DNA from: Sialis fuliginosa
Lineage: Eukaryota > Arthropoda > Insecta > Megaloptera > Sialidae
Assembly (NCBI GenBank): GCA_961205875.1
Contig: OY540812.1
Coordinates: 31,133,098-31,197,097 of the forward strand
Length of the DNA: 64,000 nucleotides
Reading direction: 5' to 3'
Below are positions 1-64,000 of the stretch, in pieces. Position numbers and translations under genes: made by a program. The notes under the pieces are model-generated. The model was given only the letters and a program-made list of their open reading frames with translations, was not told the origin of the DNA and searched no databases. The stretch's first letter is position 1. Each line of letters begins with the position of its first letter.

Positions 1-317
1 AAGCCAAAAAATATTCAGAGCTGTGATTCAGAGCTATTTAATTACGGCAAAAAAGTCTACATAGATCGATAAAAAAACATTTTAAAATTTAAAATACTTT
101 TTTCAGATTGAAGCAGATAAAATGTATCAATTTTTGAAATGGATGTATAGGAGAAAAAATATATTTTCAGACTTAATCTATTAATACCAGTTTTATCTTC
201 AATCAACTTTTTTGGATTTAATTGTTGATATTTTTTCCATTAAGTTTCTTCAGCTTAAACAAAAATGACCATTGTTTGCTTGATTTTTTGTAAAAAAAAA
301 TCGAAAATCAAATATAA

Positions 318-1055
318 AAAAAAAACATCTGCCAAGTAAATACACAGTGCTTCTACGTATTAAATTCACCAAACGTAGTTAATTATTAAACAATTTAAAT
401 AAAAAACGATAAATTCCCTAGTATTGTTAACCATTTAATTTTTATACAATTTTACTAAAAAATATTAGTTCGAAATTTTTTAAGACGCGCCTGAATATTT
501 TTTCGTATATTTTTAATTTCTTGACAATTTCAATCTCAATCTAAATTTATGCAAACGTCAAAATGACATTTAATATGTCAAAGTAAATATCAATTTAAAA
601 AAAAAACAAATAACGATTTTTTAAAGCAAAATGAGATAAAACTTTGTAAGGGAATATTTTACATTGTAGACCTACAATATAGACCTATATTGTAGGAAAT
701 TGAATGTTCTACAAAAAATATTCTATATAATTTTTTCACGTAACGTGTGTCGTTCTTGAGATATTTTGAAAAGATAAATATTTTGGGATGTCACCCCTCT
801 CTCTTACACGCGATTTTGATGATTTTGAAGACCCAACCATCCAACTAAGTTTCATTAATATCGGTTCAGTAGTTAATGAGTTATGCGTGTGACAAGGGTT
901 CAGGGAACAGACACACAGACACGAAAAAAAAGTGTTTGTGTTGACCTGAAACGAAAAGATCAATTTAAAATTTTGAAATCGGAGAACAATTTTTTTGTCT
1001 TATTTTAAAACGATCACAAAATCTTCTCGTATCTTCGATATTGCGAGAAAGCAAT
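318..1055 (+). repeat. 0.8-kb dispersed repeat, copy 1
   Basis: This copy begins at a conserved ACATCTGCCAAGTAAAT block and ends near CGATATTGCGAG. The same order of blocks recurs at 11.8 and 48.8 kb: GCACAGTGCTTC start, TTAACCATTTAATTTTTATAC, a GTCAAAATGACATTT unit, TTGTAAGGGAATATT, CACCCCT, ATCGGTTCAG, and AAGTGTTTG. Here the GTCAAAATGACATTT unit is essentially single, whereas the other copies carry four. A short GCTTCCTCG near the start is mirrored by CGAGGAAGC at the end in the better copies. I cannot place it in a superfamily: no transposase and no clear target duplication were seen. The short open frame on the minus strand here is repeat sequence, not a gene. Confidence 0.8.
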
Positions 1056-1059
1056 ATTT

Positions 1060-1866
1060 TAATAATCTTTTATTTGCAAAAATCTTTTAATTAAAAGTGA
1101 AACATTTTTTTAATACGTATATCTTTTGTGATGAGCATCCGGCTTTAGCAATAATAATTAATTATGAATAAATTATACAAACTATTATCATAATGTGTTT
1201 ACCTACATACATAATATTAAAATGAGAATGATATGGAAGAAAAAATATATAAAACATCATTTTAATTAAATACAAAGAAAACAAAGTAGTTTTTAATAAA
1301 TGAAAAAGCTTTACTTTAAATTAAATTCTGTAAAGAAATGCTCTGATAAACATTACGCAGTTCTGAAACTGACTTCAGAGTAATTTGATTTCAAGTTATA
1401 CTAGGTTTTAGCTAATAGTAGTAGCGTACAACTAGCTTCATTAAAATTAGATTATTTTGCTTTTCTTTGTTGTTATGTAGTTTTAGAATTGTTACATATA
1501 ATATTGTGTTAGTTCCAATATTATAAAGGATGTGAAAATTTATGCCATGAGTCATGAGAATAGTTAATAAAATTTGTAATAAAGTATACAGGATGATTCT
1601 AAACATAATGTACAACGTTCGAGAGGTGGTAGAGGTAACTGAGACGAACATTTTTTTAAATAAATTTTTTTCGATGCGGTGCCTTATAGCCGAGTCAATA
1701 AACAGTTTTACCCTCAGAAACAACACCGATTTTTTTTTAATGTTCGTTATACTATTTGAAATCAGAAACATAGTTAATATCAAGAAAAAATGTAGGTATA
1801 TAAATAAATATTTTTTTCGATGATATTTGATCAAAGGTTTAATTTTTATTCGTTATTATGTTTAAT
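1060..1866. other. AT-rich anonymous DNA with a possible mariner-type end
   Basis: There is no convincing coding sequence. At about 1589 a TACAGGATGATTCTAAA block resembles the TACAGGGTGATTC ends of insect IS630/mariner-type elements, but I found no partner end. The overlapping open frames on both strands (about 1412-1834) are low-complexity and hydrophobic by composition, so I leave them out as genes. Confidence 0.4.
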
Positions 1867-1874
1867 AATAATAT

Positions 1875-2242
1875 CAGGGCTTCGAACCGTTATTTTTTTC
1901 GTTCCGGTTCGAGTAAAAAAATATATTATGGTTTGGTTCCGGTTTTCGAAAAAAATAAAGGTTTTTTCGGTTCAGCTCCGAGTGATTAATTAAAAAAAAA
2001 AATTATTTGTATTAAAATAATTTTTTCTACCATAATTTAGAACATTTTATGGTACTTGTATGATAGTCCGAACGACAATTAAAGTGGGAAATAAGATCAT
2101 GTTAACGCGCGTATTTTAACATGTACCTACTGAACCGTAAAAACCGAAATTTTTATTTCGGTTCTGTTCTGGTTTTCGTTCCGACAAAAAAAAAGGGTTT
2201 TCCGGTTTTTGGATTTCGGTTCAGTTCCGGTTCGAACCCCTG
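1875..2242. mobile_element. hAT-type miniature element, CAGGGCTTCG family, copy 1
   Basis: A 368-bp non-autonomous element with inverted ends CAGGGCTTCGAACCG and CGGTTCGAACCCCTG. It is flanked by a perfect 8-bp target duplication AATAATAT (1867-1874 and 2243-2250), which is diagnostic of the hAT superfamily. The subterminal regions are dense in short CGGTT/GGTTC motifs on both sides, the kind of array hAT transposases bind. There is no transposase. A second copy lies at 19417-19751. Confidence 0.9.
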
Positions 2243-2250
2243 AATAATAT

Positions 2251-3258
2251 TTGAAAATATGAGCAAAAAATTATTTTTTTATATTCATGGAATAACGTTT
2301 CATTTCAATTATTTAAATAATTTCTTTAATAAATTAACGTTGACGTTCTAACGCAAAAATTTATAAATTAATATACATATTTAGAAGTTATTGAATATTG
2401 ACGAAATTTTGCATAGTTATTGCTTTAAAGGTGGGGAGGGGGTGGAGTATACATGGAGAAAAAGAGAGGGAAACATTATTGTGTGTATTCACTCATTTAA
2501 AAAGACACACGGGAGAAGCCGCGGAGATTTTAGATTATATTTCGTCTTTATAAGCGTTTTATATGTATCATTTTAAAAATTTTAAAGTTTTTCTATTTAT
2601 TTTATTTAAGCAATAAAAAAAATTAATTAAAAATTATAGGTTCACGTGAAAATTACAAATAAATATTACAATTCGATTACCCCCTTCACATTTTTTGATA
2701 GAAACATAGTTTTCAAATATAGATGATTCTGAAATAAATATCTGTAACATTCTAAATGTCCCATTCTGTATTTACATAAATAACTAAAAGTGATATTTCA
2801 AAGAAAATCCTAAAGTATTTTGTACACGTATAAAGTAAAAAAAAAATTTGTTTGCATTTTATTTGATGAAAATTTTAAGCTGTCATTAAAGTGATCGAGT
2901 ACTCTTGATATATTTTTATAAGTGGACATCTTGACATTAAATACGACTTCAGAAATCAACAATTTATACTTAACTTGAAAAGAAATTCTTGAATTTAGTG
3001 GATTTTCTTTTTCTGATATGAAATAAAACGAAAATAAATTAAAATTAGTAACGCAGTGTTTTATTTTTATAAGAAAGACTCATTACAAATATAATAATTA
3101 TTTTAAATCGTATCTTATTCCATAAAAATAATTAAAAATTATTAGATAATTTTTAATTCTGCAAAGAATTGTTTTTATTGATATTTTGTTGTAATAAATC
3201 AATCTTGACTTCTAGGCACAAGCAACAATATTTTAGATAGGTGATATATGTATTAGAT
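2251..3258. other. anonymous AT-rich DNA
   Basis: I see no gene, RNA or clear repeat pair. The short open frame at 2391-2576 lacks any recognisable domain and has no splice or start context that would raise it above background. Confidence 0.5.
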
Positions 3259-3310
3259 CAGCGGTACCCAAACTAAATAAGCTTGAGAGCTACTTTTGAA
3301 AATGATATAT
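3259..3310 (+). mobile_element. hAT-like terminal fragment
   Basis: CAGCGGTACCCAAACT followed by a TTGAGAGC stretch is typical of the outer end of hAT elements (CAG-G-T-CCAAAC type). No partner end could be found downstream, so this is treated as a single-ended fragment. Confidence 0.35.
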
Positions 3311-3338
3311 TTTGTTGCAAGACATCAAAATGTACTCA

Positions 3339-3638
3339 GGGAGCGTCCATTTATTTTCATCATTCCTCCCCACCCTTCGTAAATATTAGGTAACTCTCCC
3401 CTGTCCTTTCTTCAGTTTTTTTTAATCGGAAGTCTTAGCAATAATAGTATTTTTGTATTATATATATGGTAAATCATTTTCTATACTGGTTTAAATGAAA
3501 TTACTTAAAAATAATTAATTAGAAAAGATATTCACATAAACAACGCTTTGGACCCCCTCTACCACGAAAGGATTCATATAGTTTTAGGGAACTCCACCCC
3601 CCTCTCTCCACAGCTTTACTTAATTAATTGACGTTCCC
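3339..3638. mobile_element. TIR miniature element (GGGARCGTCMATT ends)
   Basis: A 300-bp element with inverted ends GGGAGCGTCCATTTATT and (complement of the right end) GGGAACGTCAATTAATTA. CT-rich blocks rich in CCCC lie just inside each end, in inverted relation. The flanking triplets are TCA and TTA, compatible with a decayed 3-bp TWA duplication of PIF/Harbinger elements, but the class is not certain. It has no coding capacity. Confidence 0.6.
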
Positions 3639-4107
3639 TTATACGAAATTGTCGAAATAACAACACAAAAGCAAATGCGTATTTGTATGTATCTGAAAAA
3701 ACATTGAAATCCATATATACAGTTGTGAACTTCTATACACAGTATGTTTAGCTCACCAGAAAATATAAATATCAATTTCATGAAAAGAACTTATATTTAT
3801 TCTAAACTGTTGTATTTTGTCAATTAACAAAAAAAAAAAAACCAGATATATCTGGATATAATTCAATGTCATTAAACATATCCTTTGTTCATTGTTTTGT
3901 TTACAAATTGTCCATCAAATAATATATTATTTACTAAAGAAACGATCCCATGAATACTCGTACCTTTTTGCTTCTTTAAAGTTTTATTATGTACATTATT
4001 TTTTTTGATGAGGTTTTAAATATTTAATGTACAATAGAATACCTTAATTCCATTCTAAATGACGTATGTTTGTACAAAAAATAGATATGTAGATTGTATA
4101 ATATATA

Positions 4108-5020
4108 GGGTGTTTCAAACCACCCGTCTACTATGTTTTACGTTCAAACTATTGAAGATAAAATTTTATGATAAAAAATTTACTATATATACCTACATAT
4201 ATCGACCTTAAAGAATTTCAGAGGCCCGTTTCTCGGCAAAATTAAATGGAACGGTATATCTAAAAGTGTATAATTTTAAAGACCACAAAAAAGTAAGAAA
4301 ATTTTGTAAAAAAAATTTTCATACATTCAGTTGATTAGAAAATATGGCGACTTATTCCCAAATTTTAGGGTTTTACTAAAAGTGCTCTAAATTTGTTAAA
4401 TGAAATTTTTAAAAATTTTTTTCAAAAAGTAAAACTTTCAAATGATGTATGATTATTTGAGATTTGGGTACTTTAGTGATACGCGACATATGAAAAATGT
4501 AAAAGTTCAACTGGGGATAGTTCCAAAATTTTAAATAGAAAGATATATATCAATTAGTACCTTATCTTAAAAAAGACATTTTAATTAACAACTATTGTTA
4601 AGACATTTTTTTTGGAACAGAAATACTTTGCAGAGCCTGTAAGTCTAAAACCGTTAAATCGGGACTACGTGAAGGCCAAGCTATTGGTCTATCACGACCA
4701 ATCCATTTCTGTAACGGTTAGCGATACAAAAAAAAAACAAAAGTTGTTAATTTAAATATTTTTTTAAGATGAAGTACTAATTGTTATATCAGTCTAAACA
4801 ATTGAATGCATAAGAAATTTTTTTTACAAAATATTCTTACCTTTTTATGGTCTCTAAAATTATGTAGTGTTCCATTTAATTTTGCCGAGAAACGGGCATG
4901 TACCCCTCAAACTACCCCCCTAGGGGAGGTTTTAGGGAGTTGAAAATATTTTCCTGAAATTCTTTAGGGTCGATATACCTATGTACATATATTCAACAAA
5001 AAGATATTTAATATTAGAAA
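4108..5020. mobile_element. mariner/IS630-type foldback derivative
   Basis: Starts TA-GGGTGTTTCAAACC, the common end of insect IS630/mariner-like elements. Long inverted arms follow: about 4195-4345 pairs with about 4790-4990. Shared blocks include TATATCGACC, AAAGAATTTCAG, CCCGTTTCTCGGCAAAATTA and ACAAAATTTTCTTAC. The right arm carries an extra CCCC-rich segment missing from the left. The centre holds a transposase scrap on the minus strand (4599-4714). The right boundary is approximate. Confidence 0.7.
4599..4714 (-). pseudogene. scrap of IS630/mariner-type DDE transposase
   Basis: The minus-strand frame reads LQKWIGRDRPIAWPSRSPDL followed by TVLDLQALQSIS. This matches the well-known W-IGR-GPI-WPPRSPDLTPLDFFLW block near the third catalytic residue of insect IS630/Tc1-mariner transposases. 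The frame is open for about 38 codons and then runs into a stop. Everything upstream, including the helix-turn-helix and the first two catalytic aspartates, is missing, so this is the residue of an internal deletion. Confidence 0.75.
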
Positions 5021-5051
5021 CTACCCGAGGATTGATAATATTATTCATCCA

Positions 5052-5255
5052 TATTTATTATAATTGCGAAAGTAATTCTGTCTCTCTGTCTCTTTGTTAC
5101 CTTTTCACGGCTAAACTGCTGAACCGATCTTGATGGGGAGATAGCTTGCATTCTGAGGAAAGACATAGGGTTTTGTATTCCGAAAATTGGTTATTTTATG
5201 GTGTTGTTTTCAATAACCTAAATTCCACGCGAACGAAGTCGCGATAACACCTAGT
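5052..5255 (+). repeat. dispersed insect repeat ('Gcg-aagtcgcg' family), copy A
   Basis: Order of blocks: TTTATTATAATTGCGAAAG, a TCTGTCTC run, TTTTCACGGCTAAACTGCTG, AACCGATCTTGATG, GGGAGATAGCTTGCAT, GACATAGG, and an end CCACGCGAACGAAGTCGCG then ACCTAG. This layout is widespread in insect genomes and is often annotated as a Helitron- or LINE-tail-like family. I do not assign the class. Other copies are at 13.27-13.61, 22.14-22.42, 39.84-40.04 and 59.07-59.36 kb. Confidence 0.75.
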
Positions 5256-5499
5256 TTTTTTTTAAATAAAACCGTTCATTAGACATTTGAAAATATTTTT
5301 GTATATTCTGATAAAAATTCCCATGTTGATGTAAAAACATTTGACTTCGTTGTTGTAAAAGAAATCGATTAATTTGCGCACTACAAGAATCAGAACAAAT
5401 CTACGACTTGGCGTCCACTAATTGACAAATCACTTGTCATGTTGACACGTGTTGCCGACTTAGGAAATCCTAGTAGGAATGTTATAGCTTTATCGCTAT

Positions 5500-5800
5500 T
5501 TTTACTTCCTTATACTACCGTATGTATGAAATAATATCAGGAAATATTGTTAAGCCGATTTTTGTAGAATACGAGATTTTGATGGTAATACCTATCCATT
5601 TTGTCTTTCTCTGAATCCATTCTATTTTCATCATGTATGTAATGTCTGTCTGTAGACGCTGTAACGCAAAAACAACAAACCGATGGATGGAATTTTATAT
5701 GTACCTAGTATTAATTTTCGTCTAAGAAGAAAATCTCCTATTTTCTAAAATAATCTTACAACCGGAAATGGATGTTTATTCATGTCAATTTTTGAATTGT
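5500..5800 (-). repeat. 'ACTTTCTTATAC' repeat family, partial copy
   Basis: On the complement this copy contains ATCCATTTCCGGTTGTAAGA, GGAGATTTTCTTCTTAGAC, GACAAAATGGATAGG, and AATCGGCTTAACAATATT. The same blocks recur at 17.94-18.29, 38.99-39.44 and 63.24-63.84 kb. The outer end here is TTTTTACTTCCTTATACTA. It is non-coding. Confidence 0.65.
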
Positions 5801-6249
5801 TTAAATAATTTTTGAAATGGGACCAATTAGAAAGAAATATTTTAAATAAAAGCTGTAGATAAATTTTATATTTATAATTTATGTCCACTGGCAACTAAAA
5901 GTAAAGCAATCGGAAGAAATATACATACCTACATTTATCTACATTTAAGTGTTTCCTCCCAGGAATTCCCGCTTTGTAATTTTCGGAAAGCTTCTTCGAT
6001 TTTTAAACTATCGAATAATGAAAAAAATAATATAATTTCTCGAAAAATTATCTTGAGGCTGACTAATAATAAATATCAATAGTTATTTCATCTTGATATC
6101 ACGGCTAGAAACGAAGAATAACTTTAAACTTTTTGTCGTATGTTTTATTTTCAAGGCGCGGGTAGTTCAAAGATACGATTGTATTTCAAACAAAACATAA
6201 TTTACGACTTTGTTTAATTGTTGATCTTTAAATTGTCACACGTGTGTGT

Positions 6250-6513
6250 TAACAGTCCTAATTTGTTTTGTTATATTTGTGGCGAATTTACGCCAAAATC
6301 GAAAAAAAGCCACTTTCTAACCTGATTAAACAGTCTTATTTAGCTTATTGTGACGTAAGAAATCAAGATAAGACGTGGGTTCCTAAAGTGTGCTGCCTAA
6401 AGTGTTATACGAATCTTAACGGTTGGTACAATGGAAGAATTAAAAAAATGCCATTTGGTAGGCCGATGATATGGACTGAACCAACGAATCATGCCGTGGA
6501 CTGCTATTTATGT
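6250..6513 (+). pseudogene. N-terminal relic of an unclassified insect repeat-associated protein
   Basis: The translation contains KKPLSNLIKQSYLAY, QDKTWVPKVCCLKCYTNLNG, MPFGRPMIWTEP and VDCYLC. A cysteine pair (CYICGEF type) lies just upstream in a neighbouring frame. From memory this cysteine-rich module heads a large family of uncharacterised proteins that are multicopy in insect genomes and are thought to belong to a transposon. I cannot name the family. The relic is degenerate and is cut at 6513 by the 3.3-kb foldback element. The open frame continuing to 6633 is repeat sequence. Its matching C-terminal relic resumes at 9791. Confidence 0.6.
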
Positions 6514-6530
6514 AGGTCCATGTCACTGGC

Positions 6531-6935
6531 ACCCCCTTTTTTGAAATTCGAATTTTTTTATATGCAGTTCGTTTGTGCTTCGTTTGTGCACGTTTGTGCA
6601 GGAAATCCCGTCGTTTGTGCTTTAACCCTTTAGGAGATATTCAAAAAAATCAAAGGGGGTGCTGTAGACATGCGAGCACCCCCTTTTTTGAAATTCGATA
6701 TTTTATATATGCAGTTCGTTTGTGCTTCGTTTGTGCACGTTTGTGCAAAAAACCCCGTCGTTTGTGCTTTAACCCTTTAGGTGGTAGTCACAAAAATTTA
6801 AGGGGGTGCTGTAGACATGCGAGCACCCCCTTTTTTAAATTCGATTATTTTCTTGCGCAGTTCGTTTGTGCTTCGTTTGTGCACGTTTGTGCTGAAAATA
6901 TCATCGTTTTTATCTTAACCCTTTAGGAGCTACTC
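6531..6935 (+). repeat. left-arm tandem repeat, three units of about 146 bp
   Basis: Units start at about 6531, 6676 and 6823, each with ACCCCCTTTTTT then AAATTCG. Each continues with CAGTTCGTTTGTGCTTCG, TTTGTGCACGTTTGTGC, TTAACCCTTTAG and a GGGGGTGCTGTAGACATGCG hinge. The GCACCCCC and GGGGGTGC pieces can pair within a unit. The unit has no in-frame stop in one frame, which makes a false open frame (repeating FVCASFVHVCA). The third unit is shorter and more diverged. Confidence 0.85.
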
Positions 6936-7372
6936 GTTAAAAACAAACTGTTGATGTGATATAAGCAAATAAGCATGTTTAGGTACATTCTCAATGAGTC
7001 TACGACGATCAAAGGCAGAATCCCGAAAGGCTAACATGTACAAAAGGCAGACATGGGCAAAAATTAATTAAATTAATAATATTATTGAGAAGGGGGGGTC
7101 TGAATCAATATCCCCCCCCCAAACAAAAAGAAATTAATAATATTGTATAATTTATTTTACTTTAACGTTATAATTTTTTTGGGGGAGGGGGCATGTGCTT
7201 CATGTGGCCCTAATTTGTTTATCTAAATTTTAATTTGCTTTTATTTAATAGGTTTTTTTATGGATCATACTCCCTCAACAAAAAATAATAGCAAATTAAC
7301 ATTAAGAAAAAAATGGGGGGGAACATGATTCTCATGCCCCCCTGAAAAAAAATTATAACGTTAATACAATAA

Positions 7373-7450
7373 AGATATTATTATATAATATTATATTATT
7401 ATTATATTGTATTATTATTATATTTTATTATTATATTATATTATATTATC
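7373..7450. repeat. ATT/TATTA microsatellite
   Basis: An imperfect run of ATT and ATATT units of about 78 bp inside the foldback element, just internal to the left arm. Confidence 0.85.
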
Positions 7451-8007
7451 TCTATCCAAGATAAACGTGAAATATTAATATTTAGGTGGTATACCTAAAA
7501 TCTGGCTATAACTTTTTTCAAAATAGTTAAGTACTTTTTGATTGCGGTTTCTTAAACCACTCTTTGTATAGAATTGATTGGCGTATTTAGAATTTTGATA
7601 TCACTTTTAGTTTCCGAGTTACAATCTCTACCTTTAGTTTTTCTTATAGGCCACCAAGTTGGCTATATCATATTTGAACGTGTTTTTTACTCTACTTTAC
7701 AATGATATGTAACTTCTCATATTTATTCCGAAAAAAAGTAAGAACATTTTTTTTGTAATAGTTTATTGTTTTCAAATATTCATTTGTTATTTTGATTGTT
7801 GTTTTTGTGATTTTTGTTTAACAATTTTTGTTTTTCATAGCCTACTTAAATGTTTGTAATAAATTCTCTATACAGGAAACAGGGTAGTTCAATAGTGCGT
7901 ACGGCTTTCATAGCGCACTTCCCGTAGGAGATAGAAAAAAAAGTTTGGTACATAATATTATTGGTTTGAAAAAATCAACGTCGTAAAATTATTTTCAACA
8001 ATACAGG

Positions 8008-8170
8008 GTGTCCCATTTTTACGCTATAACTAAAACAAAAATTTTTTTAAATGGAATATCCTGTAACGTTTTATGTTTTCCGATGTCATTTTTTAACCTC
8101 TACATTAACGTCTGTTCATTTTTTAATTTAGTGACAGTGTTGCCAAATTAGAATTTTTTTCCCGAAAAAT
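8008..8170 (+). repeat. IS630-type end fragment inside the foldback element
   Basis: TACAGGGTGTCCCATTTTTA followed by CGCTATAACTA is the usual outer end of insect mariner/IS630-like elements. No opposite end is visible, so the fragment was probably carried or inserted and then truncated. Confidence 0.4.
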
Positions 8171-9365
8171 AATCCATATTCAGGCTCAACCATAAAAAAT
8201 CGTAACGACCTCGTTTTTTTTTTGAAGTGATGAATTTTTTTAGCAATAATGTTAGTCCAGGTAAAGAGTAACATTTTGATAATAAACAATTTTAATTTAG
8301 TTCATAAAAAAATACCAAATTTTGCAATCTTCAAAATGATAAAACTCATTTTTTTCAAATGTGACTACCCTTTTTTTATTTCACCAATCGATGGGGTTTT
8401 TTCTCCTTTTCAATTTGTATATTGGATATTTATGTCTAAACCCTATACTTTCTGAGATATTCAATAATTTTCACAAAAGTAACCATTTCACCACGTTTTT
8501 ATGCACCGAAGTAGGCCAAACAAATGCAAAATAAATGCAAAACAATTACAAAACAAATGCCGGTGAATTGATTTGTGCCTGTATGAAAATGGAAAACATT
8601 ACGAACATTTATTGTAGTCTTTTATCTTTTATATGTATTTTCAATTTTGTTACTTATCATAGTTTTTTGAATAAAATAAATAATTTTATTACATAAGTAT
8701 TATCCGTATTAATTAATAAAAAATTTAATCAAACGTTACATTGATACTTAAGTACTTACATTTTGGCATTCCTTTTGTATCAGCACAGCCTACTTCGGAC
8801 TTGTAACTAGGAAACTAAAAGTGATATCACAATTATAAATACACCAACACAAAAACAAAATTTGATGTAGTAATACTCACCCCTTCCTTACAAATAATTC
8901 ATCTCATTAAACCGCGAATCTTTATCTCTTACCGTCTAGGAAATCCTTATGTATGTATTATATTATATTGAAATATAATATAATAAAAAAAAAATTATTT
9001 TATTTTATTACTTAAAATTTCATTTTTTAATTATAAAACTTATCAAATAAAAACAAATTAAAATTTAGATAAAAAAATTGGGAGCACATGAAACACATGC
9101 CCCCTCCCCCAAAAAAATTATAACCTTAAAGTAAATTAAATAATACAATATTATTATTTTCTTTTTTTTGGGGGGGGGGGGGGGATATTGCTTCAGACCC
9201 CCCTTCTCAATAATATTATTAATTTAATTAATTTTTGCACATGTCTGCCTTTTGTACATGTTAGCCTTTCGGGATTCAGCCTTTGGTCGTCGTAGACTCA
9301 TTGAGAATGTACCTAAACATGCTTATTTGCTTATATCACATCAACAGTTTGTTTTTAACGAGTAG

Positions 9366-9780
9366 CTCGTAAAGGGTTAAAATAAAAACGATGATATTTT
9401 CAGCACAAACGTGCACAAACGAAGCACAAACGAACTGCGCAAGAAAATAATCGAATTTAAAAAAGGGGGTGCTCGCATGTCTACAGCACCCCCTTAAATT
9501 TTTGTGAATACCACCTAAAGGGTTAAAGCACAAACGACGGGGTTTCTTGCACAAACGTGCACAAACGAAGCACAAACGAACTGCATATATAAAATATCGA
9601 ATTTCAAAAAAGGGGGTGCTCGCATGTCTACAGCACCCCCTTTGATTTTTTTGAATATCTCCTAAAGGGTTAAAGCACAAACGACGGGATTTCCTGCACA
9701 AACGTGCACAAACGAAGCACAAACGAACTACATGTAAAAAAATTCGAATTTCAAAAAAGGGGGTGCCAGTGACATGGACC
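9366..9780 (-). repeat. right-arm tandem repeat, three units, inverted
   Basis: This is the mirror of the left-arm array: units carry CGAAGCACAAACGAACTGC and CGCATGTCTACAGCACCCCC. The two arrays keep the same number of units in the same order. That is expected if the arms were duplicated as a whole or are kept alike by conversion. The open frame on the minus strand through this block (about 9336-9815) is a by-product of the repeat. Confidence 0.85.
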
Positions 9781-9790
9781 TTATTTATGT

Positions 9791-10008
9791 CTAACAAAAT
9801 TACATTATCATTCACATTTGGACTTTTTCCCCGAAAATATGGGTTCAGTTAGCGATGAACACGGGGAACGTTTTCATTAAGATGTAGTTGCAATCGAAAA
9901 ACGTTTCCAAGGAAGATTAGTATTGGAGCCTTGTCAGAGATACTCCTGGATCTCATTACAAGAGGAAATCCAGCTGTACCAAGAAAACTTCGTCGTTTCA
10001 ACTAAAAC
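9791..10008 (+). pseudogene. C-terminal relic of the same unclassified protein family
   Basis: The translation contains LHYHSHLDFFPENMG, VSDEHGERFH and EKRFQGR, ending soon after. The H-S-HLDFFPEN-G-VSDEHGERFHQ-I-E-RYQG-W block is a familiar C-terminal signature of the same multicopy insect protein family as the relic at 6250-6513. The two relics flank the foldback element. The long middle of the protein is absent, so the host copy was already internally shortened when the foldback element arrived. Degenerate. Confidence 0.6.
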
Positions 10009-10296
10009 ATAAAAAAAAATTCAAATTAATGCTTGATTTTGTAAGAAAATCGCTATTTTGACTTACCTTTTTTATCTTAAAAGTGAGATGTGATAGAAAA
10101 ACTTCCTTTACGTATTTCTATTAGGTCAATTACAAGTAATCATAATTACATAGTAAAACCTCGAATAAATAAAAAAGTTTGAAATTTGTTGAGCAGTGTA
10201 ATAAAAGAATTACAAAAAGAAGTCCATCAATCTCAGAAAACAATATACTTTACTCTTAAAGCGATCAAGACTGGTACCACTAACTAACTAATAAAC

Positions 10297-11125
10297 ATAC
10301 TAGCTGGACCCGCGCGGTTTTGCTCGCGTGGACTTCGGAATTATTGTTTAGAATTTAAAGAATATATAGTTGAATTAAGTACAAACACGATTAGTTATTA
10401 TTGTAATAAAAACCAAACAACACTTAAATTACCTACCTAACAAAAACGAATCAGACCAAAAAGTATAAATAATTTTTGTCCTGTTTTTTTAAAGTTAATT
10501 ATTGAAAACAAAATAACAATTGACAATCAAAAGAATACCGGCTGTGATCATTTCCTCTGCCCTGCGTCTACTCGGCACGGGTCACCAACGCGCGAATAAT
10601 ATGTTCCCGTATGTATGTATATTTCAAGATATTTTCTAAACTATACGACCAAGATGGATGCTGTAAATGGCAAACTATATCTACATTAAGTACTTATGAC
10701 GATGAAATCATTTATTTCAATAAAGATTAATGTTTTGCAGATCATAAGTCCACGTAAACAGAACCCTAATATTTTTAATTTTCTTTGTAACATAAAAGCA
10801 GTCATTTTGGCTTAAATACAAAAGTTATATATATGGTATCGCGGACTTTATTGTAGATCTATTGATTCTACACAATTCTTCAATACATTATTTTGTTCAA
10901 TATTGAACGGTTTAGGCATCGTATTGCAAAATAGCGCGCCCACGACAAAATTTTTTCCGACTTGATTTACTATTATCGTCACTGCTTAGTTGTTATGTTA
11001 CCTAACATAATATAAAATATAGCCTAAAACCTGGTCAGAGAATGTACCTATGAATTAAAAAAAACACGTAAATCGGATTAGTGGTTCTCGACAGACAGAG
11101 ACACGTTGAGCTTTATATATATATA
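10297..11125 (-). repeat. dispersed insect repeat, about 0.83 kb
   Basis: Begins ACTAGCTGGACCCGCGCGGT with GCTCGCGTGGACTTCGG and ends CAGACAGAGACACGTTGAGC then TTTATATATATATAGAA. The ends match a widespread arthropod repeat. The interior contains an AAATAGCGCGCCCACGAC block and GCTTAGTTGTTATGTTA-type sequence. A second, shorter copy on the plus strand lies at 14180-14345, sharing ATATAAAGCTCAACGTGTCT and AACATAACAACTAAGCAGTG. Confidence 0.7.
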
Positions 11126-11816
11126 GAAGATAAACGTAAATAAGTTATATATAGTTTCATTAACCGTATTCCGGATCAACTATAACATCTGTAAACTAAC
11201 GCAAAGGGCATAGGGCCAAAGGTATCGATTAATAAGGCCACCTCCAGAACCTGGAGGTCATTCTCGCGCTATCGGCTCGATTGAGAACCACCCCTCCACA
11301 CCTCCCACATACCACAATCTTGTGTTACCTCATAGATTTAATTACCTTAACTAACCACATTACAGCATTATCTCTATAATGAGTAATATAGTGGAAATAT
11401 GTATCTGCTTACAGCGTTCTTGATTTAGTTGTTTGTAGAAATACATATTATACATGTTATTCAGCCTCCATGTAGGTACGATTACATATGAATATGTGAG
11501 ATGATAATATGAGAATGTCAACATAACTTAATTGTATAATCTTATCTTATATTACATACACTTCAATGTTATTTCAATTATATCAAAATATTTGTTCTCT
11601 TGTAAATATGCAGCCACAAATTCACTAAGACCTGCGGGTTTCAGAAGATTAAACAATTCACCTTTTCGTTACAAGCTTTTATATATAACTTTCACGTCTT
11701 ATAACACAATGTATGACTATTTTTGAACGCATATAGCTAGGAAAAAAAATGCAAAGGTAGATTTAGTAAACTGAAAGTCTTTTCTTCATAAATTAAATAG
11801 TTTTTAAGCGATACAA

Positions 11817-12650
11817 AAAAACATCTGCCAAGTAAATGCACAGTGCTTCCTCGTGCTAAATTCACTAAAACCGATAGTGTTCAGATAAATTGCCTGACAT
11901 TGGTTAACCATTTAATTTTTATACAAATTTTACTAAAAAATCTTAGTTCGAATTTTTTCTTAAAACGCACCTGAATATTTTTTCATATATTTTTAATTTT
12001 TTGACAATTTCAATCTAAATCTAAATTTATGCAAATGTCAAAATGACATTTAAAACGTCAAAGTGACATTTAAAACGCCAAAGTGACATTTAAAACGTCA
12101 AAATGACACTTAATATATCCAATCAAATATCAATTTAAAAAACAAAACACGAATTTTTAAAATTAATTTAGATAAATCTTTGTAAGGGAATATTTGACAA
12201 CAAACGTAGTAGACCCATATTATAGGAAATTTAATTCTCTACAAAAAATATTCTATACAATTTTCTCGTAACATGTGTTGTTCTTGAGATATCTTGAAAA
12301 AATAAATATTTTGGGGTGTCACCCCTCCCCCTGACACACGATTTTGATGATTTTGAAATGGGACCGTCCTCAAACCAAACCCAACCATCCGACCAAGTTT
12401 CAATAATATCGGTTCAGTGGTTCATTAGTTATGCGTGTGACAAGGATTCAGGGGACAGACGGACACACGGACACACGGACACACGGACACACGGACGGAC
12501 AGACAGACAGACACGGAACGAAAAGTGTTTGTCTTGACGTGAAACGGATAAATAAATTTAAAATTTTGAAATTGGAGAACTTTTTTTTTGTCTCAATCTG
12601 AAACGATCACATAGCTTCTCGTATCTTCGATATTGCGAGGAAGCAAAATC
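11817..12650 (+). repeat. 0.8-kb dispersed repeat, copy 2
   Basis: A fuller copy of the family at 318-1055. It carries a four-unit minisatellite of 20 bp (about 12034-12113; units end GTGACATTTAAAACG) and an expanded GGACACAC run at about 12461-12500. It ends GATATTGCGAGGAAGCAAAA, whose GAGGAAGC is complementary to GCTTCCTC near the start. The short frame at 12316-12537 runs through the simple repeat and is not a gene. Confidence 0.85.
12034..12113 (+). repeat. 20-bp minisatellite, four units
   Basis: Four head-to-tail copies of a unit reading roughly GTCAAARTGACATTTAAAAC. The unit itself is partly palindromic (GTCA...TGAC). Copy 1 of the host repeat has one unit and copy 3 (49040-49119) has four. 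Confidence 0.9.
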
Positions 12651-12662
12651 AAATTAGAAAGA

Positions 12663-12800
12663 AAAGTCTGATTTAAAAAAATCATTCATTAGATTTATCA
12701 CGGCTCGTGGAGGCTCTCAAAATTGATATAGTTTTTTGTTTGCTTTTTCTTGACGATAGTAAAAAAACAACGTGTTTTTTTGTTGACAAATTATGGTTTA
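12663..12800 (+). repeat. interior fragment of a hAT-like family ('TCATTAGATTT' block)
   Basis: AATCATTCATTAGATTTATC then AGGCTCTCAAAATTGATATA recurs at 14376-14480 (plus) and 59740-59830 (minus). In the last two it neighbours TCTCGTCTCG-rich ends, so I group these as parts of one hAT-like family. Confidence 0.45.
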
Positions 12801-13264
12801 AGAGCCCAAAAATACTTAAGTATGACTAAGATTACTAAAGTTTTTGTAGGACTGTGTAAGTACATCATTTATATATGAACGAAATTAATACATTCGTAAA
12901 ATAATTAACAACGCAAAAGCTCTTCTAGTTTCAACTAAGGGGGAGGGGGAGGTAGTTTTATGCAAATTTATTTACAAAAGGTCGTCCTATTTATTATTTA
13001 ATCCTAATTGAATCGTTTGTGACAGCATAAATGTCAAAAACACGACATGTGAAACTAAACTATTTTATGTTTCATTTATTACAAATTTTAACTAATTTAA
13101 AAAATTGTCAAAATCGACATTACCATTAAAAATAAATGAAATTATTTCATGATATATATGTTTACTTAACATTGAAACCAGTGTGTCCGTAAAAACGTGC
13201 TCTGTAAAGTCAGTAGCGTATCATTCGAGCTTTAAAACAAATATCAAATAAAAATCAAATTAAT

Positions 13265-13608
13265 CCATAGTAATATTACAAATGTGAAAGTTTCTTTGTC
13301 TGTCTGTTTGCTACTTTTTCACGGTTAAATTGCTGAACCGAGCTTGATGAAATTTGGCAAGGAGATCACTTGCATCATGAGAAAGGACATGTGCTACTTT
13401 GTATCCCGAAAAAAATAGGTGTGTGACATTTGTACGCGCGTGCAAATGCGAAATGAAACATCTGTTCTATCGACTATCATAACAGAAATCTGTATTATCT
13501 AACCTCTTCTTCTTCTTCATGGGTTTTATATCAAGTGGATTTTCTTCTTTTCTGACAGCTCCTACCTAACCTAAATTTTACGCGAACGAAGTTGCGGGTA
13601 ACAACTAG
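13265..13608 (+). repeat. dispersed insect repeat, copy B
   Basis: Full-length-looking copy: AATATTACAAATGTGAAAG, TGTCTGTCTG, TTTTTCACGGTTAAATTGCTG, GGAGATCACTTGCAT, GTATCCCGAAAAAA, TCGACTATCATAACAG, and an end ACGCGAACGAAGTTGCGGG then ACAACTAGT. The end contains CTAG. Confidence 0.75.
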
Positions 13609-14344
13609 TGAATATATTGCCTTTACAAATATTTCATAGTGAAATAAAGTATTAAGAACCATTCTATTGAGAACCACTGGCCTATTAGACATATGTAGAT
13701 ACATATATTACCATGTACAACTAAATCATCGTGGCCATCGCTCTTGTGTGATATCAACAATGAATAATTCATATTCATTTCGCTTTTATACGCTAGCTGT
13801 AGGTATATGCCATTGATTGAGCTCGCGTCACCTGTTCCTACCTGCACTACCCCTATGTACAAGGGAGTATTGATTTTGTGTTACAATGCATTACCCCACT
13901 GACACATAACACACCCTTCCTCTGCACTATTTTATTATTACTTTACTTTCTTTCCAGTCGGGGTTTGCAGAAGTATGCATATTCATAAATTTTATAGAAT
14001 GGAAAGCTTGCGCTTGCATTGTTTATATTATGTTATTATATTTTGTTTTAATTTGACGTTGTATGGAAAGAGATTTTTTGTTAAAAAGTAAATATACAGA
14101 ATGTTCCAGTTTTAAAGGATCAGACAGTTTTTTTTTTTACTTTCTTATATCCATGTATATGAAATATACATACATCTATGTATATATAAAGCTCAACGTG
14201 TCTCTGTCTGTCTGTCTGTCTATCCGTTAGTGCGCATATCAATCACTTGGTTTCTTTTTTAATTCATAGGTACGTTCTCTGGCCACGTTAGAGGCTATAT
14301 TTTGTTATATTAGATAACATAACAACTAAGCAGTGACAAAAAAA

Positions 14345-14545
14345 TCAAACTAAAGATCTACAAAAGTTATTCATTAGATTTGGTCACAAAAGCTCTTAAA
14401 TTGATACAATTTTTTTTTTATATTCTTGATTTAATGAATAATATCAAATAATATTTTTTTACAAATTATTATAATAATATTAAAGTTAATAAAATCGATC
14501 AAGTCTCGTCTCGTCCGAATTAAAACCAGTTTCGTCCTATTCTTG
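14345..14545 (+). repeat. hAT-like family fragment with TCTCGTCTCG end
   Basis: Carries TTCATTAGATTTGGTCACAA, CTCTTAAATTGATACAA and, about 110 bp on, AAGTCTCGTCTCGTCC. The TCTCGTCTCG motif is shared with 27650-27730, 31860-31915, 33130-33165, 59381-59470 and 61150-61200. Confidence 0.45.
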
Positions 14546-15269
14546 AAACACAACTGAATATTTTTTTTCTAAATTTTCATTACAAAAACATATTTCACAA
14601 GAAAAACAATATTCAAATAAATTCAAAACAAAGATGTTTTTTAAAAAAAAAAAAAAACTTATTTATAAACATACCTACATATTTATCTGTTTGCCTTTTA
14701 CAGAACCAACTCGAGAGGTTTCGAATAATATCTGATTACATATTAATTTATATGTTTTCAAAGCAATTACGTAATTCGTGGAAGCCTCACAGTTGTTGCG
14801 AACATTTCAAATTGTATGAAAGTAAGAAGAGATATCAAATAATTACCGCGCGATGGAACAAAGCTCCACTCGAGTCATTCGGATGCTCAAGTTATTAGTG
14901 CTTTGAGACCACTATTATTTATAGTTGTGTAATCATGTTTATGTTATTCGGTAAACACTAATTAAGAGAGAGAGAGATGTTTAGGATACGTATTTTAATA
15001 TTTATTATTCTGTGGTTTATGAAACTTGACCAATTATAGAAAATGATATATACATGAGATAATGTTTCAATTAAGGTTAGGTATATTTGTGAACTAAAAT
15101 AAAATAAAAAAGATTTTATATAAATTTAGTTTTTGATTTATATGCAAAACACGTACATTAAAAGGAATTTGTTACTTTGTTAATAATTAAAAGTAAAAAA
15201 TTAGATATCATTTGGCGATCGCAGTATATAGACTGTATCTTTAATATATAGCTAAATTATTAGAGTTGG

Positions 15270-15440
15270 ATGCGTGAGTAATTTTTGCTCACGATCACGC
15301 ATGCTCACGAGAGAATTTTTTAGTCACGCCCACTCACTCACGGTTACAAAAAAGTATTCACGATCACGCACGCTCACGAATTATATTTTTTTACTCACGC
15401 CCGATCACACACGGCGGGTCACTATCGTGACCCGATTTAA
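15270..15440 (+). repeat. tandem CTCACGATCACGC-rich block
   Basis: Two units of about 75 bp head to tail, each with a TCACGATCACGC motif, GCTCACGA, a T-run, and CACGCCC(A/G) then CACACGG or CACTCACGG. The block ends in a palindrome GGGTCACTATCGTGACCC. The pattern (GAGTTGGATGCGTGAG start, dense CTCACG motifs) resembles the subterminal zone of a hAT element, but no second end was found. The frame open through it is a by-product. Confidence 0.6.
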
Positions 15441-15504
15441 TCTAATTGTTGTAAATTAAATTTTGAAATTATGAAAATTAATGTTTTTTACGTGCAATAT
15501 ATTG

Positions 15505-17330
15505 TGTATAAAACCGACTTCAAAAAAAAAAAAAAAAACTAACTAAAAACAATGAAAAAGTATACAGTTTTTGAAGTCGGTGCCAATCAAATAAAAAATT
15601 GTTGAAGTTCTGTATTGAAAGAACTTCTCAAAAAATACAAAAAAATTATCTCTCCAGAAATTTAAAAAAGAACTCAAAAAGTACTTTTAATTATTATAAA
15701 TTAAATGAAATTTCATAGTAAATATGGTGTAAGAAAATAATTCAATGTTAAATATCATTAAGTATACTATTGTAACCAATATCTGTAATTACCCTTATCA
15801 CGTAACAAAAAAATTACACATTCTGTCTATAAATAAATAAATAAATTGGAAAAATGGAATACTTGTAACAGCCTTCATTCTAGTTACTGAACCGTTTGAA
15901 CTATATAAAGCTGATATTTGGCATAATAAATGGTGGATCAAATTGTTTTTGTTTTTTTATTCAATTCCGGTGAGTGGAGTATCAAATCAAAGCTGACAAT
16001 TCAACGAAATTAAAAATTTAAACGTTTTGTTATTATTAACATTTATATTAACATTTATCATTTAATAAATTTAAAAAAGCTGCCATTAATACCACCGAAA
16101 TTTCTTACAATGTACGTGTTTTTAATTTTATAAAAAATACTTTTGGTTACGTTATTACAGTAGTATATAATATGAAAACTGATTCTACGTGAAAAAGTAA
16201 GAAACTTTTGTTCTAAACTTTTTTTAATATGTAATGATTTTTATAACTTTTTTTGTTTAAAAAGTTAACAAAAAATGCGTTTTACACTTGTGATTTAAAA
16301 CATCATTCTTTCCGGTGTATTATAGTTTTTCTCTAAATTAATTTATTTTAAATGACAAAACTCGGGTTTATAGTCCAGGCTGTCTTGGCCAAACAGTACC
16401 TTAAATAGGAATTGCAAAATTTTCAAATTTTCTGATTTTTGCTAAATAGCGATCTAAATAAGTATTATACAATAATTATAATATATCTTCAATTGTTTTT
16501 GTTTTATTAAATTGTTTATAATGGAATCATGCTTTTCTTTGATTAACAATAAAAGTTTTTGTAAAACTGTTTGTATATGTTCACAAAGACTACATTAAAA
16601 AAATGTTTAACCTCCACAGCCTGAATTATCATTAATTTGCTGAAAAACTTTTAAAAATCACGTTTGATTAAAAAATGTTTCAAGCAAGTTTTTTATTTTT
16701 TTTACGTAGAATATAGTTTCCGATTTAAAAAAAATTAACATTAAAAAAACAAACTTAAAAATCACACAAATCCTTCCAAACGAATAAAACTGAAAAGTTT
16801 TTTTGTAAATAAAATTCGTTACGTTTTATTTTAAACGGATTTTTTATTTATTTTTAAACAAATGTTGATACGAACTGACTTTTTTGATCTATTTTATTTA
16901 TACAGAAATAACATTTGCAAATATATTGGACTCGCTCTATGATGTTATATAAAAATTATAAAAAGATGTAGGATTTCCATAAAAATATATCAAATCCGGG
17001 CAGTTCCGGAACATGCAAATATCTCCCGTACCTAAAACTTATTGAACGCTATATAAATTTTTATATATATTATATACGCATATATGGTAATACATACATA
17101 CATACAAGAAATATTTATATAAAAGTACACAAACATAATAATATACCATCTCGATTCAAGAAAAGTTCAAAATGTTTACTTTTAATATTTTATTACATTG
17201 TTTATAATCAGAAGACGTTTATTTTAAAATAACTTATTTAATAAAATATATTCGATCAACCTGTTTGTCAAATTCTGCTTTGTTTGTCACATTGGCAACT
17301 TCCTTCCCTGGATTGTACCCTTGTTTTATA
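15505..17330. other. anonymous very AT-rich stretch
   Basis: The only structure I can point to is an inverted pair ACCGACTTCAAAAAA / TTTTTGAAGTCGGT at 15513-15582, typical of a small insect repeat. The rest has no open frame of interest, no paired ends and no RNA-like signal. Confidence 0.5.
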
Positions 17331-17340
17331 TGTTGTACGC

Positions 17341-17621
17341 TAGTGGTGTCAAACTTATACATGAACACGGCCACCAGAATTCAGAATCTGCGGGATTCAG
17401 CTCCCCCCGACCTTAATTTTTTGAAATACTACAACAAAATTGAAAATTAGAGAAAAAATATATTTTTTTTACTAGAAATTTTTATACTTCTATTTGTAAT
17501 ATTAAAAAAAAGTGTTTTATATATTTTTTATTATCCTAATAAAATCAACTACAAGCTTTAAGCTACGGGCCGCATTTTTTGTGTCTTATGGGTTTTACGG
17601 GTCGCTTGTTTGATACCACTG
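17341..17621. mobile_element. hAT-type miniature element (TAGTGGTGTCAAAC ends)
   Basis: A 281-bp element with ends TAGTGGTGTCAAACTTAT and, on the complement, CAGTGGTATCAAACAAGCGA. It is flanked by 8-bp direct repeats TTGTACGC and TTATACGT, six of eight identical, which fits an old hAT insertion. The ends carry GGGCCGC-like and ACGGGTCGC motifs, as in other hAT families. No coding sequence. Confidence 0.75.
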
Positions 17622-17939
17622 TTATACGTTAATTAAAAATTTTTGTGAAGAAATATGCCAAGAAACTATAATTCATTATAAATATATAAATTTTTGTACA
17701 TTTTTCTAATTTTTTTCTATAAAATTCAGTAATAATATTTTGTCCTTTTGTGTGAGGATCCAGGATTAACACATGAGCTAATTTTTATTCACATTAATGC
17801 GAGAATAGCCGAGGGATTAATTCTTTTAACTGTTACGCTTTCATAGCTATTTCCATATGAAGTAAATTACTTTAGGTTACAAAGTTAGTATGAAGAATAA
17901 AAAATGTAATCGTTTAGTTTTAAAGTTATTTTATTTACA

Positions 17940-18290
17940 ATTAGAAAAATATCTGCCATGGGAGCCACGGGACTTTCTTATACGTAATACTGTGTACAGT
18001 ATACGTGTATCTACTTATATAAAACAAATATTTCTGAATGATTGATACGAGGTATAAAAATTAATTATATGAACCGTGTCAAATATAATTTGAAAAACGA
18101 TTGAAAAAATGAATAGAACAATTTCAGATAATAATATTCCCTACAACTTGACAAACATAAACATCCGTTTCCGGTTGTCTGATTTCTCTCAGAATAAAAC
18201 GTTTTCTTCCTTATACAGATCTTAAAAATAAAATTTCACCCTTTTATGTTTTGTTGTTTTTCAATACTACATACATTGTCCATTACTGGA
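17940..18290 (+). repeat. 'ACTTTCTTATAC' repeat family copy
   Basis: Begins ATCTGCCATGGGAGCCACGG then GACTTTCTTATACGTAATAC, and continues to AACATCCGTTTCCGGTTG and ATTTCACCCTTTTATG. The block order matches 38990-39440 and 63240-63840. Confidence 0.7.
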
Positions 18291-18440
18291 GATAAGACAT
18301 AAACAAAATAAATGCTTTAATAAAAAAAACTATGTATATTTACGGACTTTGGTAATTAAATTAAATTGCGGTAATGATAATTACAAAAACAGGATATCTT
18401 GTTCTTAAAAAGCGTCCAATACTGGTGACAGTACCTTATT
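18290..18440 (+). repeat. fragment of the TACTGGCACCAGTCTTGG family
   Basis: Contains AAACATAAACAAAATAAA-type sequence and ends in ATACTGGTGACAGTACC. It matches the outer part of the larger repeat at 45290-46190 and abuts the Tc1 element that starts at 18478. Confidence 0.45.
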
Positions 18441-18477
18441 TCCATCAATTATAAGAATGTAAAAGAGTTAGAACTTA

Positions 18478-19052
18478 CAATATTATGCAAATTAATGGAA
18501 TCATTCTGATGTTTTGCATTTTTTGCATATAATGTTTTAGGGGTGTTTTTCATACAGGGGGGTTGGATTTTTGGCATGATGAACAGCCAAAATCGATGTT
18601 GGAACACCATTTGAACAAAGAACTTAAAAAGTATCAATCCCAAGGATGAGCATTTCTTCAAAAGGACTCTGCTCCCTGTCACATTTCGAAGGAAATGTTG
18701 AAATATTTCCATGATAAGGAGATAACTGTTCTAGATTGGCCCGGGAATTCACTCAATCTGAACACTATTGTAAATTTATAGGCCATTTGCACAGCTAGAC
18801 TGTGCAAAATGAACTGCACTACAAAAAAAATTATAGGTTTGGTATCGGGATGAGAAGATCTCTGAAAACTGTCAAAAACTAGTGGAGTCCATACCAAAAC
18901 AAGTAAAAGCAGTTATTGAAGCCAAAGGGGGACATGTTTCCTATTAATTAGCGTAATGGTAGTTGTATAATTTTGTAAAAATATTATTTTACAAGCAATA
19001 AACGGTTTTACTATAATAATTGCCTATGATTCCATTAATTTGCACAATACTG
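18478..19052 (+). mobile_element. Tc1-like element, internally deleted
   Basis: A 575-bp element flanked by TA on both sides (18476-18477, 19053-19054). Left end CAATATTATGCAAATTAATG; right end on the complement CAGTATTGTGCAAATTAATG, continuing GAATCA on both sides, for a terminal repeat of at least 26 bp. It keeps the 3' third of a Tc1 transposase and has lost the helix-turn-helix and first catalytic aspartate by internal deletion, so it is non-autonomous. Confidence 0.9.
18590..18945 (+). pseudogene. C-terminal part of a Tc1-like transposase
   Basis: The plus frame reads QKDSAPCHISKEMLKYFHDK then EITVLDWPGNSLNLNTI. This is the second aspartate block (QDxAPxH) and the WPGNSPDLNPIEN block of Tc1 transposases. 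Exactly 34 residues separate the aspartate and the position of the third catalytic residue, as in the D34E class, but that glutamate is replaced by valine here. In-frame stops occur before and after this stretch (for example where the usual W follows). The copy is dead. The minus-strand open frames over the same DNA are shadows. Confidence 0.85.
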
Positions 19053-19054
19053 TA

Positions 19055-19408
19055 TTTCTTTACATCTTCTAATTCTAATAGAATCTTGCTCCATAAAGAT
19101 TTGAAAGTGATGTAACATTTTCAAACTAAATAGAATATCCAGCGAGTGCGATACACTAGATAAGATACGCAGATGAGCTCTTCATCTATGGCAGACGTCT
19201 GTTCCCTCGTGTACCGTTACGACACATCCGGACAGACACAGAACGAGTTCCCAACATAGTCAATGCAAAACGCTTCCAAACTTTACTATGGATTTATGTA
19301 CTTACAACTCTCACAAACTGCTCTTAGTTATTTGTGCGACACTTTTCTTTATTAGAATTTCTAAAGCAAGTATAACTTTACTTGCAAAATTTCGAAATTG
19401 AAATGTCC
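19055..19408. other. unassigned segment, locally GC-raised
   Basis: Around 19140-19270 composition is less AT-rich (GCAGATGAGCTCTTCATC, TACGACACATCCGGACAGAC). I see no domain, tRNA fold or paired end. It could be a decayed SINE or exon, but I cannot support either. Confidence 0.3.
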
Positions 19409-19416
19409 ATTTTAAC

Positions 19417-19751
19417 CAGGGCTTCAAACCGTTATTTTTTCGTTTCGGTTTTCGTTCTGGTTCAAGTAAAAAAATATATTTCGGTTCGGTTCCGGTTTTC
19501 GTTCCGAAAAAATAACGGTTTTTTCGGTTTTCGGTTCAGCTCTGAATGATTAATTAAAACAAAATTATTTGAATAAAAAATTTATTTTCTACCATAATTT
19601 AGAACATTTTATGGTACTTGTATGTTAGCCCGAAAGATAATTGAAGTGGGAAATAAGATCATGTTAACGCGAGTATTTTAACATGTACTGAACCGAAATT
19701 TTTATTTCGTTTCGGTTCCGGTTTTCCGTTCAGTTCCGGTTCGAAGCCCTG
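19417..19751. mobile_element. hAT-type miniature element, CAGGGCTTC family, copy 2
   Basis: A 335-bp copy of the element at 1875-2242 in the same orientation, with ends CAGGGCTTCAAACCG and CGGTTCGAAGCCCTG. Flanking 8-mers ATTTTAAC (19409-19416) and ATTTTACC (19752-19759) match at seven of eight positions. The interior shares ATGTTAACGCG and TATTTTAACATGTAC with copy 1. Confidence 0.9.
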
Positions 19752-20339
19752 ATTTTACCCACTATTTGTACGCAATGTTAGTTTCCTTCAATGTTGAAGT
19801 TGGATTTGATAAGATTGTTCTCGTAAATTACGATTTGTTTGGTTCTTATTTGAAAAGTTATAAGAAAATTAAAAAAATTAATTTTTCGTTCCGGAAATTA
19901 ATTAGTAATTAATTATTAACAGTTGCAATCTTATCGATAACACATAAGTTTGCATGATAATTACAGAATCTTAAATAAACAATTTCTTAAGTTATTCACC
20001 GCAATAAGTAAGTACGTTTTATGATCTTTCAAGATATGTAATTTGTCTATGTAAGTACTAGAGATTGAAAAAATAGTTGTTATTTTCAATGAAATAGTTA
20101 TTAGTTGAATTTTTTTTCGGAAAATAATTGATAAATAGTTTTTTTTTACGATTAAATAATAATTAGTGCAAACGAAGCAGTAAAAAGTGTCGCAAATAGT
20201 TTTTAAATAGTTGGAAAGGTAGTTGCAAATAGTTGATTTCAAATTGTGTTCAATCAAACCAGTTTTCTGAAAACGGTGAAGATATATAAAAAAAATTAAA
20301 CAATAAATGCATTTTTACGCAATAGTTGAAATGGACAAA

Positions 20340-20690
20340 GCAAAATCAGGAATGGGCACCCAGCGATGGAAACTTGCTATTATTACAAAATAATACTACG
20401 ATACAATAGTTATAAAATAAAGAATCGTAAAATTTGAACAATGTAAAGCAGATGCTATGATAATATAATAATTTAATAAATAGATTACACTAATAATTAG
20501 TTTAAACGGCCACCATTTTGACACCCACTGTCATCAAATTATGTTGTTTTACAGTTAAGGGTCTATAAATTATGATTCAGTAATAGCAGTAATCAAATAT
20601 CAACAAATATTTATAATTTAGTAAATTTTATTATACAAGTGTCCAACACTGGGGTAGTATTCAATACCTGTACCTTATTGACTTATCGAC
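20340..20690 (+). repeat. CCCAGTGATGGACA / CACTGGG repeat family, copy 1
   Basis: Begins near GGGCACCCAGCGATGG and ends CAAGTGTCCAACACTGGGGT. Shared blocks with 44100-44440 and (complement) 45290-45650 are GAATCGTAAAATTTGAA, AAAGCAGATGCTATGATA, ATTACACTAATAATTA, CACCATTTTGACAC and CTATAAATTATGATT. The CAGTG...CACTG ends with ACACTTG/CAAGTGT look hAT-like, but these boundaries show no duplication because the larger family continues outward. Confidence 0.75.
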
Positions 20691-20699
20691 AACTTAAAA

Positions 20700-22135
20700 G
20701 TGTTAACGTATAAAAGAAAGTAAAATGTTATCTATTTACTTTTACATAAAAAATATATATAATTTTCTCTAAAGTATTTTTTTATGCAGTCTAAAATAAA
20801 GTAGAAATAAAATTATTTTATAAGGACGTATAAGTTCTAACGACAAAAGTTTTTGCGAGGATTTATATGTAATAATAAATCTTAAATGAAAACTGGGGGA
20901 TCACATTTTTTTTATACTCCTTACACGTATTTATTTTCGCATTATCTGCATATCTACACACACACATATCTTAAGGAGGCTTGAGAAGCAAGCGCAAGAG
21001 GGGGTCGTCTGTCTTAAAATATGTACATATGATGCAAGTCATTAATAACTGTTTAAAAACATTATATTATATTAACACGATTTTATTAGTTTGACCTGTG
21101 TTCATATTATATGCAAATCTTACACTCATTTTTTTCTCACTTATAATTGTCATATCGATTTAAAACTTTGCAAACTTATGCAATTCTAGTGACAATATAA
21201 TAATATAGTACCATAGAGCTTATATGATGATGGAGGTGATCATAAGGACGCCTCAATGACTAATAATAAACCCGAGCGTGTTTTTAGTTGTTTAAACTAG
21301 ATTTATTTCCATTATACCTACATTATACTAAATTAAATCATCATATAGATTTTAAAACATTTTTTGTAATATATTTAGTTAGCACTAAAATCGCGACAAC
21401 AGCGCAAATAGATTGATTACAAAATGCACACATATCGAAGCAATGCGACGTTGCCACACTTCTAAAACCACTGATTTATCATTCATGTTTTTAATTAATA
21501 TTTTTGATACGAGAAAGAGAATTTTAATTTTTTAAATTCATAAAAGTAATATTTTTAAAACAGTTTCACATTTTAAAACTATTTTATGGTTTTGTACATG
21601 CCTTGTGCGTATTACATCAAATTTCATAATTAGTACACAGCATGAACACAGCATTATTACTAACCTAAGTAAGAGAACGTCTTATATTAAGCTCTATCTT
21701 CCTAAATTTCATGCAAATGATTTTATTTTTATTAGAGTTGTGCCGGAATTTCGGCTGGAACTCACGATGTAGATTTTAAGTGAATATTTTCACGTCATTA
21801 CTATTATATTATTATTATTTTTATATTATATTATTATTGAAACTATAAATGTAATTACATTCGATCGAAAAGAACGTATGCTATACAAATAATTTAACGA
21901 AATTATAGCTATAAAATCTATAAAATATGTAGTTTTATGAAGCTGAAAAAATTGCAGAATATGTAGAAAACGAAACAACAATTTAATGTATTTTCTTTAA
22001 GAAATACCAAATAGAACAATGTTATATTAATTTAAGATAATAATCTATATTTAAAATATAATAGTAGTGACTTTAGACGTGGATTCCGGGACACCTCTAA
22101 TTTTTGTTATACCTATTTTTATACAAAAATTATGA
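20700..22135. other. anonymous AT-rich DNA
   Basis: No open frame, repeat pair or RNA-like signal I can support. An ATTATTATT-type simple stretch lies at about 21801-21838. Confidence 0.5.
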
Positions 22136-22139
22136 CACA

Positions 22140-22420
22140 CTAGCTATTACCCGCGACTTTGTCCGCGTGGAATATCTTATAATGATAGTCGATAAAACAG
22201 GTTTTTAGATTCGCATTTGCAGGCTAACCTATCGCGCATACAAATGTGAAACACTCATTTTTTAATCTAATAAATTTTTTGGAATATAAAGTAGCCTATG
22301 TCCTTGTTCAGGATGCAAACTATCTGCAATCAACCAAATTTCATCAAGATCGGTTCAGCGGTTTAGCCATGAAAAGACAGACAGATACATTTTCGCATTT
22401 ATAATATTTGTATGGATTTA
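22140..22420 (-). repeat. dispersed insect repeat, copy C
   Basis: Minus-strand copy: TAGCTATTACCCGCGACTTT then GTCCGCGTGGAA, ATAGTCGATAAAACAGG, TAGCCTATGTCCT, ATCGGTTCAGCGGTTTAGCC, and an end TTCGCATTTATAATATT. All blocks are in the order of copies A, B, D and E. Confidence 0.75.
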
Positions 22421-22429
22421 AAATGATAT

Positions 22430-24700
22430 CAATGTTAATTTTTTTTTATTTTTTTTTTTTTTTTATTGAAATATATATAAATTTAGCTAGACCGGATTTG
22501 TTATTTTTCCTAAAATTTGAGTCCCAGTTTTCTCCGTGTATAGTAGATGTCATTTATATGTAGTTTTAATTAACAAAAAAACATCCAAATCGATCAAACA
22601 AAAATGGCAGAAAAACAGTGTGTGTTTTAAAAATAAAATTTTGTAATTCATTTAATCCAAATAAAAAAAATAAGTAAACAACTTACGAGATAAAGCCTTT
22701 CCCGTCTCAATCTTACCCCATCTTCCCCTACATACTTTGCAAACAATCACCACGTGTTACGATCTATTCCAAGGTGAGATATCAAACCTTACTAGGGTAC
22801 GTAAAGTAGAAATATGACAACAGGTATCCTTTTACTAGAGGGTGGGTCGACATTACGCCCCCCCCACCCCCTTCCCCCACTTACCACGCGCTTGAACGAA
22901 CCGTCTAACGGGCTCATTATTTACGAGAGCAAAGTTCCACCGAACCCACCTGGAGTCGAATTCAGAATTCGGAGTCAGGGACTCATATTTCATACGAGGA
23001 ATGATATCCAGCTTGTGAATTTTTTATAATGAACTATACGCTAAAGTCTTAATGTTGCTTTTCATAAGATTTTCAACTTTAATGTTGCACAATGGAATTG
23101 TAAGGTTTGAAATATTATATTCTTAACCCTCAACTACACCGAGAAAACAAATTTGGTTAAAATTAACCTATATTAATTTACCGTTGCGCATACTTTATAA
23201 TAAATTATTTATAACTAGGGGCTTTGCCCCTGGGCGCTTCAGCCCCAACCCCAAATCGTGCCATATTTAGATACTCAGATTTACTCGTGTGTATCGTGTG
23301 TATATTATACCCCTACCATTATTTTTAATATTTTACAAAAATGGCAAAATATCGTTGTGAACATTCATTTACACATTTTTGCATTCGACGTATTCAAAAA
23401 AGCATCTTTGTTTACCTATTACTTTCGTATATTTCATTATTACTTTGTATATTTACAATTTTAAGATGAATCTATATTTATCAATAAAACAATATTAACA
23501 TTTTTGTGTGTCAAACACATACTTGCAGTTTTAGTAGAGGGAATAGATACAAAAAAAGGGATGAATAGTGATGCATTCGGGAAGTTGGATTTTTTGGATT
23601 TGCTCTTTATATGTTCGAAGATTGGTTGAAAATCAAAAATTTGGAAAAATCGGCCATGTGCGTCCCGAGAAAATTGCATAATTGTGCATTTTTGATACAT
23701 TTCGAGTGTATCGCTATACTGTTTTTGAAATATCTCCGGTTCTATAGGTCGTAGGCAAATAAAAATAATAGTAAAATACTTATAAGTTAATAGACTATAG
23801 AACTGCGTAGGTAACGTTACTTTTCAAACGCATCCTAACCTCAAAAATAAAAAAAATGTCGAAAAACTTTTTTATCACTAATAATTCAATAATTAACGTA
23901 AAAATGAATGGATTTTTACGAAAAAAAGAGGAATGCATCACTTCAAAATGCTAATTGCTAATGCTAAATGTTATTATTTTACTCTTATAGGCACTTAATT
24001 AATTTAAATGTTACCTACCTACCTATAGATAAATTATAGATGAAAATTATAAATTTCAAATTTCATTATAACTAAAGAAAATTTTACACGTCTACTTGAT
24101 TCAACGTATTGTTCAAATAATAAACAAAACAATAAAATAAATAAGTTGGGAGTTATTTTACATATAGAAAAAGTGTGGTGTGCGATGTTCTTTATTCATT
24201 TTAATTAAAGAATAAGATTAATATTGATGATCTACGAGAATCAGCCAATACCTACCAATGACAGGATGCTCATTAAAACTTTGGTAACAATGTCAGATAA
24301 AATAAGCTTTAATTAAGTTACATTATTACAGAATAATTTTACATAAATTTTAATATTCATACGGTATGCAGGGACTTATTAAATTAGCTTACATTAAAAC
24401 TCCTTTCTTAAATTACACAGCAAACAATTTTATAACTGGAAAACCACGCAATGTACATAGTTATTTATATGTACATATACATATATATAATGTATGTACA
24501 TGTAGATACAATATTGTATAATAAACGCACCTAAATGATATGTATTTAATATTATTATTTGTTTAATAAAACGTTTTCTTTTGCAGGGGGATGTTTTCAT
24601 ATTTTAAACAAGAATAAATCGGTGAGTATACTTTTTAAATAATAATTTATTTTATTTTTGCTTGATTGCACAAAATCCGGTTGATTAAGAGTAATTCTAG
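22430..24700. other. mostly anonymous DNA with a pyrimidine-rich island
   Basis: A less AT-rich patch at about 22690-22990 contains CCCC-rich runs and ACCTGGAGTCGAATTCAGAA-type sequence. At 23214-23262 a TAACTAGGGGCTTTGCCCCT then GGCGCTTCAGCCCCAACC block resembles the start of another widespread arthropod repeat. I find no supported gene. The frames at 22814-23029 and 23461-23700 have no recognisable domain. Confidence 0.4.
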
Positions 24701-24705
24701 GTTAA

Positions 24706-25503
24706 CCCTTTCATGCATGGTGTCCACAAACGAGGGCATTTATATAAATAGGGCTTTCCTAGTTCTTACTAACATAAAATGACGACATATGTATTTCACT
24801 AAACAACTTCCAGTTGTATTTATCTCTATATATAAAAATTCATGTTCGTTTGTATGACGCTTATAGACTCGAGAATTATTGAACCGATTTCAATGCGGTT
24901 TTCACCAATAGTTAGATAATTTTTCTGTGCATGTCCATGGCTAATAATATTTTATAAAAACCTAAGATTGATAAAAAAATCTTTATCAAGTCGTGTTTTA
25001 TTTCCATGATGTCAGAGCATACAACTATCGTTTATATAAAAACATAGTAGCCTTGGAATAAAGAATTTTATAATTTACAAGAATTTATGGTTTCAATATT
25101 TTATTTTATTTATAACACTATGATCACGTTTCTTTCAAATATTTATTTTGTTGGGCAATTGGATGATTTTTGACACATGTTAACAATTAAATATTTTGAA
25201 ATACTCGTATATTTATTAATTGAAAATTGAAATATTTTATAGAAACATTTTACTTCCAAGAAAGGTAAAATATCGAAATTAATTATGATTGTTCCTAACC
25301 TATTTATTTTGATTTTCATAGGTTCAGTAACTATTGAACTGATTTAATTCCGGTTTTCATGAATAGAGTTTCACGAGGAAGCTTTTGGTATATATTTTGT
25401 GGATATTAACCCGGGTAACACCAGGTAAAATGCGCTAGTTTATTATAAATTCAGCTCGAGACGTGTAAATTTTTTTGTTACAAAATTTAGCTAAATGAAA
25501 GGG
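24706..25503. mobile_element. piggyBac-like miniature element
   Basis: TTAA (24702-24705) then CCCTTTCATGCATGG on the left. On the right, TAAATGAAAGGG then TTAA (25504-25507). TTAA duplications with CCCTTT-type ends are the hallmark of the piggyBac superfamily. The 798-bp interior is occupied mainly by another dispersed repeat (24826-25440), so the original miniature element was probably under 200 bp. No transposase. Confidence 0.7.
24826..25440 (+). repeat. dispersed repeat inside the piggyBac-like element
   Basis: Starts TCTCTATATATAAAAATTCA then TGTTCGTTTGTATG and AACCGATTTCAATGCGGTTT. It ends ACCCGGGTAACACCAGGTAA then AATGCGCTAGTT. This start and end are typical of a widespread insect repeat. 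A shorter copy of the 3' part lies at 28550-28685 (ACTACTGAACGGATTT ... CCAATGCGCTAGTT). Confidence 0.65.
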
Positions 25504-25509
25504 TTAAAT

Positions 25510-26275
25510 ATCTATTTTTGTAGCATTTAGTATTTATCCTTTAAAATCAATCGATTAATTTAACTAGTTTAGGATGGTCAATCAATTTACAAAGGACTTC
25601 GCACAAAAGAAATGGATTTTGCATTAAGGTTAAAATTATTTTGTAACATGGGGTAATGAATGTACGAAAAAAACTCATAATTTCCCCTTCAAGGAGCACC
25701 CAAACATATACAATTTTATTTTTATCTTCTAAAACTTTTTGATCGTGTACCCCTAAGACGAAAATTATTATAAGTGCAAAGAGTAAAAAGTGTTTAGAAT
25801 TAGTCAAAGAATACACAGAAGTTATTTTTGGTACTTTTTTTTCGGTAAAAATGTCATCAAAAATGTGCAATCTTTGGCTTAATTCATTTTTAAATCCTTC
25901 AGGAGATAAAAATAAAGATTAAAAAGTTTTGGTGCACCTTGGAGCGGAAATGATGGGTTTTCATAGATTACGCCCATTGCAAACACTTTGAACTGTCATT
26001 TCTCCAAGTTACAAAAAATCATCCAAATTTTATGCGGACTCGACACCATAACTAAAAGCTAGAGAACATCGATTGAAATGTGTAATACTCAATTAATTTT
26101 GCATTAAACTTATTATAAATGGCTTTCGAATATCTCAAACATATCTAGCAATACAATTTTATCAAAACGAATTCTCCATACGAGATATAAAATATAATAA
26201 AAGTACTAAAGTGTCTAAAAGTTGAAACGGAATTATATTGATATCCGAAAGCCTAGGTATTTCATAGGGATCACA
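25510..26275. other. anonymous AT-rich DNA
   Basis: No recognisable gene or paired ends. The minus-strand open frame at 25547-25870 has no start context, domain or homologue I recognise. Confidence 0.45.
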
Positions 26276-26420
26276 ACCTGTCGGTGACATCCCCACAGTA
26301 ACGTCGCGTTACCGAGCAAGCGCGGAGTTTGTGGGGGTGTGGGGGCGTGGGGGGGGGGGGGGGACGGAGGCGCTCCCACGTTAACGTCTGATTTATCTTA
26401 CGGCGTCACTCAACAGTGGC
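26276..26420. other. GC-rich island with a G-run
   Basis: About 145 bp of strongly GC-raised DNA: TAACGTCGCGTTACC palindrome, a GTGGGGG-type run with 15 consecutive G at 26349-26363, and GGAGGCGCTCCCACGTTAAC. No open frame or paired ends were found. It could be a remnant of a GC-rich transposon or a regulatory patch, but I cannot choose. Confidence 0.4.
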
Positions 26421-26751
26421 GTGTCTGTTAAATATGTATATTCCTATATATTATAATATCACAGATTAATATAATATTATATACGTATATTAATATATAT
26501 CAAGCTGTCACTTGTGTATTAAGCTTTTTGCATTATTCAAGAGGTTACTAGAGAGGTTCTTAACTTTTTTGGGAAGTTGTGAAACAATTTCATTACAAAT
26601 AATAATTATTTTTTACTATAAAAGTACGGTGTGCCAATTTAGATGATATTAGAAATTTTGTTATGTTAAATTGTAAAAATTACTGATTTATAATACTATT
26701 AGCTGTTAGTGTTATCCGTGACTTCACCCGTGTAGAATATAGGTTAGGTCA

Positions 26752-26940
26752 GCGCTTCTCAACCTTTTAGTGTTTGCGACCCAATTTTCAATCACAATTC
26801 GCATCCCCCCCCCTCCTCATACAATATTTTTTTAAACCTTCTTTCGAAAAACTTTGCTCTGCAAGACAGGCCCAAGGGAGTCACTAATAATTATTAATCT
26901 TGTTTTTAATTTAATATTGATAAGTTAATTATTAAGGAAA
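26752..26940 (+). mobile_element. truncated hAT element (CAGCGMTTCTCAACC family)
   Basis: Starts CAGCGCTTCTCAACCTTTTA with GTGTTTGCGACCC and continues TTTCGAAAAACTTTGC, TCTGCAAGACAG, TATTAATCTTGTTTTTAATT and GATAAGTTAATTATTAA. This is the complement-end half of the family member at 57314-58672. The opposite end is missing. Confidence 0.7.
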
Positions 26941-27078
26941 TTGGGTTTAAGCGAAAAGGACTGAATTTTTTATATGTTATAGCCCTGATCATCCCGGTCG
27001 AAAGTCCCAATGGGCACAACCCTCCATATTGCGTGTTTTTGCCGCTAAAGGGCACGGTGCCTCCATAATTCTATCACG

Positions 27079-27243
27079 AGTAACGTAGATTCAAATTGCA
27101 AAAAAGCCGTTAGAAAAATCTGACACTCAGGATACATGTGTTTTTGGGCTCGGCGAATCCGAATCTGGGATTCACACGATGATAAAAAGTATCCTGAGTG
27201 TCAGATTTTTCTAATGGCTTTTTGGCAATTTGACTACGTTACT
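27079..27243. mobile_element. hairpin element with 55-bp arms
   Basis: Left arm 27079-27135 and right arm 27189-27243 are inverted repeats differing at only a few positions (AGTAACGTAG ... CTGACACTCAGGATAC). The 53-bp loop contains GAATCCGAATCTGGGATTC, itself near-palindromic. The transcript of either strand would form a long hairpin. No target duplication can be called with confidence. Confidence 0.8.
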
Positions 27244-27639
27244 ATAGTGTGGTTAATCATGTTGACCTTTCTATTTTTAGTTAAAAATTAGCCCACCACA
27301 ACGTCTCTTTTGGCCACCTCGTGCGCTGCGATCGATTTCGTTTCCCCCACCACCTACTTAACACTCAGCGAATAGACCTGAGTTATAAAAATTAAAATTA
27401 TATATTTTTGACGCTTTTAGAGGGGAATGGTTAACCATTATTCAATCCCGGCGAGTAGAGTATCAAATGAAAGCTGTCAATTCAAGAAATTTAAATATGT
27501 GTTATATTAAAATCTTTAACAAATTTTAAAAAATTGTAAAAATATTTCTACAATAAAAAAAATTGAAATTTATCTAAATTAAATTAAAAAAAAAAAAGAG
27601 TATAACACGAAAACATTTTTAAATTTATACTATATATAA

Positions 27640-27740
27640 AACTGCAGTCGAGTCAAGACGAGACGACAGTTAGATAAGTATCGGTCCTTTCTCGTCGATA
27701 TTTCAGACCGAGACCGAGAAAATTCTCGAAGTGTTCATAC
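27640..27740 (+). repeat. hAT-like family fragment with CGAGAC motifs
   Basis: CTGCAGTCGAGTCAAGACGA followed by GACGACAG, then TCTCGTCG and AGACCGAGACCGAGAA. It shares the alternating CGAGAC/GTCTCG motifs of 31856-33173 and looks like a subterminal zone. Confidence 0.4.
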
Positions 27741-28034
27741 ATAATTTACAAGTTAAATTCATACATGCATATGACAGAAATACATGTAGGAAAAAGATGG
27801 CAAGATCGTATATTATAACTTCGAAACATAAATATCATTTGACATCACAATTTATTGGTTTTACCACAATAAATATTTACATGTTGTATAATGTACACAT
27901 ACAATTTTGTATTTGTTCTTCATCTTGTATATCTACCAGTTATACCACCTATATAAATACATAGTTTCCAATAGAGACACAGAATGGGAAGATAACTTAT
28001 CGCAGGGCAAAAAAGTCTTTATGACATTAAATCA

Positions 28035-28255
28035 ATGAGAAATTTAAAATTTATTAAAATTTTGAAATCGGAGAGTATATTTTTTTAACAATTTAAGAAA
28101 AATTTCGAATTAATATTTTTAAATAAAAATGTATAAAAATTAAATGGTTAACCAATGTCAGTTCGTGAATACTTTATATATGTTTATTAAAATTGTTCGA
28201 TAAAATTAACACTTTTGGTGAAGCACTGTGCATTTACTTTACAGATGTTTTTTTT
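28035..28255 (-). repeat. 0.8-kb dispersed repeat, partial copy 4
   Basis: On the complement it reads AACATCTGTAAAGTAAATGC then ACAGTGCTTC, TTAACCATTTAATTTTTATA and TTTCAAAATTTT. It keeps both edges but lacks the central minisatellite and the CACCCCT/GACAGAC section. Confidence 0.7.
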
Positions 28256-28980
28256 GTATTTTTTGTATATTTTGTATCGTAAATAACGTCATTATACACA
28301 TAGAATCATAAAATAAGCCCTTTTAACTCTGAGATTTACCGTTAAAATAATTCAATTTCCGAAAAATTGTCACTTACGATAATTGAAGGGTTAGGGCTCG
28401 ATATAGTATAATACAAACCAATTTTCATTTTCGGCAAAATCTTTGGTCTCATTTTAGCCGAATATTCGATCGGACTCTAGTTATTGGTTCCTGCAAATAT
28501 CAAACTGAATAATCTATTCATAAAACAAAGTCCTTCTCAGCATCTGTCTGTACACGATTTTCTCAGTAACTACTGAACGGATTTTATTCCGGTTTTCACT
28601 AATGGACGTGGAAGGTTTAGGTTTAATAGGTTTATTACAGATTGAATTTATATCGTCGGGTAACATGGGTCCAATGCGCTAGTTAAATATATATACTTAG
28701 CATTTTCTGCGAATATCGGAAATCGATTTCGTCGTTAGTCGAGGTCCCGTTCTATACATACGAGTATGATAAGAAATTAAATTTAAATATGGTTAAATTG
28801 TTTTACAATTTGAATATTTTCCGTAGATAAAAATATAACATTTTTTCTACGAATTTATTTGCGTATGAGGAAGTGAACCGGAAATAACAAAATATTCTCC
28901 CGACGATTAGATTCCGACAACTTGGATACATGAATGTAGGTGACTGTGTATGAATTTGTGACAAGAGTATAACATATATA

Positions 28981-29453
28981 CAGTGCAACCTCGATATAAC
29001 AAAACTGAATGGAAGTAGAAAATATTCGCTATACCAAGTAATTTGTTACAGTGAGGTTTGTTATATAAAGGTTAGGTTGGTCTACAATTCGTTATAACAA
29101 GGTAAGAATGTAGCGATGTCTATTTTTTTCGTTGCAGGATTCTCGTCTACATACTTAATGATTTCTCGTTTCTTTGCGACGGTTAAGGAACACCTTTTTT
29201 GTTTTTCAGCCATTCCAACTTTAAAACTAGCAACAGTGACAAACAGCAAAAAAACAATAACGATTGTCTTACGAAAAATTTTACGTGTCTGAACCTGTCG
29301 AAAAATTCGTTATAAAGAGGTTGTTGACAAATGTATTCCTAATATAAAGGTATATTTTGCATTAGCTCTTATGGGCAGTTCTATGGGATTTCGAAAAATT
29401 TGTTAAATCGAGGAAATCGTTATATTGAGGCTTGTTATATTAAGGTTACACTG
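28981..29453 (-). mobile_element. pogo/Tigger-like element, internally deleted
   Basis: Flanked by TA (28979-28980, 29454-29455). Left end CAGTGCAACCTCGATATAAC; right end on the complement CAGTGTAACCTTAATATAAC. These CAGTG-AACCTC-ATATAAC termini are those of the pogo/Tigger branch of Tc1/mariner. Further internal CGTTATA motifs repeat on both sides. The 473-bp copy keeps only the N-terminus of its transposase (29082-29213). Confidence 0.9.
29082..29213 (-). pseudogene. N-terminal helix-turn-helix remnant of a pogo/Tigger-type transposase
   Basis: Begins with ATG and reads MAEKQKRCSLTVAKKREIIK then YVDENPATKKIDIATF, ending after 43 codons. The LT-AKKREII-YVDENP--KK-DIA-F pattern matches the CENP-B-type N-terminal DNA-binding domain of pogo/Tigger transposases. 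The frame loses similarity at PCYNEL where the deletion joins the terminal sequence. The second DNA-binding part and the whole DDE domain are absent. Confidence 0.85.
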
Positions 29454-29653
29454 TATATATATTCAAATAAAATAAAGCCTTGTATTTAAATGCACTTTTT
29501 TTAAATCATTGCACACTAAAAATTCGATAGTATGCACTTTGTACACTCGAACATAAATTTTAATATTTTACACTGAATAATCTCACTGATTTTTTTTATA
29601 TTTTTAATGTGATTTTTTGATGATTATTTATTACATATTTTTAATATACATTA

Positions 29654-30068
29654 ACCTGCAAAAGTTTAAGATCACCTGAAAAAATGTCGATTTCTGGACT
29701 TTTTGCTAATATTCTTGACCGGTTTATTCAATTCGTCTCAGTAATTTTTCGCTGTGAATGGCTCAATTTATTCAAAATAACTATTTGAGCTCGTTTTTCT
29801 TTCGAAATTTGCTGTGCTTTTCCATTTTCGTGTTTTCTGTAAAAAAATATTTTTTGGGGGATATACTTACTAATTTTAGGGAAAAAGAAGTTGTCGCTAT
29901 GGCAAAGCTGAGACAATTTGAATTAACACTTTGAAATACATGTGAGCGAGGAACATATTTTATTACCGGTAAATACAAACACGTTGAATATAGCGGTGAG
30001 AGACCGAGAAATATTCGCAAAAGTCCCAAAAATGAAATTTTTTCAAGTGTTCTTAAACTTTTGCAGGG
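29654..30068 (-). mobile_element. Tc1-like element, internally deleted, keeping the 5' end
   Basis: Flanked by TA (29652-29653, 30069-30070). Left end ACCTGCAAAAGTTTAAGATC; right end on the complement CCCTGCAAAAGTTTAAGAAC. The 415-bp element has at least 30 bp of inverted ends. The only coding remnant is a helix-turn-helix on the minus strand. Confidence 0.9.
29728..29830 (-). pseudogene. helix-turn-helix remnant of a Tc1-like transposase
   Basis: The minus frame reads GKAQQISKEKRAQIVILNKL then SHSQRKITET and stops. LS-EKRAQIV-L---G-SQR-IA is the first helix-turn-helix of Tc1-type transposases. An adjacent frame holds the ATG, so at least one frame break lies at the start. Nothing of the catalytic domain remains. 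Confidence 0.75.
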
Positions 30069-30069
30069 T

Positions 30070-31850
30070 AATGTATTTATTCCAATTTTTGTGATTTTCT
30101 ATATTTCAACCTAACCAAAACCAAACTCCCTTCGCCTCAATATATATTCATTCTGAATAACTATATATGTACGTGATTTTTGACAATTGTGACGTCTTAT
30201 TGGCATTTTCTTCAATACGAGTTATTTAGTGCAAAATATTAAAATTTATCTTCGAGTGTAATATTAACACGCTAACCACAATTTAATATAAATATCATCA
30301 AAGTAAAAATAATACGATAAATAATTATTTTAGATATATGGTATAAAATTTGAAGGAAACTTAATTTAATTTAATTTAATTCTAAACTACAAAAATATAG
30401 AATCTTTCATTAAAATTGAGTTTTGTAGCTTTAAATTTTCGAAAGTTTACATTACTTTAAATTATTCAAGAATATTTAGATAAAACACTAAACACAAAAT
30501 GATTTTTAGAGTTACGTAGAAAACTAGAAACCCTTATAGTTTCGCTCTGTCCATCCGTTTATATAAATTTTATACCTATTAAGATGAAATTTGATATACG
30601 GATGAAGATTGGTAACCCAAAACTATAAATTTGAAAAAAATATTTTTTTTACCCCCTTCTCATAGATTGAAAAGTATACCTACTCAAATTTTTTTCACTC
30701 ACACCATTGAGTGGGGTGTCTTTAGCTAGGTTTCCTAAATGCAACAAAATATATTTTAGGACCTTTTGATTTAACCCTTCAGTCATGATATATTTGCGAT
30801 ATATTTGATACGTATTATCAAGTAAGTAATGTTAGTGAGAACGACTACGGAACCCTATCAAGTGTGTGCCCAACACGCATTTGACCGTTTTATTAAACAT
30901 TATGCTTAAAAACGTTAATTAAAAACAGCTCATTAATCCCTCTTAAACAGAAATAAGATATCAAAAACAGGCCACATCAATAAAATAATATAATTCTTTT
31001 CGGGACCACACTGTATATTTCAATATAAATTTAAAACGCACATTTTTAATTCTAATATCATTCAAAATTTGAATTTTGTCTCCTTAAGATATCGAATAAG
31101 TACTGTAATATATGTAATTTTTCTCTGGCTTGCGTCAAAATTTTTCTTTACTGACATGAGATCGTGATTTTACATACATATCTATATCTATCTTATTCTG
31201 GAGATCATAAGGGACACATTTATAAAAATATAATCCAAATCGCGGTACAGTACCTTATGAGATTAGTCTTAACAAACATACAATTTTATTCTCTTTATTA
31301 AATTAGAAAAGATAATGGGTATAGCTCCTTAACAAAACATTAAAGAAATTAAATTTAAAAAAAATCTATATCTTGATGTTCAATTCCCTTACCTGCCTGT
31401 TTAAAATACAAAAGAAGTTAAAATAAACTTAAAAATAAAACAAAGAAACCTTCCTTTCCTAACATTTTCAAACTTAATAATATCGAAAAATAATTTGCTT
31501 TTCCTCATATTACACGGTTTCTTACTAAAGAAAGAGCAAATATGTTTTCATCTTTATTACTCGAAGGAGTCTGCTGATCAAAACGAATTTCCTTAGAGAA
31601 TAACTTGCAATAACACATTAAAAGAAATCTTATTAGAAAATCCTAAAAAACATTATTTGCTTTGTGTATAATATATTAACGTAACAAGTAACATTTTCAC
31701 GGGAGCGACGGGTAGGGGGGGGGGATTTGTAAAGTTTTTAAATGCATACATTATTAATCAATTTATTTGTAGTAAAACCTCTATGATTTAAATATCAAAT
31801 TTTTTTTATATTAACCAATAATAACTCAAAAGAAAATACAAGTCGAATTT
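30070..31850. other. anonymous AT-rich DNA
   Basis: There is a short TTAAT tandem at 30358-30380, and ACGGAACCCTATCA-like sequence at about 30847 that resembles the edge of a known insect repeat. No gene or paired ends are supported. Confidence 0.45.
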
Positions 31851-32091
31851 TAGTTAGTGTTGCAAGCCGAGACCAGACTTTTCTCGGTCTCGAAACGAGA
31901 TCGAAACTATATACTATATACATAATTCAAAAGGAGGTGGGTAGAGAAGGCCTATGCGTTAAACGAAGTATCATGTATACAAAAAAAATCGGTTATTCAA
32001 AAAGAATAAACTGATTTCATTACGCTAATACAAAACTCCAACCAAATCACAAATTTTCTACTCGAAATCAACTTTTATTTCCTGTCTTACA

Positions 32092-32350
32092 AGTGTTCAG
32101 TGTACCCACCATCTGCAGCACGGGCAACATCAAGGGGGGGATAAAAATTCCTCCCAGACGCGTATCGGCATATCACGATCCACTGTGAGTTGATCGCTGT
32201 TATTGTTATTTAAATGTAGACGTTCAAATGTAGCACACGCCAGATAGTAGATTGAAGGATCGCAAGCTCACGGCTATCTCGATTTGTGGATTTTCCCAAA
32301 CGCACCACGGATTCATCCTCGTGGTCGTCCTGGACTTTTTGTTTTGAACA
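32092..32350 (-). pseudogene. IS630/mariner-type transposase relic joining N- and C-terminal parts
   Basis: On the minus strand, SPGRPRG is followed by GKSTNRDSRELAILQSTIWR then VLHLN. This matches the KSTRRASRELGIPQSTVWRVL helix-turn-helix of insect IS630-type transposases. After a short gap, PIRVWEEF and PLDVARAADGGYTEHL match the RVWEELEYRLDVCRATNGAHIEHL terminus. The whole catalytic centre is missing. A GGTTATTCAAAAAGAATA block at 31991-32008 is the likely outer end of the same element. Confidence 0.8.
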
Positions 32351-32483
32351 TACACCTTATAACAGACAAAAACTATGGTTATGACTTATCAAATACAAAT
32401 CCCCTAACCATAAAATTGTAAGAGTTAGACTTACACGTGTTTCAATAGCAATGCTATTATCATCGGAGTCCTACAGACACTAA

Positions 32484-32826
32484 CTTAAATCTAAATAACT
32501 ACGACTATTTATATACTGACAATGAGTCATTACTTTAATAAGGTGAAAAGGTTGGACCATAGGGGTTCATCGTCGGAATTAAATACTTTACCCTTATTTT
32601 TAAAAAATCTCCATATTGCGGTTTCTAACAGTAAAGTTTTAGATTGCTATGAAAGTATGGAGATTTTCAAAAATAAGGGTAAAGTATTTAATTCCGACAA
32701 TGGACCCCTATTCACCTTATTAAAGTAATGATTCAGACCAACACGGTCAATGATTACCGTTCCAGGATAAGTTCTGGTTCAGTAGTTTCTAAGATATATA
32801 AATAGTCGTAGTTATTTAGATTTAAG
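32484..32826. mobile_element. foldback element, 343 bp, nearly all stem
   Basis: The two halves are inverted copies: CTTAAATCTAAATAACTACG at 32484 pairs with the exact complement ending at 32826. TCATTACTTTAATAAGGTGA, TCGGAATTAAATACTTTACC and CTTATTTTT-AAAATCTCCATA pair near the centre. The right half carries an extra segment of about 60 bp between the two paired blocks. The open frame across it arises from the symmetry. Confidence 0.85.
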
Positions 32827-33195
32827 TTTTAAGATTTGGTAGGGTAAACTCAATGAAGATAATAATTTTGACCTTGAGTGGAAGTTAAGTGTTAAGGTCA
32901 TTGTGGGGTCAGAATTTTTTTTTTAAATGGAAACTTAGTTTGGTCATTTTTAGCAGATTTCTAGTTTGCAGAAAAATAGAAATAACTTTTGTCTCAAAAT
33001 TTTGTTTAAAAAACTTCAATTTCAACGTTATTTTTTTACATAAAAAAATTTTATTTTATGAAATGATACTGGCTTATTTTTTAAGAGAAGAGATTGAGAC
33101 GAGATGGCTTCAATATTAACGAAACGTGATCGAGACGAGACCTACCTGATTCTCGTCTCGTCTGCGGCCCCCATTTTACTTTAGCTCTCCACTTC

Positions 33196-35132
33196 CCAGT
33201 GAACATTTTATTCCTATAAAGGAAATGTGTCGTTTGCGATGTCGTTGTTAAGTCACACTTCCTTTAATTTGCGTCAAATAACACACAAAATATTGAGTGA
33301 CGTCATAACTCGTAAGCAATTTGACACCAAAAGGGAATTGCGTGCTCTTTTACACAGTCTAGGAATTGCATTCTCACACAAGGCATTGTTACATAAACAG
33401 ATTTTCAGAGTAACACGGAGTAGGAAATGTGTGGAAAAAAATATCGGCACTGTGTCTGTGCCTACCCAGACACAAATAAGTAGTTTTAGAATGCGTAGTG
33501 CGACACACTGTAGGCATTGTGTTCTGAAGTTACTCGGTGATTTTGTGTGTAACGCAAAGTAGAAATTTTACCCGTGATTTGTGTAAACACACACAAGTCA
33601 GCTCCGTGTGGCACAATTAAGAAATGTTTGCTACTATTTTCCTACATTAACACAATGCACTTGGATTGTAACACATAGTAGAAATTGTGTTCGGTGCGAT
33701 TTTCAGTTTGTGTACTAGCACGTATGATAAAAAAAAACAAAGATGTCGTTTAAACGGGTTCGCAATTACAAAACAGCCTCATCATACTACCGAAAAATTA
33801 AACAAATCGATAATAATTTTTGTTCAGCATTACACCACCAACTAAAATAGAAAATAATTTATTAACACACGAAAACAACGGATATCATGTGGTATAAATT
33901 TTAATATGTATCGTTCCTGGAAGAGTTGAGAAATTGGATTCTTTCATTTAAAATTTCTAATCGAGTCGTGAACGACGATTCTAGAACTATTCTTAAGACT
34001 CCTAAATCGGTCAATATTGTACCCATGGGTGTTGGACATTATTGGCATAATGGATTAAATAATTGTTTCATGAATTTGTTTATAAATTTTAAGGAACCGA
34101 CAAAATCTCATTCTTACCGTTACAGAAAAGTAATAAAACATAATTTCAGCTTATTCTTTTTATGATCTCAGAGTTTCCTAAAGAAGGGGGTCTCAGTAAA
34201 GTAGACGCATTTCCTGAAGTGTGTGTGTGATTTAAACTGATTACACACATACGGAATTGCGTCACAAGATTCCTTATTTGTGTTAATAACGACGACAAAT
34301 GGGAATTGTGTGTCGCCGTGAAGGAATTGTGTTACACATTACCCACTTTACGTCTTTTTCCACATTTAAGGCAAAAATAGGGAATTTGGTGTGTTTCGGC
34401 CATATTTTCCATTATTTTTTCTGTTCAGTTTTTTATCTTAAAATAAAAACACAAATTTTGCACAAACTAAATAGAAATTTTATTAATCTTGACCGAATTA
34501 ATTGCAAACCTTACTTATTAAACAATTTTAACCAGTCAAAATTTGATTTGATATTTTAATTTTTTTTTTTAAATCATATTTTTGATGAAAAAAAATATTA
34601 CACATATTTATTTTTGAGGCCCTCGTTACTAAAGTTAATATCTAGGAAAATTGAACGGAAAACATGTCGTGGCAAGAGAAAATTGACTTCGTTAGCGGGA
34701 AAAAGTCAATATAAATGGCATATTATTTCATTACAAAATGCTGATGTATGTTAAGAATAATTTTACAAGGCTAATAATCTGAAAGAAACATTATATATTT
34801 AAAAAGGAATATAATTCCTAAATTGTGTGCAGTAGTCCACCAGATATTTTAAAAATTATTAAGTGGGATTTGTGACAGATATAATTCCGGATCTGAGGCA
34901 GACACAATTGTGCAATTGTGTCGGCAAATCGTTAATAAAAATTGACAGGTGAAGGCACCAGTACTGAAGCAATTCCCAAATTTATCCCTAAATGTGTTGT
35001 GTCACGGTGCTTCACTTCCCACATATTATTGACACACAGAGGTTATAGATTCGACACATGTGTGTACAACTAGACACAGAGATCTCACACAATTACTTAT
35101 TTGTTCCTTGAATGATACCAAATTTTGCTCAC
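33196..35132. mobile_element. TIR element with dense subterminal TGTGT/ACACA motifs
   Basis: Inverted ends CCCAGTGAACATTTTATTCC and (complement of right end) CCCAGTGAGCAAAATTTGGT. Over the first 550 bp and last 900 bp, variants of GGAATTGTGTC or its complement recur at least twenty times in both orientations. Such subterminal arrays are known from EnSpm/CACTA and hAT elements as transposase binding sites. Only a TT on each side could be a target duplication, so I do not assign a superfamily. A protein relic lies at 33905-34145. Confidence 0.65.
33905..34145 (+). pseudogene. relic of an uncharacterised insect transposon-type protein
   Basis: The plus frame reads SFLEELRNWILSFKISNRVV, then SRTILKTPKSVNIV and GHYWHNGLNNCFMNLFINF. 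The pattern (E)LR-W----NI----V--LL ... LP-D-RTLLKTP----I and G-Y-HFGL is one I remember from multicopy insect repeat proteins with no accepted name. Here the linking part between the two blocks is shorter than usual, so it is internally deleted. It sits in the centre of the TIR element at 33196-35132 and may be what remains of that element's own gene. Confidence 0.5.
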
Positions 35133-35139
35133 TGGGTTG

Positions 35140-36668
35140 GGATTTGCGTTGTTTCTAAAGGTTACTATATTTATTTTATGAGTACGCCACTGATAGTAAT
35201 GAGAAAACGTAAGAAAATAAAAGTGTCTCGTTAAAAACAACTTTATCTCTTTATGAAATGGAAAATACCAACGTTCAAATAATTCTTTCGTGTTTTTTTT
35301 GTTTGTTTTATTTTCGTAAAACAGAAAATAGTAATTTACGAAGTGGATTTTTTAACAGTTGTTAAAATATATCTCTTACTTTTGAATACGGTTAAATGTA
35401 AGCTTCTTTTTATAGAAAATTACACTGTAACATAAGATAAAACCCAATATTTATAACTAAGGTGCCACACGGGACGAGACAAGAGGGTGAGTGCATGGAA
35501 GGGATTTTCCAAGTTTATGCTAATCAAAACGATATTTTTGATATTAATATAAATTTATAATATGAAATAACACCTGAAAAGGAATTGATTTTTTATTAAC
35601 TTCACTATGTTAAAAGGAGAATTTTGCACACTTATTATTAGATTTGTAAAATACTCATAAGTACCTATAACAAGCATTACTTTCGGAAGGATATTTAAGT
35701 AAGTTATTGAGTCAGGTAAATCTGCAAAATCTCTTTTTCCATTATTTGTTTTTTTGTATTCTGTGACTTTATAAATATAGGCAGATGTAAACATAAAAAT
35801 GAAGCTCGATTGTATGTTTATCTATTTTTAATGATTTTTGATAAGTGTAACGGGCGTTACACACAATTTATAAAGACAATTTTTACTTCATTGCTTGAAG
35901 TTGTTATATGTTAAGTGATTTTTAAAATAATATGCAGTAATGAAAAAGGTGTCCTTTCTTATTGTTTATTAAAAATAAAAGTTACCAAAGTATTAAAAAA
36001 TATTTTATAACATTATAGGTATTTACATTGTTTACATTTAAATAATTACGACATGTATTGTAAAAATTTTTTAAATCGTTATTTAACTGTTATTTCACTT
36101 ATCCCCATTATTTATATGTTAAAGGGGGTCTTACTGTATATATAGAATACCACACCCTGTATACATAAATTACTTAATACTGTTCAAAATTATATTATAT
36201 ACAGCTATTACCTACACACATTTCTAATACAGAATAAGCCCATTCATGGAACGTGAAATGGCGGCATCAAAAAGCTTTATAATTACCCAACGTTTAATTA
36301 TTTGAGATAATTGCTATTTGAACCTTATTTGTGAATTTTAATTGCTTTCAGAACCAACATTAATTACTGTGTAATTTCTATAAATATTTTATATTTTTAT
36401 TGCGAAAAATATTATTCGTTAATAATTGGTATTCAAGGTTTAGGACAATTGAGGTTTTCAACAAAATTTATTATGTTTGCGAGGTATACAGAATTCAAAT
36501 CGATTCATTCCATTAAAAAAATGTAAAATCTAAAACTGTATATTAAAAAGTGTTGAAGATATTGTACTGTATTGAAAATTAAAATCTTCAAATTAATTAT
36601 TGGATTAAAAACATCTTTAACTAGTATAATACAAAAGAATATTTTGTATGTTTGTTTGTTAAAAATTA
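35140..36668. other. anonymous AT-rich DNA
   Basis: No gene, RNA or paired ends supported. The minus-strand frame at 35555-35794 has no recognisable domain. Confidence 0.45.
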
Positions 36669-36670
36669 TA

Positions 36671-37557
36671 CAGTGTATTCCAAGTTGATTAAGGCGGCTA
36701 TTACACTATCAAATAAATATGTCAAAGATCTTTAACAAAGATTTGATAATATTTCTTTGATAAAATACGAGATTTTGTTTTATTATACTACATGAAATAT
36801 TTGATAATATTTTCTCAATGTTATCTAGGGATATTTTCTTCTTTTTTGGTGCTTTTTGAATATCAGTGCGTGGATGTTAGTCAATTGACGCGATCAAGGT
36901 TTGAATTTACAACCGTGTATTGTGGTTTTTATAATCAATAAGAAGATTATCATATAATACTGAATTTTGTTGATATTCATATATTAATAATTATGTAACT
37001 GTAACTGTCAGTGATAACTTGGTAGGCGCTATTTTGTTTTTGACGTCAAAAAACTTTGATCAAATATAAGAGACTGTCATTAACTATGATCATAGAAACA
37101 TTATGAAGGTAAATATTTTAAAAGTTGACTTATTACACTGTCATATTTCTTTGATCAAAGAAATTTTATCATATTTCTTTGATAGTGTAATAGCCGCTTA
37201 AGACATAGGAAATTTAACATGGGGACAATTAGAAGTGTTGTAGTAACCTTTGGTCAAATTTAACAATGTGTGATTGGCGCATTTTGAAATGCCGCCTCTA
37301 AACTAACTGAAAAATTTTAAATTAATCAACAGTATTTTGTTTTCAACTTTAAAAAGTAAGCATCCTAAATAAAATTATAATAATATTTTTTGGCAGATAT
37401 AAATTTGAAAACAAAATACTAATTACTATTTTATAAAATTTTGTGGCGGTATTTCAAAATGTTAAATTTAAAATATAAATTGTTAAATTTGACCAAAGGT
37501 TACTACAACACTTCTAATTGCCCCCATGTTAAATTTCATTCAACTTGGAACACACTG
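36671..37557. mobile_element. Tc1/mariner-type miniature element hosting another element
   Basis: Flanked by TA (36669-36670, 37558-37559). Ends CAGTGTATTCCAAGTTGA and, on the complement, CAGTGTGTTCCAAGTTGA. After the guest, the inverted ends continue over more than 60 bp: AAATTTAACATGGGGACAAT, TAGAAGTGTTGTAGTAACC and TTTGGTCAAATTTAAC, mirrored at 37483-37544. Without the guest the element is about 380 bp. No coding sequence. Confidence 0.85.
36693..37197. mobile_element. guest TIR element inserted at TTAA
   Basis: TTAA (36689-36692 and 37198-37201) flanks GGCGGCTATTACACTATCAA on the left and, on the complement, GCGGCTATTACACTATCAAA on the right. The subterminal regions are rich in TTTGATCAAAG/ATTTCTTTGAT motifs. 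A TTAA duplication suggests piggyBac-type insertion. A 3-bp TTA or TAA duplication of a PIF/Harbinger element would leave the same pattern. 505 bp, non-coding. Confidence 0.8.
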
Positions 37558-37796
37558 TATACAGGTATCCGCCAGTTTTACAGTTTGAATGGAAATTACG
37601 ATAAATAGAATAGTGTGAGTGGGGAGAGAGTGGTATCAGTCGACACGGAAGTGTTGCGTAATTTTGTAGCAGATATTAAAATGATAACAAAAAACACGCT
37701 TTTTCACAATACCGAATTTTGATTCAGAAAATACGCCTCAACCACAAAAGCGCGGTTCATGGCTACAAATAATCCGCAACACTTTCGCGTCGACTT

Positions 37797-38597
37797 TAGT
37801 AGTTATCGTTGGTAGTCCGTTTTTCAGGTTTTGTAAACCAGTAGTTACCGAGTTAGAGGGGAGAGGGGGGATAAAATAAAATTCTGTTTCGAGGCCCCTG
37901 CAGGCATCTTTTTTGATTTAGAAAATAAAAATAAAAACAAGCTCAAATTCTACTAATTGAGATCTACATTTCGACACCCCACATGCCTTGATATGAAAAT
38001 TAAAATTAAAATTCTATGACGCCCCTCCCTTTTATTCCAAAATTTTAAATGATATTGTTGACTTTAGAATTTTTTGTTGGTAGTCCCACCAAATTTTTTC
38101 AGATTTTTTTGGGTCAGTAGTTACCGAGTTAGAAAGGGGGGGGGGGCAAAATAAAATACTGCTTGGATTACCTGCAGGCACCATTTTTGTCAAATTCTGT
38201 TGATTGAGATCTACATTTTGACATCCCATACGCCTTGATAATCCATTTTTTTAGTTTTTTTTTTATTTGCTTCAAAACCCGCTGCTGGCGCCATTTTTTA
38301 CTTATAAAAAAATAATAAAAAAGGGTCAAATTCCACTGGTTTGGTTATACATTTTGACGTATCACATTGGTATAAAAAATATTTTTTTTGCTTAGCCTTA
38401 GCTCCTTAGTCCCGCTCCTGAAAAAATATTTCTTCAAAAAATTTCTTACTAAAGGGTATCATTTTACATGTTCAGTAAAAATTTCAAGTTTCTAGCTTAT
38501 ATAGTCTACGAGATATTTTGCTTTGAGTGAAAAGGACGGACGGACGGACAGACAACAAAGTAAGATTAATAGGGTTTCTTCGGAATCCTAAAAAAAT
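37797..38597 (+). repeat. tandem block of about 230-bp units with a GGACGGAC tail
   Basis: Two clear units and a third, worn unit. Each has TTGGTAGTCC, CAGTAGTTACCGAGTTAGA, a G-run, CCTGCAGGCA and TGAGATCTACATTT-GACA-CCCA. Unit one is 37797-38040, unit two 38050-38240, and a partial unit follows to about 38370. The tail ends GAAAAGGACGGACGGACGGA then CAGACAAC and GGGTTTCTTCGGAATCCTA, a common insect repeat edge. A single inverted unit lies at 47500-47625. Confidence 0.75.
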
Positions 38598-38989
38598 TAC
38601 CTCAATTGTATACAATTTTATCTACTAAATGCATTAACTTCTGCACGAAATATCTTGTAAAGCAAGCAACTGGAAATAGTAATACTCCTATGGGGTTAGT
38701 TGATTATTTTATATATTAAGACAAAACTTTTGTTTTATAAGAGAAATACCGGCAAACATTATACAGTTTTCACAAGAAAATATCGCTGTAGCACGTACAG
38801 AACTTGTTCCAACTCTAAGTAGAGTTTACCGGAAAAATAAAATCCTTACAAAAGTCCATCTTAACTGGTAGAGTTTTTCTCTCTTTTTAAGGTTGTTACG
38901 TTTTCATAAAATCTAGAAAATAATGTAATATGTATCGGTAATCTTTCTATTTCTTCAGATACATTGGATTCGTTATAATAATATATTTT

Positions 38990-39440
38990 TAGTGGAGATG
39001 AATTTAATATAAAAAAGCTGCCAGGGATGCACTGGGATTTTCTTATACGTAATACTGAGAGTGAATAAAAAAAAAAAAAAGTTGAAGAAAATATTATTAT
39101 CTACAATTTAGGTCTTATTAAATTTTTTTTATAATTATTTCTTCAATTTTTTTTTAATTAATAGAACATAAACTACATTTTCTACAACTTTTATTTATAT
39201 CATTTTTCTATAATTCGCACCGTTTCAAAAATAGTCAAGACTAAATATCCGTTTCCGGTAGTAAGATGCTTTTCTGAGACGAAAATTAATCATAAAAATA
39301 TATAATTTACCTCTCTGCGATTTCTCGTTTTTGAATTACACCGCTTACAGACAAACATGGCGAAAATAGTCAAAATAGATATTTCCTTCAAAATCTGAAA
39401 TTCGAAAAAGATCGGCTTAACAATACTTACTTATACTATT
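38990..39440 (+). repeat. 'ACTTTCTTATAC' repeat family copy
   Basis: GCTGCCAGGGATGCACTGGG then ATTTTCTTATACGTAATACT, CCGTTTCCGGTAGTAAG, GACAAACATGGCGAAAATAG, and an end GATCGGCTTAACAATACTTA. Same order as the copies at 17.9 and 63.2 kb. Confidence 0.7.
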
Positions 39441-39839
39441 AGTCTAAGTCAATTAGATCATGTTATGCAGATTTTTCGCTTCGTTCTCACCGTCACAACT
39501 ACCCTTCATTTTGAGCATCGATTGCGAGGGAAGGTTGGAAATTAGCCGAATAGAACACATAACATTTTTTACGCAGTATTTCATGTAGAATCTTTAATTC
39601 CTGTTATATTTTTTTCTCTGAACAATGATTCGTATGAAAAATGAGAAAAACTATATAGGATAAATTTCACTCCGGCGGTTTTAGGTGAAAGGGGATGTTC
39701 CATCCACGATTTAGGTGGGAACTTTTCGTACCCTTATTCCGAACCCTACAGAGAGTTCGTGAACAAAGTATCAAAACTTTATAATTTTTTTCTTCTATTT
39801 GTCGAATTTTAATCTACTTACTGTGGACTAAATATATCC

Positions 39840-40040
39840 ATACTAATACCTATTATAAATACAAAAGTAACTGTTTGTCTGTCTGTCTGTTTGTAACCTT
39901 TTCACGGCTAAACCGCTTAACCGATCTTGATGAAATTTGACAGGGAGATAGCTTGCATGCTGAGGAAGGACATAGGCTTCATTGATTAGATTAAAAAAAT
40001 ACAAACTCCACGCGGACGAAGTTGCGAGTAATCGTTAGAA
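39840..40040 (+). repeat. dispersed insect repeat, copy D
   Basis: ACTAATACCTATTATAAATA, TGTCTGTCTGTCTG, TTTTCACGGCTAAACCGCTT, ATCTTGATGAAATTTGACAG, GGACATAGGC, and an end CCACGCGGACGAAGTTGCGA. It abuts the outer element of the 40.0-41.7 kb nest. Confidence 0.8.
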
Positions 40041-40103
40041 TAGTATAACACCCCTTACACACTAGTGACATCGCGTCATGGCATGCTATTGTATGCTATA
40101 AAA

Positions 40104-41661
40104 CAGGACTGGCCAACCCGCGGCCCGCGATGCTCTTATGTGCGGCCTGCGGCCACATATGAAGAAATTATGTTTTTATAATGTTTATTTTAAGTATCAG
40201 ATGTATCAGAATGACTGAGGTTGGTTTTAATTTCCCATTGATTTATTTAAAATATTGTTCTATTTATGTGACTTAACTATTCATTTTAATTGATAATTTT
40301 GTTTTATAATATAACAGAAAAATTTAAATTTGAAATATATTTTTGTTAATAAATAAAACCATTATTTATTAGTATTTTAAATACTTGATATATTTTGTTG
40401 TTGATTAAATATTTTTTTTAAATTTACTATGATTGAAAATTTGCTTGTTTTTCCCCCTAGGATTGTATGAGACAAATTGCAACCCTTTATCTGTGATGAG
40501 GCGAAATATTGAGATTTTTTTCACTATTTATTTACTATACAAAATCGTAAATATTTCTATTGCGAGGTAGTGGGTAATTTCTTCTCTAAAACTTCTACAC
40601 TTATGTATGTAGAATTTTTCGCACCAGATCGAATAATATCAATTACTACTCTTCATCTATGGTAGGGGGCGAAATATTGAAGGTCGGCTATATGTATAAA
40701 ATTCTATGAAAAGTAGCTATACATTTTTTACATTTATTATTATATTTAAGAGTTTATTATATTATAAAATTGATTATATAAGTTATCTATTGGCTTTTTA
40801 TTTATGGCATGATTTTATTAGTTTCGGAGATATAAGATTTCAAACTGTGACATATTTTCGTTACATTCGTGTTTCTGAGGTTATTCTATTCAACTTGAAA
40901 AATTGATTACCCGGGAAAAAAATTTGGTTGATCTTCATTTTGGAACAAATCAGATCTTTGTAAATAAATAAACTTGTGTCTACCTTAAATAACAAATACA
41001 CATATACTACCTATATAGAAACCTTGTTTATAATTTAATCAATTTAAAAAAAATTGTACAGAAACGTATTGAATGAAATTTGAGGCCCGTGTATTAAATT
41101 AATAAATAAATTCACAACTCACCCCCTGTCACAGATGAAGGGTTGTAATTGGTATCGTTCGATCCAGCGGGAAAAATACTTCGGGATACTAGGGGCGTGG
41201 GGGGCAAAACAACCTTTTATCAGGAGTCGAGATATTTACGATATTCTATAATGAATACCATAAGTAGCGAAACAGAGAAAAATTCACTTAGTATCCCGAA
41301 GTATTTTTCCCGCTGGATCGAATGAGACAAATCACAACCCTTCATCTGTGACAGGAGGTGTGTTGTGAATTTATTTATTAATTTAATACACGGGCCTCAA
41401 ATATCATTCAATACGTTTCTGTACAATTTTTTTTTAATTGATTAAATTATAAACAAGGTTTCTGTGTATGTGTATTAATTTGTTATTTAAGGTAGACAAA
41501 AGTTTATTTATCTACAAAGATCTGATTTGTTCCAAAATGAAGATCAGCCGAGATCACTTCAGATTTGAAATTTTTTCCCGGGTAGAAAAAAACTGTGCGG
41601 CCTTCGGAAAATTTTAGGTCGTCAATGCGGCCCGCGGTGCAATTTGGGTTGTCCAGGCCTG
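40104..41661. mobile_element. hAT-type element (second level of the nest)
   Basis: Ends CAGGACTGGCCAACCCGCGG then CCCGCG and, on the complement, CAGGCCTGGACAACCCAAAT then TGCACCGCGGGCCGC. The flanking 8-bp duplication CTATAAAA (40096-40103, 41662-41669) is perfect. Typical hAT ends of the CAGG-NTGGSCAAC-CGCGGCCCG kind. 1558 bp long, with no transposase found. The internal segment TGAGACAAAT then CAACCCTT-ATCTGTGA at 40468-40498 is also present inside the guest. Confidence 0.9.
40910..41582. mobile_element. CCCGGG foldback element (innermost of the nest)
   Basis: TA then CCCGGGAAAAAAATTT at the left (TA at 40908-40909) and the complement with TA at the right (41583-41584). The arms are about 290 bp each (40910-41195 and 41290-41582) and keep blocks such as CAGAAACGTATTGAATGA, GAGGCCCGTGTATTAAATTA and CGGGAAAAATACTTCGGGAT. 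A related copy is at 60764-61127. Because parts of its centre also occur outside it in the host hAT, an alternative is that the hAT carried this sequence and it later became inverted. Confidence 0.75.
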
Positions 41662-42086
41662 CTATAAAATGTAATGTAATGTAAAATTAATGTACGCGAT
41701 AGTCGCGCTGCTAGAAGTCGCTAGTGTGTAAGGGGTCTAAGAATGTAAAAAAATGCATTAAAATATCAATATAATTGTTTATTGTAAGCGAGGTGGGTAG
41801 GGTGGATGGAAGTTAAGTTTTAATTTAATATTTAAAATGCTTTTTGTTCTGATTAGATGAAATTTATCAAGACATCAAAGTTTTGCGTGGAGTAATGAAA
41901 ATATTTTAACTGGTGTACATGTAAAGGCTTTTAGCGAAAATGCGAGCTTACGTTATGTCGTGCTTCTTGTTTACTGTTGGAATTTTGACACTTTTTCAAA
42001 AATAGTTTTCACTTATAGAATATAATTCAAAATAAAATATTAGAGGGGGCTATATCATGATATTTATTGGTGTTTCTATGTTTTAA

Positions 42087-42340
42087 CCCTTTCACGACTC
42101 CTGGTACATACATATATGTATTACTACGTTTGTTTTGAAATTTATAATTCTTAAAATATTTTGTATTATATACATATGTAGTTATACAACATTTTTTGAA
42201 GAAAGTTTTTGTACAGGACTGATGGTACATAAAAGTATCCCATTGATGTTTTTTTTCGATATTTTCTAATACAAAAGATAATTTTGTCTTATAAAAACAA
42301 AACAAAAAAGTATTCTCATATAAAAAAATTTCGTGAAAGG
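42087..42340. mobile_element. possible piggyBac-like miniature element
   Basis: TTAA then CCCTTTCACGACTCC at the left; TTTCGTGAAAGG at the right. The right TTAA has decayed to ATTG. A second GATGAAAGGGTTAA end lies at 43958-43970 and is an alternative right boundary. No coding potential beyond an AT-rich minus-strand frame. Confidence 0.5.
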
Positions 42341-42599
42341 ATTGACTAAATAATTATAATTTTATTAATAGTTTTTTTTGTAACTTGAAATAGCAGGATA
42401 TTATAATATTAATAGCTCTCATAAGTGGTGCCAAATACGTTATATCCGAAATATATTTATTATTTTTAAGGGGTAATTTGAAATATTATGAGCTGGTAAA
42501 AATTTAGAATTTCACTTTCACCGCTAAATTATTTAAAAAATGAAATCCGTCAGATCTGCGAGACTTAAGGAATTGGGTATCGTCGAGTTATATCCCAAA

Positions 42600-42776
42600 C
42601 AGTGATTTCTCGCACATTCCAGGTAAGGTACTGGCACCAGTCTTAGCCGCTTTAAGGTATATTATTTTTTTGGGATTGACGGACTTCTTTTTTGTAATTA
42701 TCATGAACTCATGTTACAAATAAAACAAGTACCTCTTTACTAACAAGGGAATATTTTCAAGTTGTATACATATATG
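42600..42776 (-). repeat. one end of the TACTGGCACCAGTCTTGG repeat
   Basis: GGTACTGGCACCAGTCTTAG with AAGGTATATT, TTTTGGGATTGACGGACTTC, GAACTCATGTTAC and AACAAGTACCTCTTTA. These are the blocks of the right end of the element at 45290-46190. The matching other half may be at 44100-44440, with younger elements and unrelated DNA in between. Confidence 0.6.
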
Positions 42777-43354
42777 GGCAAATCCACAGAACGTGGCCGC
42801 ATTAGCTTTAAATTAAAATACTCAAATGCTTCTTCAAAATGTAACATTGAACGCACACTCTTCTATGTCGTCTCAAAATCTTCGTAACAAAGAGAAGAAT
42901 AATTGGTCTCAATTTCAGGAGTGTGCTTCGGATGTTCCAAAAGTTACAGCAAATAAACCAAATAAAAAACGCTGAAATTGCCGTTCGCTGGATAAAACAA
43001 TCGCGCATATGAAATGTAAGAGGTGTGCGCCTTTAAAACTCCGGGAAAAGGTTCATTGTACCAAAAAACATGTCCAGTAAAAATTTCAGATTCATTGGTT
43101 TGAATCTGAGAAAATTGCGGTGGTATGAATTTTTCTTTTTTTAAAAGTTCCATTCTGAAAACGTGAAAATAATTGATTATTCAATGCAAATTGTGCTGCA
43201 GTTTTTATATGAATCAAGCAATCGACTTGTAACTCCATGTTTACATCCACAATAAAGTATACTTTGAGTTCGTGTACTTATGGGTAAGTAATATACATTC
43301 CCACACGCGCACTATTGCCATTCCCCCAAAGCGGCCACGTTCTGTGGATTTGCC
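42777..43354. mobile_element. TIR element with 24-bp perfect ends
   Basis: GGCAAATCCACAGAACGTGG then CCGC at the left, and the exact complement at the right. Flanking 8-mers CATATATG (42769-42776) and TATATATG (43355-43362) match at seven of eight. That fits an 8-bp hAT-like duplication, but the region is TA-rich, so the match is weak evidence. The 578-bp interior holds two minus-strand frames without a recognised domain. Confidence 0.8.
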
Positions 43355-43379
43355 TATATATGTATAGTTAGAGGGGATC

Positions 43380-44090
43380 AGGGGTAGTAAGAAAAAAATT
43401 ATATTAACTGCGGTAAAATGGTTTAAGGGGGTGAAATACTTCTATGAAAATGTGCAAAATATATTTCAATTAACTCTGAAACTAATGAAGATTTAAAAAA
43501 TCTATAATCCAAAAAAAAGTGAAACTGTTTACCCCCAATAAAAGTTTGTATGGGTTATATTGGATGTTTTTAACTTATATAATTTGAAACGCTAATTTCA
43601 CCCACTTCTCATTATTTATTTACTGTTTATTTTCATGACATTCAATTTCTATCACAAAATGTATAAGATTATTTTCAAAATTCAAATGTTAATCAGATTT
43701 GAAACTGGATTGAATTCACAAAAAGTAATTTTTCATCGCAGTAATGCAAGAAACAAACGTACTTAATGACAATTTTTAACCGGCCCTTTTCTAGACTAAC
43801 GCGCTAAGAATCTCTTTGCTGGTTTCTAGAGGTTTTTAAACGTAAGTATCCTTCTAAATTGGTCACTTTTCAACTATAGTGAATACTTTTCTTATCGCTA
43901 ACTTAAAAAAATTATATATATAAAATATATATATTTTCGAAGTATGATAATACGGCGATGAAAGGGTTAAATAAATTTGGTGAAATACCTATGTATTATA
44001 CATTTGAATTAATATTATATAAAACAATTAAAAGTTAATAAAAAAAACTTATGTATTATGTGATATGTGTAATCGACAAAGTAAAAACAG
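43380..44090. other. anonymous AT-rich DNA
   Basis: No gene or paired ends except the single GATGAAAGGGTTAA end near 43960 mentioned with the piggyBac-like candidate. Confidence 0.45.
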
Positions 44091-44099
44091 TAATGAACT

Positions 44100-44440
44100 C
44101 CCAGTGATGGACATTTACTAATGTTTGCAAAATGATAAATACTTCGACAGAAAAGTTATAAAATAAGAATCGTAAAATTTGAAACAATATAAAGCAGATG
44201 CTATGATAGTATTATATAATAATTAATAAATACATTACACTAATAATTACTTTAAATGTCCACCATTTTGACACTCATTGATCGATTGTCATCAAATTAA
44301 GCTATTCAACAGTTAAATATCTATAAATTATGATTTAATAATGACAGTAATCAAATAACCACAAATATTTCTCATTTTGTGCATTTATTAATTAAACAAG
44401 AGTCTAACACTGGGGTATGATCCAAGACTAGTGCCAATAC
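44100..44440 (+). repeat. CCCAGTGATGGACA / CACTGGG repeat family, copy 2
   Basis: CCCAGTGATGGACATTTACT to AACACTGGGGTATG, continuing to CCAAGACTAGTGCCAATAC. Same blocks as 20340-20690 and the complement of 45290-45650. Confidence 0.75.
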
Positions 44441-44860
44441 TTTATCTAAATGTTCTACAGATGAGAGGTTAAAAACTATGTAAATATTTAAATAGAATAA
44501 TTTATTATAAACGAGAAATAATAAACGGGAATTTGATTTTCCTTAACTACAACAATACGATTACATATTTACTGAACGCATAAAATATCGCCCATTTAAA
44601 AAGAACATTATCGCGCGCACTATATTATTTAAAATGAATTCTAGATTAGAAAATATCATGTAATTTGGTGCAAAATCGTGTAATATATTTACAATTTCGC
44701 ACAGAACGCGATCGTAGAGCAGTTGTCTTGCAATTACAACGGGGGCGGCCAACCCCACGAGGAAATAACTCACGTCTCGCCGAAATTACTAGAACCTCGA
44801 GTGTTCTAAACACCACGCCTTCTTAGAGCAAGGGCGGATACATAGAGAATGTACTTATTG

Positions 44861-45094
44861 TTATGTCCGGTATTATAAAGGAGCTAGCAAATTTGCTAGC
44901 TAGCAAGCACTTTCAAATGAGATATCAAACTTATATGACAGTGGCGTAGTAAGAAAAAATTTCGGGAGGGTGGGGAGAAATACATATGAGTAAATTTTTT
45001 TGAAGGTATTTTGAACTGATTTTTTCTCAAAACATACGTTTTTTTTTTTAAATACAGAATATTTCGGAGGGGGGGTTCGTACATACCGGACATA
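44861..45094. mobile_element. small TIR element with TTATGTCCGGTA ends
   Basis: TTATGTCCGGTATTATAAAG at the left and ACATACCGGACATAA at the right. The interior includes a CTAGCAAATTTGCTAGCTAG palindrome and a CAGTGGCGTAGTAAG block that is itself typical of a hAT end, so a second element may be nested here. A single TGTCCGGTATTATAAATAAT end recurs at 61726. Confidence 0.5.
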
Positions 45095-45289
45095 AGTCGA
45101 AAAACTTTATTTTGCTGGCTAATTTATTTATTTTGTCAAAAAATAAGAGAGGGGGTGGGGTGATCACGACTGTATTAGAAGATATACCTTTACACTTTGT
45201 CTAATATAGATAGAAAATTTATTTATTAGGATATTCAGAGCTCGTTAAAAGTAAGTTCTGGCTTACATATTGTCTGAAAAAAATATTTG

Positions 45290-46190
45290 TTTAAGATACT
45301 GACACCAGTCTTGGCCAATACCCCAGTGTTTGACAGTTGTTTAATTAAATGTACTAAATTAGAAATATTTTTTGAAATTTGATTAATTATTGACATTACT
45401 GAATTACAATCTATAGACACATAACTGTAAAGCAGCTTACTTTGATGACAATTGGCTAATGAGTGTCAAAATGGTGGACATTTAAAGTAATAATTAGTGT
45501 AATCTATTTATTTATTATTATATTATCATAGTATCTGCTTTACATTGTTTCAAATTTTACGATTCTTTATTTTATAAATTTGTGTCATAGTACTTATCTT
45601 TTTGTAATCATTAACAAGTGTCTATTACTGGGTGCCCATTATTGGTTTTACTTTATCCATTACCTGAAGAAAACATAAACAAAATAAAAGGCTATAATTT
45701 AAAAAAACAAACTATATTTGTGGAGTTTGGTTATTAAATTGATTTAATAAAGAGGTACTTGTGTTAGTAGTAACATCAGCGGCGGATTTAGGCATGGGCT
45801 ACATGGGCTACTGCCCAGGGCGGTAAAATTTGGAGAGGGGCAGATTTTGGGAGAATACAACTTTTTTTTTAGTTTAATACACAACACTCTAAAAAAAGGA
45901 ATACAAAAAATTACTCCGATTATCAAAACGGTTTTTCTACATCACTTATAAAAACAGTTATCACTTCTCAGTTCATATGATAATTCTGAAACTCATATCA
46001 AAAATAGGTTATATTTTCCCTTGGTAGAGAGGCGGATTTTTTTTCCAGGACGGCACTTAACGTAAATCCGCCGCTGAGTAACATGAGTTCTTGAGAGTTA
46101 CAAAAAAATAAGCCCATCAATCCCAAAAAACAGTATACCTTGCTTTTAATGAATCCAAGACTGTTACCAGTACCTAATTATTTATTTACT
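45290..46190 (-). repeat. TACTGGCACCAGTCTTGG-ended repeat, copy 3, carrying a hAT
   Basis: Left edge ATACTGACACCAGTCTTGGC; right edge CCAAGACTGTTACCAGTACC. The two edges are inverted copies, so this is probably a TIR element of about 590 bp once the guest (45777-46076) is removed. It contains the CACTGGG...CCCAGTGATGGACA module found at 20.3 and 44.1 kb, then AAACATAAACAAAATAAA and AAAGAGGTACTTGTGTTA. This copy links pieces seen apart at 10.2, 18.3 and 42.6 kb. Confidence 0.7.
45777..46076. mobile_element. hAT-type miniature element (CAGCGGCGGATTTA ends)
   Basis: A 300-bp element with ends CAGCGGCGGATTTAGGCATG and, on the complement, CAGCGGCGGATTTACG. The 8-bp duplication AGTAACAT (45769-45776, 46077-46084) is perfect. 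The sequence of the host repeat on either side is continuous with other copies of that repeat, which confirms the insertion. Confidence 0.93.
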
Positions 46191-46305
46191 ACTTAAACTA
46201 AAAATATAACCATAATAAAACAATGTTTAACAGTACCAGTCTGATGAGGACTTCTTGTGAAGTCGAAACACGTGTCGAGTGACATTGTTTTATTGTGGTT
46301 TTCAA

Positions 46306-46640
46306 TCAAAATTCTCAACCCCCCCCCTCCCCCAATACAATAATTTTCACTAAAATCGTACTGTAATTGTAATATAAGTTTATATTTAATTTAATTGTAT
46401 TTTGTTTGTTTGTTTATTAATCTTGTTTTTAATGTAATATTGATAAGTTAATTATTAAATACATTATGTCGTTCTGATAAAATCCTATTTATAAAATTAA
46501 ATGTATTATGTCAGTATAAATGAAAACGTGTATTTTATTTTTTATTATATCAGTAAATTAAATAAATTTTTTAAAAATAATTTTTCTCATTTTTTCTCGA
46601 TATGCTCGCGCCCCACAGATTGAGAATCGCTGGGTTAAGG
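46306..46640 (-). mobile_element. truncated hAT element (CAGCGATTCTCAATC family)
   Basis: The minus strand starts at the right edge, CAGCGATTCTCAATCTGTGG then GGCGCGAGCATATCGAG, and runs to a C-run and TTGAGAATTTTGAT at the left. It is the closest relative in the window of 57314-58672 but lacks the guest and the last bases of one end. Confidence 0.75.
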
Positions 46641-46644
46641 TGTA

Positions 46645-48110
46645 TATTTTTAGTTTAAGTGACTAAGAAACCACAGTTTCTCCGTTTTTCCAGTAATATT
46701 TATTTACTGTATATATCGGTTAATACTATCAAACGTATTTAATATCAAATAATTAATTCAAATTGAAAATGTTTTGTCTCCTTGCAATATTTTATGTTAC
46801 GCCCATGAATAAAGCTACACTCCGTATGCTAGAGCTTGTTCCATTAAACGTGGCTTCCTTTATGTAAATTATAATGGTGAATAATGATTTACAAAGTTGT
46901 TATCATCTATTAATAAAGGTACCGTCTTGAGTAAATTATGCATTTATTTTAATTGGGGAAGTTTTAATTTAGCAATAACAATTATTGTTTAATAGTTTAC
47001 AGGGGAATAAATCTGTCAAATGTTTAATAATAAATTCAATACAAAGAGAACTCTATGCCGTTTTTTACTACCTAAAGGACCCGGTACTTTTCTTTTGAAA
47101 ATTTGATTTTCCTCAAATTTTGAAAATGATACTTTGTATGATATTGATCAAAAGTTTTCATTTATTAATTTCTGATCAAGTTACAAACATTTGAAGACAG
47201 GCTATTTTTTAGGTGTCTCCTTAATTAATGCGCAGAGTGTACATGACTAGGAATTATTTAGTTTTTTTTAAATTTTGTTAATTTCTTTTTTTTATCTAAA
47301 ATAATTTTACTACAACAAAATAAGTATTTTTTATATTTTATATATTTTTTACTTTTGTAATTTTACCCTTCCACCACCAACTTTATTACGAAAATTACTA
47401 GCTAAAAAATATGAAAAAATAATTGATAACATGGTTGTGATGATATTACAAATGCTACAGTAAACAATAACATGTAAATTTTTGGAAAAATAGGAAAGGG
47501 CGTCATAGAGTTTTTATGTTTTATTTTCATTTCTAGACATGGGGGTGTCATAATGTAGATCTCAATCAGTTGTGTTTGACCCTATTTTATTTTATTTTCT
47601 AATTTAAAACAGGCACTTGAAAAGGCTCAAAACAGTCCTCATACTTACAATTAGTAGGTCTCTTTTATTATTAAAAGAATTGTATTTTTTTTAAGATCTT
47701 AATTAATCTACAAGAATAATATTAAAAAATGACTCAAAAAGACATATCATTCCATTCATAAAGAAATAAACTTGAATATAATAGTTGATAAATATTCGAG
47801 TGAGATCAAAACTTTATGTAACTTTATCTAAATATAGCCCTGCTACAAATCGAACTATATAGATAATTTTCAATACTGCTTTCATTATTGATTATCAGAT
47901 GTTGAGAGTTACATTAGAATAATTAGACAAATTACTACTTCAAAAGTTTTGTATGTAGTTAATAACTCTGGCGAATATAAAGATAATTTTGAAATTATCA
48001 TATTCTATAAGTACTTAATTTTCAGTTTTAGAGTTGATTTAATACTTTGCATATTTACCTTATCAACTGTAGATAATTTTACTTTCCAGTATTTTGAATG
48101 ATTATTGACG
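46645..48110. other. mostly anonymous DNA with one repeat unit
   Basis: The stretch 47500-47625 is an inverted single unit of the tandem block at 37.8-38.4 kb (TGTAGATCTCAATCAGTTG, GGGGTGTCATAATG, GGGCGTCATAGAG). No gene is supported elsewhere in this stretch. Confidence 0.5.
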
Positions 48111-48177
48111 TAGAACCTCGGGACCACGAATGTAACATTTGTCACACTTTGAAATCTTATATCTCCGGAAGTAATAA

Positions 48178-48632
48178 TCTAACAAGGGGACCACCAGACC
48201 CTTGTGTTGCACCAATTAGTTTAAAAAAATAGGGTTGTAGTAGTGACATAGACAAACCTACACATTACACAAGTCGTTTGACGGAAAACTCATAAACAAA
48301 CGAGAACAAAATTATTATTAAATTCCTCTGTAAATTCACTTAAACATAAGTACCTATCCAGTTTAAATCAAACGAAACGCTAGAGGTGGATCGGTCGTTA
48401 GCGCAACGGGCTGGCAACCATGAATGCCCGGGTTTGGTCCTCGATGCGATCGATTTTTTTTTTGATACTTTTTTTTTATACATATTTTTAAGCGAATTTA
48501 CAGAGGAATTTCATAATTTTTTTCTCGTTTTTTATGAGTTATCCGTCAAACGGCTTGGTGTGTAGGTTTGTCTATGCCACTATTACAACCATATTTTTTT
48601 AAGCAAATTGGTCTGATATCCCCTTGTTAGAG
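48178..48632. mobile_element. foldback element with a tRNA-like sequence in the loop
   Basis: Left arm 48178-48350 and right arm 48488-48632 are inverted copies: TCTAACAAGGGGACCACCAG / CCCCTTGTTAGA; GTGACATAGACAAACCTACA / TGTAGGTTTGTCTATGCCAC; TTTGACGG / CCGTCAAA; AAATTCCTCTGTAAATTCAC / GAATTTACAGAGGAATTT. The loop (about 48351-48487) holds the tRNA-like block at 48383-48450 followed by T-runs. Confidence 0.8.
48383..48450 (+). repeat. tRNA-derived SINE head (pol III promoter-like)
   Basis: GAGGTGGATCGGTCGTTAGC then GCAACGGGCTGGCAACCATG, CCCGGGTTTGGTCCTCGATG. An A-box-like TGGATCGGTCG lies at 48387-48397 and a B-box-like GGTTTGGTCCTC at 48431-48442, about 44 bp apart. The order and spacing are those of tRNA-derived SINE heads (GTTAGCGC-ACGGGCTG ... 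CCCGGGTTCGAATCC). It does not close an acceptor stem, so it is not a functional tRNA gene. T-runs follow at 48453 and 48471, as at the 3' side of such elements. Confidence 0.65.
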
Positions 48633-48794
48633 CAATAAATAAAACGCAAATAGATAGCTAATACAACCCTATTTATAATAAACCTTAACCAGAGATACTC
48701 CAGTAAGAGTTATGACAGCATTGCCATTTTTAACCAAACCGGCGGTGACGTGATTTATTCAAAAATTCATTTCTGTTATTTTTAGCATATGCAT

Positions 48795-49565
48795 AAAACA
48801 TCTGCCAAGTAAATGCACAGTGCTTCCTCGTGTTCAATTCACCAATGATAGTTAATTATTCAACAATTTAAATAAAAATCAATAGTGTTTATATAAATTG
48901 TCTGGAATTGGTTAACTATTTAATTTTTATACAATTTTACTAAAAAATATTAGTTCGAAATTTTTTTAAAACGCATCTGAATATTTTTTAATATATTTTT
49001 AATTTTTTGACAATTTTAATCTAAATCTAAATTTATGCAAACGTCAAAATGACATTTAAAACGTCAAAATGACATTTAAAACGCCAAAATGACATTTAAA
49101 ACGTCAAAATGGCATTTAATATATTCAAGTAAATATCTATTTAGAAAAACAAAACACGATTTTTTAAAATAAATTGAGATAAATCTTTGTAAGGTAATAT
49201 TTTACAACAAACTTTGTAGACTCACAAAGAAAATTTAATGCTCTACAAAAGATATTATCTAAAATTTTCACGTAACATGTGTCGTTCTTGAGATATCTTG
49301 TAAAAATTAATATTTTGGGTTACCCCTTCCCCTTACACACGATTTTGATGATTTTGAAAAGGGAACGTTCTCAATCCAGACCCAACCATCCGACCAAGTT
49401 TCAATAATATCGGTTCAGACGGACACACAGACACGGAACGAAAAGTGTTTGCCTTGACGTGAAACGGATAAATCAATTTAAAATTTTGAAATCGGAGAAC
49501 ATTTTTTTTGTCTCAATCTGAAACGATCACAAAGCTCGTTTCTTCGATATTGCGATGAGGCAAAA
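48795..49565 (+). repeat. 0.8-kb dispersed repeat, copy 3
   Basis: ACATCTGCCAAGTAAATGCA then CAGTGCTTCCTCGTG, the four-unit 20-bp minisatellite at 49040-49119, TTGTAAGGTAATATTTTACA, ATCGGTTCAGACGGACACAC, and an end TCGATATTGCGATGAGGC. The GTGACAAGG segment seen before the GACAGAC run in copies 1 and 2 is missing, so there is a small deletion. Confidence 0.85.
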
Positions 49566-49569
49566 ATAA

Positions 49570-52170
49570 AATAAAAATTGAACATAATGTAATAATATGA
49601 TTTTCATTGATAAAATAAGAAAATATGGTTGTAAGTGAGACTTGGCTACTACAAACAATCAAATATCGATTTGTGCTGTCAAAACTTAATATGATTATCT
49701 CTAGTTGGTGCACAGTTGCTACTTTAATCCTAGTCTTTTTATTTTACAGAACTTAATATCATAAAAACGGTTCATTTTACCGGAAAAATGGATAGAACAT
49801 AAATTATAGATAATTAGATTATCTATGACTTTTATCCAAACTATTTTTTTCTATTGCTAACCACTTCAAAAATATTTAAATAAAATTTATTGATCTTCTA
49901 AAATAAGATGTGTGTTGTATACAATATACAATAACTTCAAGTTTATCGTTTTACTTGTAGAGTGTTCGCAGACATACAGACATCATTGAGATAATGGTCG
50001 TACTCGATTCAGGAACCCTCAAAACGTGTATTTTTATTCGAATCTCAAGATCGAATTCTTATCATGATTCGTTGGTCTATAAATATAGCTATGCTTTATG
50101 TAATTTAAAAAAAATTTATTGGCCTAGCACTTCGTAGGTTGTGAACTATCCGGTTTTTTTTTAAATAAAAAAAAATTTGATTTCGAAAAATTTTGTTTTT
50201 AATTTATATGCAGAATATATGTACATTTAATAGAATGTTTTACTTTATTAATAATTAAAAGTAAAAAAAGTATATCTCTGCAAAAGGTTGTGTAAAAGCA
50301 AATGAAAATATATTACGAGTATATACATATATGTATATAAATATATTCCAAACTCTCTATCTCTTTTCCACAGTACATACAGACTATATCTTTAATATAT
50401 ACTATGGCCTCACCAACTGTAATTTGTTGCACCACTTGCACACGTTGTTTGTCTATAAGTCGTACTCTTTTATTTTACCAACGCTGTCATGGCGGAGTGT
50501 TATCTTACTAGTTTGTCATTACTTTGAATAAACCTGGTTTTGAAACTACACGTGAATATGTGTGTTTTATAAGTTTTATAGTATTTAAAAGGGTTGAAGT
50601 TTCGAATAATCATTGTTTAAAATGTTTCTGTATAGAATTTTTGGTAGAATTTCAGTAAATAGAGCACATTCGGCGAGTTCTATCATTTACCATGAATAAA
50701 AAACTCTATTTTTAATATCCAGCTATTCAAAAACCATACGTCTAATATTTAAAAAAAATAGTAAAATATATGAGCTATCCATCAATAACATTAAATTTTT
50801 ATACTTTTATCTATACATAGCTCTAATGATCGAATAACCTTAAATTGATCATTTTGACGTGATTACTTTTTAATTTTCATTTATGAAGTCTTTAAAAATT
50901 TATTTTAAACAATCTTTTTAGGGGATCTATCAATATTGCTCTCTAAATATAGAAATCTGTTAAATTTTGAAAAAAAAGAAAACTTTAAGAGGTTATATCT
51001 CGAGAACGGTTTGAGATATAGAACTGTGAATGAAAAATTTCAACTTTTCACGCCATTTTCTACAAGAAAATCGAAAACAAAATTGCATCTTTCAATTTGT
51101 CGTATAAGATGTAACTTTGTAGCTTACTATAAACAAAATTTTCATATAATTTTCCATTTACATCACATTTTATTTAGACAACACGCTTTAACAATTACAT
51201 TTAAATGCGCGAAAATCCATAGAGAACATACATTGTAACAACAGATTAACATTTATGTCACGTCAAGTCGACAAATAAACACACAGGCAAAAATTCAAAC
51301 AACTATCAAAATGGAATACATTGTCTTTGAAAATACGTGTTTAGTTGAAAAAAAAAAACATTACATTGTATGGATATTTATTTTCATATTATTTATATTT
51401 TAGTACCTTAGTACTGATTATCAGTAGTTCCGTAAATGTTTAAATCAGGGTTCAAATGGATAATTATCTTTAAAAATATTCACTTATAACACAGGCCCAC
51501 AAAAAAGGACTTGTACTTTTAACCGAACTATGTATGTTTTTACTTACATATTTTTGGGCGTTCATAACAAAAAAGCTCGCTGACCCCCCAAATTGTTTAC
51601 TTTTGTCAAAAAGTAGCAAAAAATATAGAAAATATACATACATATATTTTGAGAACCTTATGGGCCATGATAATTTATTTTGATTAAATCTAATAAATTA
51701 ATTTTGTAGATCCGACTTTTTCCTTTAAATTGTTTTTTTCTTTCTTTGTATCGTTAAGATTTTCATTTTTCCAAATCTATCCTCGAATTTTTCTATGACC
51801 ATTTGCTCGATAGTTATAGGCGTTTAAAGTGTAATTTTTGCTTTGATCACAAAATGAATCAATCAAAATGGTCTTTCAGCGATACAAAATAAAGCTAATT
51901 GAAGAGAAAATATAATTTGATCAAAAATTTTATTATTTTTGACGATAGCAAAACATTCAAACAAGTTATGAATAAAATATTTTCAATTTTCCTAATCTAC
52001 CCTTGGAATAATTATAATAATAACTTGAAAAACCCTTGTTAAGAAATCCTCAAAAAATTGTCTTTCTGGATTTATTTTTCTAAAAAATAAAAAAGTATCT
52101 CCATTAGGGCCTCCTTTTTAAGTCGGGGCATTAGAAACTTACGTAATTTGCTTAACGTAAAACACCACTG
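49570..52170. other. mostly anonymous AT-rich DNA
   Basis: About 50150-50410 shares TTTATATGCA, ATTAATAATTAAAAGTAAAA and ACTATATCTTTAATATATA with 15110-15260, so the two stretches are copies of one repeat. About 51700-51990 has CAAAATGAATCAATCAAAAT, probably a decayed relative of the hAT-like interior at 59.7 kb. The plus frame at 50936-51238 has no recognisable domain. Confidence 0.45.
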
Positions 52171-52200
52171 ACGAAGATTATAATAATTATCTTGATAAAC

Positions 52201-52754
52201 CAGTGGCGAACCAGGAAGGTTATGCAAATGGTCTTACAATATATTTTATACAAAAAAAGTTTACACCTTCTATGTGATTTTTGGATAGCAATATTTAATT
52301 TATTACTTCCATGTTCTGAAAGAAAATATTGTAATATCATCGAAAAATCGTGTCTGAATATACTAACTTCAAAACTTAAAAAAAAGTTAATTTCCGCATG
52401 GCGGCTGTGCGTGTGTCTGTGTGTCTGTGCGGATGTAGAATTTCCTATCGTTCACGATACTACTGTAAAAATGCATCGATCTGCATTATTTTTACGGAAA
52501 ATGTTTATCTTAGTGCGTACTCCAGACCCGTTGATTTTGGTGCTAATCGTCGTAAGTTTATATGTTTTTTTATGTATTACGAAATTTATATTCATAGTAG
52601 TAGGTTATTTTAAAATTATATATATTTATATATTATATATTTAAATTATATATTTCAAAAGATAGAAATAACATGGAAGTCATGTATGGTTCTCAATACC
52701 AATATTTTTTAATATAACCCCCCCCCCCCAAAAAAAAAACTTATTGCGCCACTG
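52201..52754. mobile_element. hAT-like element with CAGTGGCG ends
   Basis: CAGTGGCGAACCAGGAAGG at the left and, on the complement, CAGTGGCGCAATAAG at the right, with a C-run of 11 just inside. The flanking 8-mers TGATAAAC and ACGTAGAC do not match. A CACCACTGACGAAG block at 52173 resembles the right edge CGCCACTGACGTAG, so the true left boundary may be different. The frames at 52192-52644 have no recognised domain. Confidence 0.5.
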
Positions 52755-52839
52755 ACGTAGACCACCGATTAGAAAACACTGTTATAAACTGCTTCTACTT
52801 AAAATAACAAATCATTACCCCCCTCACCCTGCCTAGAAA

Positions 52840-52989
52840 ATGGATTCACAGTTACAAAAAAAAACAGCATTCGTTCTAATTTTATTTACTGCATCAGGAA
52901 CTACGTTATTTTTTTGTTCGAATTACATCCCGAGTCACACAAAAGCAGACTTAATGATTCCAGCAGAAACTTATTACATTCAACAATGA
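52840..52989 (+). other. small open frame, 49 codons, unsupported
   Basis: ATG to TGA gives a peptide starting MDSQLQKKTAFVLILFTASG, with one hydrophobic stretch (residues 9-26) that could be a signal or membrane segment. I do not recognise it, and no splice context or repeat explains it. Similar small frames arise by chance at this base composition, so this is only noted. Confidence 0.12.
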
Positions 52990-53393
52990 GAGAAAAACAG
53001 CCCAAACAAATAACGCACACTTCACTTGAGTGGCGCAGTCCATTTATCCCGGAGTCCTCCGCTTTTTACCGGAGAATTGTGTTCGTTACAATAATAGACA
53101 AAGTACACTTGTAACGGTGTGTTATAAAATAAGGACTGTTGCAGTGTGCTATGGCTCACTTTCATTGTACCCAAATGTGCATGTTTTTTGTAGGTATTGT
53201 GTGGCTTTAAACGTCAAGCAGGACCGTAATAGTGGAATTTGATGATAAAAGCCCCTATAACTAATATACATGATGATATACAACTAGTGTAAACAGATTT
53301 AACAGTAGATGTACCCAGAAATTCTTGGTGAGGGAGCTACAGCCTTCTAAAAATGTTGCCCAAAATTAGTATTTATTTAATATCTAGAGAACC

Positions 53394-54020
53394 CAGTGCC
53401 GGATTAAGTCAGCGCGGGGCCTGTAGCAAATGTTACAAAGAAACCATTGGCAGTGGCGTCGCTAGAGAGGGTAACTCCCTGGGTGGAAATCGATAGTGCC
53501 TCCTCTCCCCCAAAAAAGTCAATATGATTTATTTTTTGTGCATTAGGTGAGTGTCACCCCCTCTGATTTTTTTATGACAGAAAAAATATTAGTGGGTTCT
53601 ATCTTTTTTAATAAATTGGATGGTTATCGCCCCTTATAGACTTGACCAAAAAAAATGTCATTTGATTCAATTTTGTTACATATTTTTTATCCCTTGGAAG
53701 CTTTAAATAACCAAAAAAGGAGGTAAATAGGCTTTATTTTATTAACAAATGAGACAGGTGTCACCCAGGGCGTTTAATGTGGGAAAATTTAGAAAAATCG
53801 ATTAAAAAATCAAAGATTAGAGCTTTAAAAATCGATTTTTTGATTAAATCAAATCGAGATTGGAAACCGTAATAGTAAATTATTAATTACTGTAGATTTG
53901 GACACCCGTTATCAATCATGGTAAATCCAATAAGAGATATTTGTTCGAAAAGCCGCGGGCCCCCAGAGACGCGGGGCCCGTACCATTTGCTATGTTTGCA
54001 ACGTGGTTAATCCGGCACTG
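53394..54020. mobile_element. hAT-type element (CAGTGCCGGATTAA ends), copy 1
   Basis: A 627-bp element with ends CAGTGCCGGATTAAGTCAGC and, on the complement, CAGTGCCGGATTAACCACGT. Flanking 8-mers AGAGAACC (53386-53393) and AGAGAACT (54021-54028) match at seven of eight. The left edge carries GCGCGGGGCC and the right edge GCGGGCCC / GCGGGGCCCG. A CAGTGGCGTCGCTAGAGAGG block just inside the left edge is itself hAT-end-like. No transposase. Confidence 0.9.
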
Positions 54021-54028
54021 AGAGAACT

Positions 54029-55260
54029 CATAATGGTACACTTATGAAATTTGATAACCGGTTTATTATTAATAAGTGTTATGGATTTCCAGTATCAAAT
54101 AATAATAATAATTTAGACCAGTGTTTTTTTGTACTTTAATTTTTTCCTGAGATGGGTAATTGTAAAAAAAAGATTTTGTAAAGAAAGAATACAAAATACA
54201 CAAAAGTATACTTTGTTTTTTTGTCATAGAGTCAACCGTTTTCGATAAATATCGAAAAAAGAAAGTACTGCAGAATTTTACTTAAAACGGATGCTTCAAA
54301 TTACACAAAATAAGTTAATATACTTGTTCTATAATTAAAAATAAGATAAAAAGTATATATAATATACTAGCCCAGGAAATAAAGGAAAAAATACAAGGGA
54401 AATGTATGAGGTGCCAAATTTAAACAGTGGTTAGAACATGTCCAGATGTATATTTCCTGAAAACTCCCTAGCAAAATTTTCTTCGGAACACCCTCAACCA
54501 AGGGCCCAAAATATTGTTTATACATATAAAACAGCATTTTTATCAACAAATAGCCATTTGTAAAGGCTTAGTAAAGTTAACTCTATATTGACAAGTATTA
54601 GGGGGTATACGTTATATTAACTTTTATTAGTGAAAAATTTCCAATAGTGCTAATATTCTATAAATTTATGTATTCGCTCTTTTATAATCGTCTAGATGTT
54701 GTTCATTCAATGCAAAACTAGTTTTACATTACAAGACGCAATTTTAATATCATCTTAATAATAAACTAGAGATAAAATTAAAAAAAGTTCAAACTACATA
54801 TAAAGTGACATTTCAAAGACATTTATCTTGTAGATTCTAGAAGAACAAAACAGAAAAAAATTTCTTGTATAAGAACTCCAACGGATCAAGTAAATCACAC
54901 GAATGCAAATTTCTCTTCATATTTGCATAATAAAGGTTTTACACTCTATTTAGTTTGTTTAACCGCTAGAGATAGTTACATCGATTTTTCTTGCTATAGT
55001 TTAAAGTCTTACTAGAGTAAAAAAAATAAAAAAACTTTAGATACTTTATAAATATCGGGTGGATAAAAAATACCTCCCATTTGGCGACATAGTACTATGG
55101 AACTTTAAACTATATAGAAACATCGGAATGGGCTTAAAAAGTCCGTTAAATATGTATAATCTAGTATTACTTATTGCTTCGAATAATTCTTACAAATCTT
55201 TTAGTATTTTCAGCTCTTTGTGTAAAAGTATAAAGAACATCAAAAATACTTGTAAGAAAA
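54029..55260. other. anonymous DNA between two inverted hAT copies
   Basis: I see no gene and no paired ends. The minus frame at 54367-54549 and plus frame at 55059-55268 have no recognised domain. Confidence 0.45.
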
Positions 55261-55271
55261 TTGGGTGACTC

Positions 55272-55892
55272 CAGTGTCGGATTAACCATGTAACAAGAGT
55301 AGCAAATGCTATGGGCCCCGCGGCTTTACAGACAAATATCTCTTATTGAATTTATCACCTACCGTCCAATGATTGATACGGGGTGTCCAAATCTACAGTA
55401 ATTAATAATTTAATTTTAGGGTTTCCAATATCGATTAGATTTAATCGAAAAATCGATTTTTAAAACTCTGATCTTTGATTTTTTTAATCGATTTATCTAA
55501 ATTTGTCCACATTAAATGCCCCGAGTGACACTCGTCTCATTTGTTAATACAATAAAACCTATTTACCTACTTTTTTGGTTATTTAAAGCTTCCAAGGGGT
55601 AAAATGTCTAATAAATTGAATCAATTGACTTTTTTTGTCATTGTCAAGTCTATAAGGGGTGATAATCGCCCAATTTATTAAAAAAATATACCCCACTGAT
55701 ATTTTTTCTGTCGTTAAAAAATTTACAGGGGGTGATACCTACTCGCCTAATGTATAAAATAGAATCCTATTGACATTTATTCGGGGGAGAGAAGGAGGCA
55801 CTATCAAGTCACCCGTCCCCCCTAGCACGCCACTGCCAATGACCTCTTTATAACATTTGCTACAGGCCCCGCGCTGACTTAATCCGGCACTG
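55272..55892. mobile_element. hAT-type element (CAGTGCCGGATTAA ends), copy 2, inverted
   Basis: A 621-bp copy of 53394-54020 in opposite orientation. Flanking 8-mers GGTGACTC (55264-55271) and GGCGACTC (55893-55900) match at seven of eight and differ from those of copy 1, so the two are separate insertions and not a segmental inverted duplication. Shared blocks include AATCGATTTTT, GGGGTGTCCAAATCTACAGT (complement in copy 1) and TTGGTTATTTAAAGCTTCCA. Confidence 0.92.
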
Positions 55893-56146
55893 GGCGACTC
55901 ATGTAATTTCTCAGATAATTAAAAAAATATCACGTGTTCGTCTAACTTTTGTAAATAACTGGATTTATGTGAGTACATTAAAATAAATAGAGTAGAACTT
56001 ATCCCCCCCAAAATAGGTATATTCATAAAAAAAAAGATTAATTAATATCTTCGAAAGTTTTATGGATGTGTAAGAAATTTTTGCAAACAAATCATGAAAA
56101 TTTACAAAAAAATACCAACGATATGCGTAAAAAAAACTTTTTTTTT

Positions 56147-56161
56147 GGGGGGGGGGGGGGG
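56147..56161 (+). repeat. G15 run
   Basis: Fifteen consecutive G after a T-run, followed by GTGGAAGAGGAGAGG. Length is likely polymorphic. Other runs lie at 9170-9184, 26349-26363, 38136-38146 and 58611-58627. Confidence 0.9.
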
Positions 56162-56204
56162 TGGAAGAGGAGAGGTTCCTTGTTTTCAGTTTGAACTGTA
56201 TTTT

Positions 56205-56400
56205 ATTTTTAACCGACTTAAAAAAATAGTTTTCAATTCGACTGTATATATTTTTTATAATAATATAATAGTAGTGACGTTAAATATAAATAAAAACAAA
56301 TTTGTTTGTTTAAACCAGTTTGTTTTTATTTTTTATATATGTTCGAGCATAACTCCGACAAACAAGCACCGATTTGGACGTATTTTTTATATAATAAAAA
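56205..56400 (+). repeat. 'AACCGACTT' insect repeat fragment
   Basis: TTTTAACCGACTTAAAAAAA, TTTTCAATTCGACTGTATAT, a T-run, TATGTTCGAGCATAACTCCG and AAGCACCGATTTGGACG. This is the block order of a repeat common across insect genomes. Related TGTTTAAACC/GGTTT pieces follow. Confidence 0.6.
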
Positions 56401-56868
56401 AATATAAATATAAATATAATAAAATATAAATATCAGAACTTGACCATAGACTTCGGCATACACCACTCAAAAGAGGAAAAAAACTAAATCACTGAAAAGT
56501 ATAAAATAATTAAATTTGACAGTTTTTTTGAAATAGGTGTCAAGCCAATAAAAAAGTTTTTAAGAAAAAAAAACAACTTCAGAAACTGTTAAATTCAATT
56601 ATTATACTTTTCAATGTTTTTAGTTTTTTTATTCGTTTTTTTTAAGTTTTTCATAATATTTTATTAATATCTGTGGTAACTGGGCTAGTAGGAGATTTTA
56701 ATCCATCAGTTTTTTCTATCACCTTATTTCTAATTTATCTGAAAGCAAAAACCCTATTTTAAATTTAATTCCATTATATACAAAATACGCATTGCAGTCA
56801 AATTTTCCGTAATATTACTCTAAAATGCATAATTCAAGATAACTCTTTTCGAAACCACTTCCACGTAA

Positions 56869-57159
56869 GCTAGTAGTATTTTTGCTACACACTGTCCCGC
56901 TCCGGTTGTTCCGGACCGGCTCATCCCTCCGGTGTTTTTACGTAGAACAAGTTACTTTGATGGTTCATTTATTATTCGCACACACTCCCACAGTCTTATC
57001 GCCGAGTTACAGCTCTCTCAACGGACAACACAAAATGCTAAAGGTGTTCCATCAGGTGACATTGGGTTTGACCCACAGGCCATTCTATACATTACACTTG
57101 TATTAAGGTTTGAAATTATTTACATACTAGGTGCAGAATTTTACTACGGTACATGAATA
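56869..57159 (+). pseudogene. coding-like GC-raised island, unidentified
   Basis: About 210 bp (56885-57095) is clearly richer in G+C than its surroundings and is free of stops in two plus frames. One frame runs from 56869 to 57159 without a stop and includes CPAPVVPDRLIPPVFLRRTS and GVPSGDIGFDPQAILYI. The opposite strand has a nearly open frame, interrupted twice. I recognise none of these as a known domain. CAGGTGACA at 57053 could be a splice donor. It may be a decayed exon, a processed gene or part of an element. The strand is a guess. Confidence 0.25.
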
Positions 57160-57313
57160 GATCAATGTTGTTTCTGCACTGAAAGATATATCGTTCATTA
57201 ATATTATGAATCGCATTCAACAACCATGAATTCATAGTAATAATGAAGAAATACTTCATATTCAAGTAAAAATTCATTAAAAGTAAACAAAGTAAGGAAT
57301 TTTTACTTTAATA

Positions 57314-58672
57314 CAGCGATTCTCAACCTGTGGAGCGCGCTCCCCTAGGAGGGCATGATAAAACTAAATCGGGGGCGCGAGCATTTCGAGAAAAAATATT
57401 ATTAAAAAAATTATTTAATTTACTGAAAGAAAATCAATAAAATACATTCTGGCATAATAAAAAATATAATACACGTTTACATTTATACTGATATAATACA
57501 CTTATAAATAGGATTATATCAGTACCGCATAGGGATTGCAATCCCGGGATCCCGCCTAATAATTTGATCTCGAAATCCCGGGATTAGAAACACATTAATA
57601 CCGGGATTTCGGGATTTAAAAATATTAATCTGGATTTGCATTCTCATGATTTCTATGAGGATATTATAACGCTAGCCCACATGGAAAGTGAAATTTTTAA
57701 GTTTGGCGCCAATTCCAGTGCATCTGGTTGCAATAAAAACGACCTTTTTAAAAACTTTACGCTTACAAGGGTCTACTGACTGCATTGTCTTTTCCAAGAA
57801 CGTGTAAAAATGCATTTTAACTATAGACATAGAGATTTTAACAAATTTTAAGGATTGGTATAATGTATTTACCATTTACGTCTACGTCTGTTGTGTATAA
57901 AGTTATCGACATAGAACTAGCAATACCACAGTGACATATAGTATCTGACTGTATTTCTTTTTACTATGCATATATAGATCTGAATATCAAATTCTATTTA
58001 TTACATATTTTGTTAACGGTTAATTATTAGATGTTAATTATTATGGTCAAACCTAGATAAATGTGCTAATAAAAAATATGTGAAATTTAATAGTGTACAT
58101 AAATTTTCTGTGTATAAATACCTACTTTTTGCGGGAAGTGAATAAACAATCTGCAAAATGTAAAACAAAACGGACACAAAAGGACTTGTACATTTAAATT
58201 CTATTTATAAAATCAATTTATTATTTTTTTACGAAAGTTCACTTATGGATATTTTTCATAATCATACGTAAAACCGTAAGTACACATTTCAAAATTTTTT
58301 TACAAGGTTTTAAATGGTTAAATAATTTTTTTACAAAAATAAATTCTAATCCCGGGATCCCGGGATCCCGGGATTTGAAAATTGTTCAATCTCGAAATCC
58401 CGGGATTGAAAATTTTGATCGGGATTGCAATCCCTAGTACCGCACAATGTATTTAATAATTAACTTATCAATATTAAATTAAAAACAAGATTAATAATTA
58501 TTAGTTGGGTCTGTCTTGCAGATCAAAGTTTTTCGAAAGAAAATACAATTAAATTAAATAGAAACTTATATTACAATTACAGCACGATTTTAGTGAAAAT
58601 TATTGTATGAGGGGGGGGGGGGGGGGGCGATGAGAATTGTGATCGCAAATACTAAAAGGTTGAGAAACATTG
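57314..58672. mobile_element. hAT-type element (CAGCGATTCTCAACC ends) hosting another hAT
   Basis: Ends CAGCGATTCTCAACCTGTGG and, on the complement, CAATGTTTCTCAACCTTTTA. The 8-bp duplication CTTTAATA (57306-57313, 58673-58680) is perfect. A G17 run lies near the right end. Without the guest at 57540-58436 and its duplication the element is about 450 bp. Truncated relatives lie at 26752-26940 and 46306-46640. No transposase. Confidence 0.93.
57540..58436. mobile_element. guest hAT-type element (TAGGGATTGCAATCCC ends)
   Basis: Ends TAGGGATTGCAATCCCGGGA on the left and TAGGGATTGCAATCCCGATC on the complement of the right. The 8-bp duplication GTACCGCA (57532-57539, 58437-58444) is perfect. Subterminal zones are arrays of CCCGGGAT / ATCCCGGG and CTCGAAATCCCGGGATT motifs, at least ten in all. 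The 897-bp interior has no recognised transposase (the minus frame at 57672-57875 matches nothing I know). Confidence 0.93.
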
Positions 58673-58805
58673 CTTTAATATAAAGTATTTCTTCATTATT
58701 ACTATAAATTCATGTTTGTTGAATGCGTTTCATAATATTAATGAATGATGTTTCTTTCAGTGTGATGTATAGAAATATTTACATAATTTTTTTTAAATTT
58801 ATATA

Positions 58806-59355
58806 ATAATAGCTGTTACCCCCATAGACATACAGTATGGACCGCGCATCTGACTCGAAAACAGAGCCGTGTCAAAAGAAAGAGATAGAAAATGATTTGG
58901 GATATACTTATTCTTGTTGAAACAGGAATAACTATTTCTTATATTCTTAGAAAAAGAGATAGATATGTCCCAAACGCCACCGCATCTCTCTCACTGTTTT
59001 GAAGAAATTTTACACCATTATGTTAATACAGAATGTGCGGTCCATGCTCAATGTTTATGGTCACAAGTAAGGTATTACAGATTTCAGTTATGATAGTCGA
59101 TAAAACAGGTTTTTAGTTTCTCATCTGCACGATAGATGTCTACTCCAAAAAGTATAACTATCGCGCGTAAAAATGTCACATAATTATTTTTTTCCAATAA
59201 TTTTTCTGGATACAAAGTAACTTATATCGTTTATTAGGATGCAAGCTATCTTCCTGCGAAATTTAATCAATATAGGTTCAGCGGTTTAGCCGTAAAAACG
59301 TAACAAACAGACAGATAGGCAAATACACTTTTGCATTTATAATATTAGTAGGGAT
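58806..59355 (-). repeat. dispersed insect repeat, copy E, interrupted
   Basis: The edge ATAATAGCTGTTACCC at 58806 is separated from the rest of the repeat (59070-59355: TATGATAGTCGATAAAACAG, ATCGCGCGTAAAAATG, GGTTCAGCGGTTTAGCC, TTTGCATTTATAATATTAGT) by a small TIR element. The usual GCGACTTCGTCCGCGTGG block next to the edge is missing, so bases were lost at the junction. Confidence 0.7.
58822..59060. mobile_element. small TIR element (CCATARACATWSAGYATGG ends)
   Basis: Left end CCATAGACATACAGTATGGA then CCGCGCA; right end on the complement CCATAAACATTGAGCATGGA then CCGCACA. A second inverted pair, GATAGAAAATGATTTGGGAT / ATGTCCCAAA, lies inside. 239 bp, no target duplication I can call, non-coding. 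Confidence 0.7.
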
Positions 59356-59380
59356 TCTGTTTGGATTACGACAAACTCGG

Positions 59381-59480
59381 TTTCGAAATGAAATTGGTTT
59401 AAATTTAGACGATACGAGACTGAAACGATATTAATTTTATTTCTAAGTCTCGTCTAGAGTCTCGGTTTTAAAAGATTGTC
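59381..59480 (-). repeat. hAT-like subterminal zone with CGAGAC motifs
   Basis: ACTCGGTTTCGAAATGAAAT, GACGATACGAGACTGAAACG and AAGTCTCGTCTAGAGTCTCG. With the single end at about 61147-61203 (complement CAGTGGGCTGCAAACGAGGC) it may bound a decayed element of about 1.8 kb, but the two ends do not match well enough to call it. Confidence 0.4.
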
Positions 59481-60068
59481 AATAATGAGTAAAAATTAAT
59501 AACACAGAATTACAAAAAAAGTCTTGTATTACCAAGTTTAACTAAATGTCGTATTATCAACAGAACCAAGCATAATTTTCTGCATATTGTTCTTACAACG
59601 CATACCTATTATATACGTTTTTCAGAGAGAGCCTAAATATTTATTTAAATCACGTTTGTAATAAATCTACTTCAGCATTTAGTGCTAAAGCAGCATTCAA
59701 TTGGTTGCTATTACAGGGTATTGAACTTTAAACTAAATTTTCGTCATAAAATAGAAAATTTATATCAATTTTGAGAGCCTGTACAGGTTTTGATAATTTT
59801 TTTGACCGAACCTAATGAACGACTTCTATAGATCAGAGTTTTTTCCCTCAATTTGTTTTTTTTTTGTATCGCTGTACGACCATTTTTGAACGAGTTATGA
59901 AGAAAAGAGTCTCAACTTTCTAAATCTACTCTTAGATTTTGACGTGAATAACGTCTTGTGTTTCACTGGAGGGGGGGGAGGATATTTAAGAAATTTGATG
60001 TTATGTTTTCAGGGTGATCTAAAACCATTGAATAACTCAGAAACTTTAAGTCTAATTGGGATGATTTT

Positions 60069-60130
60069 GGTATCGTTCTAACCGGCTTAGAGTTCCGTAT
60101 CCATTAATCACTGAGCCACCACCGCGGGGT
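60069..60130 (-). repeat. possible tRNA-related SINE head
   Basis: On the minus strand, CGCGGTGGTGGCTCAGTGAT then TAATGGATACGGAACTCTAA and CCGGTTAGAACGATACC. TGGCTCAGTGA (60108-60118) fits an A box. GGTTAGAACGATACC (60069-60083) is only a weak B box. No RNA fold or SINE tail is evident. Confidence 0.35.
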
Positions 60131-60155
60131 TAAACGTGCAGTAATCATTTTGCGC

Positions 60156-60355
60156 GCTAGCGTAAATTTACAATTAGTATAGTTCGACACTCAGAACATC
60201 TATCACGCTAGTTTTTATGACAAGTTATAGATCTCGGTTACATAAGATGAATAGTTAAATAGTTAAAAAGCACTTCAAATTGTATAAATCAATTAAAATC
60301 ATGAAATAATAAACATTTAACCAGTTTTTACGAGTGAAAAACTTCATATAATAAA
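60156..60355 (+). repeat. direct repeat, uninterrupted copy
   Basis: GCGCTAGCGTAAATTTA, GTTATAGATCTCG, AAACATTTAACCAG and ACGAGTGAAAAACTT. A second copy begins at 60673 and contains an insertion (60764-61127) exactly where this one reads through, making this the empty-site reference. Confidence 0.65.
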
Positions 60356-60672
60356 AAGAAAGTTCATTTCGTATTCCCACGATTTCGCCTGTAAGAATTA
60401 ATTTAATTGAAACATAAACAACAATATGTTAGAATATATTCTCTACGCAATGATAATTTTAATTTTTTGATTAAAGTCATTTAAATATGAATACAAAAAT
60501 TTGAATATTCACTTGTTTTTATGTTCGTGCATATCATAAGAAATAACGAAAATAAAAGGCAAATTACAAAAAGTAAACGCATAATTACCTAAGTGAAAAG
60601 GCAAGCTTTTCAATTTTATTAATATTAATCTATTTTTAATTTATTAATTAGGAGATTTTATAGAAAAAAATA

Positions 60673-61150
60673 GCACGCTAGCGTAAATTTATATCTCGAC
60701 ACTTTAAGTTATAGATCTCGATTATATCTACGAGGTACAAGTTCAAATTAAAACATTTAACCACCCGGGAAAAAAATTCAGATCTGAAGTGATCAAATCA
60801 GATCGTGATAGATCTGCGTTTTGAGACAACATAATATTTTTTCACTAGATTTTGGTCTGTGGAGATTTGCAAAAATCTACAATGACCTACAAAGATCTAC
60901 AACGATCTACAAAGATATCTAAAGATCGTTAAAGATCGTGATAGAGATTGAAACGTTGAACATTCATGAAATTTAAACGTTACAACGTTCTTCAGAGATC
61001 TTTGTAGATCGTTGTAGATCTTTGTAGATTTTTTTAGAGCATTGTTGATTTTTGCAGGTCTCCACAGATCAAAAACTAGTAAAATAATATAATGTCTCAA
61101 AATGCAGATCTATCACGACATTTTTTTAGTGAATGAAAAACTTTATAACG
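60673..61150 (+). repeat. direct repeat, interrupted copy
   Basis: CACGCTAGCGTAAATTTATA, CGACACT, AGTTATAGATCTCG and AAACATTTAACCA, then the foldback element, then AGTGAATGAAAAACTT. Shared order with 60156-60355. Confidence 0.65.
60764..61127. mobile_element. CCCGGG foldback element, second copy
   Basis: CCCGGGAAAAAAATTCAGAT at the left. Arms pair from CGTGATAGATCTGCGTTTTG at the left and its near-complement at the right (CAAAATGCAGATCTATCACG). The centre is made of ACAAAGATCTACAACGATCT-type units on the left and TGTAGATCGTTGTAGATCTT on the right, so most of the element is a stem. The right end lacks the outer CCCGGG part. Related to 40910-41582 by its first 16 bases and by GAAGTGATC. Confidence 0.75.
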
Positions 61151-61203
61151 AGATGAAACCGAAACTCTCGTACTGCCTCTTTTTGCCTCGTTTGCAGCCC
61201 ACT
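61147..61203 (-). mobile_element. single hAT-like end
   Basis: The complement reads CAGTGGGCTGCAAACGAGGC with AAAAAGAGGCAGTACGAGAG and TTTCGGTTTCATCTCGTT. Typical hAT outer end of the TCTCGTCTCG group. No clear partner. Confidence 0.5.
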
Positions 61204-61209
61204 GATCTA

Positions 61210-61950
61210 ATAAGTGACTTGATCAATATTTTATCAATTTGGAAATTTTAATATTTTTATAAAATAATGTCTAAAATATGAAGAACGTCATTTCATAAAA
61301 AAAAACCATTCTCTTTAAATTAGATAGCAGGGTAGAAATATCTCATTTGTATTTTAGTTCTCGGATTGTGTTTTTCTCATACTCTTTTAGAATTCCCTTT
61401 ATGATATCATCTCAGACCTCTTTTTATGTTTATCGATTTTCTTTGAATTTTTTATGAAGATATATTTGTATACAAATATATTCAGATGATTTTTAATCAA
61501 AGTTTTTTTATGAGGCACTACAAAGTTGAATATATCAAAATAAAAAGTTAATTTGTACTATAATGTACTTTAAAAAAGGGGGTAATAATCAAAGCTCTAT
61601 GATTATAGAAAAAATATTGTACAAAGGTAAAACAAAATAAATTTGAATATTTAAAATTTCTATACTTTCCAATTTTTTGTGTATATTTAAATTTCAACCA
61701 TTGTCTACAGAGTTATAGAATTATATTGTCCGGTATTATAAATAATTTGCTCTAGAAAAAATGTAAAGCAAACGCTATCTACGGGGTATTATATATTAGA
61801 TAACAACCCACTTACAGCTGTAATGAGTGGAAAGGTTTATACATGGATAAATGACCTTAATACAATTTTAAATATACATGTTAAGTAGAAATCAGCGTTA
61901 TAAAAGCAGTTGTAAAAGCAGTGTATACCATAGCAGCTTTATATATCGGG
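61210..61950. other. anonymous AT-rich DNA
   Basis: A TGTCCGGTATTATAAATAAT single end at 61726 relates to the element at 44861-45094. Nothing else is supported. Confidence 0.45.
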
Positions 61951-61953
61951 TGT

Positions 61954-62100
61954 TCTAGACCAGTGCTTCTTAAACTTTTTGATGTCGCGGCTCCCCTGCA
62001 GCTCAAATCGATAACACACGGCCCCCCTAATTTTTTTTGGAACCCAGGTTGGTTAAAAAAAATATTTGTTTCATGTTAAATAAAATTTGAAAGTCGCGTT
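61954..62100 (+). mobile_element. single-ended hAT fragment
   Basis: CAGTGCTTCTTAAACTTTTT then GATGTCGCGGCTCCCCTGCA and ACACACGGCCCCCC. Strong match to the outer end of hAT elements (CAGTG-TTC-TAAACTTTTTG-GTCGCGGCCCCC). The other end was not found. Confidence 0.55.
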
Positions 62101-62511
62101 GGTTGTTGTCCAAACATTAAATGTACTTTTTTGACCTTATAATACTTGATGAAAATTACGTTTTATCAAAAAATATGACGCGAATAAGAGATCTAGACGC
62201 ATAATATGGGCCGAAGAATATTTAAAAAAATAACATACCTGGACTGGATGCCCTAATAGGTGTGTCATCATTATCATCATTAGACTGATGATTGATATTA
62301 TCAGTCTTGCGCTTTTTGCACAAAAATGGTCTTATGTCGTTCATTATTTTACAAAAATGAACACGTATTACACCAAGAGCTACTCGCTACAAAAAAACTA
62401 GCCTATCGAGTAATAAGGTAAAATGTTTTTTAAATGACTATAAGAAAAATCATTTTGTGCCTGGCCGGAACTTGTTAAACATTTTTAGCCGTCCCCTCCT
62501 CCAGGAAATTT

Positions 62512-62787
62512 TTTGTACAGCAATTATACTAATAAAGTAACAGTTTGAAATCACTGCCAAAGTTTAATATTCCTAAAGTTATATAAAAAAAAATATTTGT
62601 GCCTTATTAAATCCTGTTGTAATATTTTGGCACAAAACTTTTTAATTGTTTTTTGTCATTACTATACCAATCGAGTAACAGCTTCAAACTATAACCAAAT
62701 GAAAGTTTATATATTTTTCTATTGAAAAATACATTTGTGCCATGTCAATTCCTGTTAGAAATGTCTGGCACAAAACTTTTTATTTTT
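62512..62787 (+). repeat. tandem duplication, two units of about 138 bp
   Basis: Unit one 62512-62645 and unit two 62655-62787 share AGTAACAG, AATAT-TTGTGCC, AATCCTGTT, GGCACAAAACTTTTTA and T-runs. Each unit holds a TTTGTGCC ... GGCACAAAA inverted pair, so each could form a small hairpin. A further TTTTGTGCCTGGCCGG half-site lies upstream at 62453. Confidence 0.7.
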
Positions 62788-63239
62788 CTCAAAGGCCAGG
62801 TAAGCATACAAAATCGGCCTTTGCATAAATTTGGCTGATTTTTTTTGGAAGTCACATTCTATGTAACTTTTAACCTGACTAAATATTAGCTTCCAAAAAA
62901 ATATAGTTTTCGAAAAAAAAATATTTTTTGATTTTCAACCGCTACAGGCGTGATTATCCTCACAGGCGAAGATGCGTTCCACAGATGCATATTAAAATAC
63001 CCGCATGATATGAATTTTAAATAAATTTAATTTATTTTGTTTCTTGTTGACTTAGAATCTTTAAATTTGGCACGAAGGAAGGTCTCATAGCACAATTAAA
63101 GCGAAAAATCCCAAAATCATTAATTTTGAATTCTATGTGGAATTATGAACAACAAACAACATAATATAGTGTTTACCATAATTAAATATCTGAAATTCTG
63201 ACATACTTGGCGCTACTAATGTCATGAAATTGAGCGTAC

Positions 63240-63840
63240 AATATCTGCCATTGAAGCCACGGGACTGACTTTCTTATACGTAATACTGCCAGTGAACAGT
63301 GCATGTGATTCTTATTTTATTAAAACAAACAAACAAAGTCCCATGGTACCTATGGCCAACACGTACACTGTACAATCTTTGTAATACATATAAGAAAGTC
63401 CTATGACACTCATGGAAGGTATTTCTTTTCTGTAATGAACCATTTGAAATATAATTTAAAAAAAATCCGAAAAAATGAATAGAATATAAATTATAGATAA
63501 TAATATTACCTACAATATTTTTATTTTAAACTTGGATATTTTTCTTATATTCGCACTGTTTCAAAGTAGTTCAAAAAATTTAAAAATTGATCTCAGTAAA
63601 CATCCGTAACCGGTTGAAAAATCGTTTTCGAAAATAGGAGATTTCTTCCCAGACAAAAATTAATATTAAATATCACCCTTCTACAATTTGTCGTATTTGA
63701 GTTATAGTGACATCATGACGAAAATAGAATGGATTCAGGGAAGAACAAAATGGATAATTCCATCAAAAGTGCGAAAAAAATCGGCTCAACAATACTTACT
63801 TATGTATATTTCATATACATTGGTATAAGAAAGTAAAAAT
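63240..63840 (+). repeat. 'ACTTTCTTATAC' repeat family, longest copy
   Basis: ATCTGCCATTGAAGCCACGG then GACTTTCTTATACGTAATAC at the left, and GGCTCAACAATACTTACTTA then TTGGTATAAGAAAGTAAAAA at the right. The left TTTCTTATAC and right GTATAAGAAA are inverted, so this is a TIR-like element. Inside, ATATAAGAAAGTCCTATGAC at 63387 makes a second inverted relation with the left end. Confidence 0.75.
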
Positions 63841-64000
63841 ATTGATTATACAATTATATAAACTCACTTTTAAAGCAGCTCGAAATTTATTTACCGAGGA
63901 CTATATTCTATATGGGTATCTGTAATTAGAAATAAACTCATTATACGGTTGTTGTTAACACCCGACCGCATCGAGAATTCGTTATGCAGAAGATCTCAAC

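Follow-up and report, generated by a model that had tools for sequence, protein, structure and literature searches.

At positions 40046-41740 of the window, the stretch of 64,000 nucleotides analysed here (C4:31133098-31197097), a MITE, a hAT, and a foldback lie one inside another, and the hAT carries, outside the foldback, a copy of part of the foldback's centre. This locus raises two questions: can the order of the three insertions be read, and where did the likeness between the two inner elements come from? We searched the 392-Mb assembly (20 contigs) for copies of each element. Almost certainly, the MITE, the hAT, and the foldback were inserted successively, while the shared likeness is older, pieces of a 171-bp unit having probably been taken up independently. 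The nest itself is ordinary transposon nesting, with nothing different in principle from known nests.

Layout of the nest

Each of the three elements is interrupted by the next. The outermost, which the initial annotation had taken for a PIF/Harbinger miniature with TAA duplications, spans 40049-41737, and TAA is present on both sides (40046-40048 and 41738-41740), in line with TTA/TAA pairs at other loci of this MITE. Its inverted arms (40050-40072 and 41714-41736; 23 nt) are 91% complementary. The left part (40049-40103, plus strand) aligns with hAT-free MITE copies and includes one copy of the hAT duplication, and the right part (41670-41737, plus strand) is matched by several genomic copies at 94-97% identity over 60-66 nt.

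The MITE is split by a non-autonomous hAT (40104-41661, plus strand) with the ends CAGGACTGGCCAACC... and ...CAGGCCTG, whose family has a consensus of 956 bp. The perfect duplication described for it is there, CTATAAAA occupying 40096-40103 and again 41662-41669. Inside the hAT lies the palindromic foldback (40910-41582, plus strand; 673 bp, against ~701 bp in its family), recognized from family copies, with CCCGGG at both ends and, as annotated, TA on both sides (40908-40909 and 41583-41584), the TA pair being supported by the sequence and by empty sites. Its arms are complementary in two blocks, one 183 nt long (94%) and the other 72 nt (96%).

A 171-bp unit common to three repeat families

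Within the hAT, part of the foldback centre recurs at 40449-40496, where it is 81% identical to 41304-41351; a weaker copy lies at 40615-40662 (63%). The initial annotation had noted this extra copy as something that a simple insertion does not explain. The copy is real, but it needs no special event, both families having already carried the module. Aligning the hAT consensus with that of the foldback gave a 160-nt match of 75% identity (E 7e-28), and the likeness is therefore not due to chance. Two genome searches with parts of the hAT listed 40 and 41 rows. From either list 30 loci were fetched, and these 60 hAT loci correspond to 55 distinct ones with the window copy counted. The module was present in 54 of these 55, the exception being L031, whose match to the hAT stops at consensus position 324. 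The module thus belongs to the families and not to the locus. At one foldback locus (L003), a module match of ~114 nt lies some 380 bp from the foldback.

A third, abundant dispersed repeat was reached via the neighbour of another foldback copy (L077), with 3845 first-look candidates, 40 of which were scored. Three of its loci (L107, L108, and L109) have the boundary ACTAGCT in common, and L107 and L109 remain alike for ~1 kb further. Helitrons, with TC...CTRR ends, no target duplication, and a RepHel partner, were considered as a candidate class for it. The repeat contains short tandem arrays, with 3.8 units of 171 bp in L108 and 2.6 units of 173 bp in L107. Two of the 3.8 units in L108 (G000:C1:44287950-44289050) are identical over the 167 nt compared, which points to an array that has grown recently within this repeat.

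The hAT consensus aligns unbroken, from position 353 to 588, to the tandem units at positions 345-574 of L109 (73% over 240 nt). According to the consensus and array alignments, the module in the window hAT (40448-40681, plus strand) comprises ~1.4 head-to-tail copies of the 171-bp unit, which accounts for the two direct motif copies found 166 bp apart. In the foldback, one unit extends across the left arm and loop (41096-41263, minus strand; 76% to L109 over 174 nt), and its arm half is repeated in inverse, alignment placing this partial second copy in the right arm (41295-41358, plus strand). The identities between units are 74-80% for foldback and array, 64-74% for hAT and array, and 67-73% for foldback and hAT. 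In a tree of the units, the deep nodes, and with them the direction of exchange, are weakly supported. An RNA family as the content of the module was considered and rejected, since Rfam gave no match at the gathering threshold in L001, L077, L108, or L109.

The shared module predates the nest, and the simplest reading is that the hAT and the foldback took up the unit independently, the array repeat or its ancestor being the probable donor. Alternatively, one of the hAT and foldback families might have received the module straight from the other, with the third repeat acquiring it later. The occurrence of the unit in all three families, the weak deep nodes, and the hAT unit being about equally near the array units and the foldback are all compatible with such a passage. 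However, the foldback unit is nearer the array units than the hAT, and the hAT carries its 1.4 units in array order, so we consider direct passage unlikely, though worth keeping in mind. A broader and rather doubtful idea is that the 171-bp unit is a portable module exchanged between transposon families. Unrelated non-autonomous DNA transposons would have taken it up repeatedly for some benefit that it gives them, be it through replication stalling, template switching, or the binding of a factor, and its inverted duplication would have helped to make the palindromic foldback.

It is very improbable that the extra centre copy is the remnant of an earlier foldback in this hAT, or a product of gene conversion after the present foldback had landed. 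The 81% likeness of the window hAT to the foldback arm over 48 nt would fit either event, but the module is found in nearly all distinct hAT loci, foldback-free copies included. Moreover, the motif copies are direct in the hAT and inverted in the foldback, and the arrays agree with the direct arrangement only. The foldback unit is in any case nearer to the array units than to the hAT. When two nested transposons carry the same repeat, it can thus mimic a locus-specific oddity even though it is a property of both families. This lesson, together with the concrete case of one tandem-repeat unit distributed over three families of repeats, matters more than the nest.

Element families and the order of insertion

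The foldback site was spanned without a foldback in 32 of the 55 distinct hAT loci, with no insertion longer than 26 nt in the aligned stretch, and half of these loci (16 of the 32) have the exact string GATTAGAAAA at the unoccupied site. The remaining 23 loci, among them the window copy and L020, do not span the site in this sense. In L020 the site is intact (TTGATTAGAAAAAAACTGTGCGG), no foldback is present, and the right junction is shortened in the same way as in the window hAT; L020 is the exact empty site for the window foldback. The window copy reads TTGATTA, the foldback, and then TAGAAAAAAACTGTGCGG, and comparison with the empty-site strings shows that the foldback insertion duplicated TA and nothing else. 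The window hAT is missing ~45 bp of hAT sequence just right of the foldback. This loss is older than the foldback, because the foldback-free L020 has the same junction, which rules out the foldback insertion as its cause. L020 is itself split by an unrelated insertion of ~300 bp (~2296-2610), slightly left of the site and ending only ~10-20 nt from it.

Another hAT copy, L088, flanked on both sides by TATTAGAC, carries the foldback at a different hAT position with its own TA duplication, and the foldback is therefore not part of the hAT. The view that the foldback is integral to the hAT family, leaving a single insertion level inside the MITE, can draw on the 160-nt stretch that the two have in common but has practically no chance of being correct, as it is contradicted by the empty sites in the 32 loci and L020, by the finding that only L088 among 27 other fetched foldback loci sits in this hAT, and by the exact genomic matches, which number 652 for a 31-bp foldback end and 48 for a 22-bp hAT end. 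At L077, the foldback lies inside the third dispersed repeat at GAAACTA/ATTACAAAC, and matching unoccupied sequence is found in L109.

First-look searches yielded 3042 candidates (not copies) for a mixed hAT and foldback query and 1533 for the foldback alone, with 40 places scored for each; as the first query combined the two elements, these figures carry no claim that foldbacks are enriched around hATs. We read 27 foldback copies besides that of the window together with their flanks (L002-L008 and L069-L088), leaving out 12 further scored places. A script test found both CCCGGG ends retained in 22 of the 27. Identical 2-bp flanks were observed in 20 of these 22, comprising 14 TA, 3 TT, and a single case of each of AA, CA, and AT; the other two (L002 and L071) have no matching flanks. 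The TA flanks that had been claimed thus hold for the window and for most of the identical pairs, but the family is not strictly TA, having a 2-bp duplication with a TA preference. Assignment to Tc1/mariner, which duplicates TA strictly, was rejected, since six of the 20 identical pairs are TT, AA, AT, or CA. The Drosophila FB element makes a 9-bp target duplication and was likewise rejected in view of the 2-bp duplications seen here.

The 22 two-ended copies are 98.4-99.4% identical to the 701-bp consensus; the window copy is 97.5% identical and 28 bp shorter. The consensus has inverted arms of ~300 nt over nearly its whole length and a loop of ~100 nt, and no tandem subrepeats were seen in it by eye. 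A reversed control of the 31-bp end gave no genome match. The family is young and very abundant. A second CCCGGG-ended palindrome in the window (60764-61118) has the terminal 31 nt of the foldback and is otherwise different; it is 77% self-complementary over 60803-61118, and its right end has apparently been lost. A short element with the same CCCGGG end type occurs at ~3053-3310 of L017.

Among 100 matches listed of the 652, two inverted foldback ends 3.1 kb apart led to L112 (G000:C1:31656074-31659261), a relative 3148 bp long whose 73-bp ends match those of the foldback (97-99%). Both of its arms contain 10-bp periodic repeats. Foldback positions 72-400 occur in it once in good condition (96%), and after this copy comes a less similar one, direct and partial (81%, 78 nt). 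The flanks of L112 are unequal (TA and AA). L112 may be a recombinant. The 701-bp palindrome could have arisen from an L112-like element via inverted duplication of an arm and half a unit. At ~380-2266, L112 contains another nested palindrome, with the ends GCCCGGTCAAA and arms 97-99% complementary, around an open frame of 196 aa. This frame gave no significant Pfam match (best E 0.096), and L112 was accordingly rejected as the autonomous partner of the foldback.

The hAT consensus of 956 bp, built from 11 copies and the window copy, does not include the foldback, and the family is abundant. Of the 55 distinct loci, 23 could be shown to have both hAT ends. By a scripted count, 15 of these 23, the window included, have perfect 8-bp duplications, and eight have imperfect ones (one with a single mismatch, seven with more). 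All 15 perfect duplications read NNNTANNN, with TA at positions 4-5, a form typical of the Buster group of hATs; examples besides CTATAAAA are ATCTAAAC and TTATAGAG. The short TIRs, CAGGGCTGGCCAACC and CAGGCCTGGCCAACC, are of the CAGG... type, which is the typical hAT form. A control for the exact 22-bp end gave no match. The hAT dimerisation domain (PF05699) had 150 scored genome matches, all over the cut-off, and none of them was tied to these hAT ends. The window hAT is 88% identical to its consensus, compared with the 97.5% of the window foldback and the 98.4-99.4% of the other foldback copies, and this divergence agrees with the order of insertion. At 48114-48680, the window contains two further fragments of this hAT family, both short and degenerate.

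For the MITE, a search with its two flanks joined produced 221 candidates, of which 40 were scored, most matching only the right ~60 nt. Two loci, L089 and L090, cover both MITE halves across the hAT site (75% and 78%) with no hAT, and the left segment ATCGCGTCATGG(C/T)ATGCTAT of the window MITE recurs in two longer variants (L096 and L098). The length of the MITE was 125-219 bp in ten loci read. A permissive script, allowing end shifts of up to 2 and accepting only TTA and TAA, was run on 17 further MITE loci and found one of these at both borders in 10 of them. The remaining seven showed no such pair, several of them with one end missing from the stretch read; in L093 both ends are present with mismatching flanks, and L104 fits the script poorly. 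No exact hAT-free allele was found among the scored MITE copies, the nearest differing by indels around the insertion point. The hAT-into-MITE step rests therefore on flank continuity and the 8-bp duplication, and is slightly less tight than the foldback-into-hAT step. One further locus (L106, G000:C1:18122876-18123779) contains a tandem run of the MITE right end, with nine same-strand matches, eight of them 97 bp apart, as though a small satellite were forming from the MITE end.

The readable insertion order proposed in the initial annotation is supported by the foldback-free hAT copies, by L020, and by duplications, which were found at other insertions of all three families. The nest records the succession of insertions in a clean, checkable way and dates the three families relative to one another. 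Before it formed, the hAT and foldback families would have independently acquired pieces of the 171-bp unit. The Harbinger-like MITE then landed in TAA and a member of the hAT family in CTATAAAA inside the MITE; last, a foldback entered the hAT at the TA within TTGATTAGAAAA. All three are almost certainly cut-and-paste insertions by non-autonomous DNA transposons, the transposase for each step presumably being made elsewhere.

Comparison with known systems

In ordinary nested insertions, the order is given by which element interrupts which, by duplications at each level, and by empty paralogous sites; the window nest resembles them in all three respects. Its hAT family has 8-bp duplications and short TIRs starting with CAGG in common with the hAT superfamily, and differs from the superfamily in general in that its interior carries the module of 171-bp units. 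PIF/Harbinger MITEs have 3-bp TTA/TAA duplications and short TIRs, and their ends are acted on by a DDE transposase and Myb-like partner proteins. The window MITE family, here termed Harbinger-like, is like them in duplications and TIRs.

Searches of an open-licence library for a similar foldback in Lepidoptera, butterflies, or Bombyx returned no paper about such an element, judged by title and the start of the abstract. In the portions of the source used here, Tetris, a foldback of Drosophila virilis, is described as carrying in its arms ~220-bp tandem repeats that seeded satellite arrays and that were suggested to derive from its own arm (PMC4079207). Tetris and the window foldback are alike in their foldback structure, in being apparently non-autonomous, in having ends common to other elements, and perhaps, given the 10-bp repeats of the larger relative L112, in tandem repeats tied to the arms. 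As far as those portions describe Tetris, the window foldback differs in its TA-preferring 2-bp duplication, its CCCGGG ends, and a 171-bp unit common to other repeat families.

Tandem repeats are also carried by MITEs and Helitron-like elements such as miDNA4 and DINEs (PMC9659126, PMC12628747), and oyster Helentrons provide a further precedent (PMC7492417), again according to excerpts of these papers. In each of these, as in the window, a tandem-repeat unit rides on, and was probably captured by, small non-autonomous DNA transposons. Tetris and repeat capture of the miDNA4 type, to the extent covered by these excerpts, are close precedents, and one module common to three repeat families is the moderately interesting part of the locus. 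Unlike miDNA4, DINEs, and Helentrons as there described, the window case has the same unit in three differently ended families.
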